Source of the DNA: Adhaeribacter terrigena
GTDB taxonomy: Bacteria > Bacteroidota > Bacteroidia > Cytophagales > Hymenobacteraceae
Assembly (NCBI RefSeq): GCF_016623615.1
Contig: NZ_JAEHFX010000003.1
Span: forward strand, 186,001-250,000
DNA length: 64,000 bases
Direction: 5' to 3'
Both the position numbers and the translations under genes were made by a program. Of this stretch, positions 1-64,000 are shown piece by piece. Each line of letters begins with the position of its first letter. Position 1 is the stretch's first letter. The notes below the pieces were generated by a model. That model was not told where the DNA came from and did not search any database. It saw only the letters and a program-made list of their open reading frames with translations.

Positions 1-907
1 TTTTCAGCACCGGCGCTTTGCTAGCCAGCCAGGTAATAATCCCATCGTTGAAACGGTAAAAGGCCTGGTCGCGGTCTTTAGGAATAGGTTTGTATAGGTT
101 TTCGGCACCATTTTCATACACGGCCCATTGCCACTGACCCTCATGCCGGTCCCAGTCGCCAATCAGAATATCGAATAACCGCGAACGGGCAAATAACTGC
201 TGATCGAAGTGGTGGTTATTTTTCTTAAAACGATTTTCCAATAATTTTTCGCTATCCACCAGGTTGGTAGCGTTGCCAAAAGCCGGAATAATATTTTCCT
301 CACCATCGAACTTTTCCTCCAGCATCATTACTTTGCCCAGAATGCGCGGAGCAAATTTGCCGAAGCTGCTGTCATTTTCCGCCACATAAAACAATTGCGG
401 ATTGGTATGGAACACGCCGGCCGCTTCCGAAAGCGCTGGTAAAACCACCGGTGCAAAAGGGTTGGCTGCCGAAGTCTGATCGCGGAGCACGTTTACCAGG
501 AATGTGCCGCGCAGGCTCTTAGGCAGAGTTTTCTGCGGATCCTTATCCAACGAACGGAGAACAAAAATGCGGTCCTCTTTATTTTTAAGCGTTAAACTGG
601 TAGTCTGAAAACCGCCGCCTAAAGAAACCGGTTTTAAGCCGCCTTTTTCTTCCGCCATATGGTAAACCGGCAATTTTACGGGCGTAGCCCAAAGCTCCCG
701 GTAATGTTTGCCGAAAAATATGTTCTGAAGAAATCCTTTTTTGTAATGGCGGCCAACTGTAACTACTACGCTGTCGGGGGTGTTTCCGGCTGCAATGGCA
801 GCCTTTTGCCCCGGATCCGTTAGGGCAGATGGCTGATAAAAGTTCTTTCGGGCGCAGCTAAAACAAAAAAGGAGAGAAAGCAGGAAAAACGCTAGGGATT
901 TGGGCAT
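1..907 (-). CDS. Secreted lipoprotein of the GDWDRH family, 3' end cut by window edge
   Basis: ATG at 907 opens an uninterrupted frame to the window edge (about 302 codons). The N-terminus MPKSLAFFLLSLLFCFSC is a lipoprotein signal ending in a lipobox Cys, so the product should be envelope-anchored. It is clearly paralogous to the gene at 3189-4721: both share the KGGLKP/GGxFQT, RSLDKDPQKTL-like, LRDQTS and AGVFHxNPQ segments. This copy keeps the motif GDWDRHEGQWQW followed by YKPIPKDRDQAF and FNDGIITWLAS. Bacteroidota proteins with this motif pair are often longer and end in an outer-membrane barrel; the function is unknown, and a kinase-like fold (HipA/Fam20 style DRH) is only a guess. A TAGCG element covers 886-915, so it contains the start codon and encodes residues 1-8. 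Confidence 0.8.
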   Translation of the reverse strand, partial: MPKSLAFFLLSLLFCFSCARKNFYQPSALTDPGQKAAIAAGNTPDSVVVTVGRHYKKGFLQNIFFGKHYRELWATPVKLPVYHMAEEKGGLKPVSLGGGFQTTSLTLKNKEDRIFVLRSLDKDPQKTLPKSLRGTFLVNVLRDQTSAANPFAPVVLPALSEAAGVFHTNPQLFYVAENDSSFGKFAPRILGKVMMLEEKFDGEENIIPAFGNATNLVDSEKLLENRFKKNNHHFDQQLFARSRLFDILIGDWDRHEGQWQWAVYENGAENLYKPIPKDRDQAFYRFNDGIITWLASKAPVLK

Positions 908-915
908 TAAAAGTC
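886..915 (-). repeat. TAGCG element spanning a start codon
   Basis: On the minus strand this reads GACTTTTA, then ATGCCC, then AAATCCCTAGCGTTTTT. It is a full-length copy of the dispersed element and contains the initiation codon of the adjacent lipoprotein gene. Confidence 0.8.
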
Positions 916-978
916 CGGTGTTGTTTTCATTCCCTAAACGGAATTCCGCCAGAAAGTTTTAGATAATATGCGAAAATT

Positions 979-1216
979 TTAATGATTGCATGTTTGAATA
1001 TTAGAATGAGAGATTTATTGATTAATTGAATGAGTGAATGAGTGAATGTAAAGATGAAGGATTTTAAAATAATGCGTATCCGACCGAAGAATCAGCAAGG
1101 TTTAGTTTTGCAGATCAAAAAACTACCGTTTTGGGAATTCTTAATTTCAAATTTCCATAATTCAACCATTTACTCACTCATTCAATTACTCTCTCATTCA
1201 AATATTCAATCATTAA
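979..1216. repeat. Gene-end island: long imperfect inverted repeat around a TAGCG element
   Basis: The left arm (979-1048) is built of GAATGAG/GAATGAGTGAATG words and starts TTAATGATTG. The right arm (1167-1216) is its reverse complement with a few gaps and ends CAATCATTAA. Between them, 1104-1132 is a forward TAGCG element (AGTTTTGCAGATC followed by AAAAAACTACCGTTTT). The right arm overlaps the stop codon of the formate-THF ligase gene (1213-1215). A short frame reading through this island (1042-1269) is low-complexity and not considered a gene. Together with the upstream flank this fills the 305-bp gap 908-1212. Confidence 0.7.
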
Positions 1217-2883
1217 CTCAGTCCTTCAATTTCGCCATTCTGCAGGAAAATCTGTTCCGCTTGTGGTGATTTTGGCAGGCCCGGCATCCGCATCATTTCA
1301 CCGGCCACGGCTACAATAAATCCGGCTCCGGAATTAATAATTAAGTCGGCAATTTTAAATTCGAAATCGCGGGCTACGCCTAAGTGGGTTGGGTTGTCGG
1401 AGAAAGAATACTGGGTTTTGGCGATACAAATGGGTAGATTGTTTAAACCTAAACGGTTGATTCGTTTCAGCATTAAGCTGGCTTTCGGGCTGAAGGAAAT
1501 GAATTTTCCGCCATAAACGTTCACCACTACTTTGCGGATCTTATCTTCAATGCTGTCTTCCAGGGCGTAGGCAAATTTTACGTTGGCTGAAGGTACTTTT
1601 TCGATCGTTTTTAATACCGTTTCGGCCAGTTCTATCGCGCCTTTTCCGCCCTGGGTAAAGCCGTTATTCAAAGCAAACGCCGCACCGTGGCCTTCGCACC
1701 ATTTCCGCACCAGCTCAATTTCCGCTTCGGTATCGAAATGATATTGGTTGAACGCCACCACAACCGATTGCCCGAACTGCTGAAGGTTTTTCAGGTGCAC
1801 GCCCACATTCAGCAAGCCGTTTTCCAGGCCTTCGGTATGTGGTTTGGAAATATCGGCCACATCTACGCCGCCGTGCATTTTCAGGGCCTGCGAAGTAACA
1901 ACTAACACACTCGCTTTCGGGTTCAGGTTAGCCAGCCGGCACTTGATATCGAAGAATTTTTCTGCGCCCAGATCCGCTCCGAAACCCGCTTCCGTGATCA
2001 CGTAATCGCCGGTGCTCATCGCCATGCGCGTAGCCATTAACGAATTGCAACCGTGGGCAATATTGGCAAACGGTCCACCATGCACAAAAGCTGCGCCGCC
2101 TTCCATGGTCTGTACTAAATTCGGGTGTAAAGCATCCTTCAGCAACACGGTAATCGCACCGCCTACACCCAGATCGCGCACGTAAAAGGGGGCATTCTCT
2201 ACCGTGTAACCCAGCAAAATGTTGTTGATGCGGTTTTCCAGGTCTTCCAGGTCTTTGGCTAAGCACAAAATGGCCATGATTTCCGAAGCCGCGGTAATAT
2301 CAAATCCGGTTTCCGCCGGAATGCCGTTCGCTGAACCGCCCAGACCCGAAACCATCTGGCGGAGGCTGCGGTCGTTCACATCCAGTACCCGTTTCCAGAT
2401 CACCTGTTTGAGTTGGGGTTTATCGGTGCCTCGGTTGTGGTATATGTAATTATCGAGCAGGGCAGCCAGCATGTTGTTGGCAGACGTTATCGCGTGAAAA
2501 TCGCCGGTAAAATGAAGGTTGATCTCATCCATGGGCAGCACCTGCGAATAACCGCCGCCGGTTGCGCCGCCTTTCATGCCGAAACAAGGTCCTAAAGAAG
2601 GTTCGCGTAAAGCCAGCACCGCTTTTTTACCGAGAAGTTCCAGCCCTTGCGCCAGGCTGATAGAGGTGGTAGTTTTACCGATTCCTGCTTTGGTTGGCGT
2701 AATGGCCGTAACCAGGATCAGGTTGCTTAGCTGCATTTTTTCTTCCGAGATCAGCTCGTAATTTACTTTCGCTTTGAACTTACCATACGGCATCAGATCA
2801 TCGGGATTTAATTGCAGGTTTTTCGCAATCTCGGTAATGGGTTTTAACTTGGTTTCGCGGGCCAGCTCTATATCAGATTTCAT
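1213..2883 (-). CDS. fhs: Formate--tetrahydrofolate ligase
   Basis: A 556-aa cytoplasmic enzyme, the usual length of the family. It makes 10-formyl-THF from formate, THF and ATP for one-carbon metabolism. The P-loop-like [12 protein letters not shown] lies at residues 62-73. [21 protein letters not shown]-like and [18 protein letters not shown] segments are present, and the C-terminus has [13 protein letters not shown], the conserved end of the family. ATG at 2883 fits the usual N-terminus. The stop codon sits inside the inverted-repeat island described at 979-1216. It is divergent from the gene at 3189 and appears monocistronic; no folD or purU neighbour is visible here. Confidence 0.97.
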
Positions 2884-3188
2884 AATTTCAGGTTTGAGAA
2901 AAAGGTTGAATGCGGAATTTTACAAATGCGTTTCGGCGTGAATTTAGATAAAAAGTACTGAAAAACGGTAGGGTTTCCGGCTTAAAAACTACTGCCTTGC
3001 TGAATAACAAATCATAATTCAGATGTTTACCCGAAGAAATGGGAGGCATGGAAATTCTCAAGCAGGCACTGTTTCGGCATTATTTCACTTTTTATACCAG
3101 AAAATATGCGAAAAAAAGAATATTTAAAGCCAAACTTTTGATTTCAATTGCGTAAAAACACAATTAATTGTAAACCTACCGCACGCTT
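2884..3188. other. Divergent intergenic region with one TAGCG element
   Basis: 305 bp between fhs (minus) and the plus-strand gene at 3189. It must hold both promoters, but no convincing TAnnTTTG -7 box was found. A reverse TAGCG element lies at 2962-2990 (AAAACGGTAGGGTTT, then CCGGCTTAAAAACT). No ORF or hairpin was seen in the remainder. Confidence 0.5.
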
Positions 3189-4721
3189 TTGAAAAAATAC
3201 CTTTTTACCTGTTTACTGACTTTTGCAGGCTTTTTCCCTACCGTTTTTGCTGCCACGCCCGATACCGTAGTAGTGGCCGGCAAACAATATGATCGTGGTT
3301 TTTTTCACCGGCTGTTTTGGGGTACACACTACCGTAAGGTTTGGGCAGAACCTGTTCGGGTACCTTTTCTTGATCTTAATACCCATGCCGGAGGCCTGAA
3401 ACCAACCGAAAAAGGCGGCTCCTTTCAAACGAAAAACCTGCGCCTGCTTAATCCTGACGGCCGGGAATACGTGATCCGGTCGGTAGATAAAGATGCCAGC
3501 CAAACGCTTTCGCCTGAAAAAAGAAAATCCATCATCGGCAAAGTGATCCGCGACCAGACCAGCGTTGTTCACCCATATGGAGCTATGATCGTGCCGCCGC
3601 TTGCTGCCGCCGCCGGGGTTTTTCATGCCAATCCGCAATTCTTCGTGGTGCCCAGCGATCCGGTTTTAGGAGAATTTCAGCAGGAATTTGCCAATATGCT
3701 GGTAATGGTTGAAGAAAGACCCGAAGGCAACTGGGAAAACAACCCGGATTTCGGGAATTCGAAAGAAGTGGTAAGCTCTAAAAAAGCCTTTACCCAACTA
3801 GTGAAAGAAAACAATAACCGGGTAGATGCGCACGCCTTTTTACGCGCCCGGCTTTTCGATATGTTCCTGGGCGATTGGAGCCGCCGCGAAGACCAGTGGC
3901 GATGGGCGACTTATAAATTACCCAACGGCGGTACTTATTACAAACCCATTCCGCGGGACCGCGACCACGCTTTTTTTAAATTTAACGATGGGGTAATTAC
4001 CTGGCTGGCTAGTTTATATGCGCGCAACATGCAGACTTTCGGCCCTAATATTAAAAACCTGAAAGGTCTGAATAGAACCGCGCAGCCTTTAGACCGGTCG
4101 CTGTTGCTGTATCTGACCAAAGCAGAATTCAGGCAAATCGGCGACAGCCTCAAAATAGCTTTAACCGATGCGGTTATTGAAAACGCGGTGCGCCAATGGC
4201 CGGAAAATATTTATAAAATTACAGGTAAAGAATTCGAAAAGAACCTAAAAAAACGGCGGGATCAGTTACCCAAAGTAGCGGAAAGATATTACCATATTTT
4301 AGCCAAAGAAGTAGAAATGCCGGGCAGCGATGAAAGTGAAATATTCCGGTTAACCGGCGCGAAAAAAAGCCTGCTGGTAGAAATGCTGAAACCAGGTAAA
4401 AAAGGCAAGCCCGATACTTTGCTTTACAGCCGTACCTATTATCCGAACGAAACCAAGAGCCTGAAAATTTATGGCCTTGGCGAAGAAGATACGTTTGAAT
4501 TTTTGGGCGAAGGCAACCCACTTAGAAAGCTGGAAATTTACGACGGGGAAGATGAAGACGAAATTATTTACAAATCGAAAAAAAATAAGCGCATCGATAT
4601 CCTGGATTCCGGCGACGGCAACAAAATTTCTGAAACCAAAAAACTGAAAGTGAAATTATACCAGCCAAAAGCCAATGAATTCGACGGAAAAGGCTGGCTG
4701 CTTCGGCACCGGCTGAATTAG
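3189..4721 (+). CDS. Secreted paralogue of the GDWDRH family with altered motif
   Basis: 510 aa. The frame must start at TTG 3189, because the next in-frame Met is around residue 133 and the TTG gives a good Sec signal peptide (residues 1-22, ending VFAA). The body matches the partial protein at 1-907 over its first 270 residues. In the key motif this copy has GDWSRREDQWRW (228-239), so the Asp and His of the paralogue's GDWDRH are replaced by Ser and Arg; PIPRDRDHAF (253-262) is kept. The C-terminal part (LKIYGLGEEDTFEFLGEG onward) resembles the linker that precedes a barrel in longer relatives, but no barrel follows. Function unknown; possibly an inactive partner of its paralogue. A TAGCG element (3218-3250) encodes the signal-peptide core. 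Confidence 0.85.
   Translation: MKKYLFTCLLTFAGFFPTVFAATPDTVVVAGKQYDRGFFHRLFWGTHYRKVWAEPVRVPFLDLNTHAGGLKPTEKGGSFQTKNLRLLNPDGREYVIRSVDKDASQTLSPEKRKSIIGKVIRDQTSVVHPYGAMIVPPLAAAAGVFHANPQFFVVPSDPVLGEFQQEFANMLVMVEERPEGNWENNPDFGNSKEVVSSKKAFTQLVKENNNRVDAHAFLRARLFDMFLGDWSRREDQWRWATYKLPNGGTYYKPIPRDRDHAFFKFNDGVITWLASLYARNMQTFGPNIKNLKGLNRTAQPLDRSLLLYLTKAEFRQIGDSLKIALTDAVIENAVRQWPENIYKITGKEFEKNLKKRRDQLPKVAERYYHILAKEVEMPGSDESEIFRLTGAKKSLLVEMLKPGKKGKPDTLLYSRTYYPNETKSLKIYGLGEEDTFEFLGEGNPLRKLEIYDGEDEDEIIYKSKKNKRIDILDSGDGNKISETKKLKVKLYQPKANEFDGKGWLLRHRLN
3218..3250 (+). repeat. TAGCG element encoding a signal-peptide core
   Basis: GACTTTTGCAGGC is followed by TTTTTCCCTACCGTTTTTGC. In frame this encodes residues 10-21 (around TFAGFFPTVFA), the hydrophobic core and cleavage region of the signal peptide of the gene at 3189. 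Confidence 0.75.
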
Positions 4722-5045
4722 AATTATTGAAATATTGAATGCGAGAATGATTGAATGAAATCTTTTTAGAATGTGAGAATAATAAACGGTAGGGTTTCGG
4801 GATGAAAAACTGTTGAAAAACGTAAACCAAAAACCCAAAACGCAGAAACAAGGCATTGCCTTTTCTCTACGCATTATATACACATATATTTTCAGGTCCG
4901 CATTTAAATAAAAAACGGTAGGCTTTTTTACGAAAAAGCCTACCGTTTTTTATTATTTAGATATAACTCGAAATTCAGAACATTTCACATTTTCTAATTC
5001 AATAATTCTGCCACGCTCTCATTCAATTATACCCGGATTCAATCA
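4722..5045. repeat. Convergent gene-end island with three TAGCG half or full copies
   Basis: This 324-bp gap lies between convergent genes. GAATG-type words on the left (4724-4757) are mirrored on the right (4993-5049) by CTCTCATTCAATT and CAATCATTAA. The right arm contains the stop codon of the exonuclease gene (5046-5048). Inside are a reverse TAGCG element at 4783-4811 and the perfect inverted pair at 4907-4954. No gene is apparent. Confidence 0.65.
4907..4954. terminator. Perfect 22-bp inverted pair of TAGCG cores, likely bidirectional terminator
   Basis: The left arm 4907-4928 and right arm 4933-4954 are exact reverse complements (AATAAAAAACGGTAGG plus CTTTTT on the left), with the loop TACG. 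A/T tracts at both ends give a U-run in either direction. It sits between convergent genes (3189-4721 plus and 5046-6443 minus), so a bidirectional intrinsic terminator is the natural reading. Confidence 0.75.
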
Positions 5046-6443
5046 TTAAAATATAATCACCTTATCGGCATTTTTGGTGCGCATGTGCTGCCGGATGATC
5101 TGTTGAATGTCTTTATTGTCGTTGTAGCGTTTAATGCCGTTTTTGAAGTCTTCAAGGTTACTGGCGCTGAACGTTTCGTCTACAAACCCAAAGCCTAAAT
5201 AACGCCCGTGCTCTACCACAATAACAGATCTTTCGCCGGCTTCGCGCCCTTTCCCGATGATCACAAAATTCTCGTGTTCATACGAAAAGGCTTCGATCGC
5301 TTTATCCACCCGTTCGTTATAACTTTCCGGGCTTTCCTTGCCGATACAAGCGCCTTTGCATTGGTGTACCTGGTAGTCAAAACACGAACCCGAGGATTTA
5401 TACAAATCGCATAGTTTCTGACAAAGCTGGTATTTCCCAATTACATGGTATAAAAATCCTTTGGCTTTGTAGTGGTTGCTCAAGGCAATGAGCGGAATTT
5501 TTTCGTCGTTAATGCGGCCGTAGCTTAAGCGTTTGTAGCCGTTCTTATCAGTTTCCACGAATATGCCCGTATTGAACACGCTGCGGCGTTGCTGCCGGTT
5601 ATAATACGGTTTCATCCGCTTTATTTCATCCGATTCGAATAGCAACGCTACCAGTTCATTGCCCATTAATTCATAAGTAATATCGGCGATCTGGTTTTTG
5701 AATTCGATGGATTTCTTGCTTTTATAATCGATGTTGAAATGCTGGATAATGCGCTTGCGGATATTGATGCTTTTGCCCACATAAATCACTTCGCCTTTTT
5801 CATCGTGGAAGTAATAAACGCCCGGCGCATCTGGCAACGCATCTACCTGTTCCTTTTTAATATTGGGTGGCAGCAGCGAGGTTTTTACTTCATTCTTCAG
5901 CGCTTTCTGGCTTTCCGAAACCACATCTTCACTCCCTGAAACTGCTTTCTCGTTCAGCTTGATCAGCTTATCGAAAAGTTTGGCCGTAGCTTCGGCGTCG
6001 CCGATCGCGCGGTGGCGCAATTCCAACGGAATGTCGATGCTTTTGCAAAGTTTCCCCAGGGAATAAGAAGGCAAGCCGGGAATCAGGCTGCGGCTCAAAC
6101 GAACGGTGCAAAGCGTTTTCCGCTGGTAGGTATAACCCAGGTCGGCAAATTCTTTTTTCACGAAGGAATAATCGAAACGCACGTTGTGGGCTACAAAAAT
6201 TTTGCCTTCGGTAAACTGCACGATTTCCTTCGCCACTTCGTGAAATTTGGGCGCATCCTTCACCATGTCGTCGGTAATGCCGGTGAGGTTGGAAATAAAA
6301 TAGGGAATGGGGCGCTGCGGATTTACGAGCGTATGAAACTTATCGGTGATCTTGTGGCCATCGTGAATAAAAATGGCGATCTCCGTAATACGGTCCTGCG
6401 CCGGCTGGCCGCCCGTAGTTTCAATATCAATTATGGCGTACAA
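5046..6443 (-). CDS. DEDDh 3'-5' exonuclease fused to GIY-YIG nuclease domain
   Basis: 465 aa from the TTG at 6443. Residues 1-160 are a DnaQ/PolC-epsilon-like exonuclease: D6 and E8 in DIETTG, D91 in NVRFD, H144 and D149 in HRAIGDAE, so all DEDDh residues are present. Residues ~203-285 are a GIY-YIG domain (GVYYF at 208, YVGKS at 221) as in UvrC and Cho. The C-terminal part has several Cys (CFDYQVHQCKGAC) as in the UvrC/Cho cysteine region. The role is probably DNA repair or exonucleolytic editing. The open frame continues to ATG 6641, but residues upstream of MYAIIDIETTGG are not family-like. TTG 6464 is an alternative, but it lies only 2 nt from a -7-like box (6467-6474), which favours 6443. 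Confidence 0.88.
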   Translation of the reverse strand: MYAIIDIETTGGQPAQDRITEIAIFIHDGHKITDKFHTLVNPQRPIPYFISNLTGITDDMVKDAPKFHEVAKEIVQFTEGKIFVAHNVRFDYSFVKKEFADLGYTYQRKTLCTVRLSRSLIPGLPSYSLGKLCKSIDIPLELRHRAIGDAEATAKLFDKLIKLNEKAVSGSEDVVSESQKALKNEVKTSLLPPNIKKEQVDALPDAPGVYYFHDEKGEVIYVGKSINIRKRIIQHFNIDYKSKKSIEFKNQIADITYELMGNELVALLFESDEIKRMKPYYNRQQRRSVFNTGIFVETDKNGYKRLSYGRINDEKIPLIALSNHYKAKGFLYHVIGKYQLCQKLCDLYKSSGSCFDYQVHQCKGACIGKESPESYNERVDKAIEAFSYEHENFVIIGKGREAGERSVIVVEHGRYLGFGFVDETFSASNLEDFKNGIKRYNDNKDIQQIIRQHMRTKNADKVIIF

Positions 6444-6466
6444 AGGAAGTTGGGTGCGTTTCAAGG

Positions 6467-6474
6467 CAAAGATA
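6467..6474 (-). promoter_or_regulatory. Candidate -7 promoter box of the exonuclease/GIY-YIG gene
   Basis: The minus strand reads TATCTTTG, an exact match to the Bacteroidota -7 consensus TAnnTTTG. It would place transcription start a few bases downstream and leave a leader of about 20 nt before TTG 6443. No clear -33 TTG was found. Confidence 0.45.
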
Positions 6475-6654
6475 ACTAAAAAATTTAGCCCGTTTCGGGT
6501 AAATAGCTGCCTTGAAACAGAATTAAGATTTGAAAAGTGCCTTATTGCTAAAGAAAGGAGATTGCCCTTTGAAAATGGTATGTTTAGGCTCCAAAAAGTC
6601 AAGAACTCACAGGATTGAAAAAATTGTGAGGTTTGATTCAAAGAAAGGCTGAAC

Positions 6655-6694
6655 CCAAAAAAAAGCAGCCCGGTTTTCCAGGCTGCTTTTCAAT
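6655..6694. terminator. Intrinsic terminator of the PA2169-family gene
   Basis: AAAAGCAGCC (6661-6670) pairs with GGCTGCTTTT (6681-6690), with A-runs and T-runs flanking. It lies just past the 3' end of the minus-strand gene at 6712. Confidence 0.75.
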
Positions 6695-6711
6695 ATTTAT
6701 AAAATCAAATC

Positions 6712-7182
6712 TTACATTACCGTATTTTTCAGCGAAGAAACGGCTGCTTTGGCCGCCTCAATTTCGTCGTGCTGTTTCTGGATTACGGTTTTTACGTTTA
6801 CCGGAATTTCCGGGCTTTTCATCACCTTTTCGTAGGTTTCTATGGCTGCCGCGTCGCCGTTTTCGCACTCGTTTAAAATAGCTTTACTATCGTGGCCGGT
6901 AATGGCTGATTTCAGGTTTATCCAGCCACGGTGCACGGCGCCGGCAGCTTCCATTACTGCGCCACCAATGGAGCTGGTATCTTCGGGAGATGCGCCAAAA
7001 CTGCGTACATGGCCTTCCAGTTCGCTGCGGAAATCGGCGCGCTGCTGAGCAAAACGCATTAATTCGGATTTTAACTGCGGATTATCTACATTTTCGGCAG
7101 CCGTTTTATACCCTTTTTCCCCGTCTTTACAGGTTTCTACCAGGTCGTTTATCATCTTTAAAGCTTCATTTCTCTTTTCCAT
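6712..7182 (-). CDS. PA2169-family four-helix-bundle protein (DUF2383)
   Basis: 156 aa, the usual length for this ferritin-like four-helix family. It begins MEKRNEALKMINDLVETCKD with the family's NDLV/CKDGEKGY region. A middle segment (residues ~30-60) is rich in E, H and R (AQQRADFRSELEGHV), followed by GAVHRGWINLKSA and a C-terminal helix with QKQHDEIEAAK. No signal peptide, so cytoplasmic. The biochemical role is unknown; homologues are often stress-associated. It stands alone between two unrelated minus-strand genes, with its own terminator at 6655-6694. ATG 7182 is the only sensible start. Confidence 0.85.
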   Translation of the reverse strand: MEKRNEALKMINDLVETCKDGEKGYKTAAENVDNPQLKSELMRFAQQRADFRSELEGHVRSFGASPEDTSSIGGAVMEAAGAVHRGWINLKSAITGHDSKAILNECENGDAAAIETYEKVMKSPEIPVNVKTVIQKQHDEIEAAKAAVSSLKNTVM

Positions 7183-7287
7183 AGTTGTAGAATTTTAAGT
7201 GATACATTGCTGCGCATTCTGGTACTGCCAGAATCACAGGTGATTATATACTCTTAACTTTATCCGGAGGTTGCGGGGGCGGGAGGA

Positions 7288-7445
7288 ATGATTGAATTAG
7301 TGAATGTGGGAATGGATGAATGAGAGAATTTTTGAGTTTTTGCGGTGAAAAGTATAGCATTTCAATTTCCTCCTTTAATTCATTTAATTTTAACTCGTTC
7401 ATTCTCTCATTCTCTCATTCAATAACTCTCTCATTAAAAAAATCG
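7288..7445. repeat. Gene-end island: GAATGAG words flanking a TAGCG element
   Basis: The left words (7289-7327: GATTGAATTAGTGAATG and GGATGAATGAGAGAATT) are mirrored at 7397-7436 by CGTTCATTCTCTCATTC and CAATAACTCTCTCATTAA. The centre 7334-7363 is a forward TAGCG element (GAGTTTTTGCGG, then TGAAAAGTATAGCATTTC). A second, reverse copy begins at 7436. This is the same architecture as the islands at 979-1216 and 4722-5049. Confidence 0.65.
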
Positions 7446-7469
7446 CTATACTTTTTTGGTGAAAAACTG
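7436..7469 (-). repeat. TAGCG element supplying a stop codon
   Basis: On the minus strand it reads CAGTTTTTCACC, then AAAAAAGTATAGCGATTTT. Its TAG (7448-7446) is the stop codon of the AI-2E transporter gene, and the element encodes the last residues QFFTKKV. Confidence 0.7.
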
Positions 7470-8564
7470 CTTGATCTTGTTGGCTACATTATCGAACAAA
7501 CCGGGTTTGTCATCCGGGTTGGTAATGTCGCCGAGCAGAAAACCAAAAGGCTCTGTTGGGTTGTAAGCGTCGAATAGAACTTTAATGATCGCGATAAGCG
7601 GAATAGATAAGATCATGCCGACCGCGCCCCAGATCTCGCCGCCAATGATCAGGGCCACAATAGCGGCAAAGGGATTGATACTTACTTTGGAACCGGTAAT
7701 ATAAGGCGTAATAAAATTACCTTCCAGGAACTGTACAAAAGCAAAAATCCCCACTACGATCAGCGCATCGACTATCGAACCGGTTTCCACCAGCGTAAAC
7801 AAAGCCGGCAAAGTAGCCCCGATCAGAATGCCGATGTAAGGAATAACGGTAAGAATAGCGGCAAAAACCCCGAAGAAAAAGGCATATTTCACCCCCATGA
7901 TCAAAAGGCCCAGCGAGTTGAGTAAGGACACGATAATAATAACCGTGATAAGCCCGGTAATGTAACTGGCCACCACGCCCTGAATGCTGCCCACGGTTTT
8001 CATCACGTGCGTACGATTGTTCGGAGAAATGAATTTGAACATGAACTGCCGCATGTGGTTACGGTAGTAAAGCATACAGAAAATATAGATCGGGATCAGG
8101 CCAAAAACCGAAAGCGCGCCGGTTGTAAGCGAAATGGTATTGCCAATAATTTTGGTGCCTTGTTCCTGTAAAGTGCCCAGACTGCTGCGGATCAGATCGG
8201 CATTGTTGCGCGGCTGAATTCCGAATTTCTTTTGCAGGAAAAGCTGAATGCGCATCAGCAGGTCACTTAGTTTCGTGGTTATATTGGTCAGTTCATCGGT
8301 AAAGCTCATAAGTTGCGCCGATAAAAACCAGACAATGCCGCCCAGCACCACAATAATGGTAATGATACAGATCAGGATCGCCAGCGGGCGCGGCACTTTC
8401 CAGTTTTCGAGGCTGCGGCAAAGCGGCAACAGCAGAAAAGATAATAAAGCCGAAAACAGGATCGGAACCAGCACGGATTTAAAGAGTTGCAGAAACCAGA
8501 TGGTTAATGCTAATCCTATTAGTAAAAAAACGTATTTAAGGTAACCGGGCAGTTTTAATTCCAT
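7446..8564 (-). CDS. AI-2E family transporter (permease)
   Basis: 372 aa with about seven or eight hydrophobic segments: paired helices near residues 10-50 and 60-85, then a soluble stretch ~90-150, then helices to ~345. This is the layout of the PF01594/PerM family. The conserved region near residues 225-330 (FGVFAAILTVIPYIGILIG, LEGNFITPYITGSKVSINP) is clear. Family members export small molecules or act in cation exchange; the substrate here cannot be read from sequence. It acts in the inner membrane. The last codons and the TAG stop come from a TAGCG element. The start ATG 8564 is followed by MELKLPGYLKYVF, typical for the family. Confidence 0.9.
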   Translation of the reverse strand: MELKLPGYLKYVFLLIGLALTIWFLQLFKSVLVPILFSALLSFLLLPLCRSLENWKVPRPLAILICIITIIVVLGGIVWFLSAQLMSFTDELTNITTKLSDLLMRIQLFLQKKFGIQPRNNADLIRSSLGTLQEQGTKIIGNTISLTTGALSVFGLIPIYIFCMLYYRNHMRQFMFKFISPNNRTHVMKTVGSIQGVVASYITGLITVIIIVSLLNSLGLLIMGVKYAFFFGVFAAILTVIPYIGILIGATLPALFTLVETGSIVDALIVVGIFAFVQFLEGNFITPYITGSKVSINPFAAIVALIIGGEIWGAVGMILSIPLIAIIKVLFDAYNPTEPFGFLLGDITNPDDKPGLFDNVANKIKQFFTKKV

Positions 8565-8893
8565 GAAAATATAAGGTTCTGAAGCCTAAACGCAGATTCT
8601 GAGAAAATGGCTGAATAAAGGGTAAAACGCTAGGGTTTAAGGCTTCAAAAGTAAGATTAAAATATTTTGAAACAAGCGGTATTTGCGGGTTTTTTCTGAA
8701 CTTCGGGCGCTTTTATTTAGTTAATTATAAACTTGCAGCTCAGGCACTTTTCCGGGCAGTTTTGCTACCGTTTTTTAGTTTGTGAACCGGCATTTGATCA
8801 AGCCTTTGCCAAAAATATTAGTTTTTAAATCGTGCGAAAGTCCTCAGAATTTCGTTATTTTACATCTTAGTTCTTAATAAAAATACGCTATAA
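8565..8893. repeat. Divergent intergenic region with two TAGCG elements
   Basis: 329 bp between the AI-2E gene (minus) and parE (plus). A reverse element lies at 8624-8652 (AAAACGCTAGGGTTT, then AAGGCTTCAAAAGT). A forward element lies at 8745-8776 (CACTTTTCCGGGC, then AGTTTTGCTACCGTTTTTT). The last 60 bp before parE contain TTATTTTAC, a weak -7-like site. No ORF was seen. Confidence 0.6.
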
Positions 8894-10765
8894 ATGGCAG
8901 AAGTTAATTACACCGAAGATTCCATACGCTCCCTCGACTGGCGGGAACACATCCGCCTCCGGCCGGGTATGTACATCGGCAAGCTCGGCGACGGTTCTTC
9001 CACCGACGATGGTATTTACATCCTCGTGAAAGAGATCATCGATAACTCGATCGATGAATACGTGATGGGCAACGGAAAAACCATTGAAATTAAAGTTTCC
9101 GATCATAAAGTAGTAGTGCGCGATTACGGCCGGGGCATTCCGCTGGGCAAAGTGATCGATTGCGTTTCCAAAATAAACACCGGCGGTAAATACGATTCCA
9201 AAGCCTTCCAGAAATCGGTTGGTCTGAACGGGGTGGGTACCAAAGCCGCCAACGCACTTTCCAGCTATTTCAAAGTGCAGTCGGTACGCGAAGGCCAGAT
9301 GAAAACCGCCGAATTTGAGCAAGGGGTTCTGACCATCGATTCTCCTATTATTGAAACCTCGCAGCGCAACGGTACTTTGGTAACGTTTGTGCCCGACGAT
9401 ACCATTTTCCGCAATTACCATTTTATTCCGGAATACCTGGAAAACCTGATCTGGAATTACGTTTACCTGAATGCCGGTTTAACCATCCATTTCAACGGGC
9501 AGAAATATTATTCCGAAAATGGTTTAAAAGACCTTCTGGCCCGGAAAATTGACGAAGAAAGCCAGCGCTACCCGATCGTTCACCTGAAAGGCGAGGATAT
9601 TGAAGTGGCACTTACGCACGGCAACGAATACGGTGAAGAATATTATTCCTTCGTAAACGGCCAGTACACCACGCAGGGCGGTACGCACCTGGCAGCTTTC
9701 CGCGAAGCCGTTGTGAAAACGGTACGCGAATTCTATAAAAAAGACTACGACGCTTCCGATATCCGGGCTTCTATTGTTGGGGCTATTTCCGTGCGCGTGC
9801 AGGAACCGGTTTTCGAAAGCCAGACCAAAACCAAACTGGGTTCGCAAAATATCGGTCCTGATGGGCCAACGGTGCGAAATTTTGTGGTTGATTTCCTGAA
9901 GGAACACCTCGATAATTTCCTGCACAAAAATCCGCAGACCGCCGATGCTTTAAAGCGCCGGATCGAGCAAAGCGAACGCGAACGCAAGGATATGGCCGGT
10001 ATTAAAAAACTGGCTAACCAGCGCGCGAAAAAAGCGAACCTGCACAACAAAAAACTCCGCGATTGCCGCCTGCATTTCGACGTTGATAAATCGGAAAAAG
10101 CGCTGCTGACCACCTTATTTATTACCGAGGGTGATTCGGCTTCAGGTTCTATTACCAAGAGCCGCAACGTGGAAACGGAAGCGGTATTTTCCTTGCGCGG
10201 TAAGCCACTGAACTGCTTCGGGCTGAAGAAAAAGGTGGTTTACGAAAACGAAGAATTCAACCTGCTGCAGCACGCCTTGAATATTGAAGAAAGCATTGAA
10301 GACCTGCGCTACAACCGCGTGGTGATTGCCACCGATGCTGACGTAGATGGCATGCACATTCGTTTGCTGCTGCTTACTTTTTTCCTGCAATTTTTCCCAG
10401 ATCTGGTAAAGAACGGCCACGTGTTTATTCTGGAAACGCCGCTTTTCCGGGTTAGAAATAAAAAGGAAACCATTTACTGCTACAACGAAACCGAAAAACA
10501 ACAAGCCATGCGTAAACTGGGCAAAAATCCGGAGATCACGCGCTTTAAAGGCTTGGGGGAAATTTCGCCGGATGAGTTCGGAAAGTTCATTGGTGACAAC
10601 ATTCGCCTGGAACCGGTAATTCTGAAAAACGAAATGAGCATTCAGAAGATCCTGACCTATTACATGGGTAAAAACACACCGGAGCGCCAGCAGTTTATTA
10701 TTGAGAATTTAAAGATAGAAAAAGACCTCGTAGAGGACGCAGAAGAAGTAGAAGTATATGCTTAA
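8894..10765 (+). CDS. parE: DNA topoisomerase IV subunit B (ParE-type ATPase)
   Basis: 623 aa. GHKL ATPase at the N-terminus (RPGMYIG, E47-N51 in [30 protein letters not shown]). The TOPRIM domain follows, with TEGDSASG and [17 protein letters not shown]. Together with ParC it forms the type IIA topoisomerase that decatenates daughter chromosomes. The length and the adjacency to a parC-type gene favour topo IV over gyrase B, which is longer. Its stop overlaps the start of parC by 8 nt, so the two are translationally coupled. ATG 8894 gives the usual [16 protein letters not shown] start. Confidence 0.93.
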
Positions 10766-13484
10766 CGATAACGAACTGGAAAACGAAGAATCCAATATTG
10801 AAAGCCTGGAAGCGGAGGAAGTCATCCACGACGTAATTCCCGTTTCGGGCTTATATGAAACCTGGTTTCTGGATTATGCTTCCTACGTAATTCTGGAGCG
10901 GGCCGTACCAGCCATTGAAGACGGTTTAAAACCGGTGCAACGCCGCATTCTGCACGCTATGCGCGTGATCGACGATGGCCGTTTTAACAAGGTTGCCAAC
11001 GTGATCGGGCAGACCATGCAGTATCACCCGCACGGCGATGCTTCCATTGGCGATGCGATCGTGAACCTGGGCCAGAAAGACCTGTTAATTGAAACGCAGG
11101 GAAACTGGGGTGATGTGCGCACCGGCGACTCGGCTGCGGCACCCCGTTATATCGAAGCCCGCTTATCGAAGTTTGCTTTAGACGTAGCGTTCAATAACGA
11201 TACTACCATCTGGCAGGCTTCTTACGATGGCCGGAAAAACGAGCCGGTTACCTTGCCGGTGAAATTTCCCTTGCTGTTAGCGCAGGGCGTGGAAGGTATT
11301 GCGGTAGGTCTGAGTACGAAGATCATGCCCCACAATTTCAAGGAACTTATTAAAGGCTCTATTGAGATTCTGAAAGGCCGCCGGACGCAAATTGTGCCCG
11401 ATTTCCCTACGGGTGGAATGATCGACGTTACAAACTACAACGGTGGTTTGCGCGGTTCCAGAATCCGCGTGCGCGCTACGATCGAGAAGGTGGATAAAAC
11501 CATGCTCATTATCCGCGATGTGCCTTATGGCTCTACCACAACAGCCCTGATGGATTCAATCGTGAAAGCGAGCGAAAACAACAAGATCAAGATCAAAAAA
11601 GTGGTCGATAATACGGCGAAAGACGTGGAGATCCAGGTGCATTTACCAGCGGGCGTTTCCCCGGATCTGACCATCGATGCACTGTATGCTTTCACGGATT
11701 GCGAAGTAGCTATTTCACCGAACACCTGCGTAATTATCGATGACAAACCGCATTTCATGAATGTCGATGACGTGCTGCGCATTTCAACTTTCAAAACGCA
11801 GGAATTGCTGCGCCAGGAACTGGAGATCCGCAAAGCTGAATTGGATGAGAAGTGGCACATGTCTTCGCTGGAAAAGATCTTTATTGAGAATCGTATTTAC
11901 CGCGACATTGAAGAAGCTACAACCTGGGAAGAAGTGATTGCGAAGATCGATTCCGGCCTGGAGCCGTTCAAGAAATTACTCCGCCGCGAAGTTACCCAGG
12001 ATGACATTGTACGCCTGACCGAAATCCGTATTAAGCGGATCTCGAAATACGATGCATTTAAAGCCGAAGAATTTATTAGAAACCTGGAAAATGAAATGGC
12101 TGAGGTGGCAGATAATTTAGCCAACCTGACGCGCTATGCCATTGCCTATTTCGAGAACTTACTGAAGAAGTACGGTGCCGGCCGCGACCGGAAAACCCAG
12201 ATCCGGACGTTTGATGTAATCACCGCGCAGAAAGTTGCCATTGCGAATCAGAAACTGTACGTGAACCGCAAAGATGGTTTCGTGGGTTATGGTTTGAAGA
12301 AAGACGAATTCGTGTGTGATTGTTCCGACATGGACGATATCATTGCGTTCACCAAAGAAGGCAAATTCCAGGTAAGCAAGATCTCCGACAAAGTGTTTAT
12401 GGGCAAAGACCTGATCTACGTGGGCGTTTACAACAAGAACGACGAACACATGGTCTATAATATGATCTATGTAGACGGCAAATCGGGCCTTTCAATGGCG
12501 AAGCGTTTCAACGTAACCGGCATTACCCGCGATAAGGAATACGACCTGACCAAAGGCAACAAAGGCTCCAAAGTACATTATTTCACGGCCAACCCAAACT
12601 CCGAATCGGAAGTGGTAACCGTAACGCTTACGCCAACAGCACCGGCCCGGAACAAGATCTTCGATTTCGATTTTGCGGAGCTTCTGATCAAAGGAAAAGG
12701 CTCGCAGGGCAATATCGTTACGAAGTATCCGGTAAAGAAAATCGTACAGAAAAGCCTGGGCGAAAGCACCTTGGGTGGCAGAGAAATATACTACGATGAA
12801 GTAATTGGTCGTTTAAACACCGAAAGCCGCGGCCGCTACCTTGGTTCATTTAACACCGACGATACGATCCTGGTGATCTTCAAGGACGGTTCTTATGAAC
12901 TGACTTCGTTTGATATTACGAACCATTACGATGTAGCCAATATTGAAATTCTGCAGAAGTTCGATCCGGAACGGGTTATTTCGGTGGTGCATATGGATGG
13001 CGAAAGCAAGATCTATTTCGTGAAGCGCTTCAAGATCGAAACCACTACGGTTGGTAAACGTTTCCCGTTCATCAGCGAAAGCAAAGGTTCGAAAATGGTA
13101 GCAGTTTCTACACACGAGGCACCGCAGGTTGAAATCAAAATGCAGCGCGAAAAGAAAAGCGAGAAAGAAACAGAAAGTATTTTACTCAGCGCGTTCATCG
13201 ATGTTAAAGGCTGGAAGGCTACTGGTAATAAATTAAATTATTACAAGGTTTCGGACGTGATAGTAAAAACCCCGGAACCGGTAGTAGAAGAACCGAAAGC
13301 CGGAAAGCCCGGTAAACTAACCCGTTTGCCAAAACCAGCAGAAGTGAAACTGCCTTCGGAAGCGAGTAATAAAACTGGATTAATTGAAGAAAATTTAGAT
13401 TTAGAACTGATTGAAACAGATGGCGTAGAAGCATCTAAAGACCCTGAGGTAAAGCCTAAGAAAAAACAGCTGAACCTCTTCTGA
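10758..13484 (+). CDS. parC: DNA topoisomerase IV subunit A (ParC-type)
   Basis: 908 aa. The breakage-reunion domain has [22 protein letters not shown] and the catalytic Tyr131 in [12 protein letters not shown]. The C-terminal half (from about residue 490) is a beta-pinwheel-like region, followed by an acidic/lysine tail ending KKKQLNLF, a tail common in Bacteroidota ParC. It forms the A2B2 complex with ParE. It starts inside the last codons of parE (ATGCTTAA overlap). A forward TAGCG element follows at 13491-13520. Confidence 0.93.
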
Positions 13485-13490
13485 GAACGG

Positions 13491-13520
13491 TTGTTTTTTT
13501 AGTGAAATCCGTACCGTTTT
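13491..13520 (+). repeat. TAGCG element after parC
   Basis: TTGTTTTTTTAGTG, then AAATCCGTACCGTTTT, 7 bp after the parC stop codon. The first part could also act as a weak U-run. Confidence 0.6.
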
Positions 13521-13555
13521 CAGCTGACCTGTTTAAATTTTAAACATAAAAAGCT

Positions 13556-14341
13556 ATGCGTGTACGATTAACTACGCTACTACTACTGCTCCTTATTTGC
13601 TGGACTTCGGCCGGGTTGCAAGCCCGCGCCGCAGTTTCCAGCGTATCGGTATTGCTTCAGGAAGCCAATACTTTGTATGCGAACGCGAAAGATACGCAGG
13701 CCCTGCGAAAATTTGAAGAAGTGCTAAAAGCGGAGCCCGCCTGTTATGAAGCGCTTTGGAAAGCCAGCTTGCTGAATTCCCGGATCGGGAACCGTTTTTC
13801 GGACCAGGTAAGCAAACTGCAATATTTTGAAAACGCCTGGCGCTTTGCCGATGCTGCTTTGTGTGCTAATCCCGGCGATGCAGAGGCCAATTACGTAATG
13901 GCTTTGGCGGTTTACAACAAGTCGCTGGTGCTCGGCCTGAAAGAAAGAATGCAGCGCACCAAAGTTATTAAGTTCTATCTGGATGAAGCCCTTTGTGCAA
14001 ATCCTCAACACGCGGATGCCTGGCAATTAATGGGCCGGTGGCATTTTAAAAACGCCAACTTAAGCTTGCCCGAAAGATCTGCTTTCAATTTGTTTTTTGG
14101 CGGCGCACCTTTAGAAGCTACGAATGAACAAGCTGCAGAAGCGTTGCAAAAAGCAATAAATTTTAATCCGAATAATATTTCGTATTACTACGATCTGGCA
14201 ATTGTTTACAAAGAGCTGCAAAAAGAGGATCTCAGCATTGTAACCCTGCAGGAAGCCATCGATCTGCAATTACTTACTTCCGAAGAACTGGAGATCAGCC
14301 GAAGGTGTAAAAATATGCTGAACGAAATGAATAAAGCCTGA
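13556..14341 (+). CDS. Secreted tetratricopeptide-repeat protein
   Basis: 261 aa. The Sec signal peptide (residues 1-26, MRVRLTTLLLLLLICWTSAG, then QARAA) predicts a periplasmic location. TPR-like helices follow: ANTLYANAKDTQALRKFEEVLKAEP style repeats near 36-65, a middle region with YVMALAVYNKSLVLGLKERM, and a C-terminal repeat near 205-245 (YYDLAIVYKELQKEDLSIVTL). TPR domains mediate protein contacts; no partner can be named. The stop codon lies within the stem of the terminator that follows. It is 71 bp after parC and may have its own promoter. Confidence 0.8.
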   Translation: MRVRLTTLLLLLLICWTSAGLQARAAVSSVSVLLQEANTLYANAKDTQALRKFEEVLKAEPACYEALWKASLLNSRIGNRFSDQVSKLQYFENAWRFADAALCANPGDAEANYVMALAVYNKSLVLGLKERMQRTKVIKFYLDEALCANPQHADAWQLMGRWHFKNANLSLPERSAFNLFFGGAPLEATNEQAAEALQKAINFNPNNISYYYDLAIVYKELQKEDLSIVTLQEAIDLQLLTSEELEISRRCKNMLNEMNKA

Positions 14342-14389
14342 ACCAACGTTCGGGCTTTACTTTTTTAGGGCTGAACCATACCGTTTTTT
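14333..14389 (+). terminator. Terminator hairpin followed by TAGCG element
   Basis: AAAGCCTGAAC (14333-14343) pairs with GTTCGGGCTTT, followed by ACTTTTTT, forming an intrinsic terminator that includes the TPR gene stop. The T-run is at the same time the first part of a forward TAGCG element, 14358-14389 (ACTTTTTTAGGGC, then TGAACCATACCGTTTTTT). Confidence 0.7.
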
Positions 14390-14534
14390 AACTAAGTGAA
14401 TTGAAATTTCAGTCGAAAAGATTTCTGTTAAGGAATTTTGTTTAAAACTTTTCACCTTTAAAATTCCAGCGTTTATAATCCATTTTACCTTCGTATTTCA
14501 GTAACCCTTTATAGCGTTTAAATTTTGGTGTTTT

Positions 14535-14565
14535 GATTTTCAGGGCTGAAAACCGTACCGCTTTT
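14535..14565 (+). repeat. TAGCG element near the 3' end of the VTC gene
   Basis: GATTTTCAGGGC, then TGAAAACCGTACCGCTTTT, 12 bp from the stop of the minus-strand VTC gene. With 14358-14389 it frames the 235-bp convergent gap, in which nothing else was seen. Confidence 0.65.
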
Positions 14566-14576
14566 CATGTAAATCT

Positions 14577-15218
14577 TTAACCGTAGCAAGCCATAATAGC
14601 CTGAACGTATTTTGAATTCCGCGACATCCGGAAAGGCAGGTCCTGGCTGATGTGATTGTAGCTTCTGGAATAATCTGCCGGATATTTGAGTTCCAGAATT
14701 ATGGTATCGTCGCGGTAAGGCTGGATGTTGAAATTAAGCCTTTTATCGACCGGGTAAAAGGCCTGCGCCCGGTCTAAGGTAATGCGCACTTTTTTATCGA
14801 AGGAAAGGAAATAGGAGCGGAGGTAACGGACCATTACGGTGGGCTCGATGTTGTTGGTAGCCAGCCATAAATGCTGTTTCATGTATTTTTCGTAAGAGAA
14901 ATCGCCGCCGGGTTTAAACGATGGCAGCTCCGAATAACGCTTATATCCAACCTGGTTTTCTTTGATCTTAATTTCCAGCACCGGGTCCTGAATCTGTTCA
15001 AGGTCCGGACCATACCAGCGGATGCGCTGTTTAACCCGATCTGAAAGCCCGGCAATGTTGTCGTTATAATAATCCAGTTCCTGCGTATCGAGGTAAATGC
15101 TGTTGATGAACCGGTCGGGGAAAGCTTTGCGAAACGATAACCGGTGCTGCGACAAAATGAGTAAAACTTCCTCATACGTTACATTTTCCGCCCTGAATTT
15201 TCGTTCGAATCGCAACAT
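14577..15218 (-). CDS. VTC-domain polyphosphate polymerase-like protein
   Basis: 213 aa matching the VTC/CYTH tunnel fold (PF09359). It has RFERKFRAENV at the start, SIYLDTQELDYYNDN, VKQRIRWYG, LEIKIKENQVGYKRYSEL, VRYLRSYFLS, RITLDRAQ and ILELKYPADYS, which give the alternating basic and acidic residues lining the triphosphate tunnel. In yeast Vtc4 this domain makes polyphosphate from ATP; bacterial members are predicted to do the same or to bind polyphosphate. The next gene upstream on the same strand encodes a DUF4956 membrane protein, a common partner of VTC genes. The pair probably forms a membrane-associated polyphosphate system; no CotH-family third partner is present here. Confidence 0.88.
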   Translation of the reverse strand: MLRFERKFRAENVTYEEVLLILSQHRLSFRKAFPDRFINSIYLDTQELDYYNDNIAGLSDRVKQRIRWYGPDLEQIQDPVLEIKIKENQVGYKRYSELPSFKPGGDFSYEKYMKQHLWLATNNIEPTVMVRYLRSYFLSFDKKVRITLDRAQAFYPVDKRLNFNIQPYRDDTIILELKYPADYSRSYNHISQDLPFRMSRNSKYVQAIMACYG

Positions 15219-15221
15219 GGG

Positions 15222-15332
15222 TTAATGTGCTAATTGTTTAATGTGCTAATTGGGAAATCAGATTTACTTTAATTATGAAGACTTTTTTTGCTTAAAATCA
15301 TAGGGTTTTACCTTCAAATAGCACATTAAAAT
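15222..15332. repeat. Inverted word island around a TAGCG element
   Basis: TTAATGTGCTAATTG occurs twice in tandem (15222-15251). AGCACATTAA lies at 15318-15327 in the opposite sense. Between them 15280-15310 is a forward TAGCG element (GACTTTTTTTGC, then TTAAAATCATAGGGTTTTA). It lies between the VTC and DUF4956 genes, so these two genes may not be strictly co-transcribed without read-through of it. Confidence 0.6.
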
Positions 15333-15994
15333 ACTAAATTCCGTTGTTCAATAAAAGAGAATTCTATGTCGCCGGAGAAAGCGGCGAGTTCGTCCTGCGC
15401 TTTAATTACCAGGTCCATATTGGTAGTTGAGATCTGGTAGGAGAGCGTGATCATGTTGCTTGAATTATCCATGCGCTTGAGAAGCATGTGATTAAAATGG
15501 TGCTTCAGAATTCCGTGGATCGGGTCTACCTGCGAGCGCTGGCAAAGAATATTGATGAACATGTGTTCGGAGGTATTGAAAGCTTCTTTTTTGTGCAGTA
15601 TGGCTTGTCCGAAAAGCAGTAATAAAATCACTGCTACAGCAATGAGGGTTACAAAAACCTGATTTGCACCCATCGCCAGGCCAACGCCAATGTTGAGGAA
15701 AAGGTACCCTAATTCTTCGGGCTCTTTAATGGCCGTGCGGAAACGGATAATAGATAAGGCGCCGACCAACCCCAGCGATAGCGCTACAGATGCTTTCACA
15801 ATGTATATGATGAGCATGGTGGTGAGCGAAAGCAGCAGGAAATTCTGGGCGTATTTCTTCCGATTGGAGATGGAAGTGCCGTATTTAATGTAAAATTGTC
15901 CGATCCCGTAGGTAATAATTGCCGTAATAACCAGGTTTAGCAGGAATTGTTCGTGGCTTTGGTATTTAATGTCTTTAAAAAAATCAAGATCCAT
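15326..15994 (-). CDS. DUF4956 integral membrane protein
   Basis: 222 aa with about four transmembrane segments in the first 140 residues and a cytoplasmic C-terminal domain. The signature LGLVGALSIIRFRTAIKEPE, followed by ELGYLFLNIGVGLAMG, is typical of DUF4956. The biochemical role is not established, but the family is recurrently encoded next to VTC-domain polyphosphate polymerases, as here, so it is a likely membrane partner. Start ATG 15994 (MDLDFFKDIKYQSHEQF). The 3' end overlaps the AGCACATTAA word of the island described at 15222-15332. Confidence 0.85.
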   Translation of the reverse strand: MDLDFFKDIKYQSHEQFLLNLVITAIITYGIGQFYIKYGTSISNRKKYAQNFLLLSLTTMLIIYIVKASVALSLGLVGALSIIRFRTAIKEPEELGYLFLNIGVGLAMGANQVFVTLIAVAVILLLLFGQAILHKKEAFNTSEHMFINILCQRSQVDPIHGILKHHFNHMLLKRMDNSSNMITLSYQISTTNMDLVIKAQDELAAFSGDIEFSFIEQRNLVF

Positions 15995-16113
15995 GGAGCG
16001 GCACCTTTTTTGCTGTTTTTCTGCACTAACGCATATTCCGTTTCTAAGTTATTTTTATTACAGCTGCATGGATGTTATGCGCAGGAAATTTCCTTATATT
16101 TACCAATGCCGAA

Positions 16114-18642
16114 ATGAACCTGACGTTCACTCAAACCGGAATTAACTTGAAACTAAAACTACTTCTACTGCTGCTTTTTACTGTAACCGGAATTACTTCC
16201 CTGGCGCAGGAAAAAGTATTTAACGGCCGCGTGATCGATGCCCAAACCGGTGAGCCCTTGCCGTTTGTGAGCGTTTATTTTAAAAACTCCGATTTTGGTA
16301 CCACCACCAATTTCGATGGTAATTACAGTTTTAAAGCCATTCCGCCAACCGATTCGCTTACGGTTTCTTACGTAGGTTATATTACCCGCTCCAAAGCTAT
16401 TACCAAAGAAAAAGTACAAACCATCAATTTTCAGCTGCAGGATAATTCCACCAGTTTAGCGGAAGTGCTGATCAGGCCCACTGAAAACCCGGCGTTTAAA
16501 ATTCTGCGTCAGGTAGTAGCGCATAAAGCCCTGAACAACAAAGAAAAACTAAGCGCTTACCAGTACGAAAGCTATAACAAAATTGAGCTGGACGTAGATA
16601 ATATTACCGATGCCTTTAAGAAACGCAGTTTGATAAAGCCGGTTACCTCCATTCTGGATAGCATTAAACTGATTGCCGGCGATGAAGGCGAACCCGTTTT
16701 ACCGGTTTTTATTTCCGAATCGCTTTCTGATTTTTATTACCTGAAAAACCCGAAGAAAACCAAGGAGATCATAAAAGCCAGCAAAGTAACCGGCATTGGC
16801 ATGGACGATGGCAGCCTGATCTCACAGTTGATCGGCTCTACGTTTCAGGAATATAATTTCTATGATAACCGGATGAATTTGCTGAACAAGGAATTTGTAA
16901 GCCCGATCGCCGATGGCTGGAAATTGTATTACGATTATGATCTGGAAGATAGTTTATACATAAATGGCGTGTATTGCTACAAGTTAAAAGTGATCCCGCG
17001 CCGCGCCCAGGACCTGGTTTTCGGCGGTTATATGTGGATCGCGAAAGAAAATTATGCTTTGCGGCAGGTGGATCTGAGCGTAGGAAAATCGGCGAATTTG
17101 AATTTTATTGAAAAAGTAAAGATCCAGCAGGAATTGCAGCCTACAGCTTCGGGCCCGTATTTGCCGGTAAAAACGCGTTTGCTTGTAAAAATCATCAGCG
17201 TGGGAAAGCAACGCCCGGGCATGCTGGCTAAAATTTATACCTCCAGCCGCAACATTCAGGTAAACCAGCCGCAGGCTCTGCAGTTTTATGCCGAACCGGT
17301 GGAGCTGGCCGAAAAAGCACTGAAACACAACGATGCGTTCTGGAACGAAAACCGCCACGACAGCCTGAGTGCCACCGAGCAACACGTTTACGCCATGATC
17401 GATTCGGTTCGGGAAATTCCGGCCGTTAAAACGTACGTAGAGATCGTAAACATTATCATTAATGGATATAAAACAGTTGGTAAAATTGATCTGGGGCCTT
17501 ATCCATACACCTATGCTTACAACAATATAGAAGGTCACCGTTTCCAGTTAGGCTTTAAAACCAACCCGGATTTCAGCCGCAAGATCGAGTTCAGTGGTTT
17601 TGGCGCGTACGGCACCCGCGACGGCCGCTTTAAATACCGCGCTTCGGGCCGGGCCATTTTATCGCGCCGCAAATGGACCGAAGTAGGTATTTCTGATAAG
17701 GAAGATCTGCAGCAAATTGGCCTGGAAAGCGATAAAATCGGCGATAATGCTTTGTTTCTGGCTTCCAGCCGGTTTGGCGAATTAAAACGTCCTTACCGCC
17801 AGCACGAAACCGAGCTCTGGGCGCAACGCGAATTGTTTAAAGGTTTTACCGAACGCATTACGCTTCGCCAGCGCAGCTTCAATCCGCTGTTTCCATTTTC
17901 CTACGTTTTCGATAGTAATGAAAATGGGGTAGTACTGAAAAACAGTTTTTCTACTTCCGAAATCATTTTCGATACCCGTTTCGCCAACAATGAATTGTTC
18001 CTGCAATCGGAGAACAGCCGCATCAGCTTAGGCAATAAAGGCTGGCCGGTTTTCAATTTGCGCTACCTGCTCGGGCTGAAAAATGCCTTGGGCTCCGATG
18101 TTTCTTATCAGCGCCTGGAAGCCAATGTAAAGCAGGATATCCCGATGGGTATTTTAGGAACCGGCCGGTACGAACTGGAAGCCGGCCGCATTTTTTCAAC
18201 CGTGCCATACCCGCTGCTGGAAGTGCATTTAGGCAACGAAACGCCATTCTATACCCGCAATGCTTTCGCGCTGATGAATTATTTTGAATTCGCTTCCGAT
18301 AGCTACGCTTCGCTGCATTACAACCAGCACCTGGAAGGTTTCGGTCTGAACAGCATTCCGTTGATCAGCAAATTGAAATGGCGCATGGTTTTAACAGGCA
18401 ACGTGCTGTACGGCCACTTAAGCGATGCAAATTTAGCCTTATTACCCGCCCAGGATCATAAAGGCCGCGACCTTGAAACTTTCAGCCAGTTCACCAACGG
18501 TTTGCCTTACGCAGAAGTAGGTTACGGTTTCGAAAATATCTTTAAGTTTCTTCGCGTGCAGGCATTCCACCGCTTAACGTACCGCAATAACCCCGATGCC
18601 AATAATTTCGGCATAAAACTAGCGGCCCAGTTTAACCTGTAA
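16114..18642 (+). CDS. DUF5686 outer-membrane protein with carboxypeptidase-like regulatory domain
   Basis: About 842 aa. A signal peptide (LKLKLLLLLLFTVTGITSLAQ) leads into a CarboxypepD_reg-like beta-sandwich (VFNGRVIDAQTGEPLPFVSV to about residue 110), then a DUF5686 body and a C-terminal beta-barrel ending AAQFNL. Family members are predicted outer-membrane proteins of Bacteroidota with unknown substrate. The longest frame starts at 16072, but ATG 16114 is a better start and TTG 16147 would give the cleanest signal peptide; a -7-like TATATTTA at 16095-16102 argues against 16072. The stop codon abuts a reverse TAGCG element (18641-18671). Confidence 0.85.
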   Translation: MNLTFTQTGINLKLKLLLLLLFTVTGITSLAQEKVFNGRVIDAQTGEPLPFVSVYFKNSDFGTTTNFDGNYSFKAIPPTDSLTVSYVGYITRSKAITKEKVQTINFQLQDNSTSLAEVLIRPTENPAFKILRQVVAHKALNNKEKLSAYQYESYNKIELDVDNITDAFKKRSLIKPVTSILDSIKLIAGDEGEPVLPVFISESLSDFYYLKNPKKTKEIIKASKVTGIGMDDGSLISQLIGSTFQEYNFYDNRMNLLNKEFVSPIADGWKLYYDYDLEDSLYINGVYCYKLKVIPRRAQDLVFGGYMWIAKENYALRQVDLSVGKSANLNFIEKVKIQQELQPTASGPYLPVKTRLLVKIISVGKQRPGMLAKIYTSSRNIQVNQPQALQFYAEPVELAEKALKHNDAFWNENRHDSLSATEQHVYAMIDSVREIPAVKTYVEIVNIIINGYKTVGKIDLGPYPYTYAYNNIEGHRFQLGFKTNPDFSRKIEFSGFGAYGTRDGRFKYRASGRAILSRRKWTEVGISDKEDLQQIGLESDKIGDNALFLASSRFGELKRPYRQHETELWAQRELFKGFTERITLRQRSFNPLFPFSYVFDSNENGVVLKNSFSTSEIIFDTRFANNELFLQSENSRISLGNKGWPVFNLRYLLGLKNALGSDVSYQRLEANVKQDIPMGILGTGRYELEAGRIFSTVPYPLLEVHLGNETPFYTRNAFALMNYFEFASDSYASLHYNQHLEGFGLNSIPLISKLKWRMVLTGNVLYGHLSDANLALLPAQDHKGRDLETFSQFTNGLPYAEVGYGFENIFKFLRVQAFHRLTYRNNPDANNFGIKLAAQFNL

Positions 18643-18671
18643 AAAGGGTAGGGTTTTGGGCTGAAAAAGTC
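18641..18671 (-). repeat. TAGCG element abutting the DUF5686 stop codon
   Basis: AAAAAGGGTAGGGTTTT, then GGGCTGAAAAAGTC. The TAA stop (18640-18642) runs directly into the element. Confidence 0.7.
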
Positions 18672-18845
18672 GGAATCACAGATTAAACGGATTAAAAGAT
18701 TTCGAGAAAGTTTATCTGGATCAGGATGTTCTGAATATTAAGATTTTAAGAATTGTCTGAACGGTGATTCTTTTGATTCATATGAAGTTTGTCTGAACAC
18801 GATTTTTAAGATTGAAATGATGGACAGGATTATTTACATTCCAAT
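18672..18845. repeat. Degenerate GATTAA/GATTTTAAG repeat block
   Basis: AT-rich stretch with repeated words such as GATTAAACGGATTAAAAG, AAGATTTTAAGAATTG, and TCTGAAC followed by ACGATTTTTAAGATT. TCTGAAC occurs twice (18756-18762 and 18793-18799). Similar interspersed blocks occur between genes in many Bacteroidota. No ORF. Confidence 0.45.
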
Positions 18846-18920
18846 ATCACGTTTATCGCCAGCGCAGCGTACCTTGAAAATCACGTTATCCAGGAAACTA
18901 AACTAAAAAGAAGCTGACTA

Positions 18921-19050
18921 CGGAGGAAAACAGACACCAGTTTCTGTGCGAGCGGCCTCCAAGACTTCCGGTGCCGAGGCACGAGGCAGCCCGATAGGGC
19001 AGGAAGGGTTGCAGCCGCGAACGCAGAAACGAAGCCGCCCGGCTGGAGGG
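18921..19050. ncRNA. Candidate structured RNA or palindromic element with several nested hairpins
   Basis: A GC-rich island in an AT-rich gap. Exact complementary stems: GTTTCTG (18940-18946) with CAGAAAC (19024-19030); GCGGC (18952-18956) with GCCGC (19014-19018); CTTCC (18965-18969) with GGAAG (19002-19006). Inside are two tetraloop hairpins: GTGC-CGAG-GCAC (18971-18982) and GCCC-GATA-GGGC (18989-19000). A further hairpin AGCC-GCCC-GGCT lies at 19033-19044, and GGAGG at 18922-18926 can pair alternatively with CCTCC at 18956-18960. No ORF covers it. It could be a non-coding RNA or a MITE-like element; I cannot match it to a named family, and the strand is unknown. Confidence 0.45.
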
Positions 19051-19104
19051 AGAAAGCTCAATTGAAAGTAAAATGCTTGTAGTTAAGAACAGAAATTAGC
19101 TATG

Positions 19105-19220
19105 AAAACGGTATGCTTTCAGACACAAAAAGTCAATAGCAAACTTCCCTATTAGTTTAAATAGATCTCTCCTAACGTGGAGGTGACAAAATAAACGCTA
19201 TACTTTCAACCTTAAAAACT
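19105..19220 (-). repeat. Two TAGCG elements upstream of the TPR lipoprotein gene
   Basis: Reverse copies at 19105-19134 (GAAAACGGTATGCTTTC, then AGACACAAAAAGTC) and 19192-19220 (ATAAACGCTATACTTTC, then AACCTTAAAAACT). They complete the otherwise gene-free 678-bp gap 18643-19320. Confidence 0.65.
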
Positions 19221-19320
19221 CCCCATCCGCTATTTGTATAACCCAAAGCGGGTATTTCTGGGAAAATATTAATACTTTAGCAGCTGTTTATAAATACAAA
19301 AACAGAATTCTAAAAAGCCA

Positions 19321-20391
19321 ATGCGTCTGCAAATTTGTTACGGGTTATTGATTATGGGTTTATTGGGGGCTTGTTCGGGCAAAGACAAAACCCAGGAAAA
19401 AATGGTAGACCTGAAATCTGTTTCCGACAAACCCGATCTGAAAATTGCGCGCCTGACCGAGGCCATTGAAAAAGAACCGAAAAATGCGGTTTTATATGCC
19501 CAACGCAGCCGGCTTTACCTTGATCTGAAGAAAAACGAAGAAGCCCTGAAAGATGCTGAAAAAGCAATTTCCCTGGATGCTTCCAACGGCGAATTTTTTT
19601 TCCTGAAAGCCAAAGCCCAGCGCGCCCTTAACCGCCTGGAAGCGGCCCTAAGCTCTGCCAAAGCGGCCGAAACCAAAAATTACCGGCAAGCAGAACTCTA
19701 CATCCTGATGGGGGAAATCTTCATCATCGTAAAGCAGTACCAGCAAGCTATCGATTACCTAAACCAGGCTTTAAAACTTTCTTCCTTCAACGAGTTTGCG
19801 TATTTCTATAAAGGCATTGTGTATGCCGAGAGCGGCGATACGACGCGTGCCATTTCAAATTTTCAGACCGCGATCGAGCAGTCGCCGGAGTTTGTAGAGC
19901 CTTATAACGAACTAGCCAAGATCCACACCGCCCAACGGAAATTCGGTGAAGCACACCAGTACATTCAGTCGGGTTTACGGTTCGATGGCAGCAACGCTTT
20001 TCTGCATTATAACGAAGGCGTGAATTTAGTGCGGCAAAATCTGGCTGACAGCGCTGCTGCCAGTTTTAAGCAAGCCCTGCTGGCCGATACCGCCATGTAC
20101 CTGGCTAACTACAATTTAGGGGTGATTGCCTATAATAAAGATAAATACGCGGATGCTGCCGTTTATTTTGAAAAAGGCCTGCACCACGCCGATAAATTAC
20201 CCAACCTTAACCTGCTTTTAGCCGACAGTTACGAAAAATCCGGGCGGAGAGAAGACGCATTACGGCAATATAATGTAGTTTTGCAGAAACAACCGGAAAA
20301 CAGTTTTGCTCTTAAAGCGGTACGCCGCCTGACCCGCCAGCCGAAAAACGCTATAGATACGACGGCAAAAAGTAACAGGTCCGGTCAATAA
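19321..20391 (+). CDS. TPR-repeat lipoprotein
   Basis: 356 aa. The N-terminus MRLQICYGLLIMGLLGACSG is a lipoprotein signal with Cys18 after LLGA. About eight TPR motifs follow from residue ~38 to 345 (for example NAVLYAQRSRLYLDLKKNEE, AELYILMGEIFIIVKQYQQA, FLHYNEGVNLVRQNLADSA). It is probably an envelope scaffold. Only 24 bp separate it from thrS, so it may be co-transcribed with thrS and the infC group, although function does not link them. No enzymatic motif was seen. Confidence 0.85.
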   Translation: MRLQICYGLLIMGLLGACSGKDKTQEKMVDLKSVSDKPDLKIARLTEAIEKEPKNAVLYAQRSRLYLDLKKNEEALKDAEKAISLDASNGEFFFLKAKAQRALNRLEAALSSAKAAETKNYRQAELYILMGEIFIIVKQYQQAIDYLNQALKLSSFNEFAYFYKGIVYAESGDTTRAISNFQTAIEQSPEFVEPYNELAKIHTAQRKFGEAHQYIQSGLRFDGSNAFLHYNEGVNLVRQNLADSAAASFKQALLADTAMYLANYNLGVIAYNKDKYADAAVYFEKGLHHADKLPNLNLLLADSYEKSGRREDALRQYNVVLQKQPENSFALKAVRRLTRQPKNAIDTTAKSNRSGQ

Positions 20392-20415
20392 TAAATTTGA
20401 AATTTCTTCAACGCT

Positions 20416-22353
20416 ATGATAAAAATTACCCTGCCCGACGGAAGCATTCGTGAGTTTCCAAAAGGCGTTACCGGTTTTGAAATTGCCTCCTCCATTTCTG
20501 AAGGACTTGCCCGCAACGTGCTGGCCGCCAAAGTAAACGGTGAAGTGGTAGAATCGAACCGCCCGATAAACGAAGATGCTACCGTGCAACTGCTGACCTG
20601 GAACGATCAGGAAGGCAAAGCTACGTTCTGGCATTCTTCCGCGCACTTAATGGCTGAAGCCATCGAAGCCCTGCACCCTGGCGTACAATTCGGGATTGGC
20701 CCGGCTATTGAAAATGGCTTTTATTACGACATCGACCTGGGGGATAAAACCCTGAGCCAGGATGAATTTGCGGCCATCGAGAAAAAGATGCTGGAGCTTA
20801 CCAAAGAAAAAAGTGCTTACCAGCGCCAGGAAATTTCCAAAGCCGATGCCATTGATTTCTTTACCAAAAAAGGCGATAAATATAAACTAGACCTGCTTAA
20901 AGATCTGCCGGACGGCTCCATTACGTTCTATCATCAGGGCAATTTTACCGATCTTTGCAAAGGTCCGCACATTCCGAACACCGGTTTTATTAAAGCCGTG
21001 AAACTGATGAACGTGGCCGGTGCTTACTGGCGCGGCGACGAAAAAAGCAAGCAGCTTACCCGCGTTTACGCCATCACCTTCCCGAAACAAAAAGAGCTGA
21101 CCGAATACCTGGAGCGCCTGGAGGAAGCCAAAAAACGCGACCACCGCAAACTGGGTAAAGAACTGGAATTATTCGCTTTCTCTGAAAAAGTAGGCGCCGG
21201 TTTGCCGCTTTGGTTACCGAAAGGCACCTTGCTGCGCGAACGCCTGGAGCAGTTCATGCGCAAAGCCCAGATCAAAGCCGGTTACAGCCCGGTGGTAACG
21301 CCGCACATTGGCAGCAAACAGCTGTATGTAACTTCAGGCCACTACGATAAATACGGGGCCGATTCTTTCCAGCCGATCCGGACGCCGAACGAAGATGAAG
21401 AATTCTTCCTGAAGCCGATGAACTGCCCGCATCACTGCGAGATCTATAAAACCAAACCCCGTTCATACCGCGATCTGCCCTTGCGGTTAGCCGAGTTCGG
21501 TACCGTTTACCGTTACGAGCAAAGCGGCGAGCTGCACGGGCTGACCCGCGTGCGCGGCTTTACCCAGGACGATGCGCACATTTTCTGCCGCCCCGACCAG
21601 GTAAAAGAAGAGTTCATGAAAGTAATTGACCTCGTAATCTATACTTTCAAAACTTTAGGTTTCGACGATTATACGGCACAGATCTCCCTCCGCGATCCCG
21701 AAAACAAAGCCAAGTATATTGGCTCGGATGAACTCTGGGAAAAGGCAGAACAGGCCATTATAGAAGCCGCTTACGAAAAAAACCTGCCAACCGTAACCGA
21801 ACTCGGTGAAGCTGCGTTTTACGGCCCGAAGCTGGACTTTATGGTACGCGATGCGCTGGGCCGGAAGTGGCAGCTGGGAACCATTCAGGTAGACTACAAC
21901 CTGCCGGAGCGTTTCGAGCTGGAATACAACGGTTCAGATAACGAAAAACACCGTCCGGTTATGATCCACCGTGCGCCGTTTGGCTCGCTGGAGCGTTTCG
22001 TGGCGGTACTAATTGAGCATTGCGCCGGTAATTTCCCGCTGTGGCTTAGCCCGGAACAAGTTGCCATATTGCCGATCTCCGAAAAATATCAGGATTATGC
22101 CCAACAGGTTTACGACCGTTTGATGCAGGAGGAGATCCGGGGTTACGTAGATAACCGCGACGAAAAAATAGGCCGCAAGATCCGTGACGCAGAAGTGAAA
22201 AAAGTAAGCTACATGCTGATCGTGGGAGAGAAGGAGCAGGAAAACGAGATCGTATCGGTACGTAAGCACGGCGAAGGGGACCTGGGAAATATGACCGTAG
22301 ACCTGTTCGTGGAGCATTTTAAAAATATAATTGCGGAAACTTTTGCCCAATAA
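20416..22353 (+). CDS. thrS: Threonyl-tRNA synthetase
   Basis: 645 aa class II synthetase. Domains in order: TGS (residues 1-62), the editing-type second additional domain with [11 protein letters not shown] and ENGFYYD, the catalytic core with [11 protein letters not shown] and [20 protein letters not shown] (motif 2), and [18 protein letters not shown] (motif 3), then the anticodon-binding domain ([24 protein letters not shown]). It charges tRNA-Thr and hydrolyses mischarged Ser-tRNA-Thr. infC follows after 91 bp, the classic thrS-infC-rpmI-rplT order. Confidence 0.97.
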
Positions 22354-22420
22354 TTTGGGTATTGTTTTCATTTGTGGGAAAAATACCCGATATTCGCACC
22401 CTGATTGTAAAAACTAAGCT

Positions 22421-22438
22421 AAGGAGGAACCAACTATA
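22421..22438 (+). promoter_or_regulatory. Strong Shine-Dalgarno and probable AUA start codon of infC
   Basis: AAGGAGG at 22421-22427 lies 8 nt before ATA at 22436-22438, an ideal spacing. The ATG at 22445 is 17 nt away, too far. ATA-GCT-ACT-ATG is in frame with infC, and an in-frame TAA at 22415-22417 bounds the possible start. IF3 genes classically use a non-AUG start (AUU in E. coli) for autoregulation by IF3 itself. No other AAGGAGG with such spacing was seen before a gene in this window. Confidence 0.65.
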
Positions 22439-22990
22439 GCTACTATGAACAGACGCACCCCTATGCGGGCAGTTGTCGAAGAGCCATATAAAATTAATCA
22501 ACGCATTACGGCCCGTGAGGTACGGGTGGTTGGAGAGAATGTAGAACCAGGTGTTTACCCGCTGGATAAGGCCCTGAGCCTGGCCCGGGAGCAAAACCTG
22601 GATCTGGTAGAGATTTCGCCGAAAGCGGAACCGCCGGTTTGCCGCATTGTTGATTATTCGAAGTTTAAATACGATCTGAAGAAAAAATCGCGGGAGCTGA
22701 AAGCAAAAACGCAGAAAGTGGTACAAAAGGAGATCCGGTTCAGCCCGAACACCGACGACCACGATTTTGAGTTCAAGCTGAAGCACGCCAAAGCATTTTT
22801 GGAAGGTGGCGCAAAAGTGAAAGCGTACGTGCACTTTGTAGGCCGTTCGATCGTGTTTAAGGAACGCGGCGAGGTATTGCTGCTGAAATTTGCACAAGCA
22901 TTGGAAGACTTTGCGAAAGTAGATCAGTTGCCAAAGTTGGAAGGAAAACGGATGTTCCTGTTCCTTTCGCCGAAGCCGAAGAAAGCTTAA
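22436..22990 (+). CDS. infC: Translation initiation factor IF-3
   Basis: 184 aa from the proposed AUA start, or 181 aa from ATG 22445. The N-domain begins [20 protein letters not shown], with [21 protein letters not shown] and the linker [16 protein letters not shown]. The C-domain has [20 protein letters not shown] and [18 protein letters not shown]. It binds the 30S subunit and polices start-codon choice. Followed by rpmI (35 bp) and rplT. The start is proposed because a strong Shine-Dalgarno is placed for AUA, not AUG. The family typically has a variable short N-tail, so protein homology alone cannot decide. Confidence 0.93.
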
Positions 22991-23025
22991 TTCAATAAGA
23001 AAAATTATCAATCAATCTATATATT

Positions 23026-23223
23026 ATGCCTAAAGTAAAAACCAAATCAGGCGCTAAGAAGCGTTTCAGCCTGACAGGTACCGGCAAAGTAAAGCGTAAA
23101 CACGCTTACAAAAGCCACATCCTGACCAAGAAAACCACCAAGCAGAAAAGAGGTCTTACGCACATCGGCTTAGTTCACGAAGCAGATGAGAACCGCGTAA
23201 AACACATGCTCGGATTACAGTAA
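23026..23223 (+). CDS. rpmI: 50S ribosomal protein L35
   Basis: 65 aa, standard length. Starts [20 protein letters not shown], with the family's [22 protein letters not shown] core. It is a small basic protein of the large subunit. It lies between infC and rplT in the conserved operon. Confidence 0.97.
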
Positions 23224-23264
23224 TTATATGTTTAACCCGGTGCCCGGCCCCAAGTATATCCCGT

Positions 23265-23294
23265 AAAACGGTATCGCCAGTCACCAAAAAAGTA
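23265..23294 (-). repeat. Divergent TAGCG element between rpmI and rplT
   Basis: AAAACGGTATCGCC, then AGTCACCAAAAAAGTAC. The core is weaker than the consensus, but the AAAAAGT tail is kept. It would place an element inside the ribosomal operon. Confidence 0.4.
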
Positions 23295-23299
23295 CAGAA

Positions 23300-23644
23300 A
23301 TGCCTAGATCGGTTAACGTCGTAGCAGCACGACACAAAAGAAAAAGAATAATGAAACTGGCCAAAGGTTACTTTGGCCGTCGTAAAAACGTTTGGACAGT
23401 AGCGAAAAACGCTGTTGAAAAAGGTTTACAATATGCATACCGCGACCGTAAAGCCAAGAAAAGAGATTTTCGTGGCCTGTGGATCCAGCGTATCAACGCC
23501 GGTGTTCGTGAGTACGGCATGTCTTACTCCCAGTTCATGGGCGCTTTGAAAAAAGCAGATATCAACTTAAACCGTAAAGTTCTGGCTGACTTAGCTATGA
23601 ACCACCCGGAAGCTTTCAAAGGCATAGTAGAAAAAGTTAAATAA
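23300..23644 (+). CDS. rplT: 50S ribosomal protein L20
   Basis: 114 aa, standard length. Starts [32 protein letters not shown], the conserved basic N-terminal extension (split here by family convention after residue 20), and continues with [18 protein letters not shown]. It is an assembly protein of the large subunit and, in other bacteria, a repressor of its own operon. A terminator follows directly. Confidence 0.97.
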
Positions 23645-23664
23645 CGAATTGATAATTTTCAAGG

Positions 23665-23695
23665 AAAAGGCCCTGCATCTTGCGGGGCCTTTTTT
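23665..23695 (+). terminator. Intrinsic terminator of the thrS-infC-rpmI-rplT operon
   Basis: AAAGGCCC (23666-23673) pairs with GGGCCTTT (23685-23692), followed by a T-run, 21 bp after the rplT stop. Confidence 0.85.
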
Positions 23696-23844
23696 GTTTT
23701 CGGGGCATAGCATATGGCTGGCTTTTTGAAAAGTCGTAATTGGAGCTGTATTTATTTCTGCTTCAGCCCCAAATTGACAAAACTTTAGTGTCCGGTACTG
23801 GTTCTGAAATGGTATAATAAGTATTCATTTAACCGTAAGAAACC

Positions 23845-24069
23845 ATGGCCATTAACAATTTAAACAGCAACTTCGACCGGAATACGGCTGAGTTCAGAGC
23901 AAGAAGCAACTGGCAGGAAATGAAAGGAAAGATCCGGAAGCAATACGGCAACTTAACCGACGATGACCTGGAATATTCTCAGGGTCAGCAGGAGGAATGG
24001 CTGGGTAAGCTGGGGAATAAGATCGGCAAAACCGCCCAGGATGTCAGAAGCTGGATCTCGGGATTGTAA
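23845..24069 (+). CDS. CsbD-family stress protein
   Basis: 74 aa. It has the CsbD signature: SNWQEMKGKIRKQYGNLTDDDLEYSQGQQEEWLGKLGNKIGKT contains W-x-E-x-KG, then DDDL and the paired glycine-lysine turn. It is a small soluble protein often induced by general stress; molecular function unknown. Monocistronic, with a terminator right after it. ATG 23845 is consistent. Confidence 0.85.
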   Translation: MAINNLNSNFDRNTAEFRARSNWQEMKGKIRKQYGNLTDDDLEYSQGQQEEWLGKLGNKIGKTAQDVRSWISGL

Positions 24070-24079
24070 GGATATTCAT

Positions 24080-24113
24080 TAAAAAGCCGGCTTCTGCTGG
24101 CTTTATTTTTTTA
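24080..24113 (+). terminator. Terminator after the CsbD gene
   Basis: AAAGCCGGC (24083-24091) pairs with GCTGGCTTT (one G-U pair), followed by ATTTTTTT. Confidence 0.75.
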
Positions 24114-24192
24114 ACCTGAATCTGGTTTGTAAAGCGCTGTTATTGCTACTTGTTTTGGTAGTTGTTTTTATTGGGCGCATAAATTCACCTCG

Positions 24193-24411
24193 TTACCGGA
24201 TCTGCCGGAACCGGAAACGGTCCCGGATGAAATGGTTAAAGAAACGACCGTGGGAAGGTGAATCCATTAAAGCGGTGTAAGCCTGCGGCGGGACTTCGAA
24301 ATATTGGTACACGTGGCCGTTATGAAATTCTACTTCCAGGGTGTTGGTATAAGGCTGGTATCGTACGCCTAAAAGATTCGACGATTGGATGTATTTACGT
24401 TCCATGGGCAT
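24193..24411 (-). CDS. KTSC-domain protein
   Basis: 72 aa. It matches the small KTSC domain (PF13619) in its VRYQPYTNTLEVEFHNGHVYQYFEVPPQAY and SPSHGRFFNHFIRDRF segments; the family's Lys-Thr-Ser-Cys tetrad is not strictly present (SSN and PSHG occur instead). The function is unknown; the domain is found alone or fused to lysyl-tRNA synthetase. The start may be Met1 (24411) or Met3 (24405). A 19-bp perfect inverted repeat begins on the first base of the start codon. Confidence 0.78.
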   Translation of the reverse strand: MPMERKYIQSSNLLGVRYQPYTNTLEVEFHNGHVYQYFEVPPQAYTALMDSPSHGRFFNHFIRDRFRFRQIR

Positions 24412-24458
24412 TAACAGTTAAAAGATAAAGCAAAGGCTGTTTATCTTTTAACTGTTAA
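24411..24458 (-). repeat. Perfect 19-bp inverted repeat at the KTSC start codon
   Basis: TTAACAGTTAAAAGATAAA (24411-24429) and its exact reverse complement (24440-24458), with the 10-nt loop GCAAAGGCTG. In the minus-strand transcript this hairpin would end on the A of the AUG, so it could sequester the start or terminate upstream transcription. Confidence 0.7.
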
Positions 24459-24997
24459 TTGTTTAAACGGTTATTTTTTTAGCTTTCTTCGGTTTTTCAG
24501 GAGCAAATCGGCCGAAGTCTGTTTTTTATAGAAATTAGAGAGGGAACTGTTGGGGAATTCAGTGTGGGAATCCAGCACTTTTTGGTCCATTTCAGATACC
24601 GTTTTTAGACAATATTAGGAGGGGTTTCCGGCCAAGAGAAGTTATAGACAACTATATCCGTTGATTAAGAGATATTTCTTTTGAACCGTTCTGCTGCATT
24701 TCTAATTAAAGAAATATGTTTAGCTGAACTTAACTTAGTTAATAATTCGGATAAACTCCTGATTTGCTAAAACCCTATTAAGCTTAATGTATTAATTCGA
24801 TTTTATTTTAATAAATTCTATTTCTATCCAATTCAAAGTGGAACGAATGGTAATTGGGCTTTTTTCCTGCCTAGGTTCGATTTTGCCAAATTATTTTAAG
24901 ATGCAGCACAAACTGTCAGAGCAATTAAGTTTCGTTTCATTTTCTCAGGCTTTAAATGGATTATATGTTTTCAGGCGTCTTCTTGGCGTTAAAAGGT
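24459..24997. other. AT-rich gap without a recognisable gene
   Basis: About 540 bp between the KTSC gene and the barrel gene (both minus strand). It contains one forward TAGCG element at 24576-24606 (GCACTTTTTGGTCC, then ATTTCAGATACCGTTTTT). The rest is AT-rich and stop-rich in all frames; nothing else is supportable. It may be the remains of a lost gene. Confidence 0.5.
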
Positions 24998-25648
24998 CTA
25001 TTTCAGCTGAAAGCTAAGATTTGCGAAAATAGTGACATCATTCATTTCCTGTTTGTAATCGGCACTTAAGGGTCTGAACGAAGGCGTAGTATTGAGGGAA
25101 TAGACTTCGAGGCCCAGGCCAATATTATCAATAATGCCTTTAAAGCCAGCACCAAAGCCATAGGCCAATGCATCTGCAGTGATTTTTTGATCTGAAGTTG
25201 CCTTACTTATACTATTGGTAACTACCGGATAAGTGTTAAAAGTAACGCCGGCACCTCCTTTTGCATAGAAATTGAAGTTTGTTGAAACGAGTAGTTTTAA
25301 ATAAAGATTTGTAAGCAGATAATTTGTGCGCCAGCGAGTTTCAGCGTAATAATTTGTAAAGTAGGACCGGTTATAAGCACTCATATCTATTGCATTGCGA
25401 CGCATACCAAAAGTTAAGCCCAAGCCAGTATAATTGCTAAAGTACCTTCCATATTCAGCGGCTATGTTGTACCCTTTAAGGGCGAGGCCTGCATCTATGT
25501 CTTTCCCCTCCAAACTGCCAAATTTGCCAGTCGGCATTGATATTCCAGCACGTATTGTCAAAAAAGATTTTTCCTGAAGCGTTTCAGTTTGCGCAAAGCC
25601 ATGTGTAGTAAAAGATACTAAAGAAAGCAGGATGATGAGTTTTCTCAT
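24998..25648 (-). CDS. Outer-membrane beta-barrel protein
   Basis: 216 aa. The signal peptide MRKLIILLSLVSFTTHGFAQ is followed by alternating hydrophobic strands: FLTIRAGISMPTGKFG, NIAAEYGRYFSNYTGLGLTF, TNLYLKLLVSTNFNFYAKGG, YGFGAGFKGIIDNIGLGLEVY. It ends VTIFANLSFQLK, a barrel-type C-terminus. It resembles small OmpW/PorT-like barrels of Bacteroidota; the cargo is unknown. Codon and base use look somewhat more AT-rich than neighbouring housekeeping genes. Confidence 0.78.
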   Translation of the reverse strand: MRKLIILLSLVSFTTHGFAQTETLQEKSFLTIRAGISMPTGKFGSLEGKDIDAGLALKGYNIAAEYGRYFSNYTGLGLTFGMRRNAIDMSAYNRSYFTNYYAETRWRTNYLLTNLYLKLLVSTNFNFYAKGGAGVTFNTYPVVTNSISKATSDQKITADALAYGFGAGFKGIIDNIGLGLEVYSLNTTPSFRPLSADYKQEMNDVTIFANLSFQLK

Positions 25649-25735
25649 AATTATTTTGCTGGCTAAAGTGGGGAGAAATATCCATACGAATGTATTTTAT
25701 TTCTGGTGCAATAACAAAGCGAAAGCCGCAAAAAC

Positions 25736-25770
25736 AAAAAAGCCTGTAACTGGTTAGGTTACAGGCTTTT
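25736..25770. terminator. Terminator after tRNA-Met
   Basis: AAAAGCCTGTAAC (25738-25750) and GTTACAGGCTTTT (25758-25770) are exact complements with the loop TGGTTAG, and A/T runs on both sides. It lies 15 bp past the 3' end of the minus-strand tRNA, and can also stop the opposite strand. Confidence 0.8.
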
Positions 25771-25784
25771 GAGCAATAGATCAG

Positions 25785-25858
25785 TAGCGGGGAGCAGGGT
25801 CGAACTGCCGACCTCAGGGTTATGAATCCTGTGCTCTAACCAACTGAGCTACCCCGCC
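25785..25858 (-). tRNA. tRNA-Met (anticodon CAT)
   Basis: 74 nt. The minus strand begins GGCGGGGTAGCTCAGTTGG, with D-stem GCTC/GAGC, an anticodon stem with loop TTCATAA, and T-arm GGCAG-TTCGACC-CTGCT. The acceptor closes with CCCCGCT plus discriminator A. CCA is not encoded. The sequence is like elongator tRNA-Met of Bacteroidota; tRNA-Ile2 cannot be excluded by anticodon alone. One A-C mismatch closes the anticodon stem at 31-39. Confidence 0.9.
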
Positions 25859-25977
25859 GTTTTGATGATGCAAAGGTAGCAAAAACAGATTTACATTCGC
25901 AAATTTTTTTTCAAGAAAATAATTTCCTTTATTGGGTCACGTTAAGAATATAGTTTCCGCTTAATTTTTACTGATTT

Positions 25978-26397
25978 ATGCTTACTACTATGAATGAACC
26001 TGCTTCTAAAGTTAAATTTGTCCGCGAATATGCAATCAACGCTTCTCCTAAAATTTTATATCCTTACCTGAGTACTGCTTCGGGGTTAGCCCGTTGGTTT
26101 GCCGATAACGTAAATGTGCTGGGTAATAATGTTTATAATATTATCTGGGATAAAGAAGACCATTTTGCCGAACTTACCAACCTGCGCAGCAACCGTTCGG
26201 TGCGCCTGGTTTTCCTGGGTGAAAACAAACAACCCGTTGCCGATGCCGATTACGTAGATTTTACCCTTGAAACCAGCGAACTTACCGGCGAGCAGTTTTT
26301 ACGCGTAATAGATTACAGCTCTGAGCAGGACGAAGAAGAAATGGAAGAGCTTTGGGGCAACCTGATTCTGAGTTTACGCGAAATAATAGGGGGCTAA
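25978..26397 (+). CDS. START-like domain protein
   Basis: 139 aa (135 if ATG 25990 is used). Helix-grip fold as in SRPBCC/AHSA1 proteins: VKFVREYAINASPKILYPYL, then SGLARWFADNVNV, then beta strands, and a C-terminal helix with MEELWGNLILSLREIIG. Bacteroidota carry a conserved single-copy member of this type, function unknown; a hydrophobic ligand pocket is expected from the fold. A forward TAGCG element begins on the base after the stop codon (26398-26429). Confidence 0.82.
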   Translation: MLTTMNEPASKVKFVREYAINASPKILYPYLSTASGLARWFADNVNVLGNNVYNIIWDKEDHFAELTNLRSNRSVRLVFLGENKQPVADADYVDFTLETSELTGEQFLRVIDYSSEQDEEEMEELWGNLILSLREIIGG

Positions 26398-26429
26398 GCA
26401 CTTTTTTGCGCCTAAACCCTACCATTTTT
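26398..26429 (+). repeat. TAGCG element between START-like gene and lptF/G-type gene
   Basis: GCACTTTTTTGCGC, then CTAAACCCTACCATTTTT, directly after the stop codon at 26397. Confidence 0.65.
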
Positions 26430-26469
26430 GTTTTACAACCGGTAGCTTTGCGCCCCCTCACGTTGCTGC

Positions 26470-27882
26470 ATGAAGAAATTAGATAAACTTATTCTTTCGT
26501 CCTTTTTCGGGCCGTTCTTTTTAACCCTGGCCATTGCGGAGTTTATTCTGCTTACGCAATACATGCTCAAATACCTCGACGACCTGGTGGGCAAGGACCT
26601 GGGCTTTGCCGTAATTGTGGAGTTGCTCATGTATTTCAGCATGAACATGCTGCCGGTTGCGCTGCCGCTGGCAGTATTGCTTTCCTCGCTCATGACCTTC
26701 GGCAATCTGGGCGAACACATGGAGCTTACGGCTATTAAAACTTCCGGCATTTCGCTGGTGCGTACGCTGCTGCCCATTTTTGTATTTACTATCTTTATTT
26801 CCGGCTTTGCGTTTTTCTTTAACAACAACATTGTTCCGAAAGCTAACCTGAAAGCGTATAGTTTACTGTGGGATATCCGGCAGAAAAAACCTTCGTTAGA
26901 TCTGAGGGAAGGTTCTTTTTACAACGGTATTCCGGGTTACAGCATTAAAGTAGGCAAAAAATACGGCGACGGGCAGACGCTGGGCGACGTGATCATTTAC
27001 GACCATACCCAGGGACGGGGCAACACCGCCGTTATTCTGGCCGATTCCGGCATCATGACTACTAAATTCGATGATAAATATTTGTCTATTGAGCTATTTA
27101 AGGGGAAAACCTTTGTGGAAGAAGCCAACGAGAATTTGCGCGACGACGGCACGCCGTTCGTAAGGCAGAGCTTTAAAGAGAACCGCATCATGTTCAATTT
27201 ATCGTCTTTTAACCTGGACCGTACCCGCGAAGAGTTGTTTGCCGAAAATAAGATGATGAAGAATATCGGTCAGCTGAAATACGTTACCGATTCGCTGCAG
27301 CGCCAGAACGTACGCGAAAGCAAGCTGGTTTCTACCAATATCACGCCTTATTATACCTATTTCCGCTCCACGCAGCCCGTAGTGGGCGATAAGCCGCTTC
27401 CGGCCGATGCTAAAATTGAAAAGGAAATTCCGGAAGTAAACCAGGCTATTCTGCAAACGGCAACCAATAAGGCGCGTAACCTGCGGAGTTTCACGCAGAG
27501 TTTTGTAGAGCGCCTGCAGAATACCAAGCGCGAAACCAATAATTTCGAGATCGAAATCTACCGCAAATACACGCAGTCGGCGGCGTGTTTAATCATGTTT
27601 TTGATCGGGGCGCCGCTGGGGGCTATTATTAAGAAAGGCGGCCTGGGCGTTCCGGTGCTTATTTCCATTTTGTTTTTTATTACGTTTTACGTGCTTTCTA
27701 TTCTGGGCGAAAAATGGGGCCGGGAAGGTTTGCTGCCGGTAGGGCAGGGCATGTGGATGGCGAATCTGATCTTACTACCGATCGGATTATTTTTCCTCTA
27801 CCAGGCCCGCAACGATTCTGCCTTGCTGGAAGTGGATATGTATCGCCGTATTATTAATAAACTGAAACGGAATAAATTGTAA
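26470..27882 (+). CDS. LptF/LptG-family permease (YjgP/YjgQ)
   Basis: 470 aa. Two transmembrane pairs at the N-terminus (MKKLDKLILSSFFGPFFLTL to about residue 125), a periplasmic jellyroll-like domain (~130-370), and three C-terminal helices (AACLIMFLIGAPLGAIIKKG, LISILFFITFYVL, WMANLILLPIGLFFLY). This is the layout of the LPS-export permeases, which pass LPS from the LptB ATPase to LptC. Bacteroidota encode unlinked copies, so F versus G cannot be assigned. Two TAGCG elements follow it (27905-27937 and 27956-27986). Confidence 0.88.
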   Translation: MKKLDKLILSSFFGPFFLTLAIAEFILLTQYMLKYLDDLVGKDLGFAVIVELLMYFSMNMLPVALPLAVLLSSLMTFGNLGEHMELTAIKTSGISLVRTLLPIFVFTIFISGFAFFFNNNIVPKANLKAYSLLWDIRQKKPSLDLREGSFYNGIPGYSIKVGKKYGDGQTLGDVIIYDHTQGRGNTAVILADSGIMTTKFDDKYLSIELFKGKTFVEEANENLRDDGTPFVRQSFKENRIMFNLSSFNLDRTREELFAENKMMKNIGQLKYVTDSLQRQNVRESKLVSTNITPYYTYFRSTQPVVGDKPLPADAKIEKEIPEVNQAILQTATNKARNLRSFTQSFVERLQNTKRETNNFEIEIYRKYTQSAACLIMFLIGAPLGAIIKKGGLGVPVLISILFFITFYVLSILGEKWGREGLLPVGQGMWMANLILLPIGLFFLYQARNDSALLEVDMYRRIINKLKRNKL

Positions 27883-27904
27883 TTCTTTAACTGGAACGGC
27901 CTTC

Positions 27905-27986
27905 GACTTTTTTGTGCTCAAACCATAGCGTTTTTTTGTTAGGAAGTTCTCTGCAGACTTTTTAAGGCTGAAAACATAGCGTTTTT
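27905..27986 (+). repeat. Two tandem TAGCG elements
   Basis: 27905-27937 is GACTTTTTTGTGC, then TCAAACCATAGCGTTTTT. 27956-27986 is GACTTTTTAAGGC, then TGAAAACATAGCGTTTTT. These are among the closest copies to the forward consensus, in the same orientation, 50 bp apart. Confidence 0.8.
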
Positions 27987-28068
27987 AGAAAACATGCAGG
28001 GTCTGGAGCATTTACGGGTTTTTTAATATATATCCGAAAAAATATTTTAGAATTCCTGAAATTCTCTT

Positions 28069-28076
28069 TACCTTTG
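28069..28076 (+). promoter_or_regulatory. Promoter -7 box of rpsO
   Basis: TACCTTTG exactly fits TAnnTTTG; a weak -33-like TTTTAG lies about 20 bp upstream. It would give a leader of roughly 40 nt before the rpsO ATG. Confidence 0.6.
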
Positions 28077-28121
28077 CACTTTCATAAATAAATAGCTGCA
28101 CAATAAAATTTCTTTAAATTC

Positions 28122-28397
28122 ATGAAATTAACAACTGAAACTAAAAAAGAACTTTTTGCGAAAAGCGGTTTTAACAAGACAGCCACTGACACTGGCTCAC
28201 CGGAATCTCAGATTGCCTTGTTTACCCATCGCATTAGCCACCTTACAGATCACCTGAAGGAAAACAAAAAAGATTTTTCTACCCGCTTAAGCTTATTGAA
28301 ACTGGTAGGTAAAAGAAGAAGATTGCTGAACTACTTATACAAAAACGATATCAGCCGTTACCGCTCGATCATCGCTGAGTTAGGTATCAGAAAGTAA
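28122..28397 (+). CDS. rpsO: 30S ribosomal protein S15
   Basis: 91 aa, near the standard 89. It has [41 protein letters not shown] and [21 protein letters not shown], the conserved rRNA-binding helices. It lies upstream of pnp as in most bacteria but is separated from it by a strong terminator and a new promoter box. Confidence 0.97.
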
Positions 28398-28406
28398 TAT
28401 AAATGA

Positions 28407-28448
28407 AAAGATCAGGGAATTCCATAAACGAATTCCCTGATCTTTTTT
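28407..28448 (+). terminator. Terminator between rpsO and pnp
   Basis: GATCAGGGAATTC (28410-28422) pairs exactly with GAATTCCCTGATC (28430-28442), followed by TTTTTT. In E. coli the same junction is an RNase III processing site; here it looks like an intrinsic terminator. Confidence 0.85.
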
Positions 28449-28501
28449 AGTGCCCGGCCGTTGCCACAAATAACGCGCCAAACGCAAAATTGCCAAAGGG
28501 G

Positions 28502-28509
28502 TAATTTTG
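28502..28509 (+). promoter_or_regulatory. Promoter -7 box of pnp
   Basis: TAATTTTG exactly fits TAnnTTTG, 25 bp before ATG 28534. The frame's first possible TTG (28507) overlaps this box, which argues for ATG 28534 as the true start. Confidence 0.55.
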
Positions 28510-28533
28510 TTTTTAGATGCAAATGATATAAAG

Positions 28534-30681
28534 ATGTCGTACAACGCAATTAACAAAACCATTATCATGGCCGACGGCCGTGAGATCAGTATTGAAACCG
28601 GCAAACTTGCCAAACAAGCCGATGGCTCGGTAGTAGTAAGAATGGGCAACACTATGTTGCTGGCTACCGTGGTTTCTTCGCCTACAGCCAAAGAAGGCGT
28701 AGATTTTCTGCCGCTTTCGGTAGATTACCAGGAAAAATTCGCTTCCTCGGGTAAAATTCCCGGCGGTTTCCTGAAAAGAGAAGCGCGTCTTTCTGACTAC
28801 GAGATCCTGATCTCCCGTTTGGTTGACCGGATTCTCCGCCCGATGTTCCCGGAAGATTACCACGCTGACACGCAGGTAATGATCAACCTGATCTCTGCGG
28901 ATTCTGAAGTATTGCCGGACGCGCTGGCTGCTTTAGCCGCTTCGGCCGCCCTGGCCGTTTCCGATATTCCTTTCAACGGCCCGATCTCTGAAGTACGCGT
29001 TGCCCGCATCGATGGACAGTTCGTGGTAAACCCGAAAACCTCTGACATTGCCCGTGCGGATATTGAACTGATCGTAGGTGCTTCTTACGACAGCGTGGCG
29101 ATGGTAGAAGGCGAGATGAACGAAGTTTCCGAAGCTGAAATGCTGGAAGCCATTAAAGTTGCCCACGAAGCCATTAAAATTCAGTGCAAAGCGCAGATGG
29201 AGCTGGCCGAAATGGTTGGCAAAACCACCAAGCGCGAATACTCGCACGAAAGCCATAACGAAGAATTACGCGAGCGCATCAAGCGTGAACTATACGACAA
29301 AGCTTACGCGGCTGCTAAATTAGCGAACCCGAACAAGGCCGAGCGTAAAAAAGCATTCTCTGCCCCTAAAGCTGAATTCGTTGAGTCTTTAGGCGACGAT
29401 CATACTTACGATGCCGGCATGATCAGCACGTATTACCACGATGTTGAGAAAGAAGCCGTACGCAACATGATCCTGAACGATCGCGTGCGTCTGGATGGCC
29501 GGAAACTGGATGAAATCCGTCCGATCTGGTCTGAAGTGAATTACCTGCCTTCTACCCACGGTTCTGCAGTCTTTACCCGCGGCGAAACCCAGTCATTAAC
29601 TACCGTTACTTTAGGTACCAAACTGGATGAGCAGCTGATCGACAGCGCCATGGTTTCGGGCACGAACAAATTCATGCTGCATTACAATTTCCCGGGTTAT
29701 TCTACCGGTGAAGTGAAGCCAAACCGTGGCCCTGGACGCCGCGAAGTTGGTCATGGTAACTTAGCCATGCGTGCACTGAAAAAAGTGCTGCCTTCGGCCG
29801 AAGAAAATCCATATACTATCCGGATTGTTTCTGATATCCTGGAGTCGAACGGTTCATCTTCTATGGCTACGGTTTGCGCAGGTTCGCTTGCGCTGATGGA
29901 TGCCGGGGTGAAGATCAAAGCACCGGTTTCAGGTATTGCCATGGGTTTAATTACCGATATGGAAACGGGTAAATTTGCCGTGCTTTCCGATATTCTGGGC
30001 GATGAAGACCACTTAGGTGATATGGACTTTAAAGTGACCGGTACCAAAGTCGGCATCACGGCTTGCCAGATGGACATTAAAGTGCAGGGCTTATCGTACG
30101 AAGTGCTTACGCAGGCGTTAGAGCAGGCCAAAGCAGGTCGTTTGCATATCCTGGGCGAAATGGAGAAAACCATTGCTGCCCCGGCTGCCGATTACAAACC
30201 ACACACGCCACGTTCTTACAACATCATCATCGATAAAGAATTTATTGGTGCGGTGATCGGACCAGGCGGTAAAGTGATTCAGCAGATCCAGAAAGATACC
30301 GGCGCTACCATCATTATCGAAGAGAAAAATGAGAAAGGCCACGTAAACATTTTCGCTACGAACCAGAAGAACATGGACGATGCGGTTAGCCGGATCAAAG
30401 CCATTGTAGCGGTTCCGGAAATTGGCGACGTGTACACCGGTAAAGTGAAATCGATCCAGCCGTACGGCGCTTTCGTAGAATTTATGGCGGGCAAAGATGG
30501 CTTGCTGCATATCTCGGAAGTGAAGCACGAACGTCTGGAAAGCCTGGAAGGCGTGCTGGAGATCGGCGAAGAAATTCAGGTTAAACTGATGGACGTTGAT
30601 AAGAAGACCGGCAAGTTTAAACTTTCGCGCAAGGCTTTATTGCCAAAGCCGGAAAAACAGTCTGAGCAAGCTTCTCAATAA
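28534..30681 (+). CDS. pnp: Polyribonucleotide nucleotidyltransferase (PNPase)
   Basis: About 715 aa from ATG 28534 ([20 protein letters not shown]). Two RNase PH domains: the first has [16 protein letters not shown]; the second has [34 protein letters not shown] and [15 protein letters not shown]. Then KH ([20 protein letters not shown]) and S1 ([17 protein letters not shown]) domains. It degrades RNA 3'-5' with phosphate and can polymerise tails. The frame continues upstream to a TTG at 28507, but that overlaps the promoter box. Confidence 0.97.
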
Positions 30682-30684
30682 TTT

Positions 30685-30765
30685 AATAACAACAACTGGA
30701 AAGGTACATCTGCTTCGGCGGTTGTACCTTTAGCAGTTTTTTGCCCGTTTTCCCTGGCGTTTTTT
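30685..30765 (+). terminator. Terminator after pnp, merged with a TAGCG-like element
   Basis: AACTGGAAAGGTAC pairs with GTACCTTTAGCAGTT around a GC-rich loop, followed by a T-run. The T-run begins a divergent forward TAGCG element at 30734-30765 (AGTTTTTTGCCC, then GTTTTCCCTGGCGTTTTTT). Confidence 0.7.
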
Positions 30766-30871
30766 ATTTATGGCCGGTACCGAACTTTTGGTGCGGGCTT
30801 CTGCGTTAAGAATGAAACCGGAAACGATTTTACCATTATAAATAAAATAATATTTTTAGAGCAATACCCCA

Positions 30872-31735
30872 ATGAGACAACTCAAGATCAGTAAGCAAAT
30901 TACTAACCGCGAAAGCCAGTCGCTGGATAAATACCTGCAGGAAATTGGTAAAGTGGATTTGCTTACGCCTGACGAAGAAGTAACGTTAGCGCAGCGGATA
31001 AAAGAAGGGGACCAGTTTGCGCTGGAAAAACTAACCAAAGCGAACTTACGTTTCGTGGTTTCGGTAGCCAAACAGTACCAAAACCAGGGCTTATCGTTGG
31101 GAGATTTAATTAACGAAGGAAACTTAGGTCTGATCAAAGCGGCCAAACGTTTTGACGAAACCCGTGGTTTTAAATTCATTTCTTACGCCGTTTGGTGGAT
31201 CCGCCAATCTATTCTGCAGGCTTTGGCCGAACAGAGCCGTATTGTGCGTTTGCCCCTGAACCGTGTAGGTTCCCTGAATAAAATTTCCAAATCTTTCTCT
31301 GAACTGGAGCAGAAATTTGAGCGCGAGCCTTCTCCGGAAGAAATTGCCGAGGTTTTAGAATTAACCACTTCCGAAGTAGTTGATACCCTGAAGATCTCCG
31401 GCCGCCACGTATCAGTAGATGCACCTTTTGTGCAAGGGGAAGAAAACCGTTTATTAGACGTACTCGAAAACGAAGACGAAGAATCGCCGGATACCGGTTT
31501 GATGAACGACTCGTTGCGCAAAGAAGTGCAGCGTGCTTTATCTACTTTAACCAAACGTGAAGCCGACGTAATTACGCTTTACTTTGGTTTGAACGGTGAG
31601 CATTCCTTAACGCTGGAAGAGATCGGGGAGAAGTTCAATTTAACCCGTGAGCGCGTACGCCAGATCAAAGAAAAAGCGATCCGCCGTTTACGCCACACTT
31701 CCCGCAGCAAAGCCCTGAAACCGTATTTAGGTTAA
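30872..31735 (+). CDS. rpoD: Primary RNA polymerase sigma factor (RpoD/SigA type)
   Basis: 287 aa, short because region 1.1 and the non-conserved region are missing, as is normal in Bacteroidota. Region 1.2 ([19 protein letters not shown]), region 2 ([20 protein letters not shown], then [20 protein letters not shown] and [17 protein letters not shown]), region 3 and region 4 with a helix-turn-helix ([20 protein letters not shown]). It directs transcription from the TAnnTTTG promoters noted in this window. Starts at ATG 30872 ([20 protein letters not shown]). Confidence 0.95.
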
Positions 31736-32045
31736 TCAAAAACGGTAGCAATATTACCCGAAAAACCCGGCCGCAATGTCGGGTTTTTTTATGTCCTGAT
31801 TTTGGGAAAGCCTTTTGGAAGTGAGACGCTGTTTTGCGTCTTTCTTTGTGGCAGAAAACCTAAAATGCTATTCTCAGGAATGTTCGCAAACCTAAAAAAA
31901 GATGCAGAATATGGCCACTTTAGCGGATTGTTAAGGTTAAAACGCTAGGGTAAAAGCCAGAAAAAGTGTGAAGGAAACCGGATAATGCCGGAAGGTTTCG
32001 CATTAATTTGTAATATTGTAATTGAAAGAATTACCAAACACGATA
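31736..32045. repeat. rpoD-trxB intergenic region: two TAGCG elements and a terminator
   Basis: A reverse element at 31738-31766 starts within 3 bp of the rpoD stop. Its tail runs into a terminator: AAAAACCCG (31761-31769) pairs with CGGGTTTTT (31780-31788). A small hairpin AGACGC/GCGTCT lies at 31824-31841. A second reverse element lies at 31939-31968 (AAAACGCTAGGGT, then AAAAGCCAGAAAAAGTG). No ORF was seen. Confidence 0.7.
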
Positions 32046-32987
32046 ATGACTGAAACAGAACACGTTAAATGTTTAATAATAGGTTCAGGACCAGCAGGTT
32101 ATACTGCAGCAATTTATGCTTCCCGCGCTAATTTATTCCCCGTTCTTTACCAGGGCCTGCAGCCCGGCGGGCAGCTTACTATAACCAACGACGTTGAGAA
32201 TTACCCTGGTTATCCGGATGGGATTAACGGCCCGCAGATGATGGAAGACTTTAAAAAGCAGGCAGAGCGTTTTGGCACTGATGTGCGCTACGGTATTGCT
32301 ACAGAAGTAGATTTCAGCGGCAAACCCCATAAAGTAACCATCGACGGCAATAAAGTGATTACGGCCGATACGGTAATTATTTCTACCGGCGCTTCGGCTA
32401 AGTGGCTGGGGCTGGAATCGGAAGCGCGCTTGAACGGCAACGGTGTTTCGGCTTGTGCGGTTTGCGATGGTTTCTTTTACCGCGGCCAGGACGTAGCCAT
32501 TGTAGGCGCCGGCGATACCGCTGCCGAAGAAGCTACTTACCTGGCAAACCTGTGCAAGAAAGTGTACATGATCGTGCGCCGTCACGAAATGAAAGCTTCC
32601 GTGATCATGCAGGAACGCGTAAAAAATACGCCGAATATTGAGGTGCTGTGGAATACCGTAACCGACGAGATTTTAGGTACGGATGTTGTAAATGCCGTAC
32701 GCGTAAAAAATCTGGTAACCAACGAAATGCGCGAAATCCCGGTGCAGGGATTTTTTGTTGCGATCGGTCACCAGCCCAATTCCGACATATTTAAGAAATA
32801 CCTGGAGCATGACGAAAACGGGTATCTGCGAACAATTCCCGGAACTTCTAAAACCAACATCGACGGCGTTTTTGCCTGCGGCGATGTACAGGATTTTATG
32901 TACCGCCAGGCTGTAACCGCTGCCGGTTCGGGTTGTATGGCTGCGCTTGATGCTGAACGTTACCTAGCTGCTCAGGGAATTCATTAA
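32046..32987 (+). CDS. trxB: Thioredoxin-disulfide reductase
   Basis: 313 aa from ATG 32046 (a TTG 24 bp upstream is less likely). FAD-binding GSGPAGYTAAIYASRA near the N-terminus, the redox-active CAVCDGFFY (CxxC), NADPH-binding GAGDTAAEEATYLA, and the terminal FAD site GVFACGDVQDFMYRQAVTAAG. It reduces thioredoxin with NADPH in the cytoplasm. It stands apart from trxA. Family length is normal (~310-320). Confidence 0.96.
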   Translation: MTETEHVKCLIIGSGPAGYTAAIYASRANLFPVLYQGLQPGGQLTITNDVENYPGYPDGINGPQMMEDFKKQAERFGTDVRYGIATEVDFSGKPHKVTIDGNKVITADTVIISTGASAKWLGLESEARLNGNGVSACAVCDGFFYRGQDVAIVGAGDTAAEEATYLANLCKKVYMIVRRHEMKASVIMQERVKNTPNIEVLWNTVTDEILGTDVVNAVRVKNLVTNEMREIPVQGFFVAIGHQPNSDIFKKYLEHDENGYLRTIPGTSKTNIDGVFACGDVQDFMYRQAVTAAGSGCMAALDAERYLAAQGIH

Positions 32988-33101
32988 TTGAAATCTGGTT
33001 TAAAGCATACTAAGAAATTTGTGTTACCAGTTGTAATGCAAAGCTTAAAACCACAATGCTAACGGCGCCGGATCTTTCCCGGGGCTTATTAAATCTATTA
33101 A

Positions 33102-34208
33102 ATGCAAACTTATTCTGCCCGCTTAACCTTACTTCTTTTACTGATGCTATGCAGTTTTTCTGTTTTGGCGCAGGGAAAGAAACCACCTGTTAAACCCACT
33201 CCGGCTAAAAACACGCCCAAATCCCGGAAAGATATGTTCAAGATCAAAGCGCCGAAAATTCAATACGTGCGCCCCGATACGGCCATTCTGGTGGAATACG
33301 ACGAATTTCCGGAAGATTCATCTGATGCGGAAAATTCGGTGTTTTTTAACCCGAGCAAACAACTTTCCATTGTAAGCGAAGATACCTCCACGCTCGATCT
33401 GGGTGAACAGCAGATCGTGGAAATGTCGGAAGAAGTGCTTATAGACAGTACCTGGATTAAAGTGGCCGGCTATTATGCCATCTGGGATACGCACAACATT
33501 AACCCGTACCGCAAAGACGGTCGCAATATTAAAGATACGCTGCACATTCACCTGGAAGAACCCGAGAAAAAGCGTTTCGCTAAAATGCCTTTAGAGAAAA
33601 CCCCGATCACCTCTGATTTTGGTTTCCGGGGTTACCGCTGGCATTATGGAACGGATATAGACCTGAATACCGGCGATACCATTTATGCAGCTTTCGATGG
33701 GGTGATCCGGATCTCGAAATGGGATGGCGGCGGCTACGGTAATTATATTGTGGTGCGCCATTACAACGGCTTGGAAACGCTTTACGGACACATGTCGCGG
33801 CCATTGGTAAACGTGGGTACGTTTGTAAAAGCGGGCGAAGCAATTGGCTTAGGCGGCAGCACCGGTCGCAGTTCCGGTCCGCATTTACATTACGAAGTGC
33901 GTTACGAAGGCAACCCGATCGATCCGGAAAAAATTTATGATTTCCCGGATTATAAGCTGTTCGCTAAAGATTTTACCATTACTTCAGCGCTGTTCAATTA
34001 TTACAATTCGGCGCTGAAATACAAGAAAAGCGGAAGCCGGAACAGCGCCACGAGTGCCCGCCGCACCGCCTACCATAAAGTGCGCAGCGGCGATACGATC
34101 TCTGAAATTGCACGCAAGTACGGCGTGTCGCAGTCCCAGATCATGCGCCTGAACGGGATTTCAGGTAAAACCACCTTGAAATTAGGCCGTAGTTTACGCA
34201 TCCGTTAA
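33102..34208 (+). CDS. M23-family peptidoglycan endopeptidase with C-terminal LysM
   Basis: 368 aa. Signal peptide (residues 1-24, ending VLAQ), a linker region, then an M23/LytM domain (~165-280) with H181 and D185 in HYGTDIDL, LYGHMS, and H261-x-H263 in HLHYEVRYEG, so all zinc ligands are present. A LysM domain closes the protein (~325-368, HKVRSGDTISEIARKYGVSQ). It should cleave peptide crosslinks in the periplasm or outside. Placing LysM at the C-terminus after the peptidase is common in Bacteroidota. bshB1 follows after 20 bp, perhaps co-transcribed. Confidence 0.92.
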   Translation: MQTYSARLTLLLLLMLCSFSVLAQGKKPPVKPTPAKNTPKSRKDMFKIKAPKIQYVRPDTAILVEYDEFPEDSSDAENSVFFNPSKQLSIVSEDTSTLDLGEQQIVEMSEEVLIDSTWIKVAGYYAIWDTHNINPYRKDGRNIKDTLHIHLEEPEKKRFAKMPLEKTPITSDFGFRGYRWHYGTDIDLNTGDTIYAAFDGVIRISKWDGGGYGNYIVVRHYNGLETLYGHMSRPLVNVGTFVKAGEAIGLGGSTGRSSGPHLHYEVRYEGNPIDPEKIYDFPDYKLFAKDFTITSALFNYYNSALKYKKSGSRNSATSARRTAYHKVRSGDTISEIARKYGVSQSQIMRLNGISGKTTLKLGRSLRIR

Positions 34209-34228
34209 TAATTGCTAATTCTGAAACG

Positions 34229-34948
34229 ATGAAACTCGATATCCTGGCTTTTGCTGCTCACCCCGACGATGCTGAAATGTCCTGCGGCGGCACCTTGCTT
34301 TCGCATATTGCTATGGGTAAAAAAGTGGGCATTGTAGATCTTACGCGCGGCGAATTAGGCACTAGGGGAACCCCCGAGATCCGGGCTCAGGAAGCTGAAG
34401 CAGCTACCAGGATCATGGGAATTCATACGCGGGAAAACCTGGGCATGGCCGATGGCTTTTTCCGGAACGATCAGGAGCATCAGTTGAAAGTTATTCAGGC
34501 GATCAGAAAATATCAACCGGAAATTGTGCTGATGAATGCAATTTCTGACCGCCATTCCGATCATGGCCGGGGTTCAGTGCTGGTTTCGGAAAGTTGTTTT
34601 CTTTCGGGGTTGAAAATGATAGAAACGGTAGGGGATAATGGCGAAAAACAAGCGGCTTGGCGCCCGAAAAACATGTACCATTACATTCAGGACCGCCGAC
34701 ATACGCCCGATCTGGTAGTCGATATTTCGGCGCATTGGGAAAAGAAAGCGGAAGCCATAAAAGCGTTCCGTTCGCAGTTCTTCGACCCGAACAGCAATGA
34801 ACCAAATACCTATATTTCAAGCCCCGAGTTTATGAAATTCCTGGAAGCACGCGCCCGCGATTTTGGTCATTTAATAGGCGTGGAGTTTGGCGAAGGATAT
34901 ACAGTAGAACGGAATGTAGGCGTGAAAGATCTGTTCGATCTGGTATAA
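34229..34948 (+). CDS. bshB1: Bacillithiol biosynthesis deacetylase BshB1
   Basis: 239 aa, LmbE/PIG-L family zinc deacetylase. AHPDDAEMSCGG (residues 10-21) supplies zinc ligands, then TRGELGTRGT, NLGMADGFF and SDRHSDHG. It removes acetate from GlcNAc-malate to give GlcN-malate in bacillithiol synthesis, so the organism likely uses bacillithiol as low-molecular-weight thiol. bshA and bshC are not in this window. A TAGCG-like stretch (34622-34650) inside the gene is probably coincidence, as the encoded residues are family-conserved. Confidence 0.93.
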   Translation: MKLDILAFAAHPDDAEMSCGGTLLSHIAMGKKVGIVDLTRGELGTRGTPEIRAQEAEAATRIMGIHTRENLGMADGFFRNDQEHQLKVIQAIRKYQPEIVLMNAISDRHSDHGRGSVLVSESCFLSGLKMIETVGDNGEKQAAWRPKNMYHYIQDRRHTPDLVVDISAHWEKKAEAIKAFRSQFFDPNSNEPNTYISSPEFMKFLEARARDFGHLIGVEFGEGYTVERNVGVKDLFDLV

Positions 34949-35026
34949 TGTCTGTCGCAAGTTACGGTTGCGCCTAAACTTGCAGGATGGAAATAAAAGT
35001 TACGTTCATCAATCATAGATCTTTAA

Positions 35027-35060
35027 TAAAAAGCCCCGAAATTATTTCCGGGGCTTTTAC
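35027..35060 (+). terminator. Terminator after bshB1
   Basis: AAAAGCCCCG (35029-35038) pairs with CGGGGCTTTT (35049-35058). Its trailing ACTTTTT opens a forward TAGCG element at 35059-35087. Confidence 0.8.
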
Positions 35061-35180
35061 TTTTTAGGGCCAAAACCATAGCGTTTGCTAATAAAAAAAC
35101 CGGTGAGGTTTTTAAAACTTCACCGGTTAAAATTCAAAGTTATTTCCAGACTTTTTCAGTCTAAAACCATAGCGTTTTTT
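35059..35180 (+). repeat. Two TAGCG elements with a hairpin between them
   Basis: 35059-35087 is ACTTTTTAGGGC, then CAAAACCATAGCGTTTG. 35149-35180 is GACTTTTTCAGTC, then TAAAACCATAGCGTTTTTT, and it overlaps the accC stop codon (35179-35181). Between them AACCGGTGA (35098-35106) pairs with TCACCGGTT (35120-35128), a probable terminator for accC on the minus strand. Confidence 0.75.
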
Positions 35181-36678
35181 AGTTCAGGCGGTTCTTTTTC
35201 CAGTTCGATGTGGCTACGGCGGAAGCTTCGGCGTTGGCTTTTACGTCCGGCTTTTTCTTGTCCATGAGCAGGGCGGCTAAGGCAGCGGCAATTTCTACTT
35301 CATTGGTTTTGGTGTGCTCTTTCAGCACATCGGGCGTGAAATAACGCTCAATAAATTTAGTGTCGAAATTGCCGGAAACAAAGGCTTCGTGGGTAAGCAC
35401 GTATTTCCCGAACGATAACGTGGTTTCAATGCCCGTGATCTGGTATTCGTCGATGGCGCGGAGCATTTTTTCGATGGCTTCGTTGCGGTCTTTGCCAAAC
35501 GTTACCAGCTTAGCAATCATAGGGTCGTAGTAGATCGGAATTTCCATGCCCTCTTCAAAACCATCATCCACGCGCACGCCCAAGCCCTGCGGACGTTTGT
35601 ATTGTACTAATTTCCCGATGTCGGGCAGGAAGTTGTTTTTCGGATCTTCGGCGTAAACACGTAATTCCAACGAGTGGCCGTTGATTTTCAGGTCTTCCTG
35701 GTTAAACGCAAGCGGTTCGCCTTCGGCAATTTTGATCTGTTCCTTTACCAGGTCTAAACCAGTAATTTGTTCGGTAACCGGGTGCTCTACCTGCAGGCGT
35801 GTGTTCATTTCCAGGAAGTAGAAGTTCAGGTTCTCATCCATCAGGAATTCTACCGTGCCGGCACCGTAATAATTACAAGCTTTCGCTACGTCAACCGCGG
35901 CTTTACCCATGGCTTCGCGAATTTCGGGAGTTAAAACTGCCGACGGTGCTTCTTCAATTACTTTCTGGTGACGACGCTGAATAGAACATTCGCGCTCGAA
36001 TAAATGCACTATGTTGCCGTGCGTATCGCCCAAAACCTGGATCTCGATGTGGCGCGGCGAACCTACGTATTTCTCAATGAACACGGCGCCATCGCCAAAT
36101 GCAGAAACGGCTTCGGAAACGGCGGTGCGCATTTGCTCCTCAAAGCTTTCTTCGTCGTTCACAATGCGCATGCCTTTACCACCACCACCGGCGCTGGCTT
36201 TGATCAGGATCGGGAAACCGATTTCGGAAGCAATTCTTTTAGCGGCCGGAATATCGGTAATGGCTTCGGCGGTGCCGGGAACCATGGGAATGTTGTAATT
36301 GGCAACAGCAGCTTTAGCGGCCAGTTTGCTACCCATTAAGGTAATGGCTTCCGGCGATGGACCAATGAAGATCAGGCCGGAGGCTTTCACCATCTCAGCA
36401 AAACCAGCGTTCTCGGAAAGGAAACCGTAACCTGGGTGAATGGCATCTACACCAAGCTGCTTGCAAACTTCAATAATTTTATCGCCGCGTAAATAAGAGT
36501 CAGCAGATTTCGGGCCGCCCAGGCAAACGGCTTCGTCGGCGTAGCGTACGTGCAGCGCCTGACGGTCGGCTTCGGAGTAAACCGCTACCGTTTTAATGCC
36601 CATTTCTTTGGCCGAACGCATCACGCGCAAGGCAATTTCGCCGCGGTTGGCCACTAAAATTTTTCTGATTTTAGTCAT
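35179..36678 (-). CDS. accC: Acyl-CoA carboxylase biotin carboxylase subunit
   Basis: 499 aa. ATP-grasp enzyme: ILVANRGEIALRVMRSAKEM, HPGYGFLSENAGFA, the glycine-rich KASAGGGGKGMRIV, VEFLMDENLNFYFLEMNTRLQVEHPVTEQITG, and the C-terminal domain. It carboxylates biotin on its carrier protein, the first step of malonyl-CoA (or propionyl-CoA) carboxylation. It is about 50 residues longer than E. coli AccC, with a K/A-rich tail ending SNWKKNRLN; such tails are frequent in Bacteroidota. No accB or carboxyltransferase gene is adjacent. Confidence 0.92.
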   Translation of the reverse strand: MTKIRKILVANRGEIALRVMRSAKEMGIKTVAVYSEADRQALHVRYADEAVCLGGPKSADSYLRGDKIIEVCKQLGVDAIHPGYGFLSENAGFAEMVKASGLIFIGPSPEAITLMGSKLAAKAAVANYNIPMVPGTAEAITDIPAAKRIASEIGFPILIKASAGGGGKGMRIVNDEESFEEQMRTAVSEAVSAFGDGAVFIEKYVGSPRHIEIQVLGDTHGNIVHLFERECSIQRRHQKVIEEAPSAVLTPEIREAMGKAAVDVAKACNYYGAGTVEFLMDENLNFYFLEMNTRLQVEHPVTEQITGLDLVKEQIKIAEGEPLAFNQEDLKINGHSLELRVYAEDPKNNFLPDIGKLVQYKRPQGLGVRVDDGFEEGMEIPIYYDPMIAKLVTFGKDRNEAIEKMLRAIDEYQITGIETTLSFGKYVLTHEAFVSGNFDTKFIERYFTPDVLKEHTKTNEVEIAAALAALLMDKKKPDVKANAEASAVATSNWKKNRLN

Positions 36679-36719
36679 GCTATTTTTAATGAAAACTCAG
36701 TTCTGAATGAAGTTTCAAA

Positions 36720-36748
36720 GAAACGGTATTCTTTTCAAAGTAAAAAGT
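36720..36748 (-). repeat. TAGCG element upstream of accC
   Basis: GAAACGGTATTCTTTTC, then AAAGTAAAAAGT, in the 192-bp divergent gap between accC and the aminotransferase-like gene. The promoters should lie here too, but no clear -7 box was found. Confidence 0.55.
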
Positions 36749-36870
36749 AAAGGCTTGTATTAAGGTTGGAATTAGCTGAGATAAAGGTTAAATTTGCGCA
36801 CCATTTTGCCCTACATGCGTGATGCTGTATCGCAATTATCTAATTTCCAACATTTTAACCTGTATAGACA

Positions 36871-38109
36871 GTGGATATTTTTGAAAAGTTAGCGGCTAAC
36901 CGCGGTCCTTTGGGCAGTCACTCACATTATGCACACGGTTATTTTACTTTCCCGAAACTGGAAGGTGAAATTGCTCCTCGCATGAAATTCCGCGGAAAAG
37001 AAGTTTTGACTTGGAGCTTAAATAACTATCTGGGTTTAGCTAATCACCCGGAAGTGCGTAAAGTTGACGCGGAAGCTGCGGCAGAATACGGCATGGCTAC
37101 GCCTATGGGTGCCCGCATCATGTCAGGGAATACCAACCATCACGAAAAGCTGGAAGAAGACCTGGCCGAATTTGTAAGCAAACCAGCCGGCTTATTATTG
37201 AACTTCGGTTACCAGGGCGTACTCTCTATTATTGACGCGCTTTGCAATCGCCACGACGTAATTGTTTACGATGCAGAATCGCACGCCTGTATTATTGATG
37301 GGTTGCGTTTACACCAGGGCAAACGTTATGTGTACCAGCATAATGACATGGATAGCCTGGAAAAACAATTGGTTCGGGCTACAAAACTGGCTAATGAAAC
37401 CGGCGGCGGTATTTTAGTTATTACCGAAGGTGTGTTTGGCATGAGCGGTAACATTGGCGCGCTCGATAAAATCATTGCTTTAAAAGATAAATTCCAGTTC
37501 CGTTTATTCGTGGACGATGCGCATGGTTTTGGAACTATGGGTAAAACCGGTGCCGGGGTAGGTGAGCATTTAAATTGCCAGGATGGCATTGACGTTTACT
37601 TCTCTACATTCGCCAAATCGATGGCTTCTATCGGTGCGTTTGTGGCCGGGGAAGAATACGTGATCGATTACCTGCGCTACAACATGCGTTCGCAGATCTT
37701 TGCCAAATCTTTGCCGATGCCTTTGGTTATTGGTGCGCAGAAACGTCTGGATCTTTTAAAAACCCAGCCGCAACTGAAAGAACAGTTATGGACCGTGGTT
37801 AATGCCTTGCAAAGCGGCCTGCGTGAAAAAGGCTTTAACCTGGGCACCACTACTTCGCCGGTAACGCCGGTATTATTGGCTGGCCAGATCCCGGACGCTA
37901 CTGCTTTAACGCTTGATCTAAGAGAGAATTTCAATATTTTCTGCTCGATCGTGGTTTACCCGGTAGTGCCGAAAGACGTGATCATGCTGCGCCTGATCCC
38001 AACGGCTGCGCACACGCTGGACGATGTAAAAGAGACCATTGATGCTTTCGAGAAAATTGCAGCTAAATTAGATAAGGGTCTGTACTCGAAGACTGCCGTT
38101 ACCGCCTAA
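36871..38109 (+). CDS. Alpha-oxoamine synthase, serine palmitoyltransferase-like
   Basis: 412 aa from GTG 36871. Fold-type I PLP enzyme: H138 in DAESHACIIDG, DDAHGFGTMG (D215, H218), and PLP lysine K249 in FSTFAKSMASIGAF. The SPT/KBL/BioF family condenses an amino acid with an acyl-CoA. N-terminal RGPLGSHSHYAHGYF and the sequence as a whole fit the Bacteroidota serine palmitoyltransferase-type branch, for sphingolipids, or the related cysteate acyltransferase for capnine sulfonolipids; sequence reading cannot separate these. Glycine C-acetyltransferase is less likely. Confidence 0.85.
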   Translation: MDIFEKLAANRGPLGSHSHYAHGYFTFPKLEGEIAPRMKFRGKEVLTWSLNNYLGLANHPEVRKVDAEAAAEYGMATPMGARIMSGNTNHHEKLEEDLAEFVSKPAGLLLNFGYQGVLSIIDALCNRHDVIVYDAESHACIIDGLRLHQGKRYVYQHNDMDSLEKQLVRATKLANETGGGILVITEGVFGMSGNIGALDKIIALKDKFQFRLFVDDAHGFGTMGKTGAGVGEHLNCQDGIDVYFSTFAKSMASIGAFVAGEEYVIDYLRYNMRSQIFAKSLPMPLVIGAQKRLDLLKTQPQLKEQLWTVVNALQSGLREKGFNLGTTTSPVTPVLLAGQIPDATALTLDLRENFNIFCSIVVYPVVPKDVIMLRLIPTAAHTLDDVKETIDAFEKIAAKLDKGLYSKTAVTA

Positions 38110-38218
38110 AATAATTTGCTCATTTTAATAAAAAAAAAGTGCCTTATTTGCTTGTATTCATAATATATGTATATTAGAGCAATCAAATATTAATGTTTAA
38201 CCAATAACAAACGCACTA

Positions 38219-38485
38219 ATGAGCAAGAACAATTTTGGCCAAGTAAGAGACCTGATCATGGGTTTGGAAGCTGATTTCGAGAAATTCTACGATAAGCAAA
38301 ACTCTGCTGCCGGTACTCGTGTACGTAAAGGCATGCAAGACCTGAAAAATATGGCTCAGGAGATCAGAAAAGAGGTTCAGGATATGAAAAACAGCGCTGC
38401 TGGTACTGCTGCTGCCCCTGCTGCAAAAGCGAAAGCTGCTCCTAAAAAGGCTGCTGCTCCAGCTGCTAAAGGCGGTAAAAAGTAA
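38219..38485 (+). CDS. Histone H1-like DNA-binding protein
   Basis: 88 aa. A helical N-terminal half (residues 1-58, MSKNNFGQVRDLIMGLEADF and RVRKGMQDLKNMAQEIRKEV) is followed by an Ala/Lys/Pro-rich tail (AAPAAKAKAAPKKAAAPAAK). This is the layout of bacterial H1-like proteins such as chlamydial Hc1, which compact DNA. Codon choice in the tail is highly repetitive (GCTGCT). The upstream region is AT-rich and may hold a strong promoter. Terminator directly downstream. Confidence 0.85.
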   Translation: MSKNNFGQVRDLIMGLEADFEKFYDKQNSAAGTRVRKGMQDLKNMAQEIRKEVQDMKNSAAGTAAAPAAKAKAAPKKAAAPAAKGGKK

Positions 38486-38507
38486 TCATCACCTCATCTC
38501 ATTAAAC

Positions 38508-38542
38508 AGAAAAGGCGGTCTCGAAAGAAACCGCCTTTTTTG
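38508..38542 (+). terminator. Terminator after the histone H1-like gene
   Basis: AAAAGGCGGT (38510-38519) pairs with ACCGCCTTTT (38530-38539) with a following T-run. It also lies 22 bp from the tyrS stop (minus strand) and may serve both. Confidence 0.8.
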
Positions 38543-38563
38543 CTTTAAATGCCCTTGTGAAGC

Positions 38564-39868
38564 TTAATTTACCGATATCAGGAAATAATTTTTCTTTCCT
38601 TTCTGAACCACCAAATATTTATTTTGCAGCAATTCGTATTCTAAAGTGGCCTCTGCGTTTTGTACTTTTTCACGATTGATGCTTACGCCGTTCTCCGCGA
38701 TCATGCGCTTGGCTTCGCCTTTGCTTTTGAAAATAATGCCGTTTGAAGCTGTTGCCAGCAGGTCGCTTACGGTTGGCGTAGCCTCGTAATCGGTACGGGA
38801 AATTGCAATTTGCGGCACGCCTTCAAAAACCGAAAGCAGTGTGGCTTCGTTCAGGCTTTTCAACGTGTTGATATCGCCTTTGCCGAATAAAACTTCCGAA
38901 GCATCTACGGCACTCTGATAATCTAAAGCGGAATGCACGCGCGTGGTGACGTCTTTGGCTAAGGCCTTTTGTAACACACGTAAATGCGGCGCTTCTTTGT
39001 GCTCGCCGGTTATGGCTTCAATTTCTTCTTTGGAAAGCAGCGTGTAAACTTTGATCAGTTTTTCGGCTTCTTCGTCGCTTAAGTTCAGCCAGAACTGGTA
39101 GAATTTGTACGGCGAAGTCATTTCCGGATTCAGCCAGATGTTACCGCCTTCCGATTTACCGAATTTGGTGCCGTCTGATTTCGTAACCAGGTTGCCGGTA
39201 AGTGCAAAGGCTTTGCCGCCGTCCATTCTGCGGATCAGCTCGGTGCCGGTGGTGATATTGCCCCACTGGTCGGAGGCGCCCATTTGCAGTTTTACGTTTT
39301 TGTTTTTGTACAAGTGGTAAAAGTCGTAACCCTGCAAAAGCTGGTAGGTAAATTCTGTGTAGGAGAGGCCGGAAGCCGGACCATCTTCTTCGCTGGCCGT
39401 GATGCGTTTTTTAACCGAATCTTTGGCCATCATGTAGTTTACCGTCAGGTGTTTGCCTACGTCGCGGAGGAAACCTAAAAAAGAGAAATCCTTGAACCAG
39501 TCGTAGTTGTTTACCATTTCGGCGGCATTTTTACTGGCTTCAAAATCGAGGAATTTCTCGAGTTGCTTGCGGATGCCTTCCTGGTTGGCGCGCAGGGTTT
39601 CTTCGTTCAGGAAGCTGCGTTCGGCCGCTTTGCCGCTTGGGTCGCCGATCATACCGGTGGCGCCGCCTACCAAAGCCATGGGTTTATGGCCGGCGCGCTG
39701 CAAATGCACCAGTAACATAATGGTAGCCAGGTTTCCGATGTGCAACGATTCGGCGGTCGGGTCGAAGCCGATGTAGCCGGTTACCATTTCGCTTTTCAGT
39801 AATTCATCGGTGCCGGGCATGGCGTCGAAATACATGCCGCGCCATTTCAATTCTTCTATAAAATCCAT
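38564..39868 (-). CDS. tyrS: Tyrosyl-tRNA synthetase
   Basis: 434 aa from ATG 39868 ([20 protein letters not shown]). Class I synthetase: HIGN at residues 43-46 (HIGH motif), [24 protein letters not shown], and KFGKS (KMSKS equivalent) in [12 protein letters not shown]. The C-terminal S4 RNA-binding domain is present ([20 protein letters not shown]). The reading frame runs back to 39967, but that part covers simple repeats and a TAGCG element and is not protein-like. Charges tRNA-Tyr. Confidence 0.95.
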
Positions 39869-39884
39869 TTTTTTTCGATTGTTC

Positions 39885-39951
39885 GTAGGTTCGAGGTTCG
39901 TAGGTTCGACTTTTTGGCCGTAAAAGCATAGCGTTTTGGCCAAGGTTCGAA
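39885..39951. repeat. Tandem 15-bp words and a TAGCG element upstream of tyrS
   Basis: GTTCGTAGGTTCGAG/C is present twice in tandem, ending in a forward TAGCG element at 39908-39937 (GACTTTTTGGCC, then GTAAAAGCATAGCGTTTT). AGGTTCGAACG follows it. The 177-bp gap to the next gene should also hold the tyrS promoter. Confidence 0.65.
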
Positions 39952-40045
39952 CGCAATTATCCGGCAAAGATATTAGTCTTCGCTTGTTCCTTCATTATAG
40001 TTGCGGTAATTTTGTTCACTTCAGATTAAATTGAATGTAAACTAA

Positions 40046-40498
40046 ATGACTTTAAGAAATAAATGTGGACTGATTTCATTACTAGTAGGGCTTCCTTTTG
40101 GATTGGCTGCACTTTTTATTTCTCTGTATTTTTTGGCTATAGTTACTGGCGGAGGATTGCCTTTAATGGGGACTTTAGCAGTTTACTTGGATTCTATTAT
40201 AGGTTTATTTTTAGTATTTCCGATTATGCTTTGGATTAGTGGAAATATTATGGTTCATGATATTTTAGATAAAAAAACTAAATGGAATATCGCTTTGAAA
40301 TATTCAACTATAATAAATTCGATTATTTGGTTAGTTTTTTTGATTATATTTTTATACAGAAATTATCATTCTGGACACTTATTGAGTGGATTTATTTTTA
40401 TTTTAGTTCTTTCCTTAATTTCAATATTAGGCACTCTTTTAACTTATAGCTTAATAGTTTATTTCTTGGTGAAAAAAAGAATTCATATTAATACTTAA
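40046..40498 (+). CDS. Orphan AT-rich membrane protein
   Basis: 150 aa with four strongly hydrophobic segments (about residues 10-34, 43-66, 84-106, 115-143) and a basic C-terminus KKRIHINT. I do not recognise a family. Base composition is clearly more AT-rich than all neighbours (Ile and Leu codons mostly ATT, TTA), which suggests recent gain or relaxed selection. It starts 178 bp from the divergent tyrS and is followed by a reverse TAGCG element at 40506-40535. Coding status rests on the length of the frame and the regular membrane topology. Confidence 0.65.
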   Translation: MTLRNKCGLISLLVGLPFGLAALFISLYFLAIVTGGGLPLMGTLAVYLDSIIGLFLVFPIMLWISGNIMVHDILDKKTKWNIALKYSTIINSIIWLVFLIIFLYRNYHSGHLLSGFIFILVLSLISILGTLLTYSLIVYFLVKKRIHINT

Positions 40499-40505
40499 TC
40501 GTTTT

Positions 40506-40576
40506 AAAAACGCTATCCTTTTCCGCCCAAAAAACCATTTCCAAATCTTCAAATTTCCAAATCTTCAAATTTAAAA
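40506..40576. repeat. TAGCG element and tandem TTCCAAATCTTCAAA words upstream of holA
   Basis: Reverse element 40506-40535 (AAAAACGCTATCCTTTTCC, then GCCCAAAAAACC). Then TTTCCAAATCTTCAAA is repeated twice up to the holA start. A related CAAATCTTCAAA word occurs at 56259-56270 next to another such element. Confidence 0.65.
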
Positions 40577-40577
40577 A

Positions 40578-41627
40578 ATGGCCGCTCTTACCGCCGACGA
40601 AATATTACAGAAGTTAAAGCAAAACCAATACGCGCCGGTTTATTTCCTGCAGGGCGAAGAACCGTATTACATCGATCTGATCTCGGATTACATCGAGAAA
40701 AATGCGCTTTCTGAAATGGATAAGGGTTTCAACCAGGTGGTGCTGTACGGTAAAGATACCGATGTGCTGACCATTCTGAGCCAGGCCAAACGCTACCCCA
40801 TGATGGCCGAACGCAGCGTGGTGATTGTAAAAGAAGCGCAAAGCATTCCGGATATTGAAAAGGAGAACGGCATCAAAGCGCTGGAAGCGTATCTGCAGAA
40901 TCCTTTGCCGAGCACGGTGCTGGTGTTTGCGTTCAAGCATAAAAGCCTGGATGGCCGCAAATCGCTGAGCAAAACCATGAGCAAGCATGCGGTGATGCTC
41001 ACCACCAAAAAACTCTACGACAACCAGATCCCGGCGTGGATCAACAATTACATCAAAGAGAAAAAGCTGCAGATCAGTCCCAAAGCGGTGCAGATGCTGG
41101 CCGAATACATTGGCTCGGATCTTTCGCGGCAGGCGAATGAAATCGATAAGCTGACCATTAATTTAAAAGAAGGGCAGACGATCGATGAAAAACTGGTGCA
41201 GGAAAACATCGGGATCAGCAAGGATTTTAACATTTTCGAGCTGCAGTCGGCGCTGATAAACGGCGATGCTTTGAAAGCCAACCGCATCATCAATTATTTC
41301 GAAGCGAACCCCAAAGCCAACCCGGTAATTCCGAATCTGAGTTTGCTTTTCGGTTTTTTCAGCAAGGTGCTTACCGGTTTTTTTGCCGAAGATAAAAGCG
41401 ATGGCGGCATTGCCAAAGCGCTGGGCGTGAATGCTTTTTTTGCCAAAGATTACCTGAATGCGATGCGCACCTTCGGCTACCCGAGAACCAAACAGATCAT
41501 TCATTTTATTCGCGTAGCCGATCTGCAAAGCAAAGGCATTGAAGGTGGCAACATGACCGATGCCGATATTCTGAAAGAGCTGGTTTTTAAAATTCTGCAT
41601 CCGGTGCCGGAAGTTCAGGAAATATAG
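40578..41627 (+). CDS. holA: DNA polymerase III delta subunit
   Basis: 349 aa. AAA+-like clamp-loader subunit: PVYFLQGEEPYYIDLISDYI at the N-terminus, QAKRYPMMAERSVVIVKEAQ, SPKAVQMLAEYIGSDLSRQA NEIDKL-type region in the middle (conserved LSRQANEIDKL), and a helical collar domain at the C-terminus. It opens the beta clamp during loading. ATG 40578 fits the family start. It has its own terminator at 41671-41706. Confidence 0.93.
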   Translation: MAALTADEILQKLKQNQYAPVYFLQGEEPYYIDLISDYIEKNALSEMDKGFNQVVLYGKDTDVLTILSQAKRYPMMAERSVVIVKEAQSIPDIEKENGIKALEAYLQNPLPSTVLVFAFKHKSLDGRKSLSKTMSKHAVMLTTKKLYDNQIPAWINNYIKEKKLQISPKAVQMLAEYIGSDLSRQANEIDKLTINLKEGQTIDEKLVQENIGISKDFNIFELQSALINGDALKANRIINYFEANPKANPVIPNLSLLFGFFSKVLTGFFAEDKSDGGIAKALGVNAFFAKDYLNAMRTFGYPRTKQIIHFIRVADLQSKGIEGGNMTDADILKELVFKILHPVPEVQEI

Positions 41628-41956
41628 TTGCCACTTTTCCTGCCGGGAACCATAGCGTTTTTCCGATATAAACCTTCCAGGTCTTTGAGACCTGGAAGGT
41701 TTTTTTCTTGCTGCGAATTTTTCGGCTGGAAATCATAGCGTTTCCAGAAGAAAAATGCAGCCTTGAGTTTAAACCTTACGCTACTTTTATTTATATGACT
41801 TTTCAGGCCTGAAAAGATAGCGTTTCCCGGATCGAAGCGATCTGAAAAATAACATCCTAACGAGGTCGTTCGGAAGCGGGCATTTTGCGGAAAAGGTAAG
41901 GATTAGGCTTCCTGCTTTCAGGGATTTTATTAATTTTGATTTTTAATCCTGAAGTA
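41628..41956 (+). repeat. holA-to-receptor gap: three TAGCG elements and a terminator
   Basis: Forward elements at 41632-41662, 41715-41745 and 41797-41827 (each with ATAGCGTTT). Between the first two, AACCTTCCAGGTC (41671-41683) pairs exactly with GACCTGGAAGGTT (41689-41701), followed by TTTTTT, which is the holA terminator. A -7 box is annotated separately at 41931. No gene is present. Confidence 0.8.
41931..41938 (+). promoter_or_regulatory. Promoter -7 box of the envelope operon
   Basis: TAATTTTG exactly fits TAnnTTTG, 18 bp before ATG 41957. The TTG at 41936 that would lengthen the receptor by seven codons is part of this box. Confidence 0.55.
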
Positions 41957-44236
41957 ATGCTACTTAAAAACATTTGGTTTCGTTGCCTTTTCCTTTTCTG
42001 TTTAGTAAGCGGCCCGGCTGCCTGGGCACAAACCGCCGAAGTCCGTGGATTTCTTTACAATGAAAAAAACGGGGAACCCATTATTTACAGCAACGTGCTG
42101 CTTTTTAGCGGCAGTAAGCTCGTACAGGGTGCTCAGACCGACGTGAATGGCTATTTTTCCATCACCCGCGTTCAGCCGGGCAATTATATGCTGGTGCCGC
42201 GCGCCATGGGTTTCGATTCGCTGCAAATGCCGATCACGCTAAAATCCGGTGAGATCATAACCCAGAAACTGTACCTGAAAGCTGCTGATGTGGTTTTAAA
42301 AGAAGTGCAGGTGAGCGCCAGCCGTGCCGAGAAAAAAACGACCGTGAATGTGGCCGTTGAAAAGATCACGCCGCGCGAAATTACGTCCCTGCCCAGCATT
42401 GGTGGGGAACCCGATCTGGCGCAGTACCTGCAAACTGTGCCCGGCGTGGTTTCTACCGGCGACCAGGGCGGGCAGCTTTACATCCGGGGTGGTACGCCAA
42501 TCCAGACCTTGTTCCTGATGGATGGCATGATCATTTACAACCCGTTCCATAGCATTGGTTTGTTTTCCGTTTTCGATACCGATATTCTGCGCAACGTGGA
42601 AGTGTATACCGGTGGTTTCAATGCCGAATACGGCGGCCGGACCTCGGCTGTAATGGATGTGACCACCCGCGACGGGAACCGGAAAAAATTCGGTGGCGTA
42701 TTTTCGGCCAACCCATTCACTTCTAAACTGGTGCTGGAAGGGCCGTTCTCGAAACCAAAAGATGGCGTGAGCAATTCTTCGTTCATTCTCAGCGGCCGGA
42801 CTTCTTACCTGGAGCAAACTTCCAAAACTTTGTATAGCTACGCCGATTCCAGCGGGCTGCCTTATAATTTTACCGATCTCTACGGCAAGGTTTCCTTCAA
42901 TTCCAAGAACGGCAACAAAATGAACGTATTCGGTTTTAATTTTAACGACCGGGTAAACCTGGCACAGAAATCGGCCGTTGCCTGGGACTCTTACGGTTTT
43001 GGTACCGATTTTATCATACTTCCCTCTTCGGCTTCCATGATGATCCACGGCTTGTTTGCTTATTCGAACTACGACATTGCCATTACCGAACCAAGCGGAC
43101 AACCGCGAAACAGCAAGATCAATGGCTTTAACCTGGGGCTGGATTTTACTTATTTCATTAACCAGAACGAACTGAAATACGGAATTACGGTGATCGGTAA
43201 TAAAACTGACTTTGTAGCCGAAACGCCTACCGGCGTTGCCCTGAACGAGGAACAGAACAATACCGAAATGGCCGGTTTTGTAAAATATCGCCTGGTGAAA
43301 GACCTTTTTGTGCTGGAACCGAGTTTCCGTTTGCATTATTACGCTTCGCTGGCGCAAATGTCGCCGGAGCCGCGTTTGGGTTTTAAATACAATATTTCGG
43401 AAAAATTACGTTTCAAATTTGCCGGTGGCTTTTTCAGCCAGAACTTTTTATCTACCCGTTCCGACCGCGACGTCGTGAATTTATTTGCCGGTTTCTTATC
43501 GTCGCCCGAATCGTTGAAAGATGCTGAAGGCAATGCGGTTGAGAACCCGTTGCAGAAGTCGCGCCACGCCATGTTTGGCTTGGAATACGACCTTACCCAA
43601 AATATAACCGTAAACGTGGAGCCTTACGTGAAAGACTTCAACCAGTTAGTAAACATAAACAGCAACCGCATTTTTACCGAAGATGCGCCTTACCTGGTAG
43701 AAACCGGTTTTGCAAAGGGTATAGATTTTGCAGTGAAATACGAAGGCAGCAGCGCCATGCTACAGGCCGCGTATTCCTTAGCCAAAGTAGACCGCACCTT
43801 TGGCAAAGCCACGTACCCGACTAACTTCGACCGCCGCCACAATGCCAATATTTTAGGCACTTACATGTTTGGCGAAGAAAAGGCGTTTGAAGTAAGCGCC
43901 CGCTGGAATTTAGGTTCCGGTTTCCCGTTTACGCCCACACAGGGCTTTTACGAACGCAACCTGAACGGCGGCATCGATACGGATCTTACCACCGAAAACG
44001 GAGAACTTGGTATTCTGTACGGCGAAATAAATTCGAAACGGCTGCCTTATTACCACCGGCTCGATATTTCGGCCAAACGCACTTTTAAGCTTAAAAACGC
44101 TACCGTTTTAGAGATCAATGCTGATATAGTGAATGTTTACAACCGCAAAAATATTTTTTACTTCGACCGCGTTACTTCGCAGCGCGTGGACCAGTTGCCA
44201 ATTCTGCCAAGTGTAGGTTTAAGATTAAAATTCTAA
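41957..44236 (+). CDS. TonB-dependent receptor
   Basis: 759 aa from ATG 41957. Signal peptide (MLLKNIWFRCLFLFCLVSGP, cut after AWAQ), a CarboxypepD_reg-like domain (EVRGFLYNEKNGEPIIYSNV to about residue 95), a plug (PSIGGEPDLAQYLQTVPGVV, then GGQLYIRGGTPIQTLFLMDG) and a 22-strand-type barrel ending LRLKF. It is an outer-membrane active importer powered by TonB. First gene of a run of seven: the next starts 1 bp after its stop. The ligand is unknown. Confidence 0.9.
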   Translation: MLLKNIWFRCLFLFCLVSGPAAWAQTAEVRGFLYNEKNGEPIIYSNVLLFSGSKLVQGAQTDVNGYFSITRVQPGNYMLVPRAMGFDSLQMPITLKSGEIITQKLYLKAADVVLKEVQVSASRAEKKTTVNVAVEKITPREITSLPSIGGEPDLAQYLQTVPGVVSTGDQGGQLYIRGGTPIQTLFLMDGMIIYNPFHSIGLFSVFDTDILRNVEVYTGGFNAEYGGRTSAVMDVTTRDGNRKKFGGVFSANPFTSKLVLEGPFSKPKDGVSNSSFILSGRTSYLEQTSKTLYSYADSSGLPYNFTDLYGKVSFNSKNGNKMNVFGFNFNDRVNLAQKSAVAWDSYGFGTDFIILPSSASMMIHGLFAYSNYDIAITEPSGQPRNSKINGFNLGLDFTYFINQNELKYGITVIGNKTDFVAETPTGVALNEEQNNTEMAGFVKYRLVKDLFVLEPSFRLHYYASLAQMSPEPRLGFKYNISEKLRFKFAGGFFSQNFLSTRSDRDVVNLFAGFLSSPESLKDAEGNAVENPLQKSRHAMFGLEYDLTQNITVNVEPYVKDFNQLVNINSNRIFTEDAPYLVETGFAKGIDFAVKYEGSSAMLQAAYSLAKVDRTFGKATYPTNFDRRHNANILGTYMFGEEKAFEVSARWNLGSGFPFTPTQGFYERNLNGGIDTDLTTENGELGILYGEINSKRLPYYHRLDISAKRTFKLKNATVLEINADIVNVYNRKNIFYFDRVTSQRVDQLPILPSVGLRLKF

Positions 44237-44237
44237 T

Positions 44238-47200
44238 ATGAAGTTATACCAGAAAATTATCCTTTCTTCTGCTTTGCTGGGTGGTGCCGCCCCGTTTGCC
44301 GAAGCGCAGCACACCCAGGTTTTTACCAACGATGAACGTTACCTGCACGAAGGCCTCGAACTCTTCGACCGTGAAAAATATGGGGCTGCTCAGGAAGCTT
44401 TCGCCAAATATATCAGCCTGATCGGCGACGATACCAAAACCATTGACGCGCAGTATTATTACGCCGTTAGCGGTTTGTACCTGCTTCATCCGGATGCTGA
44501 AAAACTGATCCTGAATTTTGCCACCAAATACCCGACGCACCCTAAAGCCGGCCTGGCTTATTACCAGTTGGGTTTATTTTATTTCGATAAAAAGAACTAC
44601 AACAAGGTGATCGAGTACCTGGAAAAAGTACCGAAAGAAAACCTGGACGAAGAGCAAAAGCACGAAGCGGAATTCAAGCAGGCCTACGCGTATTTTGCCG
44701 AAAAGAAATTCGATAAAGCCAAGCCTTTGTTCGACCGCAATAAAGGCGGTTCGCGCAAATATGCCTATGCATCGAGCTATTACGCCGGTTACATTGCCCT
44801 GCGCAACGGCGATTATGCCAGCGCTAAAACCGACTTGCGTACCGCCGAACAGAACGAAGCGTACCGCGCCGTGGTGCCTTACCTGCTAACCCAGATCCTT
44901 TACAAAGAAGGCAGCCTTGACGAAGTGATCTCTTACGGCGAAAAAGTGCTGGCCCAGAAACCGGTTCCCCAAAATGCCGATGAGATCGAGCTTTTGATAG
45001 GTGATGCTTATTTTAAGAAGAACGATTTTAAGAACGCTGCCAAATATTTCAACGCTTATGCCAAAGGCCGGAAAAATATTGAGAACGGCGTGCAGTATAA
45101 GATCGCTTATGCCAATTACAAAACCGAAGATTATAAAGCGGCAATCGTAAACTTTAAGGATGTGGCTTTGCAGAAAGATTCTTTGGGGCAGAATGCGGCG
45201 TATCATCTGGGCTTGAGCTACCTGAAAGATAACAACAAGCAATACGCTCTGACGGCTTTTAACCAGGCCCGCATCCAGGAATTCGATAAACCGGTTACGG
45301 AAGCGGCTTCTATAAAATATGCACAGCTTAATTACGAAACCGGTAATTTCCGGGAAGTGATCAATTCGCTTTCAGATTTCAATAAGAAGTTCCCGAACTC
45401 GAAAATGGGAAATGAAGCCGATGATATTCTGAGTGAATCTTACCTGAATTCGAACAATTACCTGGAAGCGATCCGCCACATTGAAAAACTAAGTAACCGT
45501 TCGCCCCGGATCAACGAAACGTATCAGCGCGTAACCTATTACCAGGCGGTAAATTATTTCAACGATAGTAAATTCCAGGAAGCAGTTGCTTTGCTCGACA
45601 AATCTTTGGAGCATAATTACGACCCGGAGATCCGCGCGGCCAGCTATTTCCTGAAAGGCGAAGCTTATTCCATTGCCCAGCGCTGGGACGATGCTGCCAA
45701 TAGTTACGCGGCCGTTTTCCGGACAAGTAATGCCAACAAAACCGATTACTACGTGAAGTCGCGTTACGGAATTGGGTATGCGTATTACAACAATAAGCAG
45801 TACGACAAAGCGCAAACGCATTTTAAAGCTTATATTAACGATAATTCCGTTCGGGATAATAACCCGAACCTGATGGACGCTACCATGCGCCTGGGGGATA
45901 CTTATTACGTGGAGAAAGATTATAAGCAGGCCCTGAATCTGTACGACAAAGTGTTGGCTTCCAATTCTCCGGATAAGGATTACGTGTATTTCCAGAAAGG
46001 CGTAGTGCTGGGTTTAATGGGCCGGAAAGAAGAGGCTGCCAAAAACCTGCAATCTCTGGTTAATAATTTCCCGAAATCGCGTTATGCCGACGATGCAACG
46101 TATCAGAAAGCGGTGCTTGATTTTGAGAACGGAAACTATGCGCCGGCCATTTCCGGTTTCACCAACCTGATCGATAACCGTCCGCAAAGCTCGCTGATCC
46201 CGAATGCGATCCAGAAGCGGGGGGTGGCTTATGTAAACCTTCGAAAGTACGACGAAGCGATTGCCGATTTTAAAAAGGTGCTCGACAATTATCCGAATTC
46301 CAAGGTAGCTAACAGTACGCTTTACTCGTTGCAGGAAGCCCTGAACTCGCAAAACCGCAGCGAAGAATTTGATGCCTACCTGGCTAAATTCAAGTCGGCT
46401 AACCCAGCCAGCGAAGCCCTGGAAAGCGTTGAGTTCGAAGCAGCTAAAAACCTGTACTTCAAGGAAAATTACAAGTCTGCGATCCCGAAATTTGAAGCGT
46501 ATCTGAAATCTTATGGCAACAGCGTACTGGCGGTAGATGCCCGTTATTTCCTGGCTGATTCTTACCTGCGCACCGGCGATAAAGCCACTGCCCTTAAAAA
46601 ACTGAAAGAAGTGGTGGCCGAAAACCGGACCGAATACGTGAGCAAGGCCATTGCCAAAGTAGCTGACCTGGAATTCGAGAATAAGAACTACAGCGAATCG
46701 CTGAAGTACTACAGCCGCCTGCGCGATATTTCTTCGAGCCGCCGCGAGCAGGCAAACGCTATGCTTGGCATGTTGAAAAGTTATTACCAGGCTACCGATT
46801 ATGAGAACACCCGCAAAGTTGCCAACGACCTGCTCAATACCGGTAACGCGACGCTGAATGCTACCAATACCGCGCTGCTGTATAAAGGAAAAGCTTCGTA
46901 TGCGCAGGGTAATATGGAAAACGCTTTAACCGAGCTGAAAGCGGCCTTAACGGCAACCGACGAGAACGGCGCCGAAGCCCAATACCTGATCGCCGAGATC
47001 CTGAACAAGCAGAAACGCTACAAGGAATCTACCGATGCGGCTTATAAAATGACGGAGAACTATGCCAACTACGAATACTGGTTAGGCCGTGCCTTCATTA
47101 TTATTGCTGATAACTATGCCGCGCAGGGCGAAAATTTCCAGGCGCGGGCTACGCTTAATTCCATTATCGAGAACTCTCCTTTTAAAGAAGTGCAGGACCT

Positions 47201-47321
47201 GGCCAAAGCTCGTTTAGGTGCGCTGGATAATACTGCCAAACCTGCGGACGATGCCAAGGGAAAGAACGATAAGAAAACCAAAAAGAATTTAAACGCGACG
47301 GAAGGAGATACGATCCGATGA
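44238..47321 (+). CDS. Large periplasmic TPR protein
   Basis: 1027 aa. Signal peptide MKLYQKIILSSALLGGAAPF (cut after AEAQ). Then more than fifteen TPR/Sel1-like units across the whole length (for example LFDREKYGAAQEAFAKYISL, AGLAYYQLGLFYFDKKNYNK, YFQKGVVLGLMGRKEEAAKN, YADDATYQKAVLDFENGNYA), resembling YbgF/BamD-type outer-membrane-lipoprotein TPRs. It ends in a Lys-rich tail (KGKNDKKTKKN). Sandwiched between a TonB receptor and a second barrel with overlapping ends, it likely scaffolds them in the periplasm. Confidence 0.87.
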   Translation: MKLYQKIILSSALLGGAAPFAEAQHTQVFTNDERYLHEGLELFDREKYGAAQEAFAKYISLIGDDTKTIDAQYYYAVSGLYLLHPDAEKLILNFATKYPTHPKAGLAYYQLGLFYFDKKNYNKVIEYLEKVPKENLDEEQKHEAEFKQAYAYFAEKKFDKAKPLFDRNKGGSRKYAYASSYYAGYIALRNGDYASAKTDLRTAEQNEAYRAVVPYLLTQILYKEGSLDEVISYGEKVLAQKPVPQNADEIELLIGDAYFKKNDFKNAAKYFNAYAKGRKNIENGVQYKIAYANYKTEDYKAAIVNFKDVALQKDSLGQNAAYHLGLSYLKDNNKQYALTAFNQARIQEFDKPVTEAASIKYAQLNYETGNFREVINSLSDFNKKFPNSKMGNEADDILSESYLNSNNYLEAIRHIEKLSNRSPRINETYQRVTYYQAVNYFNDSKFQEAVALLDKSLEHNYDPEIRAASYFLKGEAYSIAQRWDDAANSYAAVFRTSNANKTDYYVKSRYGIGYAYYNNKQYDKAQTHFKAYINDNSVRDNNPNLMDATMRLGDTYYVEKDYKQALNLYDKVLASNSPDKDYVYFQKGVVLGLMGRKEEAAKNLQSLVNNFPKSRYADDATYQKAVLDFENGNYAPAISGFTNLIDNRPQSSLIPNAIQKRGVAYVNLRKYDEAIADFKKVLDNYPNSKVANSTLYSLQEALNSQNRSEEFDAYLAKFKSANPASEALESVEFEAAKNLYFKENYKSAIPKFEAYLKSYGNSVLAVDARYFLADSYLRTGDKATALKKLKEVVAENRTEYVSKAIAKVADLEFENKNYSESLKYYSRLRDISSSRREQANAMLGMLKSYYQATDYENTRKVANDLLNTGNATLNATNTALLYKGKASYAQGNMENALTELKAALTATDENGAEAQYLIAEILNKQKRYKESTDAAYKMTENYANYEYWLGRAFIIIADNYAAQGENFQARATLNSIIENSPFKEVQDLAKARLGALDNTAKPADDAKGKNDKKTKKNLNATEGDTIR

Positions 47322-49033
47322 GAAATACATTTAAAATTACCGGAATAGCCATGTTGCTTGCTTTCGGGCCGGTTGCAGGTTTTCAGGCGTTTGCACAAAA
47401 AGGCTGGAACAACGACGGCAGACTGGAAAGCACCGAAATTGTGGTAGAAAAAAACCGCGTGATCGAGTTGCCGGAGGCCAGCCGTAACTATGAAAAATTC
47501 CGTATCGAGCCGCCGGAGAAGAAAACCAACAAAGTAACGTACCGCTTCAACGATTATAAACTGGCCGACCAGGATGTGAACCTTTCGGTGCGCGTACTAA
47601 CTATTCGCCAGGAAGATCTGCCGAAATTGTATGGCAATTACGTGAAAGCTGGCTTTGGTAACTATTCCACGCCGTATTTAAAAGGTTATTTCCATAATAA
47701 GCGCGACGATAAAGCTTCTTTTGGCGGCAATATCAGCCACGTTTCTTCCAATGGCCCGGTAAAGGACTCAGATGTGAGCAACACGGAAATTGGTGCGCAC
47801 GGCGAAAGCTACCTGGGTAACTTTACCATTGGCGGCCGGGCCAATTACGAGCGCGACGGGTATAATTTTTATGGCTATAACCGCAATTTGGTGCCAGAAG
47901 GGCAGACTCGTCTGGATGAACAAAGCTTTAACCGCATTGGCGCAGAGGCTTACCTGAACAACCTGCTCGAAGCCAGTTCTAAAATGCAGTATAAATTAGG
48001 CGGCGGAGTTAAATACTTTTCCGACGATTATGACGCTTCGGAATTCGATGGTTTTGCTAACCTGAACCTGGATTACTATTTAGGTAAAACCTCTCGGGTT
48101 AATCTGTTTACCGATTTTTCTTACATTTCTTATAACGACGCCGGTAAAGTTTCGCGCCCATTCTTCCGCATTCGCCCGAGCTACCAGATGGATCTGGACA
48201 AGCTCGATATTTCGGTAGGAGCAATGCTGGCTTACGCGGACGATAAGGTGGAGAGCGGCGACAAGCTGAATTTCTACCCGGCCATACGCGTAGGTTTTGA
48301 AGCCATTGAGAATAAGCTGATCTTATTTGGTGGTTTGGGCGGCGATTTGCAGCGAGTAACGGTAAATAGCCTGACCCGCGAAAATCCGTGGCTAAGTTCG
48401 AGTTTTAATGGGCTTGCTGAGATTCAGCGACCAGGTTTAGACGTTCGCAACACCGATAAGCAAATTGAAGTGTACGGCGGAATTACCGGAAGTCTGGCCA
48501 GCAATGTGCAGTTTACGGCCCGGGCTTCTTACCAGAACCTGAAAAACCTGTACTTCTTCAACCATTCGGTAATGGATTCTTCGCGGTTCGTGCTGCAATA
48601 CGACGATGAAGCGACTTCTTTGCTGAACTTATACGGCGAAGTAATTTACAACCGCGCCGATAAAACCCGTTTCGGGGTGAAGATGGATTATAACAATTAT
48701 GGTGGCCTGAATTTGCTGGAGCAGCCTTTTTACCGCCCGAGCCTGATGACCAGTGTTTTCGGAAGTTATAATCTTTATAAGAAGATTCTGTTTAACGCCG
48801 AACTTTACTATATTGGCAGTAGTTTCGGGAAGATCCAACGCGGTTTAGGCAGTGCAGCAATTTTAGAATCTGATAATATTGTGGACCTGAATCTGAAAGT
48901 AGATTATAGAATCTCGGAAAAATTTTCAACATTTGTAATGCTGAATAACGTTCTGGGCAAGAAATACGAGCGTTTCGTGTACTACCCGACCAAAGGTTTT
49001 AACGTGATCGGCGGCATAACTTACACATTCTAA
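47318..49033 (+). CDS. Outer-membrane beta-barrel protein (TonB-receptor-like, no plug)
   Basis: 571 aa. Start ATG overlaps the previous stop by 4 nt (ATGA). Signal peptide (MRNTFKITGIAMLLAFGPVA, cut after AFAQ), a short N-terminal part (residues 30-80), then barrel strands (LYGNYVKAGFGNYSTPYLKG, NFTIGGRANYERDGYNFYGY) ending NVIGGITYTF. It lacks the plug domain of full TonB receptors. It is probably an outer-membrane partner of the TPR protein upstream. Confidence 0.85.
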   Translation: MRNTFKITGIAMLLAFGPVAGFQAFAQKGWNNDGRLESTEIVVEKNRVIELPEASRNYEKFRIEPPEKKTNKVTYRFNDYKLADQDVNLSVRVLTIRQEDLPKLYGNYVKAGFGNYSTPYLKGYFHNKRDDKASFGGNISHVSSNGPVKDSDVSNTEIGAHGESYLGNFTIGGRANYERDGYNFYGYNRNLVPEGQTRLDEQSFNRIGAEAYLNNLLEASSKMQYKLGGGVKYFSDDYDASEFDGFANLNLDYYLGKTSRVNLFTDFSYISYNDAGKVSRPFFRIRPSYQMDLDKLDISVGAMLAYADDKVESGDKLNFYPAIRVGFEAIENKLILFGGLGGDLQRVTVNSLTRENPWLSSSFNGLAEIQRPGLDVRNTDKQIEVYGGITGSLASNVQFTARASYQNLKNLYFFNHSVMDSSRFVLQYDDEATSLLNLYGEVIYNRADKTRFGVKMDYNNYGGLNLLEQPFYRPSLMTSVFGSYNLYKKILFNAELYYIGSSFGKIQRGLGSAAILESDNIVDLNLKVDYRISEKFSTFVMLNNVLGKKYERFVYYPTKGFNVIGGITYTF

Positions 49034-49041
49034 AGCTTTTT

Positions 49042-50319
49042 ATGGTTCTCAAACAGATCCAGGATTTACTACACGACCACGATTGCGTGATCATTCCCGA
49101 TTTCGGTGGTTTGATCGCGCAGTATGCTGCGGCAAAAATTCACCCGGTAAAACATACGTTTACGCCGCCGAGCAAAAAAATTGCCTTCAACGAAAAACTG
49201 AAGCATAACGACGGGTTGCTGATCAGTAACCTGGCGCAGCACCTGCGGGTTTCGGCGCCGGAAGCGCAGCAAATGGTGGCGCAGTTCGTGGGCAACATGC
49301 AAAGCGAACTCACGCAAAACAAACGTTTCGAATTGCAGGGCATCGGAATTTTCCGCTACAACGCCGAGCATAAGCTGGAGTTCGAATACCTGGAAGCTGA
49401 GAATTATAATGCCCATAGTTTTGGTTTACCAGAGCTGGTGGCCCGCCCGGTAATTGCCGAAGAAGCTGCCGCTTTGCGCGCTGTTCGCCAGAAAGTTACG
49501 CCCAAGCCGGTTCCGGCCGGCAAAAAAGGCTTATCGGCTTTTGCGCGGAAATATGGAACTGTTGCTGCCACGGTATTAACCGGCGGTTTAACGGTGGCCA
49601 TGGTCTATTACGTTTCCCTGCAATCTGATTACAATTTAAGTTCGCTGAACCCGGTTGCTTTATTCCAGCAAACTGGGGAGACTTCGGAAACGGTAGCTTT
49701 TTCGGAAGAAAAAGTGGCGGAAGCCTTTTCCCAACAGCTTGAAACCTTGCCGGTAACGCCGGAGGAAGAATCGGTGGCGGCCGTGGAAGCAGATTACGAT
49801 AATACGGTTTATAAGAACGAAGCGGTTGCCGCGGCAGAACCTGTTGCTTTAAAACCGTTGCCAACCCGCGAAGTAAGCCTGGGTGCAAAAGCAGAAAACG
49901 CTATGGAAACGGCCGCCAAAACTGCCGAACCAAGCGCGGAAGTTAAAACTGCGGTGGTTATTAAACCCGAAATTAAAGCAACGGTTGCCAAAGCAGAAAC
50001 AAAATCGGTAGTAAAATCAACAGAAAAAGTAGTAGCCAAACCAGAATCGAAAGTAAATGCTGAAGCTGCTACAATTAAAAAAGCTACCGGCCGTTATTTC
50101 ATCATTTCCGGCGGATTCAGTACCCTGGAAAATGCTGAGCGCAGCAAGAAACAACTGGCAGCCAAAGGTGCCGATCAGGCGGAAGTGATGCTTCCCAACG
50201 GCATGAGTAAGCTGCACCGCGTTTCGGTGGCCGAATTCGATAATATGGAAACTGCGGCTGCGAAACTCCCCGAACTGCGCAAAAAATACGGAAATGCACT
50301 CTGGATACTTAATTATTAA
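49042..50319 (+). CDS. HU-CCDC81 domain, transmembrane and SPOR domain protein
   Basis: 425 aa. Residues 1-125 form the prokaryotic HU-CCDC81 pair (HDHDCVIIPDFGGLIAQYAA, FNEKLKHNDGLLISNLAQHL, FELQGIGIFRY). A single transmembrane helix follows (~172-192, YGTVAATVLTGGLTVAMVYY). Then comes a low-complexity A/E/K/V linker (~210-345) and a C-terminal SPOR domain (~348-425, RYFIISGGFSTLENAERSKK). HU-type domains bind DNA and SPOR binds denuded peptidoglycan, so the protein could tether chromosome to division-site wall across the inner membrane; this is inference. exbB starts 2 bp after its stop. Confidence 0.9.
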   Translation: MVLKQIQDLLHDHDCVIIPDFGGLIAQYAAAKIHPVKHTFTPPSKKIAFNEKLKHNDGLLISNLAQHLRVSAPEAQQMVAQFVGNMQSELTQNKRFELQGIGIFRYNAEHKLEFEYLEAENYNAHSFGLPELVARPVIAEEAAALRAVRQKVTPKPVPAGKKGLSAFARKYGTVAATVLTGGLTVAMVYYVSLQSDYNLSSLNPVALFQQTGETSETVAFSEEKVAEAFSQQLETLPVTPEEESVAAVEADYDNTVYKNEAVAAAEPVALKPLPTREVSLGAKAENAMETAAKTAEPSAEVKTAVVIKPEIKATVAKAETKSVVKSTEKVVAKPESKVNAEAATIKKATGRYFIISGGFSTLENAERSKKQLAAKGADQAEVMLPNGMSKLHRVSVAEFDNMETAAAKLPELRKKYGNALWILNY

Positions 50320-50320
50320 C

Positions 50321-51019
50321 ATGAACCCGATTCTTTTACAGATTACTTCTCTTACTCCCGATTCAGCCAACGTTCCAACCGCTGCACCTGTTACCGGGGC
50401 CGATTCCGGACTTTCCGTTTTCGATCTGATCATTCAGGGTGGCTGGGTGATGCTGCCGATTATTTTAATGTCGGTGATTGCCATTTACATTATGGTAGAA
50501 CGTTACATTGCCATTAAAAAAGCATTACCCGATCCCGAACCGTTTATGCAGGCCGTAAAAACCCAGGTAATTCAGGGCGACCTGAACGGCGCCAAAATGC
50601 TGTGTGCAAAAACCAACACGCCTATTGCCCGCATGATCGAAAAAGGGATCCGCCGGATTGGTAACCCCTTAAAAGACATCGAAACTTCTATCGAGAACGT
50701 AGGTAAGCTTGAGATCACGAAACTGGAAAAGAATATTAACGTGCTCGGTATTATTGCCGGTATTGCGCCTATGCTTGGTTTCGTGGGTACGATCATCGGG
50801 GTAATTAAAATTTTCTACGCCATTTCTGCCACCGGCGATTTCGGTATTGCGCAGATCTCGGGTGGTCTTTACACCAAAATGGTAACTTCTGCAGCCGGCC
50901 TTATTGTGGGTATGATCGCGCACATTGGTTACCATTATTTAAGCCTGATGGTAGAGCGCGTGATCTTTAAGATGGAAAATTACGCCATCGAATTTACTGA
51001 CCTGTTGCAGGATAATTAA
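50321..51019 (+). CDS. MotA/TolQ/ExbB proton-channel protein
   Basis: 232 aa from ATG 50321. A transmembrane helix near residues 30-50 (GGWVMLPIILMSVIAIYIMV), then two at ~130-190 (INVLGIIAGIAPMLGFVGTI, TKMVTSAAGLIVGMIAHIGY). The conserved GFVGTIIGVI and small-residue helix of ExbB/TolQ are present. With the ExbD-type protein downstream it forms the proton-driven motor that energises TonB or a Tol-type system. TolQ versus ExbB cannot be told apart from sequence; the SPOR partner suggests a Tol-like division role, the TonB gene an import role. Confidence 0.92.
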   Translation: MNPILLQITSLTPDSANVPTAAPVTGADSGLSVFDLIIQGGWVMLPIILMSVIAIYIMVERYIAIKKALPDPEPFMQAVKTQVIQGDLNGAKMLCAKTNTPIARMIEKGIRRIGNPLKDIETSIENVGKLEITKLEKNINVLGIIAGIAPMLGFVGTIIGVIKIFYAISATGDFGIAQISGGLYTKMVTSAAGLIVGMIAHIGYHYLSLMVERVIFKMENYAIEFTDLLQDN

Positions 51020-51173
51020 GGTTAATGGGCTGATTATTTAAGGTGCCGATGCGTGATTAAGTAATCAGGATAAGAAAGTGCTGATATTGGTAGACGATGC
51101 TGGTATTGGCACTTTCAATTTTAAAAATAAATTTAAACCGTTCGTTTCGTTTTAAGATTCCTGCTGAAATCGG

Positions 51174-51207
51174 ACAACGAATAACGAACAACGAACAACG
51201 AACAACC
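51174..51207 (+). repeat. Tandem ACGAACAA words before the exbD-type gene
   Basis: ACAACGAATAACGAACAACG and further AACAACG copies immediately before ATG 51216. An inverse array (CGTTGTTCGTTATTGTTG) stands at 52503-52529 after tonB, so the exbD-tonB pair is framed by inverted words. Confidence 0.6.
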
Positions 51208-51215
51208 AAAATAAA

Positions 51216-51620
51216 ATGGATTTTAGCCGCAGACGCAAAATATCGTCGCACGTAGAAACGGGCTCCATGAACGACATCATGTTCTTTCTGATGCTGTTCT
51301 TTCTGATCGTTTCTACCATGGTGAACCCGAACGTGATCAAACTGATGCTGCCGAATGCCAAATCTGATGTGCAGATGGTAAAGCAGCCGGTTACGGTTTC
51401 GGTTAATGCCGCGGGCGAATATTTTGTAGATAAACAACCGGTTTCGCCGGAAAATTTAGAATCCGCTTTGGCGCAGGCAGTGAACGGAATCGATCAGCCA
51501 ACCGTTGTATTACGTGTGGATGCATCGCTGAACGTTCAGAAACTGGTGGACATCCTTGAAATCGGCAATAAGCTGAAAGTAAAAATGGTAATGGCCACGC
51601 AGGCTGAAAAAGGACAATAA
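51216..51620 (+). CDS. ExbD/TolR-family biopolymer transport protein
   Basis: 134 aa. Cytoplasmic N-terminus, one transmembrane helix (~18-36) with the essential Asp (D20 in SMNDIMFFLMLFFLIVSTMV), and a periplasmic domain (ANPNVIKLMLPNAKS-like start to LKVKMVMATQAEKGQ). It works with the MotA/TolQ/ExbB protein to couple proton flow to TonB movement. The gap of 196 bp to exbB contains simple repeats, unlike the tight joints elsewhere in this operon. The next gene starts 3 bp after its stop. Confidence 0.93.
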   Translation: MDFSRRRKISSHVETGSMNDIMFFLMLFFLIVSTMVNPNVIKLMLPNAKSDVQMVKQPVTVSVNAAGEYFVDKQPVSPENLESALAQAVNGIDQPTVVLRVDASLNVQKLVDILEIGNKLKVKMVMATQAEKGQ

Positions 51621-51623
51621 ATT

Positions 51624-52499
51624 ATGTTAGCTTCAAAAGAAAATGATTACCGGAATTATGGCCTCATCGGCACCGTGGTTTTCCACGGCGCTTTGCTGGC
51701 TATTTTCCTCCTGATGGTTTTCAAAGGGCCGAACCCGCCGCTGGAAGGTGGTTCCGGGATCGAGCTGAATTACGGCGTTATTGGTGAAGAAGGTTTTGGT
51801 GATGTGCAGACCACGGCGCCGGCCAACGATTCGCCGAACAAAGAAGACAGCCGCCCGGCCGCAGCTACTCCGGAACCGACCCCGGAACCGGTGCAGCAGC
51901 AAGTGCAGCAAAAAGCGGTGGAAGCCACTCCTGATCGGGTAATTACGGGCGTGGAAGAAACCGGCGTAAACGTAAAAGAAATTGAAAAGCCGAAAAAAGT
52001 AGAAGAGAAGAAGGAAGAAGTGAAAGCTGTTGAAAAACCGAAATCACTTTATCCGGGAAAATCTTCTACCCAGACTGGTGGTAACGGAACAGCTGGCAGC
52101 AGCAACGAAGCTACCGGCAACAACAACGGCGACCGTCCGGGCAAAGTAGGCGACCAGGGAAATCCGGAAGGAACGCTGGATGCCAAAGCGCTTTACGGGA
52201 AACCCGGCAAAGGCGGCCCCGGCAACGGCGGTAGCTTAAACATGCCAGGCTGGGCCTTCGACCGTCCACCGAAACCAAACGATAATTCCAACGAAAGCGG
52301 CCGCATTGTTTTCGATATTAAAGTAGACGAAGATGGCGCTATTACCCGCTGCGAAGTCCGGGAAAGCAACGTTTCTCCGGCTTTAACCAAGCTTTACCGC
52401 GACGCCGTTTTTAAATCTTCCCTGAGCCCGACCAACGCCAGTGGTGTTGCCACTACGGGAGCCAGCGGAACGATCACCTTTATTATCAGCGCCCGCTAA
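51624..52499 (+). CDS. TonB-family energy transducer
   Basis: 291 aa. N-terminal transmembrane helix (~11-33, YGLIGTVVFHGALLAIFLLM), then a Pro/Glu/Lys/Val-rich spacer (TPEPTPEPVQQQVQ, KPKKVEEKKEEVKAVEKPK), a Gly/Asn-rich stretch (~155-225, NGTAGSSNEATGNNNG), and a C-terminal TonB-like domain (~225-291, RIVFDIKVDEDGAITRCEVR). It spans the periplasm to contact outer-membrane receptors. It closes the envelope operon, with a terminator at 52538-52572. Confidence 0.88.
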   Translation: MLASKENDYRNYGLIGTVVFHGALLAIFLLMVFKGPNPPLEGGSGIELNYGVIGEEGFGDVQTTAPANDSPNKEDSRPAAATPEPTPEPVQQQVQQKAVEATPDRVITGVEETGVNVKEIEKPKKVEEKKEEVKAVEKPKSLYPGKSSTQTGGNGTAGSSNEATGNNNGDRPGKVGDQGNPEGTLDAKALYGKPGKGGPGNGGSLNMPGWAFDRPPKPNDNSNESGRIVFDIKVDEDGAITRCEVRESNVSPALTKLYRDAVFKSSLSPTNASGVATTGASGTITFIISAR

Positions 52500-52837
52500 A
52501 CCCGTTGTTCGTTATTGTTGTTCGTTTTTGAAAATTTTAAAAAAGCCTGTCTTTTGGGATGGGCTTTTTTATTTGCTGACTGATTCTTCCTGTTATCTGA
52601 CTACAAATATTTTCGGTTTACGAATTTTTCGTCAGAAATTATCCTTCAGACTTTTTTACCTGACAACCATAGCGTTTTGTATTCTTTTAAAAAATCAGGT
52701 AATGAGCTGCAAGCTCGCACCAGCATTTTCAATGACAGGGTATTAAGAAAATCAGCTTATTGACTTTTTTACCCTAAAACGATAGCGTTTTGCGCGGATA
52801 ACCGTAATTTTGCACCGCTTTTAAACTGGCAACCCCG
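52500..52837. other. tonB-folC intergenic region: inverse words, terminator, two TAGCG elements
   Basis: Word array CGTTGTTCGTTATTGTTG at 52503-52520. Terminator 52538-52572: AAAAAGCC pairs with GGCTTTTTT. Forward TAGCG elements at 52649-52679 (GACTTTTTTACC, then TGACAACCATAGCGTTTTG) and 52762-52791 (GACTTTTTTACC, then CTAAAACGATAGCGTTTT). A -7 box of folC is annotated separately at 52805. No ORF. Confidence 0.75.
52805..52812 (+). promoter_or_regulatory. Promoter -7 box of folC
   Basis: TAATTTTG, exact TAnnTTTG match, 14 bp after a TAGCG element and 25 bp before ATG 52838. Confidence 0.55.
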
Positions 52838-54130
52838 ATGACCTACGAACAATGCCTGGAATATATGTATGCCCAATTGCCGATGTTTCACCGCATCGGC
52901 AATGCTGCTTTTAATAAAAGCCTGGATAATATTCTGGCACTTTGCCAGGCCCTGGATAATCCGCAGCGCAAATTTAAAAGCGTGCATGTGGCGGGCACCA
53001 ATGGCAAAGGCAGCAGCTCGAATATGCTGGCCGCTGTTTTGCAGAGTGCGGGTTATAAAACCGGGCTTTACACGTCGCCTCACCTTAAAGATTTTACCGA
53101 GCGCATCCGCATAAACGGTCACCAGATCCCGAAGGATAAAGTGGTGCAATTTGTACAAGAACACCAGGAACTGTTTGCCAGAATTAAGCCTTCCTTCTTC
53201 GAAATGACCGTGGCGCTTGCCTTCCAATTTTTCGTGGAAGAGCAAGTAGATATTGCTGTGATTGAAGTTGGTCTGGGTGGCAGGCTCGATTCTACCAATA
53301 TTATTACGCCGGAAGTTTGCCTGATCACCAATATCAGTTTCGATCACCAGAGTTTGTTGGGAGAAAGTTTGCCCGAGATCGCAGCCGAAAAAGCGGGCAT
53401 TATTAAACCGCAGGTTCCGGTCGTGATCAGCCAGACGCAATCGGAAACGGTAGCGGTTTTTAATCAAAAAGCCAAAGCGGTGAATGCCCCGATCGTTTTT
53501 GCCGATCAGGAATTAGAGGTCATTAATCCGGATGTAACGTTAGAGGCCCGCACGTTTGATATTTATGAGGGCGACCGGGTTTATTTATCGAACCTGGAAT
53601 TGAGTTTGCTTGGAAGTTACCAGGAATTCAATTTGCCGGGCGTTTTAATGACGGTGGAAGAACTTCGGAAAAAGGGCTACGATATTTCGGAATACAATAT
53701 CCGGGAAGGCCTGATGAACGTGCAGGAATTAACCGGGTTTAAAGGCCGCTGGCAGGTACTGAACGAAAAACCGCTTACGATCTGCGATACCGGTCATAAT
53801 GAGGCCGGCCTGAGAGCCGTTTTGGCCCAGATTGAGCGGCTCGATATGCCCAAAGTGCATTTTGTATTCGGGGCGGTAAACGACAAGGATATCACCAAAA
53901 TTCTGCAGCTACTACCAACCGAATTTACTTACTATTTCTGCCAGGCAAATATTCCGCGGGCTTTGCCGGCAGATGATCTATTTACGCTGGCTAAAAATAA
54001 CGGGCTTTCGGGGCAAAAATATTATACCGTAATGGAAGCCGTAAATGCAGCAAAAGCGGTGGCAAAAGAAAACGAATTAATTTTTATTGGCGGCAGCACG
54101 TTTGTGGTGGCCGAAGTGGACGATTTATAA
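52838..54130 (+). CDS. folC: Bifunctional folylpolyglutamate / dihydrofolate synthase
   Basis: 430 aa, Mur-ligase-like. P-loop GTNGKGSSS at residues 53-61, then LYTSPHLKDFTERIRING, IAVIEVGLGGRLDSTNII, ISFDHQSLLGE, and DTGHNEAGLRAVL in the C-terminal ligase domain. It adds glutamate to dihydropteroate or folates. Whether it has both activities or one cannot be read directly. trmB starts 1 bp after its stop codon. Confidence 0.93.
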   Translation: MTYEQCLEYMYAQLPMFHRIGNAAFNKSLDNILALCQALDNPQRKFKSVHVAGTNGKGSSSNMLAAVLQSAGYKTGLYTSPHLKDFTERIRINGHQIPKDKVVQFVQEHQELFARIKPSFFEMTVALAFQFFVEEQVDIAVIEVGLGGRLDSTNIITPEVCLITNISFDHQSLLGESLPEIAAEKAGIIKPQVPVVISQTQSETVAVFNQKAKAVNAPIVFADQELEVINPDVTLEARTFDIYEGDRVYLSNLELSLLGSYQEFNLPGVLMTVEELRKKGYDISEYNIREGLMNVQELTGFKGRWQVLNEKPLTICDTGHNEAGLRAVLAQIERLDMPKVHFVFGAVNDKDITKILQLLPTEFTYYFCQANIPRALPADDLFTLAKNNGLSGQKYYTVMEAVNAAKAVAKENELIFIGGSTFVVAEVDDL

Positions 54131-54131
54131 G

Positions 54132-54785
54132 ATGGGAAGAAGCAAACTTCAGAAATTTCAGGTAATTGGCGAACGCCAGAATGTAGTTGAGCCGGGAAAG
54201 GAAAAATTCAAGCAATTAAAGGGCCGTTGGGCCGAAGATTTTTTCGGAAATAATCACGAAATTATTTTGGAGATCGGCTGTGGCAAAGGCGATTATACGG
54301 TTGGCATGGCGCAGCTTTTCCCGAACAAGAATTTTTTAGGCGTAGATATAAAAGGAGCAAGGCTCTGGAAAGGCAGTTCGCTGGCGGAAGAAAACGGGCT
54401 GACTAATGTTGGTTTCCTGCGCACGTTCATTGAAGAAATTACTGAGCATTTTGACGAAAACGAAGTAAGCGAACTTTGGGTAACGTTTCCGGATCCGCGT
54501 CCGCGCCTGGGTGAAGAAAAGAAACGGTTAACCTCACCGCGCTTTATGAATATGTACAAGCAAATGGTAAAACCGGGCGGCATCATCCATTTCAAAACCG
54601 ATAATCTGGAGCTGTTCGATTATACGCTGGAATTGCTGCAACGCAACGAAGAAAAGAACCTGATCTTTACCCGCGATCTGTATAATTCCGACCTCCAGCA
54701 TCATACGCTTGGCATTCAGACTACCTACGAACGTAAATTTTTAGGCGAAGGCCTTCCGATCAAGTATTTGCAGTTTGAGGTTTAG
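54132..54785 (+). CDS. trmB: tRNA (guanine-N7-)-methyltransferase
   Basis: 217 aa from ATG 54132 (MGRSKLQKFQVIGERQNVVE). SAM-binding motif I at 46-56 (ILEIGCGKGDY), GVDIKGARLWKG, then LWVTFPDPRPRLGEEKKR, the TrmB signature with the conserved catalytic Asp, and RFMNMYKQMVKPGG. It methylates G46 of tRNA. The extra upstream codons of the open frame overlap folC and are not likely to be used. A 7-bp tandem array begins 3 bp after its stop. Confidence 0.93.
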   Translation: MGRSKLQKFQVIGERQNVVEPGKEKFKQLKGRWAEDFFGNNHEIILEIGCGKGDYTVGMAQLFPNKNFLGVDIKGARLWKGSSLAEENGLTNVGFLRTFIEEITEHFDENEVSELWVTFPDPRPRLGEEKKRLTSPRFMNMYKQMVKPGGIIHFKTDNLELFDYTLELLQRNEEKNLIFTRDLYNSDLQHHTLGIQTTYERKFLGEGLPIKYLQFEV

Positions 54786-54787
54786 GA

Positions 54788-54850
54788 ATTAATGATTAAT
54801 GATTAATGATTAATGATTAATGATTAATGATTAATGATTAATGATTAATG
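54788..54850 (+). repeat. Tandem array: nine exact copies of ATTAATG
   Basis: 63 bp = 9 x 7 with no variation, from 3 bp after the trmB stop. A 7-bp unit is not a multiple of three, so slippage would change frame if transcribed and translated, but no frame through it looks coding. The array starts with the same TTAATGATT that opens the island arms elsewhere. Confidence 0.9.
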
Positions 54851-54904
54851 CTCATTAACTACTAATCCCTGATAACTGATCACTACTAAGTCCGGTTTAG
54901 GCTG

Positions 54905-54980
54905 GACTTTTTGCTTTCAAAACGGTAGCGTTTTCAACTGAAAAAGTCTGAGAATGGTAGGGTTTTGAACCGAAAAAGTC
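54905..54980. repeat. Cluster of overlapping TAGCG elements in both orientations
   Basis: A forward copy 54905-54934 (GACTTTTTGCTTTC, then AAAACGGTAGCGTTTT) shares its palindromic core with a reverse copy 54919-54948 (tail CAACTGAAAAAGTC). A third, reverse copy lies at 54951-54980 (GAATGGTAGGGTTTTGAACC, then GAAAAAGTC). A partial core follows at 54983-55000. Confidence 0.8.
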
Positions 54981-55015
54981 TGAAAGCGGTAAAAGCTTTT
55001 TATTGATATTCTCCG

Positions 55016-56086
55016 ATGCAAAACCCGAATACCAGAATTGATCCCGATCCGGTTGATAAACAAATTACGTTTTTTCAGAAAATGCTGAAACTGGCGGGCC
55101 TTGCCGGGCTTGATCCGTTTATTTTGATCCTGGCTTTCGTTATTATTCTGGCGAATTTCTGGCCGGAGCCGGGCATTCAGGAAGGGCCTTTTTCCCTGGC
55201 GGAACTGGCTAATTACGGGGTTTCGTTCATTTTCTTTTTCTACGGGTTGCGCCAGGAACCTGAAAAGCTGAAAGCTGGCCTAAGTAACTGGAAACTGCAT
55301 TTGTTGATTCATTTCACTACGTTTTTGCTTTTCCCGCTGCTGGCTTTACTGGGCAAAACGCTTTTCGAAACGCCCGATTCGGAAGTGCTGTGGCTCGGGA
55401 TTTTCTTTCAGGCAACGCTGCCATCCACGGTTTCTTCGGCGGTGGTTATGGTTTCGATTGCGGGCGGCAATATTCCGGCGGCTATTTTCAATGCGAGTAT
55501 CAGCAGCATGGTCGGGGTTTTCATAACGCCGCTCTGGATGGGCTTATTCCTCAATTCCGCTTCCGAAAGTTTTGACCTGAGCCAGGTTTTTATAAAGCTC
55601 ATTATTCAGGTGATCATCCCGGTAATTCTGGGGATTCTGCTGCACCGGAAACTAGGCAAAATAGCAGAGAAATACCGCAAACAAATGCGCTACTTCGACC
55701 AAACCATTATCCTGGTAATCGTCTACACATCTTTCAGCGAATCTTTTTCTCAGAACATGTTTGCCGGCTTTAAGGTCTGGAACGTGATCTTCCTGGGGCT
55801 CGGGCTGATGGTTTTTTTTCTGCTGGTGCTTTTTATTGTGAACCTGATCTCCAAAGCCCTGCATTTCAGCCGCGAAGATAAAATTACGGCCATGTTTTGC
55901 GGCTCTAAAAAATCGCTGGTGCACGGTACGGTTATGGCCAAAGTGCTTTTCGTAAATTCGGTAAATACCGGTATTATTCTGCTGCCCGTTATGCTTTACC
56001 ACACGCTGCAAATGGTGGTAGCCAGCATATTGGCCAAGAAAATGGCAAGGGATGCAGAAGAGCGTGGAAGGACTGAAAAAGGGTAG
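55016..56086 (+). CDS. Bile acid:sodium symporter-family transporter
   Basis: 356 aa with about ten transmembrane helices in two inverted repeats. Segments such as GVSFIFFFYGLRQEPEKLKA, LGIFFQATLPSTVSSAVVMV, SIAGGNIPAAIFNASISSMV and VFITPLWMGLFL match the SBF-like (PF13593) branch, which includes fungal RCH1 and human SLC10A7-like proteins. The substrate is not known; inner membrane. The last codons and the TAG stop (56084-56086) come from a reverse TAGCG element (56076-56106). Confidence 0.88.
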   Translation: MQNPNTRIDPDPVDKQITFFQKMLKLAGLAGLDPFILILAFVIILANFWPEPGIQEGPFSLAELANYGVSFIFFFYGLRQEPEKLKAGLSNWKLHLLIHFTTFLLFPLLALLGKTLFETPDSEVLWLGIFFQATLPSTVSSAVVMVSIAGGNIPAAIFNASISSMVGVFITPLWMGLFLNSASESFDLSQVFIKLIIQVIIPVILGILLHRKLGKIAEKYRKQMRYFDQTIILVIVYTSFSESFSQNMFAGFKVWNVIFLGLGLMVFFLLVLFIVNLISKALHFSREDKITAMFCGSKKSLVHGTVMAKVLFVNSVNTGIILLPVMLYHTLQMVVASILAKKMARDAEERGRTEKG

Positions 56087-56222
56087 GGATTTTTGGGGGA
56101 AAAGTAATGGATGCCTTGTGAAAGCGGAAATAAATTGTTGATGAAAACACCAACAACGGCAGAAAAGGTACCTGCAAACAAAAGTATAACTAAAAAACGC
56201 TATCCTTTTAAAGCAAAAAACT
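56076..56222 (-). repeat. Two reverse TAGCG elements at a convergent junction
   Basis: 56076-56106 (GACTGAAAAAGGGTAGGG, then ATTTTTGGGGGAAAAGTA) supplies the TAG stop of the transporter gene. 56193-56222 is AAAAAACGCTATCCTTTT, then AAAGCAAAAAACTC. They lie between the transporter (+) and the TrpF-like gene (-). Confidence 0.7.
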
Positions 56223-56275
56223 CACAAAATTCAAAAGTCCGTGAGTTTTAATTCATTTTCAAATCTTCAAAGCAA

Positions 56276-56896
56276 TTACTCTTCCAAGGCTTCGAAAATT
56301 TCTTCCAGCTCATCGAAGGTTTTCAGGCCAGGGCGAATTTCGTCAGAACCCTGCATGCCGATGCCGAAAGGGTTTATTTCTTCCAGAATGTAGTCCAGGT
56401 TACTTTTTTCTACCCCGAAACCGATGATCACTTTGTAGCGATTCGCTATATCGCGTAGCAAACGGCAATTAGTGTCGTCGATGGTGGTAAAATCGGTGGA
56501 ATAGATCAGGAAACCATTTACGTCAGAATGATAGAGTTCCAGCATTTCTACCAGTTCGGTTTCGATGGTATCTTTGTTGATGAAAACTTTCTGGATCACC
56601 GGTTTTTCGATCTTACGGATCTCGTCGATCAGGTAGGTTTTATTCAGCTGAATAAAATCCAGGTTCAGGTTGAAAGCTTTTTCGTTTATTTCCGTTACGC
56701 TGGCTTCATCAAATTCGCCCACCAGCTGAATGCCGGAAACCCAACCGGTTATCTCCTTAAAAGCAGCTTCGGTTATATGGTCGGCGTGGCTGGCGTCCAG
56801 GTTAAACCCCATCAGGTCGGCGCCCATGCCGGCGCAGTAGCGGGCATCGCTTAAATTGTTGATGCCATTTACAAGTACGGTAGTTTTCAGGGCCAT
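56276..56896 (-). CDS. Degenerate TrpF-like (beta/alpha)8 protein
   Basis: 206 aa, the size of phosphoribosylanthranilate isomerase. The TrpF start motif KxCGL is replaced by VLVNGINNLSDARYCAGMGA, so the catalytic Cys is Asn. The catalytic Asp region reads GFLIYSTDFTTIDD, with Tyr in place of Asp, and the GGTG-type phosphate loop is missing. The C-terminal GIGMQGSDEIRPGLKTFDEL still mirrors the SSGVE-PG-K segment. It is therefore unlikely to work as PRAI and more likely a repurposed barrel. No trp genes are near. ATG 56896 is a good start. Confidence 0.75.
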   Translation of the reverse strand: MALKTTVLVNGINNLSDARYCAGMGADLMGFNLDASHADHITEAAFKEITGWVSGIQLVGEFDEASVTEINEKAFNLNLDFIQLNKTYLIDEIRKIEKPVIQKVFINKDTIETELVEMLELYHSDVNGFLIYSTDFTTIDDTNCRLLRDIANRYKVIIGFGVEKSNLDYILEEINPFGIGMQGSDEIRPGLKTFDELEEIFEALEE

Positions 56897-56960
56897 TTCG
56901 ATACGGTTTTAATTGTTGCTGAATGAATATTCAAAGTAAGCAGCTTTTTTTTGCTTCCGC

Positions 56961-56990
56961 TACTTTTTCCACTTAAAAGTATAGCGTATT
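56961..56990 (+). repeat. TAGCG element between the TrpF-like gene and mnmA
   Basis: TACTTTTTCCACTT, then AAAAGTATAGCGTATT. This is a degenerate 3' end of the forward consensus, in the 250-bp divergent gap. Confidence 0.6.
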
Positions 56991-57066
56991 AACATGAAAT
57001 AAGCCGGAAATGGAAATTAAAGTGCCGTAAATTCGTTTGGTTATTTACCAGGTATGGCCGAGCAAA

Positions 57067-57100
57067 ATTGCTATATTGAAAAGGCTTTGTTGTATCTTTG
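57067..57100 (+). promoter_or_regulatory. Promoter of mnmA
   Basis: TTG at 57068-57070 and TATCTTTG at 57093-57100, separated by 22 bp, fit the Bacteroidota -33/-7 pattern. The leader would be about 40 nt to ATG 57147. Confidence 0.6.
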
Positions 57101-57146
57101 CAAATTAACCATTTTAAAGAGGGCTTTTAACCCTTATTTCGATTAA

Positions 57147-58253
57147 ATGAGTACCAAAGGAAGAGTATTAGTAGCCATGAGCGGCGGTATAGACAGCTCC
57201 GTGGCGGCCGTAATGTTGCATGAGCAGGGTTACGAAGTGGTGGGTATGACCATGAAAACCTGGGACTACGCGTCTTCAGGGGGCAGCAAAAAAGAAACCG
57301 GCTGCTGCAGTTTAGATTCCATAAACGATGCGCGCAACATTGCCGTGCAACTCGGTTTCCCGCATTATATCATCGATATCCGCGAAGAATTCGGCGATTA
57401 TGTGATCAACCATTTTACCGACGAATATTTAGCCGGCCGCACGCCCAACCCTTGCGTTTTGTGCAACACGCACATTAAATGGGATTCGCTTTTGCGCCGC
57501 GCCGATAAATTAGGCTGCGATTTTATTGCTACCGGTCATTACGCCAACGTGCGCGAAGAAAACGGTCGTTACGTAATTTCCAAAGGCTTAGACGAAAATA
57601 AAGATCAGAGTTACGCTCTTTGGGGAATTTCGCAGGAAAGTTTAGCCCGCACCATTTTCCCGCTGGGTAAATTACATAAGTCCGAGATCCGGGCGTTTGC
57701 TACCGAGCGCGGTTTCCACGAACTGGTGCAGAAACCGGAAAGCTACGAGATCTGCTTTATTCCCGATAACGATTACCGTGGTTTCCTGAAACGCCGGGTG
57801 CCGGAGCTTGCTGAACAAGTTGCCGGCGGCGAATTTGTGATGGAAGACGGCAAAGTGGTAGGCAAACACGAAGGCTATCCGTTCTACACCGTGGGCCAGC
57901 GGAAAGGTTTGGGCATTGCTTTGGGCTTCCCGGCCTTCGTTACACGCATCGAAAAGGAGACAAATCGCGTAATACTGGGCAACTACGACGATCTGGCGAA
58001 AAACGGAACGACCATCGGCAAGCTCAACATGGTAAAATACGCGGACTTACTCGATAAGCCAACCGCCACCGTTACCAAAGTGCGCTATAACGATCCCGGA
58101 ACGGAAGCCATTATCGAACAGTTCGGCGATAAAATGAAAGTGCATTTCCTGAGCGGCGTGCACGCCATTGCACCGGGCCAGGCTGCGGTATTTTACGAAG
58201 GCAACGACGTAATTGGCGGTGGCTGGATCGAGACGAGTTACCACATTCAATAA
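57147..58253 (+). CDS. mnmA: tRNA-specific 2-thiouridylase MnmA
   Basis: 368 aa. PP-loop SGGIDSSV (12-19), GMTMKTWDY, catalytic Cys103 in NPCVLCNTHIKWD, and the second catalytic Cys203 in SYEICFIPD. It thiolates U34 of tRNA-Lys, -Glu and -Gln using sulfur relay and ATP. Normal length. The stop codon is followed after 1 bp by a reverse TAGCG element (58255-58286) that runs into the next gene. Confidence 0.96.
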   Translation: MSTKGRVLVAMSGGIDSSVAAVMLHEQGYEVVGMTMKTWDYASSGGSKKETGCCSLDSINDARNIAVQLGFPHYIIDIREEFGDYVINHFTDEYLAGRTPNPCVLCNTHIKWDSLLRRADKLGCDFIATGHYANVREENGRYVISKGLDENKDQSYALWGISQESLARTIFPLGKLHKSEIRAFATERGFHELVQKPESYEICFIPDNDYRGFLKRRVPELAEQVAGGEFVMEDGKVVGKHEGYPFYTVGQRKGLGIALGFPAFVTRIEKETNRVILGNYDDLAKNGTTIGKLNMVKYADLLDKPTATVTKVRYNDPGTEAIIEQFGDKMKVHFLSGVHAIAPGQAAVFYEGNDVIGGGWIETSYHIQ

Positions 58254-58254
58254 G

Positions 58255-58286
58255 AAAAAACGCTATCTAATTTTATGAAAAAAGTC
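58255..58286 (-). repeat. TAGCG element spanning the start of a lipoprotein gene
   Basis: AAAAAACGCTATCTAATTTT, then ATGAAAAAAGTCGGG. The AAAAAGTC tail of the element encodes MKKV at the start of the lipoprotein gene (58275). Confidence 0.75.
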
Positions 58287-58973
58287 GGGTATTTGCTGGT
58301 GCTGGTTGCGGGGTTGTTTTACGGGTGCACCGAAACGGAAGAAATTAACGACTCGGTTACGGGTAAAGCCTATTACCCGCTCAGCATCGGCGATTACCGG
58401 ATCTACAACGTTACGCACGTGCGTTTCGAGCAGGATTCTGTTTCCGATTCTACCACCTTTCAGTTACGCGAACGGGTAGATACTTTATTTACGAACCTGG
58501 CCGGCGAACCGACTTTTAAATTGATCCGCTCGATAAGAACCAAACCGGATGACTCGTGGCGCGACGATTCGGTGATCACAATAACTGTTTCGAGCAGCCA
58601 GTTGCGCCGGACTTCCGATAACCTGAGTTTGGTGAAAATGGTTTTTCCGGTAAGCGAAAATAAAACCTGGAACCCGAATGTATTCAACACACTGGAACCG
58701 GGCAATGCGCGTTATGTGAATGTGAACCAGCCTTACGCGGTAAACGGGCAGAATTTTCCGAATACGGCAACGGTACAAGTGAACGATTTTGTTTCGGTAA
58801 TTAACAAAGATGTGCGCACCGAAGTGTATGCCGAAAATGTGGGCCTGATCTACAAAGATTACGAAGTGCTGCAATATTGCAACGATAACCAGATCTGCGA
58901 TGTGGGTGTGGATTATATTCTCTTCGGGTACCGCCGCACTGAAACGCTGGAATCTTACGGGAAAACGGAATAA
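58275..58973 (+). CDS. Lipoprotein of unknown function
   Basis: 232 aa. N-terminus MKKVGYLLVLVAGLFYGCTE is a lipoprotein signal with Cys18. The mature part is beta-rich with Thr/Ser/Asn/Val, without a recognised domain (YYPLSIGDYRIYNVTHVRFE, SVITITVSSSQLRRTSDNLS). It lies 2 bp before the subtilase gene, so the two are probably co-expressed and both act at the cell surface; it might be a partner of the secreted protease. Start lies inside a TAGCG element. Confidence 0.8.
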   Translation: MKKVGYLLVLVAGLFYGCTETEEINDSVTGKAYYPLSIGDYRIYNVTHVRFEQDSVSDSTTFQLRERVDTLFTNLAGEPTFKLIRSIRTKPDDSWRDDSVITITVSSSQLRRTSDNLSLVKMVFPVSENKTWNPNVFNTLEPGNARYVNVNQPYAVNGQNFPNTATVQVNDFVSVINKDVRTEVYAENVGLIYKDYEVLQYCNDNQICDVGVDYILFGYRRTETLESYGKTE

Positions 58974-58975
58974 TT

Positions 58976-60631
58976 ATGAACAGACTTTTTACTGCATTTT
59001 TCCTACCGTTTTTTTTTATTTCGCTGCATTCGGCTTCGGCTCAGAACCATGATAAGCATTTTGTTTATTTTAAAGACAAAGCCAATTCGCCTTACAGTTT
59101 TTCCAAACCGGAACAATTTCTTTCTCAGGCCGCGCTGAAACGCCGCCAAAAGCAGAAAATAGCCTTAAACCAACGCGACCTGCCTGTAAACCCGATCTAT
59201 GTAACTAGTTTAAAAGCTTTGGGCGTGGAAGTGCGTTATAAAAGCAAATGGCTGAACGGCGCGGTAATTGTCTGCGATTCTGCGAAGCTGATGCAGGTTT
59301 TAACTTTACCATTCGTAAAAAGCGGCCAGACCCTGAACCGGGAAATTCCCGGGAAAAGCGGCGAAGAACCTGATCCAATCGAGGAACTGATCCCTGTTTC
59401 GAACGTGCGGAAAACGGCTGACCCGGCCCAATACGGTGAGTCTTTTACGCAGGCCGAAATGATTGGAGCCACGCAAATGCACGATGCCGGTTTTCACGGC
59501 GAAGGCATGACGGTGGGGGTTTTCGATAACGGTTTTCCGGGCGTAGACCGTACCATGCCTTTTGCCCATCTGTATCAGAACAATCAGGTAAAAGGCGTTT
59601 ATAATTTTGTTACCAATAACAGGAACGTGTATTCCCGCGGCGGCCACGGCACCTCTACGCTATCTAATATTGCCGCTTATCATCCGGGTAAATTCATTGG
59701 TACGGCTTATAAAGCTAACGTTTATTTGTTTGTAACGGAAGACGATAACGGCGAATACCCGATAGAAGAAGCGAACTGGCTCATTGCCGCCGAATTTGCC
59801 GACAGCGCCGGGGTAGACGTGATCAATTCTTCCTTAGGTTACAGCACTTTCGATGATTCCCGCTATAATTATACCTATGCCGATATGAATGGCAATACGA
59901 CGATCGTAACGCGTGCAGCCGATTTTGCGGCAAGCACCGGTATGCTGGTCGTTTCTTCGGCGGGTAACGAAGGCAATGATCCCTGGCTTTACATTACCGC
60001 TCCCGCCGACGGCGATTCAGTTTTAACCGTTGGCGCGGTAGATGCTATGACCAATAAGGCGGGTTTCAGTTCTTTTGGCCCTGCTTCCGATGGCCGGATC
60101 AAGCCTAATCTGGCTGCTATGGGTGTGCAGGCTGCAGTCGTAAATTCTTTTGGAGATGTAGGGAAAAGCAACGGAACTTCTTTTTCCGGCCCCATCCTGG
60201 CGGGAATGGCAACCGCTTTCTGGCAGGCTAATCCGCACCTTACCAACATGCAGGTTATTCAGTATCTGCAGCGTTCAGCTACGCAGGCCAATAATCCGGA
60301 TAATAATTTAGGGTACGGCATACCGAATTTTGCAAAAGCGCAGGAACTGGTTTCGAAAGATTTCGGGCTGGTAAATACGCTTACCCTTTTCCCGAACCCA
60401 ACCAATGCGACTTTAATAAATCTTGGTTTTGAAGATCTGCCTTATGCCGGACCTGTAGACGTTAAAATATTTGACCGTACCGGCCGTTTGGTGGTTCAGC
60501 ACACCTTGCAGCGTGAAATTGGCAAACGGATGGAATTTACCTTACCTTCCCACATGAAAGCCGGTTTATACATTGTGCAGGTAGCCTGGTCTGATAAGGT
60601 AGAAACCCTCAAGTTCATGAAATTGCCGTAA
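58976..60631 (+). CDS. S8 subtilisin-like protease with type IX secretion C-terminal domain
   Basis: 551 aa. Signal peptide MNRLFTAFFLPFFFISLHSA (cut after SAQ), an N-terminal prodomain-like region (~25-150), then the S8 domain with D184 (GVFDNGFPG), H224 (RGGHGTSTLS), N331 (SSAGNEG) and S402 (NGTSFSGP). The full catalytic set is present. The C-terminus (~465-551) is a type A T9SS sorting domain: LTLFPNPTNATLI, VKIFDRTGRLVV, MKAGLYIVQV. The product should be secreted and anchored via PorU-type processing. The signal peptide core is encoded by a TAGCG element (58983-59015). Confidence 0.93.
   Translation: MNRLFTAFFLPFFFISLHSASAQNHDKHFVYFKDKANSPYSFSKPEQFLSQAALKRRQKQKIALNQRDLPVNPIYVTSLKALGVEVRYKSKWLNGAVIVCDSAKLMQVLTLPFVKSGQTLNREIPGKSGEEPDPIEELIPVSNVRKTADPAQYGESFTQAEMIGATQMHDAGFHGEGMTVGVFDNGFPGVDRTMPFAHLYQNNQVKGVYNFVTNNRNVYSRGGHGTSTLSNIAAYHPGKFIGTAYKANVYLFVTEDDNGEYPIEEANWLIAAEFADSAGVDVINSSLGYSTFDDSRYNYTYADMNGNTTIVTRAADFAASTGMLVVSSAGNEGNDPWLYITAPADGDSVLTVGAVDAMTNKAGFSSFGPASDGRIKPNLAAMGVQAAVVNSFGDVGKSNGTSFSGPILAGMATAFWQANPHLTNMQVIQYLQRSATQANNPDNNLGYGIPNFAKAQELVSKDFGLVNTLTLFPNPTNATLINLGFEDLPYAGPVDVKIFDRTGRLVVQHTLQREIGKRMEFTLPSHMKAGLYIVQVAWSDKVETLKFMKLP
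58983..59015 (+). repeat. TAGCG element encoding the subtilase signal peptide
   Basis: GACTTTTTACTGCA, then TTTTTCCTACCGTTTTT. In frame it encodes residues 3-13 (RLFTAFFLPFF). Confidence 0.8.
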
Positions 60632-60645
60632 TTTTAATTTATCCT

Positions 60646-60676
60646 TACTTTTGCCGCTGAAATTCATAGCGTTTTT
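60646..60676 (+). repeat. TAGCG element between subtilase gene and rpe
   Basis: TACTTTTGCCGC, then TGAAATTCATAGCGTTTTT, 14 bp after the protease stop and 12 bp before rpe. Confidence 0.75.
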
Positions 60677-60688
60677 AACAAAAATATT

Positions 60689-61345
60689 ATGCCCCCAATT
60701 ATTGCTCCCTCGGTTTTAGCTTCCGATTTTGCCAACCTGCAATCAGAAGCTGAAATGCTGAACCGCAGCCAGGCCGACTGGTTTCACATCGACATTATGG
60801 ACGGCCGTTTTGTACCAAACCTTTCTTTTGGTTTGCCGGTGCAGGCTGCTATTAAAAAACACGCCCAGAAACCACTGGATGTACACTTAATGATCGTGGA
60901 GCCGCAGCTTTACATCGAAGATTTCCGCAAAGCCGGCGCCGATATTATTACCGTGCATTACGAAGCTTGTCCGCATTTACACCGCGTAATTCAGCAGATT
61001 AAACTTACGGGCGCCAAAGCAGGTGTTGCTTTAAATCCGCATACGCCTGTTAGCGTGCTGGAAGATATTATTGCTGATATAGACCTGGTTTGCTTAATGA
61101 GCGTTAACCCGGGTTTTGGGGGGCAGAAATTCATTGAGAATACCTATGCCAAGATCGAAAAACTGAAAGCACTGATCGTAAAGCACAATTCGCAGGCCCT
61201 GATCGAGATTGACGGCGGCGTAAACCAGGAAAATGCCCCGAAACTGATGAAAAGCGGTGCCGATGTATTGGTAGCCGGTTCATTTGTATTCACCGCCGCC
61301 GACCCGGAAAAGACCATTGCCGACCTGAAAAATATCGCGTATTAG
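60689..61345 (+). CDS. rpe: Ribulose-phosphate 3-epimerase
   Basis: 218 aa TIM barrel. IAPSVLASDFANLQSE, ADWFHIDIMDGRFVPNLSFG, PLDVHLMIVEP, CLMSVNPGFGGQKFIENTY and LIEIDGGVNQENAPKLMKSG hold the metal and catalytic residues (Ser, His, two Asp). It interconverts ribulose-5-P and xylulose-5-P in the pentose phosphate pathway. Standard length. A TonB receptor follows after 16 bp. Confidence 0.96.
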   Translation: MPPIIAPSVLASDFANLQSEAEMLNRSQADWFHIDIMDGRFVPNLSFGLPVQAAIKKHAQKPLDVHLMIVEPQLYIEDFRKAGADIITVHYEACPHLHRVIQQIKLTGAKAGVALNPHTPVSVLEDIIADIDLVCLMSVNPGFGGQKFIENTYAKIEKLKALIVKHNSQALIEIDGGVNQENAPKLMKSGADVLVAGSFVFTAADPEKTIADLKNIAY

Positions 61346-61361
61346 TATTTACGTTAGCTGC

Positions 61362-63812
61362 ATGCTGAGAAAGACCCTGGCCGTTTTACTTTTTTTATTA
61401 TTGAATCAAGTGGCCTGGGCGCAGCAGGCAACCTTAACCGGCACCGTTAAAACGGCCGAAGGCGGCGCGCTCGAATTAGCCGCAATTGCTTTAAAAGGCA
61501 CTTCTTCGGGTACCCAAACCAATGCTCAGGGCCAGTTTCAATTAACCGTTCCGGGTGCAGAAAGCTTTACAGTTGTAATTCAGTACGTGGGGTTTAAAAC
61601 CCAGGAACTGAAGCTGAAACTGCAGCCCGGCGAAACCCGCAACATTGTGGTGAACATGCAGCCGGACGTTAAAATGCTGAACAAAGTAGTGGTGCGGGGC
61701 CGCAGCGAAACCGATACCCGCGAAGAGGTCAGCATTATGAAACTCGATCCTCGCCTGAGCAGTACCTTGCCTTCGGCTTTCGGCGATTTTAATAAGATGC
61801 TGGTGGCTTTGCCGGGTGTCGTTTCCAATAACGAGCTCTCTTCTACCTATTCGGTGCGGGGCGGAAACTATGACGAGAACCTGGTTTACGTGAACGGGAT
61901 CGAAATTTACCGGCCGTTTTTAGTTACCAGCGGGCAGCAGGAAGGCTTGAGTTTCATTAATCCGGAAATGGCGGGCAACGTGGAATTTTCTTCCGGCGGC
62001 TGGCAGCCCAAATACGGCGATAAGCTTTCCTCGGTGCTGAATATCCGCTACAAACAGCCCACCAAATTTGCCGGCTCTGTTACCGGTGGCTTAACCGGCG
62101 GCGCGGCGCACCTGGAAGCAGCTTCCAAAAATAAAAAGATCAATTACCTGTTCGGAGCCCGCCACAAAGATGCCCGCTACTTGTTTCACAGCCTGGAAGT
62201 GAACGGGGATTACAAGCCCGTTTTCTCCGATTTTCAGAGCTACGTTACTTTTAACTTCACCAAAGATAGCGTTTTAACGCCCGAAAAGCCGGCCCGCACT
62301 ACGCTGGGAATTCTAACGGCTTTTGCCCGCAACCGCTACGAACTTAGCCCTACTTCTTCCGAAACCAGTTTTGGTACTGTAAACCGGGTAGTCCGGTTGC
62401 GGGTAGAATACGAAGGCCGGGAGCAGATGCAGTACGAAACCTACCAGGCCGGCCTGAATTTAACCCACCGTTTCACCGATTGGCTGACTTCTGAACTAAT
62501 TCTATCCGGCGTAAGATCCGATGAACGCGAATTCCGCGATACCGAAGCTTTTTACCGTTTTTGCGACGTTAACACCGATCCTTCTTCGCCTGGGTTTAAT
62601 GAATGCGTGCGTTCCCGCGATGTAGGCAGCCGTTACGATCATTCGCGGAACAGTTTACGGGCACTGATTGCTTCACTTGAAAACCGCAATATTTACCGAT
62701 TAAATGCCCAAAACACCCTGCAATGGGGCCTGAAAGTGAGCCGCGAACAAATTGACGACAAACTTTCGGAATTCAATTTTATAGATTCTACCGATTATGT
62801 GGTGAACCGGAGCCTGCTGAAAACGGATATTGGATTGCAATCTTACCGGTACCAGGCTTACGCTCAGCATACCATCGAGCTCGATTCGCTGAAAACGCTT
62901 ACCTACGGTCTGCGCGCCAGCTACTGGAATTTCAATAAAGAATTTACCATTACGCCGCGCGTTCAGTTTGCTTTTACGCCGGCCGGGAATCCGGACCTTT
63001 CTTATAAACTTGCTGCCGGGTTGTATTACCAGCCACCTTTTTACCGGGAGTTGCGCAATGCGCAGGGCGAACTAAACAAAAACCTGAAAGCGCAGCGTTC
63101 GGCCCACTTTATTGCCGGCACCGAATACCGTTTTCAGAAATGGAACCGGGCCTTTAAACTCACCGCCGAGGCTTACTACAAGCATTTAACGAACGTGGTG
63201 CCTTACGATGTAGAGAATGTGCGCCTGCGGTATTATGCCCTCAACAACGCCAAAGCCTACGCGGCCGGTTTTGATGTGCGGGTGAACGGGGAGTTTATAA
63301 AAGGCGCAGAATCCTGGTTCAGCCTGGGGGTGCTTACTACCAAAGAAGACATTGAAGGCGATAAACGGAATATCCTGGATGCTGAAGGCAACGTGACCGG
63401 GCAGGAGGAAATTGGTTACGTACGCCGCCCCAACGATCAGCGCATTACGCTGGGTGTTTTCTTCCAGGATCATTTACCCAACAACCCCACCATTAAAATG
63501 TACCTGAATATGCTTTTCGGCAGCGGATTGGCGTTCAGTTATCCGGGAAATCCGGGTGGCAGGGGCGTATTGCGCGGCAGAGCTTACGTGCGGCCGGATG
63601 TTGGTTTCTCGAAGCTTATTACCTTACGTGATGCCTCTGCTAAAAATAGTCCTTTCGAAAGCCTTTGGATAAGCCTGGAAATTCTGAACCTGGTTGCGGC
63701 CAATAATTTAGTAGGCTACAGCTTCGTGGAAGATATTAACGGCGTGAATTATGCCGTACCCAATTATCTTTCCGCCAGAACCGTGAACCTGCGTTTTATT
63801 GCGAGGTTTTAA
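61362..63812 (+). CDS. TonB-dependent receptor
   Basis: 816 aa. Signal peptide MLRKTLAVLLFLLLNQVAWA, CarboxypepD_reg-like domain (~24-105, LTGTVKTAEGGALELAAIAL), plug (ALPGVVSNNELSSTYSVRGG, then NVYVNGIEIYRPFLV-like segment at ~170), and barrel with conserved strands ending LRFIARF. The plug has the typical YSVRGGNYDENLVYVNG. Substrate unknown; outer membrane. Downstream lies the perfect inverted pair at 63908-63958 before a convergent gene. Confidence 0.9.
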   Translation: MLRKTLAVLLFLLLNQVAWAQQATLTGTVKTAEGGALELAAIALKGTSSGTQTNAQGQFQLTVPGAESFTVVIQYVGFKTQELKLKLQPGETRNIVVNMQPDVKMLNKVVVRGRSETDTREEVSIMKLDPRLSSTLPSAFGDFNKMLVALPGVVSNNELSSTYSVRGGNYDENLVYVNGIEIYRPFLVTSGQQEGLSFINPEMAGNVEFSSGGWQPKYGDKLSSVLNIRYKQPTKFAGSVTGGLTGGAAHLEAASKNKKINYLFGARHKDARYLFHSLEVNGDYKPVFSDFQSYVTFNFTKDSVLTPEKPARTTLGILTAFARNRYELSPTSSETSFGTVNRVVRLRVEYEGREQMQYETYQAGLNLTHRFTDWLTSELILSGVRSDEREFRDTEAFYRFCDVNTDPSSPGFNECVRSRDVGSRYDHSRNSLRALIASLENRNIYRLNAQNTLQWGLKVSREQIDDKLSEFNFIDSTDYVVNRSLLKTDIGLQSYRYQAYAQHTIELDSLKTLTYGLRASYWNFNKEFTITPRVQFAFTPAGNPDLSYKLAAGLYYQPPFYRELRNAQGELNKNLKAQRSAHFIAGTEYRFQKWNRAFKLTAEAYYKHLTNVVPYDVENVRLRYYALNNAKAYAAGFDVRVNGEFIKGAESWFSLGVLTTKEDIEGDKRNILDAEGNVTGQEEIGYVRRPNDQRITLGVFFQDHLPNNPTIKMYLNMLFGSGLAFSYPGNPGGRGVLRGRAYVRPDVGFSKLITLRDASAKNSPFESLWISLEILNLVAANNLVGYSFVEDINGVNYAVPNYLSARTVNLRFIARF

Positions 63813-63907
63813 TTTAATGGTTAAATGGCTGCTGAATGGTTTAATGGCTTAACCATGGAATAATTAGGTTTTATGAAGCAATAACTTCATATCCATTAAA
63901 ATAAAAC
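63813..63907. repeat. Inverted TTAATGG words at a gene end
   Basis: TTTAATGGTTAAATGG (63815-63830) and GGTTTAATGG (63838-63847) are mirrored by CCATTAAA (63892-63899). The words abut the stop of the receptor gene and flank the inverted pair of TAGCG cores, the same architecture as in the islands near 1, 4.8 and 7.3 kb. Confidence 0.55.
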
Positions 63908-63958
63908 CATAAAAAAACGCTATACTTTTCAGACCGAAAAGTATAGCGTTTTTTTATG
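63908..63958. terminator. Perfect 23-bp inverted pair of TAGCG cores, likely bidirectional terminator
   Basis: Left arm 63908-63930 and right arm 63936-63958 are exact reverse complements (right: GAAAAGTATAGCG, then TTTTTTTATG), loop AGACC. It lies between the receptor gene (+) and the 3' end of a minus-strand gene (63971), so it can stop both. Confidence 0.8.
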
Positions 63959-63970
63959 CGAGTTAAGAAG

Positions 63971-64000
63971 CTACAATTGAAAACTCAGGTTAAAATTCAT
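63971..64000 (-). CDS. 3' end of a gene, probable outer-membrane barrel C-terminus
   Basis: On the minus strand the last codons before a TAG (63973-63971) read MNFNLSFQL. Such alternating, hydrophobic ends are typical for outer-membrane barrel proteins. Only 30 bp lie in the window, so this call is tentative. Confidence 0.4.
   Translation of the reverse strand: MNFNLSFQL

Follow-up and report, generated by a model that had tools for sequence, protein, structure and literature searches.

The perfect inverted repeat at positions 4907-4954 of the window (the whole 64,000-nucleotide stretch of Adhaeribacter terrigena DNA that was analysed) is made of two copies of a dispersed motif of ~30 bp that face each other head-to-head and overlap. 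On balance we favour the explanation that this hairpin combines two opposed copies, overlapping each other, of a genus-specific sequence resembling an uptake signal. The motif behaved like an uptake sequence in nearly every sequence test run, which indicates that the analogy with Neisseria uptake sequences drawn in an earlier note on this DNA was largely right, and genome statistics give good support to the view that the motif would work like an uptake sequence.

The hairpin in the convergent gap

The two arms of the hairpin (4907-4928 and 4933-4954, 22 nt each) are 100% complementary and enclose the loop TACG, the letters of arm, loop and arm being AATAAAAAACGGTAGGCTTTTT, TACG and AAAAAGCCTACCGTTTTTTATT. 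The gap around the hairpin is convergent, with the stop of the forward gene at 4721 and the end of the reverse gene at 5046, and the hairpin starts ~186 nt beyond the stop of the forward gene and ends ~92 nt beyond that of the reverse gene. The arms and gene ends thus confirm the earlier description of a 22-bp inverted pair in a convergent gap with a 4-nt loop and no mismatch. The left gene (3189-4721, + strand, 510 aa) has no Pfam match, and many related loci have its homologues at this junction; the right gene (5046-6464, - strand) encodes a 3'-5' exonuclease (RNase_T) with a GIY-YIG nuclease domain and is 90% identical to its counterpart in Adhaeribacter soli. The hairpin was missing from the same junction in Adhaeribacter soli, and a few Pontibacter carry unrelated hairpins at the corresponding convergent junction.

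On each strand the stem consists of a GC core followed by T6, as in a bidirectional terminator. The predicted folding energy is -28.8 kcal/mol for either strand (z = -7.5 and -6.3 compared with shuffles) and none of the shuffles folded as well. A stable GC-containing stem and a T-tract downstream of genes, the features of an intrinsic (Rho-independent) terminator, are therefore both present, and the pair probably works as the predicted bidirectional terminator.

Within the hairpin two motif copies overlap, one forward (4912-4941, + strand, AAAACGGTAGGCTTTTTTACGAAAAAGCCT, 22.9 bits) and one reverse (4920-4949, - strand, 22.8 bits), and the inner T/A tracts are common to both. A single unpaired copy (4783-4812, + strand, AAACGGTAGGGTTTCGGGATGAAAAACTGT from 4784, 32.4 bits) lies in the same convergent gap. 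The core of the hairpin is CGGTAGGC/GCCTACCG. The TAGCG cores previously named for this site are ruled out, as the letters differ and TAGCG does not occur within 4907-4954. Given that, genome-wide, this motif family more often has the variant TAGCG/CGCTA, which is also present in a second hairpin of the same type at 63908-63958 (arms of 23 nt, core CGCTATAC/GTATAGCG, likewise in a convergent gap), the label was probably carried over from that variant. The hairpin at 4907-4954 represents a minority form, with a length of 36 nt, GGC cores and ~23 bits per copy.

Only three hairpins with perfect arms of at least 20 nt were found in the window, at 4907-4954, 24410-24459 and 63908-63958. The one at 24410-24459 is a 20-bp inverted repeat (ATTAACAGTTAAAAGATAAA, 10-nt loop) of low GC content that is unrelated to the motif. 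AT-rich degenerate repeats of the ATTGAATGnGAGAATG type flank the hairpin at 4720-4775 and 4985-5045 and match each other imperfectly as an inverted repeat (25 nt, 80%). The Adhaeribacter soli junction that carries no hairpin has a repeat of the GTCATCCCGAGC...GCTCGGAATGAC type just after 6401 of its locus, and GTCATCCCGA is over-represented in the genome of the window (22 versus 0.7).

A dispersed motif of about 30 bp

In the literature searched, uptake sequences are reported only from Pasteurellaceae and Neisseriaceae, two proteobacterial families using type IV pili. These sequences (USS and DUS) occur about once per kb without orientation bias, are spaced more regularly than random and form close opposed pairs; they also prefer noncoding DNA, have more perfect than one-mismatch copies and originate by substitution (PMC1626085). 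In the Pasteurellaceae USS two AT-rich segments lie 3' of the core (PMC1626085), and inverted pairs of uptake sequences have been described as terminators in permissive locations (PMC2397512, PMC5217627).

The motif statistics were obtained from 1.31-1.49 Mb of the 4.43 Mb genome (24 contigs) together with genome-wide pattern counts. In aligned k-mers the consensus reads AAAACG[C/G]TA[T/G][G/C][G/C]TTTTnRGCnnAAAAA[G/C]T, a sharply bounded unit of ~30 bp laid out as A-tract, CG[C/G]TA[T/G][G/C][G/C], T-tract, RGC, A-tract and [G/C]T. It is asymmetric, with the core AAAACGSTAKSS followed by a T-tract and then, about a helical turn further on, by an A-tract. The k-mers AAACGCTATG, AAACGGTAGG and their relatives were far over expectation in 1.49 Mb, and the 10-mer AAACGGTAGG, which is taken from the hairpin arm, occurs 477 times genome-wide compared with 23 times for the reversed control. 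A weight matrix, trained on the same sequences that it scored, found 1,252 copies of at least 12 bits in 1.31 Mb, whereas Markov shuffles gave 15 and the reversed sequence 24. The density is thus about one per kb (0.93-0.96 per kb), and extrapolation from 1.31 Mb gives a total of ~4,200 copies per genome.

The fixed pattern AAACGSTAN14AAAAST, which is independent of the matrix, was found 2,225 times genome-wide and never in the reversed control, and its copies were evenly oriented (1,109 forward and 1,116 reverse). A strand-biased motif of the Chi or KOPS type was rejected, as there was no consistent strand bias either by window or by gene. When scored over 14 key positions, perfect copies (658) outnumbered those with one mismatch (357) and with two (262).

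Location and spacing of the copies

Based on our own gene calls, 794 copies were intergenic and 461 coding, corresponding to 4.24 per kb in noncoding and 0.41 per kb in coding sequence, i.e. a 10-fold intergenic enrichment with many copies nevertheless located within genes. Convergent gaps held 1.31 copies each, tandem gaps 0.71 and divergent gaps 0.77. The coding copies were oriented with the gene in 241 cases and against it in 220; they were concentrated toward both gene ends and sat in less conserved protein segments (37% versus 63% identity to outgroups).

The mean spacing was 1,041 bp, or 1,294 bp once close pairs were collapsed. Spacing was modestly more regular than random (CV 0.92 versus 0.98, sd 0.03), and 5.9% of the intervals exceeded 3 kb compared with 10.6% in the matched null. 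Motif deserts of 11-18 kb lie over ribosomal protein and respiratory operons. A prophage or foreign origin of the deserts was rejected: given that the largest are a respiratory (NrfD/COX1) operon and a ribosomal protein operon, constraint rather than foreign DNA explains them. The sole desert with the look of acquired DNA is that of the large RHS/LRR-type genes at C18 ~454-468 kb. In this region, C18 ~456-466.5 kb is motif-free, of low GC content (0.36) and filled with very large genes, including one for a DUF5977 protein; the LRR/RHS protein encoded there ends in a Tae4-type amidase domain and is likely a secreted antibacterial effector.

These properties can also be read in terms of a site inside the cell, bound by a genus-restricted nucleoid- or chromosome-organising protein, with phased A-tracts bending the DNA and the pairs at gene ends being a by-product or insulator-terminators. 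This reading would accommodate the asymmetry of the site, its three A/T tracts spaced by about a helical turn, the near-palindromic core with its 94 symmetric double sites and the somewhat more even spacing, but it seems unlikely to us, since the motif carries 28.3 bits of information, far above the 11.0 bits that would suffice to locate ~4,200 sites, its perfect copies exceed the near-miss copies, unlike ordinary intracellular sites, and the deserts cover the ribosomal protein and respiratory operons. Such an excess of information is hard to account for by an ordinary intracellular binding protein and therefore favours an uptake sequence.

Occurrence in relatives and uptake machinery

The motif was over-represented in the single genome of the same genus that was found (the sister genome), which has 158 copies of the strict form and ~0.5 copies per kb by the matrix, and not in other genera. 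All other genomes were at chance, with 0-3 strict copies each in a 200-genome sample of the family and a 118-genome sample of the order, and the motif is, as judged from these samples, genus-specific. In a different family member with 60% GC, the word ACCTAGGG was over-represented (41 versus 1.1 expected in 60 kb) and could be another dispersed motif.

ComEC and DprA are encoded in the genome of the window and, given that every relative tested has them too, they do not discriminate; the DUF1343/NamZ_N family is likewise present in the genome and in all relatives tested. In the same genome a type IV pilus secretin (PF00263) was not found, no protein matched the PilB/PilT-type ATPase (PF00437) above the family cut-off, and a DUF5689 protein resembling the transformation protein of Riemerella was not found. 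Because the secretin/PilB/PilT machine is the known partner of USS and DUS and is absent here, membership in the pilus-based USS/DUS system is not claimed. The sister has a locus with a secretin and a T2SS/pilus-type ATPase (its C7 ~24-27 kb), which the genome of the window is without.

The motif of the sister is eroded, with 18.6 bits of information and 16 perfect, 78 one-mismatch and 115 two-mismatch copies. Together with the lack of pilus genes in the genome of the window, this would suit an uptake motif of the genus ancestor that is now a relic, kept in hairpins for transcription termination. We regard this as improbable, as the motif is uneroded in the genome of the window (658 perfect against 357 one-mismatch copies), which indicates that a maintaining force acted recently.

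Opposed pairs and their predicted terminator role

Closely spaced opposed pairs are frequent. In 1.31 Mb we found 94 '-+' pairs, which have a palindromic core in common and whose centres lie exactly 13 bp from each other, and 17 hairpin-type '+-' pairs with centres 9-11 bp apart, the type to which 4907-4954 belongs. An example of the former type in the window lies at 54905-54948, with the shared palindromic core AAAACGGTAGCGTTTT, centres 13 bp apart and A/T tracts on both outer sides. By strict definition there are 34 hairpin pairs genome-wide, 30 of which are exactly 37 nt long; the sister has 7 such pairs and seven other genomes have none. The proposal that the core is a genome-wide word whose inverted pairs form terminator-like hairpins, by the same logic as in Neisseria and Haemophilus, was borne out by the count of pairs at the different junctions: in the 1.31 Mb sample hairpin pairs were found in 8 of 136 convergent gaps (at least 40 bp) compared with 7 of 658 others (Fisher's Exact Test, p = 0.0013), and in 0 of 152 divergent gaps.

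The perfection of the two arms had been taken in the earlier note to imply recent duplication or gene conversion between them. This does not hold as stated, given that identical cores are typical of the class, being present in 25 of the 34 pairs, whereas 2.7% would be expected for two random copies. The core variant ending in TAC occurs in 33 of 68 hairpin arms and in 26 of 1,255 copies overall. TAC is common in the arms because its complement GTA completes AAAAGT, the end of the A-tract of the opposing copy. This suggests that two complete copies are favoured beyond the stem itself, and speaks against an ordinary single site having simply been copied into both arms; selection for a good stem and for two overlapping copies, each complete, accounts for the arms better.

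It is very improbable that the hairpin is an ordinary bidirectional intrinsic terminator and nothing else, its likeness to the dispersed word being incidental. The GC core, the perfect stem, the T6 on both sides and the convergent gap are all as expected of such a terminator, but the recurrence of hairpins of the same word and spacing across this genome and the sister, and not in the seven others, together with the 23 bits that both arms score against the genome-wide motif, already refutes the incidental part. A terminator confined to this single locus was likewise rejected, as the word is found genome-wide. The terminator role of the hairpin can coexist with the explanation by an uptake sequence.

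Origin of the copies

Coding copies could be aligned without gaps to the sister genome (~80% identity) in 36 of 42 cases and to outgroups in 21 of 24, which suggests that the copies arose mostly by substitution in place. The orthologous positions in the sister also retain motif score, with 33 of 42 reaching at least 12 bits versus 32% in a neutral simulation, and by this rough test, in which codon constraint is ignored, many of the sites would be ancestral and maintained.

That a replicating repeat such as REP/RAYT or a MITE inserted itself across the genome, its inverted pairs giving the hairpins, is scarcely credible: the very strong consensus and the sudden appearance in one genus would fit, but the REP/RAYT or insertion origin is rejected, and already largely refuted, by the ungapped alignments and by the lack of any match to the Y1/RAYT transposase (PF01797) in the genome, whereas such matches were present in each of the 11 other genomes tested, and the 30 bp are sharply bounded with no larger surrounding repeat.

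Discussion

According to the explanation that we favour, in which the motif resembles an uptake signal, an apparatus for DNA uptake at the cell surface would prefer DNA that bears the motif, and since the DNA taken up would recombine into the chromosome, the motif would accumulate through biased transformation (molecular drive); its copies are located mainly where they are least harmful. Two copies placed head-to-head just past converging genes would form a perfect stem bordered on each strand by T-tracts, and such a pair may be kept because it would also stop transcription arriving from either side.

Several observations speak against the uptake reading. The secretin, the PilB/PilT-type ATPase and DUF5689 are missing from the genome, and the sister, which has a secretin and an ATPase, has the more eroded motif. 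Furthermore, the motif is more extended than the USS and DUS cores, and its near-palindromic core would also suit a dimeric intracellular protein. The absence of the hairpin from the same junction in Adhaeribacter soli counts against the explanation of the hairpin itself.

We see about an even chance that the motif represents a third, independently evolved uptake-sequence system, located in the Bacteroidota and working without a type IV pilus secretin, in which a genus-specific 30-bp tag of self-DNA is present in ~4,000 copies and its inverted, overlapping pairs double as bidirectional terminators. No established case of uptake sequences in Bacteroidota was found in the open-licence literature searched, which is weak evidence of absence. 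A third case, in another phylum and without pilus genes, would if true mean that uptake sequences arise repeatedly, and the genus, with the motif intact in one species and eroded in another, would provide an independent replicate for the debate on drive versus function. The 30-bp sequence could also serve as bait, providing a handle on the outer-membrane DNA receptor of Bacteroidota.

Comparison with known systems

The REP elements mobilised by RAYT (Y1) resemble the motif in that their short copies lie between genes, number in the hundreds to thousands and in some cases form inverted pairs. They differ in that the genome studied here is without a Y1 transposase, the copies arose by substitution, occur also within genes, and the motif itself forms no hairpin.

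Riemerella, which shows that Bacteroidota can transform without pili (PMC8459023, PMC7965970), belongs to the same phylum and likewise has ComEC and DprA, with a competence that is pilus-less (PMC7965970, PMC8459023). R. columbina prefers its own DNA, and the top k-mers reported are A/T runs with no defined motif (PMC7965970, PMC8459023); no convincing uptake sequence has been reported there, and the DUF5689 protein of Riemerella is absent here.

The Neisseria DUS is 10-12 bp long, unrelated in sequence and without flanking tracts, and its pilus-based uptake is experimentally proven, whereas an uptake role of the present motif is predicted. The two agree in density, in the preference for intergenic DNA and permissive regions and in inverted pairs that act, here by prediction, as Rho-independent terminators, and the composite spacing is ~1.3 kb here versus ~1.5 kb for DUS (PMC2397512).

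The USS of Haemophilus influenzae and other Pasteurellaceae is unrelated in sequence (AAGTGCGGT versus AAAACGSTA here) and belongs to a different phylum, and the type IV pilus secretin and ATPase were not found here; the present motif is also longer, and 14 bp past its core comes another highly conserved block (AAAAAST). The likeness to the USS nevertheless extends to a density of ~1 per kb without orientation bias, a noncoding preference, a pair of AT tracts following the core at a distance of ~11-12 bp from each other, an excess of perfect over one-mismatch copies, an origin by substitution and inverted pairs forming terminators, the last of these predicted here from the stem and T-tracts (PMC1626085, PMC7811141, PMC5217627).
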